Shown here: in pieces, positions 1 to 13,114 of the stretch
Numbering within the stretch: position 1 is the stretch's first letter
Layout of the letters: every line of letters begins with the position of its first letter
Source: Saprospiraceae bacterium
Lineage (GTDB): Bacteria; Bacteroidota; Bacteroidia; Bacteroidales; JAIPBB01
DNA length: 13,114 bases
NCBI GenBank assembly: GCA_021739805.1
Contig: JAIPBB010000134.1
Span: 1-13,114 of the forward strand
Direction: 5' to 3'
Program-made: the position numbers and the translations under genes
Notes under the pieces: generated by a model
Database searches by the model: none
What the model saw: only the letters and a program-made list of their open reading frames with translations
What the model was told of the DNA's origin: nothing

Positions 1-135
1 AGTATATTAAAAATACTTCACAACCCAACACATCAAAAAAGGAAACTGTATTGAAATGACAAAGAAATAAAATGATAATTAAAAAGAAATCTAAAAAATA
101 TATAAATTAAATTTGTAAACAAAAATCAGGACGAG

Positions 136-375
136 TCATACATTATGGTTCTTGAAATTTTCATTTTCTGACTTCTTAAGAAGAAGATTGGCTTTTTCTA
201 CATCTGTTTCATTGATTTTAATTTTAATCAAATCGTCCATAGGGTTAGAAACCAAGCTAAATCTTTGACCTCTATCGTCAATTTCAAAAGGGATGTTGTT
301 GTTGTTTAATAATAATATTAAATCCGATGCTTCTTCAATATTTGGAAATTTCTGGAATACAACAATTTTCTGCAT
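136..375 (-). CDS. DUF2007-like small protein
   Basis: A 79-residue protein that starts with ATG and has no signal peptide or membrane segment, so it is probably cytoplasmic. The pattern resembles the DUF2007 'putative signal-transducing protein' domain: an N-terminal beta strand (IVVFQKF), an 'EEASDLILLL' helix, 'NNIPFEIDD' where the family has 'xxGIxxxxxx', then a strand 'IKIKINETDVEKANLLL' where the family has 'VxVxxxDxxxAxxIL'. The family has no established biochemical activity. Some Bacteroidota homologues, as I recall them, are longer and continue into a membrane region, whereas this one ends soon after the domain with a polar tail, so it may be a stand-alone or shortened form. It is the last gene of the minus-strand series, 90 bp beyond the MORN-protein stop, so it might be cotranscribed. 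The family call is from pattern memory and not from a search. Confidence 0.6.
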   Translation of the reverse strand: MQKIVVFQKFPNIEEASDLILLLNNNNIPFEIDDRGQRFSLVSNPMDDLIKIKINETDVEKANLLLKKSENENFKNHNV

Positions 376-465
376 AAAGATTTATTCTGTTTATATTTAA
401 AAATAGCATTTCATGTTATTAATATGGAGTACGAACTTCCTTAATAAAGGGCGTTTTAATGATTT

Positions 466-1461
466 TTATTTCCTGCTATTTACTATTCTTTTACTATTCT
501 TATACCTGATTCTACTAGGTAATCTATCATCTGAACCATATGTTATGAATAACAAAATTTTACCATGTTTATATTTATACTTCCTTTGTCTTTTTCCATC
601 AATATCTCTGCAAATCCATTTTCCATGTTTTTTCCCATTTTTATAATAGCCAAACATACATTGATTCTCGCGATATTTAGGGTGTGACTTAACTGAATTT
701 CCATATTTCACAATATATTCACCAGTTGAATCTATTCTTGTCCACACCAATTGTCCAGTTTCAGAATTTAATAATTCTTCCTTAAGTCTGCCATCTTCAT
801 AATATTCTTTTACAAAGCCAATAGTGAGTTGATTATTAGAAAAACCAATATGATATAATTGACCACTTTTATAATAAGAATGAGACATTTGTGTTGAGTC
901 ACTCAATTTTCTCATTTCATACCTTAATTGACCGGACTTATACCAACAAGTACATTGATATAAAGTATCATTTCTCCACTCTTTTATGCAATCGATTTCT
1001 CTACTGGTATAAAAAGTCGTGTCAATTCCGTTTTTTGGAATTGGGTCTGGCCAAGGATTAGAGCTCACACTAACGATACCTTGTCCAGTAACCAAACATA
1101 TCTTTGTACGAGAAAATTGGTCTGGTCGGCTTTTATAGTCTATTATTTTTAATGTCTGATAACCTTCTGCTTTAATCTCAATTTCATACCAACCCCAAGA
1201 GAAACTTATTGTTTTTCTATTATTATTTTGAAGTATATATTCTTTCAATTCTTTATTTTCATTTGCAATTATTATTTTAGAATTTTTCAATGGAATATAT
1301 CTTCCTGATGTTGAATCAATTTGCACTACATCAATAGTCAGAAAAGCAACACAAGTATCACCCCATCCTCCATAATCAAAATAAATAAGACGACTAGAAT
1401 CTGACTGGGAATACCCAAATATTGAAATAAAAGTAATAATATGTATAAAAAAATACCTCAT
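466..1461 (-). CDS. Secreted MORN-repeat (YwqK-like) protein
   Basis: A 331-residue protein with a signal peptide: a hydrophobic stretch at residues 3-16 ends in GYSQS, a common Bacteroidota cleavage context. Residues about 40-125 look like a beta-sandwich similar to carboxypeptidase-regulatory/PEGA domains (…GWYEIEIKAEGYQTLKI). The C-terminal half holds repeated MORN-type units: YKSGQL at 174 and 197, YEDGRLKEE at 221, a GEYIVKYG unit near 247, YKNGKKHGKW at 273 and YKHGK near 297. This repeat type is typical of proteins annotated 'toxin-antitoxin system YwqK family antitoxin'; that name gives little information about function here. The protein is probably exported to the periplasm or surface and may bind a partner through the repeats. 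The upstream region is a copy of the cassette-associated repeat, ending in an AGGAG sequence 17 nt before the ATG, which is a long spacing for a ribosome binding site. Function is unknown. Confidence 0.75.
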   Translation of the reverse strand: MRYFFIHIITFISIFGYSQSDSSRLIYFDYGGWGDTCVAFLTIDVVQIDSTSGRYIPLKNSKIIIANENKELKEYILQNNNRKTISFSWGWYEIEIKAEGYQTLKIIDYKSRPDQFSRTKICLVTGQGIVSVSSNPWPDPIPKNGIDTTFYTSREIDCIKEWRNDTLYQCTCWYKSGQLRYEMRKLSDSTQMSHSYYKSGQLYHIGFSNNQLTIGFVKEYYEDGRLKEELLNSETGQLVWTRIDSTGEYIVKYGNSVKSHPKYRENQCMFGYYKNGKKHGKWICRDIDGKRQRKYKYKHGKILLFITYGSDDRLPSRIRYKNSKRIVNSRK

Positions 1462-1476
1462 TATTTAATTATATAT

Positions 1477-1677
1477 AACTCCTAACTATCCCCCACTCAA
1501 TGAGCAATATTTTTGCATTTAGCCAAATTGTGGTTTTTCCTATATCGCTCATTGACTGTGTGTTTGGCTTTATGTTATAAATATTTATTTATTTTATCCT
1601 TCAAATTTACATAATTTCTACATATCCAAACTATCGATTTTTGCTATTTGGAGGTGGTTGTGTGATGATTACTTTTG
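1477..1677 (-). repeat. Intergenic repeat, full-length copy (copy 1)
   Basis: This is the longest copy of a repeat seen three times in the window, and it fills the gap between two minus-strand genes. Its right 81 bp (1597-1677) match 2063-2143 with one mismatch. Its left about 133 bp (1477-1609) match 2841-2972 at roughly 90% by eye. Read in gene direction it begins 7 nt after the lipoprotein stop, carries a promoter-like sequence, then two interleaved inverted-repeat pairs (CAATGAGC at 1498-1505 with GCTCATTG at 1547-1554; AGCCAAA at 1521-1527 with TTTGGCT at 1563-1569). It ends with GGGGGATAGTTAGGAG just upstream of the MORN-protein gene. It codes for nothing visible. It could be a recombination site, a structured 5' leader, or both. 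Confidence 0.8.
1602..1630 (-). promoter_or_regulatory. Bacteroidota-type promoter inside repeat copy 1
   Basis: On the minus strand, TTTG (1627-1630) is followed after 17 nt by TAAATTTG (1602-1609). This fits the Bacteroidota housekeeping pattern of a -33 TTTG box and a -7 TAnnTTTG box. Transcription would start around 1595 and run through the structured part of the repeat before reaching the MORN-protein start at 1461, giving a leader of about 135 nt. Confidence 0.5.
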
Positions 1678-1684
1678 GCAACCG

Positions 1685-2050
1685 TTATTTTTTTAGTCTT
1701 ATTTCTATGTGCATGCTTGGAGCCACATCATCATAATTAAGATTTTTATATCCATCTTTAAAAAATGATAATGAGAAATTTCTTTCACATTTTTTGGAAG
1801 CTATAAAATGAGATTCAGCTTCAGTATTTGCAAAAAACTTCCCTGATGGATCAGAGTATATAGTTTCAACAAAATTATCTTCTTCATAAAAATCAATTCT
1901 CACACTATCAATTGGCTTTCCTGTTACATCATCTATTACTGTTCCTGATATTGCAGGTGCACATGGAACCCAACATGAGTAAAGTCCAGAAGAACAAAAT
2001 ATCATTACTACAAAAAGAATCAGATTATTGCGTTTTAAAATTTTTCTCAT
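1685..2050 (-). CDS. Small lipoprotein with carboxypeptidase-regulatory-like domain
   Basis: A 121-residue protein. The N-terminus is basic (MRKILKR), followed by a hydrophobic segment and a near-canonical lipobox GLYSC with Cys26 as the lipidation site, so it is probably an outer-membrane or periplasmic lipoprotein. Residues 34-119 look like a single carboxypeptidase-D regulatory-like beta-sandwich: 'SGTVIDDVTGKPIDSVRI' is the usual first hairpin, followed by a 'SDPSGKF' turn and 'LSFFKDGYKNL', then a final strand rich in charged residues. Such domains are common structural add-ons in Bacteroidota surface proteins and have no enzymatic activity. The ATG is preceded by AAGGAG, a good ribosome binding site, and by the promoter in repeat copy 3. 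The stop codon is 7 nt from repeat copy 1. Ligand and partner are unknown. Confidence 0.75.
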   Translation of the reverse strand: MRKILKRNNLILFVVMIFCSSGLYSCWVPCAPAISGTVIDDVTGKPIDSVRIDFYEEDNFVETIYSDPSGKFFANTEAESHFIASKKCERNFSLSFFKDGYKNLNYDDVAPSMHIEIRLKK

Positions 2051-2062
2051 TTTTTTGTTTTC

Positions 2063-2143
2063 TCCTTCAAATTTACATAATTTCTACACATCCAAACTAT
2101 CGATTTTTGCTATTTGGAGGTGGTTGTGTGATGATTACTTTTG
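2063..2143 (-). repeat. Intergenic repeat, promoter-half copy (copy 3)
   Basis: These 81 bp are identical to 1597-1677 except for one base (ACATAT versus ACACAT in the middle). Only the half that carries the promoter is present. The structured half ending in GGGGGATAG is missing, and the sequence runs straight into the ribosome binding site and start of the lipoprotein gene. The right edge lies directly at the GTTGTGCACA end sequence that follows the stop of the next gene. Confidence 0.85.
2068..2096 (-). promoter_or_regulatory. Bacteroidota-type promoter for the 1685-2050 lipoprotein
   Basis: On the minus strand, TTTG (2093-2096), a 17-nt spacer and TAAATTTG (2068-2075) match the -33/-7 pattern of Bacteroidota promoters. 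The -7 box lies 17 nt upstream of the ATG at 2050, with AAGGAG in between, so the transcript would have a very short leader. Confidence 0.55.
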
Positions 2144-2843
2144 TTGTGCACAGTTACTTGTTATTTAAATTACCACAAAGTTTATTTGAATCTACTTTCC
2201 CTTTACCAGAATTAATTGATTTTATCAACCTTGTCAAAGCTATCTGCAAATTATCAAAAGATTGATCTTTAAATTGGGTTGTTCCAATAGAATAAATAAA
2301 ATCTCTTGAAATTACTGAGACAAACACTTGCTTAACTGCTGGTTGAGAAGGCTCTTGGGTTAGGTCTTGAATTTTTTTCGGAACATCGAAATACCATATT
2401 ACAGCTTTCTTATTTTTAGATATTTCAATAGGAATCATCATTAGATATAACTTCTCTTTATATAAACCAGAATAATATTCTGTCTCACTTAGCATATAGT
2501 TTGTCAAAATTGCAATATCATCATTATCATTCGTTTTATAATCAATCTTATTTAATAACAAAGATTGCATTGCATAATTATTAAATGAGATTACTTTATT
2601 ATTTTCTGTCTCTTGAATGTCACCGATTAACTCAACATAGCAATAATAATTTTCTTTTTGATTAATAAAATAAAATGTTGAATCATTACATTTGATTAAA
2701 TTTTGAGCCGAACCTATTACTGGAATTATCAAAAACAGTAATTGCATTTTAATTCTCATGTCAGTATTATTTATTTTCTAATAATTATAAATTCAAAAAT
2801 CAATTATTCCCATCAACCGAAGTTCTTATATATTGTGTACAAC
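2143..2843 (-). other. Possible single-gene cassette bounded by 10-bp inverted ends
   Basis: GTTGTGCACA at 2143-2152 and TGTGTACAAC at 2834-2843 are inverted copies with 9 of 10 matches, and they enclose one open reading frame (2154-2759). The left end lies one base past the stop codon. In gene direction, the unit begins just after a full repeat (copy 2, ending GGGAG) and ends where another repeat (copy 3) starts. This is the arrangement expected of an integron-type cassette, in which the start of the cassette is complementary to the first part of its own recombination site. The inverted match is short and the region is AT-rich, so this is weaker than the right-hand example. Confidence 0.4.
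2154..2759 (-). CDS. Secreted protein of unknown family
   Basis: A 201-residue protein that I do not recognise. It starts with a short signal peptide (MRIKMQLLFLIIPVIG, then SAQ as the likely cleavage point) and has no lipobox, so it is probably periplasmic or secreted. Met5 is an alternative start and would still give a signal peptide. The rest is a mixed alpha/beta sequence with three cysteines (24, 40 and one near the C-terminus), a hydrophobic strand pair around 'MMIPIEI' and 'AVIWYFDVP', and a long C-terminal helix. There is no enzyme motif. The gene stands alone between a repeat copy upstream and the promoter-half copy downstream, so it looks like a cassette gene. Function is unknown. 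Confidence 0.7.
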   Translation of the reverse strand: MRIKMQLLFLIIPVIGSAQNLIKCNDSTFYFINQKENYYCYVELIGDIQETENNKVISFNNYAMQSLLLNKIDYKTNDNDDIAILTNYMLSETEYYSGLYKEKLYLMMIPIEISKNKKAVIWYFDVPKKIQDLTQEPSQPAVKQVFVSVISRDFIYSIGTTQFKDQSFDNLQIALTRLIKSINSGKGKVDSNKLCGNLNNK

Positions 2844-2992
2844 TCCCAACTATCCCCCACTCAATGAGCAATATTTTTGCATTAGCCAAGTTGTGGTTTT
2901 TTCTAAATCGCACATTGTCACGGCATTTGGTTTTATGTTGTAAATATTTATTTATTTTATCCTTCAAATTTAATTATAATTTCTTCACATCC
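2841..2992 (-). repeat. Intergenic repeat, structured-half copy (copy 2)
   Basis: The first about 132 bp match 1477-1609, with the match fading after position 2992. The interleaved inverted pairs are kept in weakened form: CAATGAGC (2862-2869) with GCACATTG (2910-2917, one mismatch), and AGCCAA (2884-2889) with TTGGTT (2927-2932, one G-T-type change). TAAATTTG is present on the minus strand at 2965-2972, but the upstream TTTG box has changed to ATTG. This copy lies 82 bp upstream of the secreted-protein gene at 2154-2759. Confidence 0.75.
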
Positions 2993-3070
2993 AATAATCT
3001 AATGGACTTTTTATTTTTTGAAAATAATTTTGAATTTAGGTTTAGGTAAATATTTAATAGTCAATATCCA

Positions 3071-3103
3071 AACCCTTCCAGAGTTTGAAACTCTGGAAGG
3101 GTT
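3071..3103. repeat. Perfect 16-bp palindrome
   Basis: AACCCTTCCAGAGTTT (3071-3086), one central G, then the exact reverse complement (3088-3103). This is a type of short palindromic intergenic sequence I have seen in Bacteroidota. There is no U-tract on either side, so it is not a textbook terminator, although it could end or stabilise transcripts leaving the glycosyltransferase gene. Confidence 0.85.
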
Positions 3104-3169
3104 AAGGCCACTATTTAATATAAAGTCTAGGTGAAGAATAAACAGCTACAGCAACTTGCTAATTCAAAG

Positions 3170-3307
3170 CGTCATTGTAAAGGAGGAACAGCCTGCTACG
3201 TTTTATCGGAGACTGAAGCAATCCCTTGTAATTTGCTGTTGTGCTTATAGAAATGGATTGCTTCACTTTACTTCGACTTCGCTCAGTAAAGGCCGCTCGC
3301 AATGACG
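3170..3307. repeat. MITE-like fold-back repeat
   Basis: The ends CGTCATTG (3170-3177) and CAATGACG (3300-3307) are perfect inverted repeats. Inside lies a second perfect pair of 11 bp, TGAAGCAATCC (3214-3224) and GGATTGCTTCA (3255-3265). The element has no coding capacity and is richer in GC than its surroundings. The 'CGTCATTG…GAAGCAATCC…GGATTGCTTC…CAATGACG' layout is a widespread non-autonomous palindromic repeat type. It lies just past the stop of the glycosyltransferase gene. Confidence 0.75.
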
Positions 3308-3322
3308 GTAATCCGGGGCGAA

Positions 3323-5587
3323 TCAACCAAACAACATATCAATAAGCTTATTGATATTGTATGAATTAGAAAATCCATTTTCAAGAAGAACTTTTTTGCG
3401 GATTTCAATTTCGGCTGTTCCGAATTCAGTGCTAAAAAGCTTTTTAACTTCTTCTTTCATTTCATTAACATCATCTTTGATAATGCATATATCTTCCAAT
3501 CCTGTTTGATAAACCATAGGTGTATTAACAATGCAATGACGTCCCATATGCAGTGCTGCCAGCAACTTCAATTTTATGCCTGTTGCCTGAAATGTCGGCA
3601 AAATATTTATTTGAGCATTTTTTATTAGCTCATAAATTTCCTCAGATGTTACCTTTGTAATTAGTTTTACATTTGGAAATTGTTTGACTGATTCAATTAA
3701 CTCTTTCGATGGTTTGCTTCCTGCAATATAAAGCGGAATTTCGATATCATTAAAAACTTCATTTATTAAAAACAAAGCCGCAGAGTTGTTTTCCCCAACT
3801 TCAAGGCTTCCATGATATAAAGCATATTCGCCCAATCCGGGTTTAATATTAACCTCATCATTCGAATGAAAAGCTGAAACACATTCAACATTACTGTAAA
3901 ACTCTTCGAAATGGATTTTATCATTTTGTGAAATTGCTGCTATTCCATTAGCATATTGCAAAACAGACTCATATCTCTCAAGCTTTGATGCTTCATTTTG
4001 AAAGTAATATCTCTTGAAAATGTTTTTCTCAACCTTTCCAAGATTAGTATAATAATCGTGCTCAATATTATGAGTCCTGACAATTTTAAGCCTTTTTCTT
4101 AGTTTTTCATTTTCGAGATGATAACATGAATGAAGACCTTCAAATAAAATAGGATAATTATCTTTCAATAAATTATCAAGTAATTCTTCCGATGCTCGTG
4201 TAACAACTATGTAGGGCCAACGGCTAAACAACTTTGCTTTATTAATTTGTCGTGGATAGTAATTTACTGTTTCACATAATTCATCCAACTCGGATTCCTG
4301 TTTTCTTCCATATTGGAAACAATGCAGATGAATTTTTATACCAGCGTTTTTAAATGCCTTAAGTTTATAGAAAACATCAATAGCACCTCCATAATTCGCC
4401 GGAATTGGAATATCAAATGAAATGTGGTGAATATGTTTTTCATTTCCTATTTCCATATTAAGTTCTTTTGCTTCTTCTCCCCTGCTTTTATTAATAACTT
4501 CAATTAGTTTTTTCTCTTCTTGTTTCCAGTTCAAGGCTTTTGCAGCTTCATTGGTGTTCCTTTTCCACTTTTTCAATAATTCATTATCAGCAAAAATATA
4601 ATTAATTTTTTCTGCTATTTCTTTTGGATTGTGATTTGGAATTATATCCCCAATATCAAATTCCCTGATTATTTTTTCAACTTCAACGAGCTTTGACCCA
4701 AGCACCGGAACACCTGAATGAATATAATCAAACAGCTTGTTTGGCAGGCTGTATCTGTAGTTTATATTAGTATCTTTATCGAGAGTTAATCCCAGGTCTG
4801 CTATCCTGGTAAAGATTCTTAATTCATTAAAAGGTTGCTTTGGAAGAATAACGACTTTAGATTGAATTTCAAGCTTAACTACCATTTTTTTTAGAATCTC
4901 AATCACATCTCCACAACCAATAATTAACAGTACAGCATTTTCAATATATTGCATTGCTTCAACAGCTTCTTCAGCTCCTCTGTCAATATTAATTCCAGCC
5001 CCCTGAAGCAAAATTATTTTTTTATCTGAAGGTAATCCAAGTTCTTCCCTGCTTTTAAACTTTATTGCTTCTTGAATTTTGGGAATATTTCTGATAACGG
5101 ATAATTCTTTGCCGTATTCATCAAAATAGAGCTTGGCAATCGAATCGTTAACCGTGATAATATTTTCTAATTTTGGAAATATGCTTTTTTCAATTTTAAG
5201 CCAGACCTTCTTCACCCAACGACCTTCTAATTCAGGTACACCGGTGAAATATTCATGACTATCATAAATTATTTTGGTTTTTTTAAGCTTGTAAATTAAA
5301 TAATTTGGAAGCAAAGTATCTAAATCATTCGAAAACAATAAATCGACCTTTTTGAAAAGCAGATAGAAAAATAAGCTAAGATTATAATCGGCATAAAAAA
5401 ATGCTCCTTTATTGAAAAATAATTTAAAGCGTTTTGTTTTATAATCCCTTTCAACAGCTAAACTATCATGCAGTTTACGACCAACCAAAGTAACCTCATA
5501 TCCCATTTTTTTCAATGTAATACAAGTTCTGTCAACACGTTGGTCGGTTGACAAATCATTAGTGACTGATACGAAAGCTTTTTTCAA
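3323..5587 (-). CDS. Tandem two-domain GT-B glycosyltransferase fusion
   Basis: A 754-residue cytoplasmic protein made of two complete glycosyltransferases. Residues 1-370 form a GT4-like GT-B enzyme: SVTNDLSTDQRVDR at the N-terminus, 'IIYDSHEYFTGVPE' (107-119), the 'LLQGAGINIDRGAEEAVEAM' start of the nucleotide-sugar domain (193-212) and 'LPNKLFDYIHSGVPVLGS' (281-298) with the donor-binding region. Residues 378-754 form a second one: 'FDIPIPANYGGAIDVFYKLK' (391-410), 'RTHNIEHDYY' (504-513), 'YALYHGSLEVGENNSAALFL' (588-607) and 'TGIKLKLLAALHMGRHCIV' (669-687). Each half is full length for its family. The start is TTG at 5587, since no ATG lies nearby and the homology begins there. Met378 (codon 4454-4456) has a purine-rich GGGGAGAAGAAG stretch upstream and could be the start of a formerly separate gene. 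The product probably builds surface polysaccharide; donors and acceptors are unknown. Confidence 0.85.
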   Translation of the reverse strand: MKKAFVSVTNDLSTDQRVDRTCITLKKMGYEVTLVGRKLHDSLAVERDYKTKRFKLFFNKGAFFYADYNLSLFFYLLFKKVDLLFSNDLDTLLPNYLIYKLKKTKIIYDSHEYFTGVPELEGRWVKKVWLKIEKSIFPKLENIITVNDSIAKLYFDEYGKELSVIRNIPKIQEAIKFKSREELGLPSDKKIILLQGAGINIDRGAEEAVEAMQYIENAVLLIIGCGDVIEILKKMVVKLEIQSKVVILPKQPFNELRIFTRIADLGLTLDKDTNINYRYSLPNKLFDYIHSGVPVLGSKLVEVEKIIREFDIGDIIPNHNPKEIAEKINYIFADNELLKKWKRNTNEAAKALNWKQEEKKLIEVINKSRGEEAKELNMEIGNEKHIHHISFDIPIPANYGGAIDVFYKLKAFKNAGIKIHLHCFQYGRKQESELDELCETVNYYPRQINKAKLFSRWPYIVVTRASEELLDNLLKDNYPILFEGLHSCYHLENEKLRKRLKIVRTHNIEHDYYTNLGKVEKNIFKRYYFQNEASKLERYESVLQYANGIAAISQNDKIHFEEFYSNVECVSAFHSNDEVNIKPGLGEYALYHGSLEVGENNSAALFLINEVFNDIEIPLYIAGSKPSKELIESVKQFPNVKLITKVTSEEIYELIKNAQINILPTFQATGIKLKLLAALHMGRHCIVNTPMVYQTGLEDICIIKDDVNEMKEEVKKLFSTEFGTAEIEIRKKVLLENGFSNSYNINKLIDMLFG

Positions 5588-5737
5588 ATGAGTGTAAATT
5601 TACTTCAATACTTGTTGTTTTTGTTATAACTAAAAACTTTTATACGGTAGCTTTATTGTTGATGTTTCCATATTTAAGCTTCTACTTATATTAATGAAGA
5701 AATAATGTAAATAATTTTTAATGGATCCTATGGCTGG

Positions 5738-5793
5738 AAGTCGGAAGACCGAAGTCGGAAGTAAGCTCAATTCTGTCTTCCGGCTTCCGACTT
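5738..5793. repeat. Palindromic AAGTCGGAAG repeat in a 381-bp non-coding gap
   Basis: AAGTCGGAAG occurs twice directly (5738-5747 and 5752-5761) and once inverted as CTTCCGACTT (5784-5793), so either direct copy can form a 10-bp stem with the inverted one. The rest of the gap 5588-5968 shows no convincing gene. A 72-codon frame across it is built over this repeat and has no recognisable features. Confidence 0.7.
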
Positions 5794-5968
5794 TAAACCA
5801 TTTTAACACGAAATCATTTTGAGTATTTAGACTAATTTTTAATTCCATTAACTTCGTCGTATAACATAAATAATTAACTTTGCTTTAACTATATATTTTT
5901 CATTCAAAAAAGCATTAATTTCTAATAGATTTTTCGCATGTCAGATTTATTAATTCTCAGGGATAATT

Positions 5969-6619
5969 ATGAATAAAAAACTAATAATTATTTTGCTAAT
6001 GCTAATCATATTTTCTTTATCAGGATGTATGCTTATGATTAAAACAACCTTTGGAATTCAAGACCCAAAGATTATAACAAATGCTGAAACAATCAAATAT
6101 GCTGAAAAATTTAAAATACCTATTGAAGACAATTTTTCACTTGACACAACTTACTTTGATTTCATTCTATCATTAGATACAAACATCTATAAATCACAAA
6201 TAAAAAATCACTATCAACCATTACAAGCATTATATTTTGATAGCTTGGGGAATTTGTGTCGTTATTATATTAATTGCTATGCAGGTGGTTTTCCAAATTT
6301 AAAATGGAATAGAAATGGAAAATTAAATACATTTCCACCTGCTGAACAGGCACCAATTGATTCAATTATAAACCTTTTCAAACAATTAACTTTTCTAAAC
6401 AATTGTTGCAATTCTGATATTATTACATTAACAAATTTAAAGCCTGACTATACTGTTGTTGTTTATTGGAATCATTTTATGCGAAGGCATTCCAAGCGGC
6501 TTATAAAACTCATTAAAAGTAATTGTGAATTAGCAAATGGGGAAAAAATAAAGTTAATATTTGTAAATAATGATAATGCTTTTGAATATGTTAATAGAAA
6601 ACAAGCTATAAGCAAATAA
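5969..6619 (+). CDS. Lipoprotein of unknown function
   Basis: A 216-residue protein with a lysine start, a hydrophobic stretch and a good lipobox LSGC with Cys20, so it is likely a lipoprotein. Nothing later in the sequence matches a family I know. Visible features are a segment rich in aromatic residues (LYFDSLGNLCRYYINCYAGG), a conserved-looking 'FPNLKWNRNGKLNTFPPAEQ' stretch, a CC pair in 'NNCCNSD' and a beta-rich end (DYTVVVYWNHFMRRHS). The ATG is preceded by GGGATAATT, a weak ribosome binding site. It is followed by 80 bp and then murB in the same direction, but a separate promoter-like box before murB suggests it is not part of a cell-wall operon. Confidence 0.7.
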   Translation: MNKKLIIILLMLIIFSLSGCMLMIKTTFGIQDPKIITNAETIKYAEKFKIPIEDNFSLDTTYFDFILSLDTNIYKSQIKNHYQPLQALYFDSLGNLCRYYINCYAGGFPNLKWNRNGKLNTFPPAEQAPIDSIINLFKQLTFLNNCCNSDIITLTNLKPDYTVVVYWNHFMRRHSKRLIKLIKSNCELANGEKIKLIFVNNDNAFEYVNRKQAISK

Positions 6620-6679
6620 TCCTTTTGGAAATGATTTCAAAAAATCAAATAAGCTATAACTTCACAAATTTTAAATGTG

Positions 6680-6687
6680 TAAATTTG
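6680..6687 (+). promoter_or_regulatory. Candidate -7 promoter box for murB
   Basis: TAAATTTG matches the Bacteroidota -7 consensus TAnnTTTG and lies 12 nt upstream of the murB ATG. The -33 box is not clear (TTCACAA is the nearest match), so the call rests on the -7 box alone. A leader of only a few bases would result. Confidence 0.35.
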
Positions 6688-6699
6688 CAATGAAAATAT

Positions 6700-7716
6700 A
6701 TGAAGAGATTTAAAAATATATCATTAAAAGATTTTAACACTTTCGGAATAGATGTTAAAGCCAAAGAACTCATTGAATTTAAAAATGATAATGAGATTTC
6801 AAACTATATCCGAAATGATTTTGATTCAAGTATTCCCAGCCTGATTCTTGGCGGTGGCAGTAATATTTTATTTACTAAAGATTATGAAGGTTTAATTCTA
6901 AAAATCAATACCAAAGGCATTGAATTAATCAGGGAAGACGACTCACACTATTACATAAAAGCAATGGCTGGAGAAGTTTGGAAAGACTTTGTAGATTATT
7001 GTATTGAAAGAAATTATTGTGGCGTAGAAAATTTATCTTTAATTCCCGGAAATATTGGAGCAGCAGCGGTTCAAAACATTGGTGCTTATGGTGTGGAAAT
7101 TAAAGATGTAATTTATGAAGTTCAGGGGATTGATATTTTGTCAGGTGAACTTAGAAGCTTCACTAATGAAGAATGCAAATTTGATTATAGAAACAGTATT
7201 TTCAAAACAGATTATAAAGGAAAATTCATTATTCAATCAGTTGTTTTAAAGCTGAATAAAAGCCCTGAAATCAAGAAAGAATATGGTGCAATTGAAGATG
7301 AATTAAAAAATTTGGGAGTTAAAAAACCAACAATTCAAGATATTGGAAAAGCTGTTTGCAACATAAGGGAAAGAAAATTACCTGATTACACAAAAATTGG
7401 AAATGCAGGAAGTTTTTTTAAAAATCCCGTTATTAATTCCGAACATTTTTTCATTTTGCAAAATGAATATCCCGAAATTGCCTATTATAAAATTGATGAT
7501 GAAAGCTATAAAATTGCTGCCGGTTGGCTAATCGAAAAAGCAGGTTGGAAAGGTAAAATCATTGGAAATGCAGGAGTTCACAAAAAGCAGGCATTGGTTC
7601 TTGTTAATTTAGGAAATTCCAAAGGTTCAGAAATTCAAAATCTTGCAATAGAAATACAAAATTCTATTTTAGAAAAATTTCACATTTATCTTGAAATGGA
7701 AGTATTAGTTGTTTAG
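6700..7716 (+). CDS. murB: UDP-N-acetylmuramate dehydrogenase MurB
   Basis: A 338-residue cytoplasmic flavoenzyme that reduces UDP-GlcNAc enolpyruvate to UDP-MurNAc with NADPH, the second committed step of peptidoglycan precursor synthesis. Domain order is FAD-binding PCMH (about 1-185, with 'LILGGGSNILF' at 48-58 and 'SLIPGNIGAAAVQNIGAYG' at 113-131), then the MurB C-terminal domain. Catalytic residues by comparison with E. coli MurB: Tyr163-Arg164 in FDYRNSIF (type I signature), Ser238 in GNAGSFFKNP, and Glu334 in LEMEVLVV. The length is close to the E. coli enzyme (342). The ATG at 6700 begins 'MKRFKNISLKDFNTFGID', which aligns with the usual start. No other cell-wall gene is adjacent, so it is a stand-alone gene here. 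The call is secure. Confidence 0.97.
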   Translation: MKRFKNISLKDFNTFGIDVKAKELIEFKNDNEISNYIRNDFDSSIPSLILGGGSNILFTKDYEGLILKINTKGIELIREDDSHYYIKAMAGEVWKDFVDYCIERNYCGVENLSLIPGNIGAAAVQNIGAYGVEIKDVIYEVQGIDILSGELRSFTNEECKFDYRNSIFKTDYKGKFIIQSVVLKLNKSPEIKKEYGAIEDELKNLGVKKPTIQDIGKAVCNIRERKLPDYTKIGNAGSFFKNPVINSEHFFILQNEYPEIAYYKIDDESYKIAAGWLIEKAGWKGKIIGNAGVHKKQALVLVNLGNSKGSEIQNLAIEIQNSILEKFHIYLEMEVLVV

Positions 7717-7955
7717 TAAAGAATTAAACATATGAATAGTCGGGGCTTCACTTAAATTGAAACTCCAACTGGTTTCTCATCTCTTATATTCAACATTTTA
7801 TTATTCAATAAAATTGACATTAGCATTTCAAGCGAGTATTTTTGACAAAAAATTTAGTTAATGTGTTGATTTTCTAATTTTTTTTAGAAATAAAATAAAA
7901 ACCAATACTTTTCATACAATTATTTAAAAATCTTAATTGATTAATAAAATAGCTA

Positions 7956-10163
7956 ATGGTTGAATTAGAAACAATTACAGAAAACCTGCCTTACGGGATT
8001 TGTATTATTAACAATGACCTTATTATTCAAAGCTTTAATTCAAAGTTTTATGATAGATTTAGAATGTTATTTACATGCACAGTAGAAAAGGGAAAAGCTA
8101 TTTGCAGAGATGCACCTGCAGAATTCAAAACAAATATTTTAATTAATTGTGTGAAAGCAGTCAATGGAGAAAGCTCAAAATTTACTTACACATTAAAAGA
8201 AGATGAAAAGCAAAGTATTATTCAAATCACCTTTAGTCCAATTATAACAAAATCAGGTGAAATTGAAGGTGGTTTACTGATATCAAACAATATTACGGAA
8301 AACATAGAAATTCTTGCAGATTTAAAACATAGCGAGGAAAAGCATAAAAGACGAATTGATAGCTTAAAAGACGAATATTTGTTTTTCACCCAGGATACTG
8401 ATGGTATTTTCACTTATATAAGTCCTTCTGTTCAAAACCTTTTAGGTTTCACACAAGAAGAAGTAATATCAAAATCATCAAAGATATTTAACACCAAAAG
8501 CGATATAAATATTAAAGCAGCAAAAAAAGCGAAAATTGCTTTAAGTGGCGAGAAGATTCCCCCCTATGAAGTTGAACTAAAGACTAAAGATGGAGAAATA
8601 CGGTATTTTGAGATATCAGAATCGCCTATTATTGACAACAAAAATACAGTAATTGCAATCGAAGGAGTAGCTCATAATATCACAACCAGAAAGCAAGCCC
8701 TGGATGACCTTCAGGATAGCGAAGAAATGTTTAATAAAATAACAACCTCTGCTAATGATGCTGTTGTTGTTATTAATGATGAAGGAAATGTAATTTTTTG
8801 GAATAAAGCTGCTGAACAAATTTTCAAATACAAATCAAAGGAAATAATTAATAAAAACTTCCATAAAATTATTACACCAGAAAGATTTCATCAAGCACAT
8901 AAATCAGCTTTTTCTAAATTTAAGACAACAGGAAAAGGAAACGCAATTGATAAAACACTTGAATTAGTTGGAATAAGAAAGGATGGAAAAGAAATACCGA
9001 TTGAGTTATCCTTGGCATCAATAAAATTAAAAGGCAAATGGAATGGTGTTGGGATTATGAGAGACATTTCCGAACGAAAAGAAGCTGAGGAAAAACTCCA
9101 AACAATGAACTCTGAATTAATCGACCAGAAAGAAGAGATTCAGACAACCTTAGAGAACCTTAAAGAAGCTCAATCTCAATTAATACAATCAGAGAAAATG
9201 GCTGCTTTAGGTCAGCTTATTGCCGGTATTGCTCACGAAATTAACACTCCTTTGGGTGCTATTAATGCATCAATAAACAATATATCAGATTCATTAAAAG
9301 AAGTGCTTTTCAATTTACCTGAGCTATTAAAAAAGCTTAAAACTGATGAACTTGAACTTTTCTTTAAAATATTACAAAAGGCAGATAACAAAATGCTGCC
9401 TTTAAGTTCAAAGGAAAACCGAAAAATGAAAAAAGGACTTACCAGCTACTTTGAAACTAATGGAATTGATGAACCAGAAGTAGTTGCTGAGGCTTTCATG
9501 TATCTGAAAATCTATAATTACACAAATGATTTTTTACCTTTATTAAAAGGAAAGGATACAATTTTTATTTTAAAATCTGCAAAGAATTTTGCTTCACTTA
9601 TGAAAAACAGAAACAACATTAGCAGTGCAGTAGAAAAAGCAGCAAATATTGTTTTTGCATTGAAAAAATTTGCACATAAAGATCATATTGGAGACAAAAT
9701 TTCGACAGATATTATTGATAGCTTAGAAACAGTCATTACTCTATATCACAATCAATTAAAACAAGGAATTGAGGTAAACAGGATATATAATCATATTCCC
9801 AGGATTATGTGTTATTCCGATGAGATTAATCAAATTTGGACAAATCTCATCCACAATGCAATACAAGCAATGTCAAATTCTGGAACATTAACAATTGAAA
9901 CATGGGGAGACAACGAAAACATTTATGTTAATATTGGTGACACCGGTTCAGGAATTCCTGACGAAATTAAAGAAAAAATATTTGAACCTTTTTTCACAAC
10001 AAAAATTCAAGGTGAAGGAAGTGGATTAGGGCTTGATATAGTTGCTAAAATTATAGAAAAACATAATGGAAAAATGAACTTCACAAGTGAAGTTGGTGTT
10101 GGGACAACCTTTAACATAACATTACCAATAAATTATTCAATTAAAAAAGAAGCATATGATTAA
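7956..10163 (+). CDS. Soluble triple-PAS sensor histidine kinase with long helical insert
   Basis: A 735-residue kinase with no membrane segment, so it senses in the cytoplasm. Order: PAS-like region 1-115 (NLPYGICIINNDLIIQSFN), PAS 2 about 130-245 (FTYISPSVQNLLGFTQEEV, ending NITTRKQA), PAS 3 about 250-375 (AVVVINDEGNVIFWNKAAEQIF, ending DISERKEA), a coiled coil 376-415, then the phosphoacceptor H-box GIAHEINTPLG with His427. The ATPase domain has N634 (LIHNAIQAM), the G1 box DTGSGIP (662-668) and the G2 box GEGSGLGL (686-693). About 140 residues lie between the H-box region and the ATPase domain core start, much more than the usual dimerisation helix length. This charged helical insert contains FETNGIDEPEVV (499-510). 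The gene overlaps the next one by 8 bp, pointing to a shared transcript. The preceding 239-bp gap shows no certain promoter. The signal is unknown. Confidence 0.9.
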   Translation: MVELETITENLPYGICIINNDLIIQSFNSKFYDRFRMLFTCTVEKGKAICRDAPAEFKTNILINCVKAVNGESSKFTYTLKEDEKQSIIQITFSPIITKSGEIEGGLLISNNITENIEILADLKHSEEKHKRRIDSLKDEYLFFTQDTDGIFTYISPSVQNLLGFTQEEVISKSSKIFNTKSDINIKAAKKAKIALSGEKIPPYEVELKTKDGEIRYFEISESPIIDNKNTVIAIEGVAHNITTRKQALDDLQDSEEMFNKITTSANDAVVVINDEGNVIFWNKAAEQIFKYKSKEIINKNFHKIITPERFHQAHKSAFSKFKTTGKGNAIDKTLELVGIRKDGKEIPIELSLASIKLKGKWNGVGIMRDISERKEAEEKLQTMNSELIDQKEEIQTTLENLKEAQSQLIQSEKMAALGQLIAGIAHEINTPLGAINASINNISDSLKEVLFNLPELLKKLKTDELELFFKILQKADNKMLPLSSKENRKMKKGLTSYFETNGIDEPEVVAEAFMYLKIYNYTNDFLPLLKGKDTIFILKSAKNFASLMKNRNNISSAVEKAANIVFALKKFAHKDHIGDKISTDIIDSLETVITLYHNQLKQGIEVNRIYNHIPRIMCYSDEINQIWTNLIHNAIQAMSNSGTLTIETWGDNENIYVNIGDTGSGIPDEIKEKIFEPFFTTKIQGEGSGLGLDIVAKIIEKHNGKMNFTSEVGVGTTFNITLPINYSIKKEAYD

Positions 10164-10551
10164 AAAAGCAATTTTATGCGTTGATGATGAACCAATGATT
10201 TTGGAAAGTTTAAAAGAGCAATTACAAAAAAGATTTGGAGCTGATTACTTTTATGAAACTGCTGAAAATGCCCAGGAAGGATTAGAAGTAGTTGAGGAAT
10301 TATCAGATGATGGAGTCAATGTTTTAGTGATAGTTTCTGATTGGCTAATGCCGGGAATTAAAGGTGATGAGTTTCTAATTAAAATTCACAATAAGTATCC
10401 AAACATGGTTAAAGTGATGTTAACAGGGCAAGCTGATAGTGCAGCAATTCAGAACGCACAAGATAATGCCAATCTGCATGCCTGTATTTCCAAACCATGG
10501 TCAGAAGAAGAACTTGTTAATATTATTCGATCAGGGCTTGAAAAACTTTAA
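10156..10551 (+). CDS. Single-domain response regulator
   Basis: A 131-residue CheY-like receiver with no output domain. The acidic pocket is Asp10-Asp11 (CVDDEP), the phosphorylation site is Asp62 in SDWLMPG, and Thr90 and Lys113 (ISKPW) are in place. The aromatic switch residue normally three positions before the lysine is Cys110 here (HACISKPW), while the next gene has Tyr at this site. The ATG overlaps the kinase stop by 8 bp (ATGATTAA), so translation is probably coupled and the upstream kinase is its natural phosphodonor. The product likely passes phosphate on to, or competes with, the neighbouring hybrid protein, or acts by binding another protein. The receiver is similar to the one in the next gene (ILCVDDE…ILxSLKEQLQ…FG), suggesting a tandem duplication. 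Confidence 0.93.
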   Translation: MIKKAILCVDDEPMILESLKEQLQKRFGADYFYETAENAQEGLEVVEELSDDGVNVLVIVSDWLMPGIKGDEFLIKIHNKYPNMVKVMLTGQADSAAIQNAQDNANLHACISKPWSEEELVNIIRSGLEKL

Positions 10552-10588
10552 TTTTTGCATAATACTAATTTAATAATAATATACTAAA

Positions 10589-11767
10589 ATGGAAAAGCCG
10601 GTAATTCTTTGTGTTGATGACGAATCCATTATCCTGGATTCACTAAAAGAGCAACTGCAAAATACTTTTGGAGATAAGTTCGATATTGAAACATCAGATA
10701 CTGGAAAAGAAGCACTTGAATTCCTGGACGAACTAATTATTGACAAAGTCCACATTCCAATAGTAATTGCCGATTATATTATGCCCGGAATGAAAGGTGA
10801 TGAATTTCTAAAACAAGTTCATATTATTTCCCCCGAAACTCATAATGTTTTATTGACAGGCCAGGCAGATTTAACTGCAATTGGAAACACTGTTAATTAT
10901 GCTAAACTTTACAGATATATTTCAAAACCCTGGCATAAAGAAGACTTAATTTTAACTATTAAAGAAGCCGTAAAAAGTTACAATAACAATGTTAAAATAA
11001 AAGAACAAAACAAAGAGCTAGCCGAATTAAATGCCGACCTTGAGAAAAAAGTTGAACTTCGTACAAAAGAACTTTCCGAAGTAAATGCTACTAAAGACAA
11101 ATTCTTTTCAATCATTGCTCACGATTTAAAAAACCCTTTTAATGCAATGATTGGAATAACAGAAATTTTAATGGAAGATTATGACAGTTTTGATGACGCT
11201 TCAAAAAAAGATTTAATTAAGGATTTAAATTTTGTTTCAACAAATACTTCTAAACTTCTTCACAACCTACTGGAATGGTCACGTGCTCAAACCGGAAGAA
11301 TTGATTTAAATCAGGAAATATTTGAATTAGATAGCATTGTTAATGATAATATCTCGCTTTTAAAAGCCCAGGCGGATAATAAAAAAATTACTCTTTTTTC
11401 AGAAGTTAAAAACACTAAGGTAATCTGCGATAAGAATATGATAACCACAGTTATCAGAAACCTGATTTCTAATGCTCTAAAATTCACAAATAATAATGGT
11501 GAAGTAAAGGTTTGTGCAAATTATAAAGGTGATTTTGTTGAAGTAGCAATTTGCGATAATGGAGTTGGCATTGATGAAACTTCCAGAAAAAAGCTTTTCA
11601 AGATAAACGAAAAAGTAAAAACTCCCGGAACAGCAAACGAAGAAGGAACCGGGCTTGGTTTGCTTCTTTGCAAAGAGTTTATCGAAAAAAATGGTGGAAA
11701 AATCTGGGTGGAAAGTGAAATTGGAAAAGGTAGCCAGTTTAAATTCACTGTTATAAAAGCGGAGTAA
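10589..11767 (+). CDS. Receiver-histidine kinase hybrid (REC-HisKA-HATPase)
   Basis: A 392-residue soluble protein. The N-terminal receiver (about 1-128) has Asp10-Asp11, Asp62 in ADYIMPG, Thr90, Tyr110 and Lys113 in YRYISKPW. A coiled coil rich in Glu, Leu and Lys (about 135-165) leads to HisKA, with His178 in SIIAHDLKNPF. The ATPase domain has Asn295 (NLISNALKFT), the G1 box DNGVGID (323-329) and the G2 box EEGTGLGLLL (351-360). It starts 37 bp after the preceding regulator and is very likely in the same operon. The layout, a receiver controlling its own kinase domain, suggests that the PAS kinase phosphorylates the receiver and thereby tunes a second kinase, which then acts on an unlinked regulator. 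The final target is not encoded in the window. Confidence 0.92.
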   Translation: MEKPVILCVDDESIILDSLKEQLQNTFGDKFDIETSDTGKEALEFLDELIIDKVHIPIVIADYIMPGMKGDEFLKQVHIISPETHNVLLTGQADLTAIGNTVNYAKLYRYISKPWHKEDLILTIKEAVKSYNNNVKIKEQNKELAELNADLEKKVELRTKELSEVNATKDKFFSIIAHDLKNPFNAMIGITEILMEDYDSFDDASKKDLIKDLNFVSTNTSKLLHNLLEWSRAQTGRIDLNQEIFELDSIVNDNISLLKAQADNKKITLFSEVKNTKVICDKNMITTVIRNLISNALKFTNNNGEVKVCANYKGDFVEVAICDNGVGIDETSRKKLFKINEKVKTPGTANEEGTGLGLLLCKEFIEKNGGKIWVESEIGKGSQFKFTVIKAE

Positions 11768-12254
11768 AAAGTTAAAAGACTGTAATCAGTAATCAAACCC
11801 CCATTTTTTTTCAAAAGCACAAAAAATATAAATTTATAGCAAAAAAAACACAATTAAGGTATAATCAAACAATTGTGGCTGTGGCTAATAAACTAGCGAG
11901 GATTACCTATACAATGGTAAAGAATCAGGTAGAATAGGTGAAAATATTGAAACAAATAAAAATAAAGTAAATTTGCAGAAAAAATAGTAAATTATGCGAA
12001 GAAACTTGAAAAGTCTAAAAAAATTCTCATTGCAATGGCTTCATAATATGATTATTGTGTTTTTTTAGATGTTGGAGATCAAATAGCCAAGGCATGGCTT
12101 AAAAGAAGATATGAAAAACACTTTATATGTAAACTTACTGACTCAGATGACTAACAGCAAGAAACTCAACATTGGATTAAATCTGTATTCGAATGTAAAT
12201 AGATAAACAGCTAACAAAGAGCATATTTCATTGATAGTTGGCAAACATATTAAG
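11768..12254. other. Intergenic region after the signalling operon
   Basis: About 490 bp of AT-rich DNA without an intact gene. It holds the transposase remnant described separately and then short frames broken by stops on both strands (for example a run ending near 12047 in one frame and another near 12070-12153). No strong rho-independent terminator is visible after the hybrid kinase. The last bases (12237-12254) belong to the cassette start described below. Confidence 0.6.
11854..11937 (+). pseudogene. Decayed IS110-family transposase C-terminal fragment
   Basis: Translation in one frame gives RYNQTIVAVANKLARITY followed by TMVKNQVE and a stop. The 'NxxxVAxANKxARIxxxMV' pattern is the conserved C-terminal region of IS110/IS116/IS902 transposases (transposase_20 type), where 'VAlANKxARiiwamL' is typical. 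The rest of the transposase (several hundred residues) is absent upstream and no start codon fits, so this is an internal scrap of a former insertion sequence. No inverted ends or target duplication were seen, in keeping with the usual lack of both in this family. Confidence 0.55.
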
Positions 12255-13079
12255 ATGACAACACGAAAATTAACATTCTTGATTCTGATTCTTGTCTCAG
12301 TGATAAGTTGTAATAAAAAAACTCAGACTGACGAGAAGGTTATAACTGAGATTTTCCCGCAGTTGATTGATAGCTTAAGGATTAGTAAATCAAATCTGAT
12401 TCCACCACCTCCTCCACCAATATTTGACAAAGACTCAAATTTTATCGGAGTTGATTCCATTGCAGCAAAAGATATTGAAGAAAAACATAAACAGATTATC
12501 AGAGAAATAGATTCAATTGATTCAAGATTACTTATTGGTTTACTTGATACTTGTCTGTCTATTGATTTTAGTGATTTAAGGCAAAGGACTTATTCAGACA
12601 GCCAGATAATTCAAAAAATAATCTTGGACAATAATCAAATTCAAAAATCATTAATAAAATGGAATTTAGAATCAATGCAAATGCCTTCTGATTTTCAATT
12701 AATGTTTAAATCTGACTTAATCGAAAAATACTCTGACATTTGGAGAATTAATGACAGAAAATTTGGTGGATTGATTGCCATTTCTAGAATTTATTATGAC
12801 AATGACAAGAAAACTGGACTTTTCCAATTTGAATCATATCCATTTTATCATGAAGGTGTGAGTTACTTTGTGATAATTATGCAGATTGATGGAAAATGGA
12901 AAATAAAGAAAATACTAATGAACTGGATTACATAAAAAAATACGTTTGCCAACAGCGGCTCATAGTGCATGCCGCGGGTAGCGCATATAAATAAAGAGAG
13001 TTGTAAGTTTGAAGATGGTGCAAATCAAGAATTATAAAAGTAAAAAAGCGGCACGCACCATAGCCGCAAACCGATATAG
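12237..13079 (+). mobile_element. Putative integron-type gene cassette
   Basis: The unit starts with GTTGGCAAAC (12237-12246), contains one lipoprotein gene, and continues with the exact inverted copy GTTTGCCAAC (12944-12953), a large hairpin, and a new GTT core at 13079-13081 that begins a different sequence (GTTAAGACGG). In integron cassettes the crossover lies between G and TT of the GTTRRRY core, so a cassette begins with the second part of its own site and ends with the first part plus the folded region. The layout here fits this point for point. Both junctions read ATAG/TT. The R' cores are close to, but not exact, GTTRRRY matches. No integrase or attI is visible. Confidence 0.5.
12255..12935 (+). 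CDS. Cassette-borne lipoprotein of unknown function
   Basis: A 226-residue protein counted from the ATG at 12255. A TTG start at 12231 would add eight residues but would cross the putative cassette boundary and place extra residues before the signal peptide, so the ATG is preferred. The signal peptide ends in the lipobox VISC (Cys19), so the product is a likely outer-membrane or periplasmic lipoprotein. A linker with six consecutive prolines follows near residues 50-55, then a charged helical region. The C-terminal part (GLIAISRIYYDNDKKTGLFQ, then a run of aromatics and KWKIKKILMNWIT) is a beta-rich pattern common in small Bacteroidota lipoproteins of unknown role. The stop codon lies 8 bp before the hairpin site. 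There is no known enzyme motif. Confidence 0.75.
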   Translation: MTTRKLTFLILILVSVISCNKKTQTDEKVITEIFPQLIDSLRISKSNLIPPPPPPIFDKDSNFIGVDSIAAKDIEEKHKQIIREIDSIDSRLLIGLLDTCLSIDFSDLRQRTYSDSQIIQKIILDNNQIQKSLIKWNLESMQMPSDFQLMFKSDLIEKYSDIWRINDRKFGGLIAISRIYYDNDKKTGLFQFESYPFYHEGVSYFVIIMQIDGKWKIKKILMNWIT

Positions 13080-13081
13080 TT
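12944..13081 (+). repeat. attC-like recombination site (hairpin element)
   Basis: R''-like core GTTTGCCAAC (12944-12953), left arm 12955-12975 (GCGGCT…GCCGC), a 72-nt variable centre, right arm 13048-13067 (GCGGC…AGCCGC), then an 11-nt spacer and GTT at 13079-13081. The arms pair along 20 positions, leaving one extra C (12961) in the left arm. The two imperfect positions are A-C on the top strand but T-G wobbles on the bottom strand, so the bottom strand folds more completely. Known attC sites show the same asymmetry and an unpaired base in the L'' arm. The spacers next to the arms are uneven (1 nt and 11 nt), unlike most attC sites. TAAGTTTG at 13004-13011 inside the loop matches a -7 promoter box. 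Confidence 0.5.
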
Positions 13082-13092
13082 AAGACGGAAAA

Positions 13093-13114
13093 ATGCTACA
13101 ATTAATGATAAATA
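13093..13114 (+). CDS. Possible start of the next cassette gene (partial)
   Basis: An ATG lies 12 nt after the second GTT core and stays open to the window edge (only seven codons). Its position matches that of the lipoprotein ATG, which lies 17 nt after its own cassette boundary. There is far too little sequence to judge whether it is a real gene. Confidence 0.2.

Follow-up and report, generated by a model that had tools for sequence, protein, structure and literature searches.

A putative gene cassette with a hairpin attC-like site in a Bacteroidota contig and the integron-like arrays of its relatives

Classical integrons are common in Pseudomonadota, and the additional domain (I2) of their integrase, IntI, is thought to make integron integrases work. 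In 'inverted' integrons the integrase gene is co-oriented with the cassette array and has its 3' end at attI. The attC sites of integrons recombine as folded bottom strands, with pairing possible over 9-11 nt, according to the passage on this point in PMC2727003. One integron survey was, by its stated selection, restricted to proteins with the IntI insertion (PMC2426708); the IntegronFinder 2.0 paper, where it turns to Bacteroidetes proper, gives one complete integron, in Salinibacter (PMC9024848); and a remark in PMC8138268 calls the IntI insertion 'not fully conserved' in an integron-like subgroup. Elsewhere the relevant passages mention Bacteroidota or Bacteroidetes briefly among integron carriers, or describe the IntI insertion or attC sites (PMC9024848, PMC8618304, PMC9668308, PMC2426708, PMC8138268, and likewise PMC8352920, PMC4792948, PMC8946536, PMC2727003 and PMC7790495). 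In the passages, titles and abstract openings consulted from the open literature other than preprints, we found no description of Bacteroidota arrays of the type reported here; a prior description elsewhere is possible. The recombinase protein family itself has already been noticed, since both the remark in PMC8138268 and the NCBI model name 'site-specific tyrosine recombinase/integron integrase' refer to such proteins.

The stretch of DNA analysed here (the window) is an entire contig of 13,114 nt, which stops shortly after a putative cassette (Table 1). The first-pass annotation had described a perfect 10-bp inverted pair around exactly one gene, with the right copy running into a folded element, and both features stand as described. 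The outer arms are complementary at 10/10 positions (93% over 15 nt), and the spacer of the window-type site is asymmetric, with 1 nt on the left and about 5 nt on the right in an alignment of 11 copies (A1, below). The inner stem, given as 20 bp, has 20 paired positions, two of them A.C mismatches, and an extra bulged C at 12961. One detail needs correction: the fresh GTT core reported at the end of the element is present at 13079-13081, but it lies 6 nt beyond the homologous core position. In relatives the site ends with CG↓TT, at a distance from AAC that hardly varies (peak 118 nt), and there the window reads CG↓AT (13072-13075). G↓AT targets are known for integron secondary sites. At the left end, cleavage would fall between G12237 and T12238.

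Table 1. Coordinates of the putative cassette and its attC-like site in the window
Feature	Position	Strand	Remarks
Cassette left end GTTGGCAAAC	12237..12246	+	Exact complement of 12944-12953; occurs once in the window
Single cassette gene	12255..12935	+	226-codon ORF, the only ORF between the arms
Left outer arm of att site GTTTGCCAAC	12944..12953	+	Complementary to the start of its own cassette
attC-like site	12951..13075	+	R2 match spanning the whole model
Inner stem, left arm	12955..12975	+	C12961 unpaired, an extrahelical G on the bottom strand
Long terminal loop	12976..13047	+	ATGGTGCAAATCAAGAA partly conserved in the window-type subfamily (A1 alignment)
Inner stem, right arm	13048..13067	+	Pairs with 12955-12975
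Cassette right end	13073..13081	+	G13073↓AT at the homologous position (not G↓TT); GTT of the first-pass annotation at 13079-13081

The cassette gene is co-oriented with the att site, and its 226-aa product is a hypothetical protein with a lipoprotein-like start (ISCNKK) that matched no Pfam family at E ≤ 0.01. Forty proteins match it, itself included, and the three sources named for them are Candidatus Delongbacteria, Geofilum rhodophaeum (Marinilabiliales, Bacteroidota) and Saccharicrinis. A search for the gene in 295 genomes of the order returned two weak partial matches in one genome.

Neither the inverted pair alone nor the hairpin alone is decisive. At spacings of 100-1000 nt the AT-rich window contains 55 inverted k-mer pairs of 10 bp (raw count), and 20 of 200 shuffled sequences folded at least as stably as the hairpin (z = -1.48). 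The feature is significant because its partner arm is rare by chance and because an independently built model matches exactly that hairpin. The partner of the GC-richer arm occurs once in the window. For the 4.4 kb upstream the expected number of occurrences is 0.004, and it was present in 12 of 3000 Markov-1 simulated sequences. The model, R2, is a covariance model whose training sites all lie behind recombinase genes of other genomes (alignment A3, below). With filters off it matched the att site at 43.3 bits (E 3.5e-8), its only match in the window below E 0.1; the next two reached E 0.15 and 0.29, all R2 E-values being rough owing to a shortened calibration. R1, the model of window-type sites, gave 143 bits, with the window among the 11 sequences used to build it.

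To the left of the cassette, no R2 match was found within the window at E < 0.1. On the right, the first-pass annotation had predicted CCGTCTTAAC as the end of a next cassette; the contig stops at 13114, and a second cassette is not visible before that end. The unit in the window is best described as a lone cassette or an array edge, with its own recombinase out of view. With no att site recognised on the left flank, a lone cassette, 12238-13073, may have been inserted between ATTGATAG and ATATAG, which would be a G↓AT target of the secondary-site kind. Directly left of the cassette, the intergenic stretch 11780-12236 (no R2 match at E < 0.1) appears to hold a decayed reading frame. Farther away, 1468-1677, 2049-2143 and 2832-2972 are diverged direct repeats between minus-strand genes (87-96% over 52-95 nt), and a unit at about 2154-2759 has near-complementary ends, GTTGTACAC and GTGCACAAC (by eye), with no R2 match there; it is possibly an eroded cassette or one of a different type.

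The stem pattern of the hairpin led to 13 genome contigs, five of which (L020, L023, L024, L027, L030) were discarded because they resemble chance matches in coding sequence. Nine copies from the other eight contigs, one from a viral collection (L001) and that of the window make up A1, with sources in Bacteroidales, Flavobacteriales/Flavobacteriaceae, Bacteroidetes, Chlorobiota and Candidatus Delongbacteria. Imperfections are seen in the copy of L026, where some of the right arm is missing, and in that of L029, where GCT stands in place of GTT. L031 carries two consecutive units with ends GTTACCACAC/GTGTGGTAAC and GTTACCTGC/GCAGGTAAC (by eye), which obey the end rule of the window with other letters. 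When the hairpin was compared with plasmids and phages by BLAST, the matches listed (20 of 144 and 20 of 30 records) were all short and partial, none with an E-value better than about 1. The 17-nt loop motif was present in 18 viral contigs, among which the hairpin was seen in L001 only (by eye). That contig, an IMG/VR entry filed as viral, has its window-type site at 1857-1985, between DUF262-like and restriction-methylase-like genes (ORFs read by eye).

The integron integrase model TIGR02249 exceeded its cut-off in one of the eight genomes with window-type sites, a Chlorobiota MAG (G003, 363.6 bits). In G002, G005 and G006, proteins of 374-379 aa matched this model in two stretches, with model positions of about 180-237 missing, and scored 198-214 bits against the cut-off of 265. 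The best NCBIfam model for all three was NF040815, 'site-specific tyrosine recombinase/integron integrase' (224-228 bits, cut-off 220). Each of the three genes lies at most 600 nt from a contig end on its 3' side; downstream of the G002 gene we read TATATAAACAAG↓TTGTGC. With a profile of these three recombinases (A2), matches of about 220 bits and above (E ≤ 1e-65, hand count) were obtained in 93 of 296 Bacteroidota genomes; at E ≤ 1e-62 none of 249 Pseudomonadota genomes gave a match. The phyla were named from single contigs, Bacteroidota for that of G008 (through L031, Bacteroidales) and Pseudomonadota for that of G598 (through L027, Psychrobacter). Sixty regions from the A2 matches listed, mostly the highest-scoring, and the three first loci gave the 63 loci used below.

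The spacing between the GLR and HxLRH motifs was 91-92 residues in 50 of 62 members (94-98 in four, aberrant in four, pattern unmatched in four), against 133 in 11 of 12 IntI and 96-104 in seven of eight Xer references. The Bacteroidota recombinase lacks the additional domain, or patch, of IntI (I2) and is therefore no IntI by the usual definition; the first-pass annotation had proposed looking for a tyrosine recombinase with that patch. By a simple pattern, all three catalytic motifs are present in 56 of the 63 proteins. Most loci encode a recombinase of about 350-400 aa including an extra N-terminal alpha/beta part, and the profile match begins inside this N-terminal extension in 48 of 63 loci; shorter members also head arrays, as in L122, L134 and L147. 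In a quick tree the 62 members stood apart from 12 IntI, all drawn from one close search, and from eight Bacteroidota XerC/D-like copies (L106, which has an internal stop, was left out). In an AlphaFold model of the recombinase (pLDDT 81.9, pTM 0.53), residues 7-75 form the N-terminal alpha/beta part; the PDB structure that the model matches best is that of IntI4 (2a3v), an integron integrase, with XerA next.

A few loci deserve separate mention. In L106 (genome G181) the recombinase frame is broken by a stop codon and R2 sites remain downstream (L106:12427-12548 and L106:8335-8457). Genome G111 has several recombinase copies (L144, L148, L149), of which L148 and L149 are almost identical; its loci share kilobase repeats at 99% identity or more, and L144 and L149, not L148, pass the strict array rule given below. 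G003 combines window-type sites with an IntI that exceeds the family cut-off (L032); cassettes may be common to both systems, or the bin may be a mixed one.

Downstream of the recombinase genes we looked for complementary nine-mer end pairs, leaving the hairpin out of the search. Successive pairs were separated, end to start, by 115-119 nt in 68 cases and by 120-124 nt in 12. The corresponding counts for reversed sequence were 3 and 4, and the bins flanking the peak held 4 and 3 cases. Under a strict rule, 26 of the 51 loci with enough sequence have an array unit that begins no more than 250 nt past the recombinase stop, compared with 46 of 1020 reversed sequences and 1 of 50 upstream sides. 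The other 25 loci fail this rule, and an attI-like motif is still present in several of them (for example L102, L109, L110, L113, L116 and L117). Two earlier unit detectors had been set aside: a loose one gave 475 matches against 777 in reversed sequence and was uninformative, and a second (154/460 control matches) was replaced by the link-spacing test and the strict rule. R1 matched array sites in seven loci (L100, L107, L109, L114, L116, L119 and L120; E 5e-8 to 9e-4), and in each at least one match coincides with an arm-defined site (compared by hand). R2 also detects arrays in L019 (four sites) and L166 (eight sites).

Integron cassettes have ends that are complementary over 7-11 nt around AAC/GTT, and the cassettes here share this property. 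When all 80 linked sites were left out, so that neither site was arm-defined, the ends matched (at least 6/7 matches beyond the core) in 19 of 26 consecutive R2 pairs, compared with 1.0% of mismatched pairs. Some of the seven pairs without an end match are not true neighbours, because the test used only the best 150 of 182 R2 matches. Three loci outside the recombinase set gave matching ends in six of eight pairs. A looser test gave 41 of 50; because it left out A3 sites only, it included some pairs initially detected through their arms. The 85 matched cassettes have a median length of 1004 bp; 76 have their largest ORF co-oriented, seven have it in the opposite direction and two have none. 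Tandem arrangement and co-orientation thus resemble those of integron arrays, in which promoterless cassettes are read from a Pc promoter.

Arrays begin at an attI-like site, mostly 30-130 nt past the tyrosine recombinase gene, where the sequence after the stop codon reads ...TATAAACRAG↓TT... or ...CCAATTG↓TT.... A 14-letter consensus of this site, derived from the very loci scored, reached a score of at least 11 in 29 of 63 loci compared with 4 of 63 reversed, and at least 10 in 40 compared with 17. Natural traces of exchange are visible there as different first cassettes behind the same attI. G↓TT is the point of divergence in six pairs of related loci (L118/L119, L126/L131, L117/L126, L120/L121, L148/L149, which are two loci of one genome, and L103/L109): identity is 77-95% over the 61 nt that lead up to the G and 47-57% in the alignment of the following 80 nt, compared with a mean alignment identity of 45% (5-95% range 38-51%) for unrelated 80-nt pieces from the same loci. 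Two pairs were left out, L099/L101 at a contig edge and L112/L117, where the wrong GTT had been taken in L112. The block starting at GTTAGCGGTCATTG stands behind an R2 site in L117 (L117:5065-5188) and behind attI-like sequence in L126. Motif and breakpoints together place an attI-like site beside the recombinase gene, where cassettes would enter. L126 has a second attI-like sequence, GCATATAAGCAAG↓TTAGCGG, at about 17098-17138 (oriented coordinates), before a cassette-like block and far from the recombinase of that locus; it is perhaps a relic platform.

R2 matched 147 of 296 Bacteroidota genomes, probably an undercount with at most 11 candidates scored per genome, and one of 249 Pseudomonadota genomes. 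Recombinase and sites occur together in 81 of the 296 (Fisher p 2e-19, kinship ignored). Twelve of the 93 recombinase genomes had no R2 match, and 25 genomes with at least five sites had no recombinase above about 220 bits. Two other accounts of the arrays can be weighed here. The sites could be unusual attC sites of a canonical integron, served by an ordinary IntI elsewhere in the genome, as the true IntI of G003 would suggest. We consider this unlikely: the other seven of the eight genomes with window-type sites (incomplete MAGs) have no IntI over the cut-off, the recombinase at the attI of the arrays is the patch-less one, and a phylum rich in classical integrons yielded the single R2-positive genome just mentioned. 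Alternatively, the cassettes might be moved by XerC/XerD instead of a dedicated recombinase, much as IMEX elements and pdif modules exploit Xer. XerC/D are, to our knowledge, nearly universal, and the 25 genomes rich in sites would be explained. This seems distinctly unlikely, given that attI lies directly behind a dedicated recombinase, that the first-cassette breakpoint falls there and that 81 of the 93 recombinase genomes also have sites.

The fold of the sites was examined in A3. From the 80 linked sites we removed three without an inner stem and then redundant ones, which left 48; L111:10247-10374 and L114:10771-10893, which looked coding-like, were taken out by eye. The resulting 46 non-redundant array sites share a common stem with 14 modelled pairs and compensatory changes in 14/14. 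Stem cells were paired in 92.2%, compared with 53.3% after shuffling and 33-41% after sliding. Over 18 pairs, with pair 9-121 excluded, top-strand A.C (G.T on the bottom strand) occurred 86 times and top-strand G.T twice. Pair 9-121 runs against this trend with 17 top-strand G.T, and pair 18-111, an A.C pair rather than a bulge in 40 of 46 sites, supplies 40 of the 86 cells. Counted per sequence, 43 of 46 sites lean to the bottom strand, none to the top and three are even; calculated DNA folding energies favour the bottom strand in 57 of 80 sites and the top strand in 22. Structure conserved over sequence and a folding bottom strand are features of integron sites, which further carry extrahelical bases on the left arm and an unpaired central spacer.

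Selection on a folded bottom strand predicts such a bias, and a transcribed RNA does not. The hairpins might otherwise be taken for RNA elements, either terminators or regulatory RNA, that are transcribed and carried along with genes, in keeping with their position at gene 3' ends, mostly co-oriented with the ORF. That is highly improbable: outside one pair, the non-Watson-Crick pairs favour the untranscribed strand by the 86 to 2 given above, selection on RNA predicts neither complementary cassette ends nor G↓TT breakpoints, and the window has no Rfam match at gathering scores. That they are REP/MITE-like repeats moved by a transposase, with end complementarity by chance, is barely credible despite near-identical copies in different genomes and repeats within one (G008, 12 R1 matches), as the sequence diverges while structure and spacing stay fixed, and end arms vary between cassettes and match within a cassette.

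The window unit, 12238-13073 (or 13079), is very probably a single cassette, with a hairpin attC-like site, that belongs to a gene-capture system of Bacteroidota resembling integrons, judging from sequence comparison. This reading draws on the computed anatomy, conserved fold, strand bias, end complementarity, attI position, co-occurrence and G↓TT breakpoints. The suggestion of an 'undescribed integron family or analogous recombination system' in the first-pass annotation is borne out by what the relatives show: single-gene cassettes arranged in tandem, the two ends of each complementary to one another, a bottom-strand hairpin conserved in structure, an attI-like site, and a recombinase encoded in cis; the hairpins unlinked to single-gene units that it had named as counter-evidence are not what the cassettes of the relatives present. 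The system is predicted to work like an integron, and by the IntI test of membership it is not one. When single-stranded, the bottom strand would fold into a stem that pairs both cassette ends; a tyrosine recombinase would cut at G↓TT, and the cassette would move as a circle. The candidate enzyme is the XerA/IntI-like protein without the I2 insertion, whose gene in full loci lies just upstream of the attI-like site at which the array begins and points in the same direction as the cassettes. We infer that the reaction is catalysed by this recombinase acting on the folded bottom strand, and that the cassette of the window is able to move.

More broadly, these arrays may well represent a second, phylum-wide integron lineage in Bacteroidota, with folded single-stranded sites and a tyrosine recombinase without the I2 helix, either as the ancestral state before I2 was gained or as an independent solution with the N-terminal part replacing I2; we lean towards this view. 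In the passages describing their selection, surveys chose proteins with the IntI insertion, because of which a system with sites in 147 of 296 Bacteroidota genomes would have been missed. A recombinase without I2 beside attC-like arrays makes a question left open in the literature directly testable, and a large pool of mobile genes, many probably of unknown function, would become accessible.

Compared with the sedentary chromosomal integrons, the arrays are alike in their tandem single-gene cassettes with mostly co-oriented ORFs, the G↓TT core, the 9-10 nt complementary cassette ends, the attI-like site beside a tyrosine recombinase, and a folded bottom-strand site with a long terminal part, which in the window subtype has a predicted extrahelical G on the left arm. 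They differ in that the recombinase lacks the IntI/I2 insertion and has an N-terminal extension (matched in 48 of 63 loci), is co-oriented with the array and has its 3' end at attI. The inner stem is nearly continuous over about 18 positions, whereas integron sites have short boxes and two or three bulges; site length is near-constant, and the attI sequence is not that of integrons. With XerA/XerC/XerD the recombinase shares its sequence family (NF040815 was best for all three proteins tested) and the absence of the I2 insertion. Unlike Xer, it groups apart from the eight XerC/D-like copies in the quick tree, has a spacing of 91-92 (50/62) rather than 96-104 (7/8) and in most cases an extra N-terminal part, and in some genomes is present in several copies with their own arrays (G111: L144, L149). 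Finally, the cassette of the window and the site-bearing genomes without a recombinase above about 220 bits resemble the integrase-less clusters that IntegronFinder terms CALIN, or its lone attC sites, with the difference that the sites here are of the Bacteroidota type.
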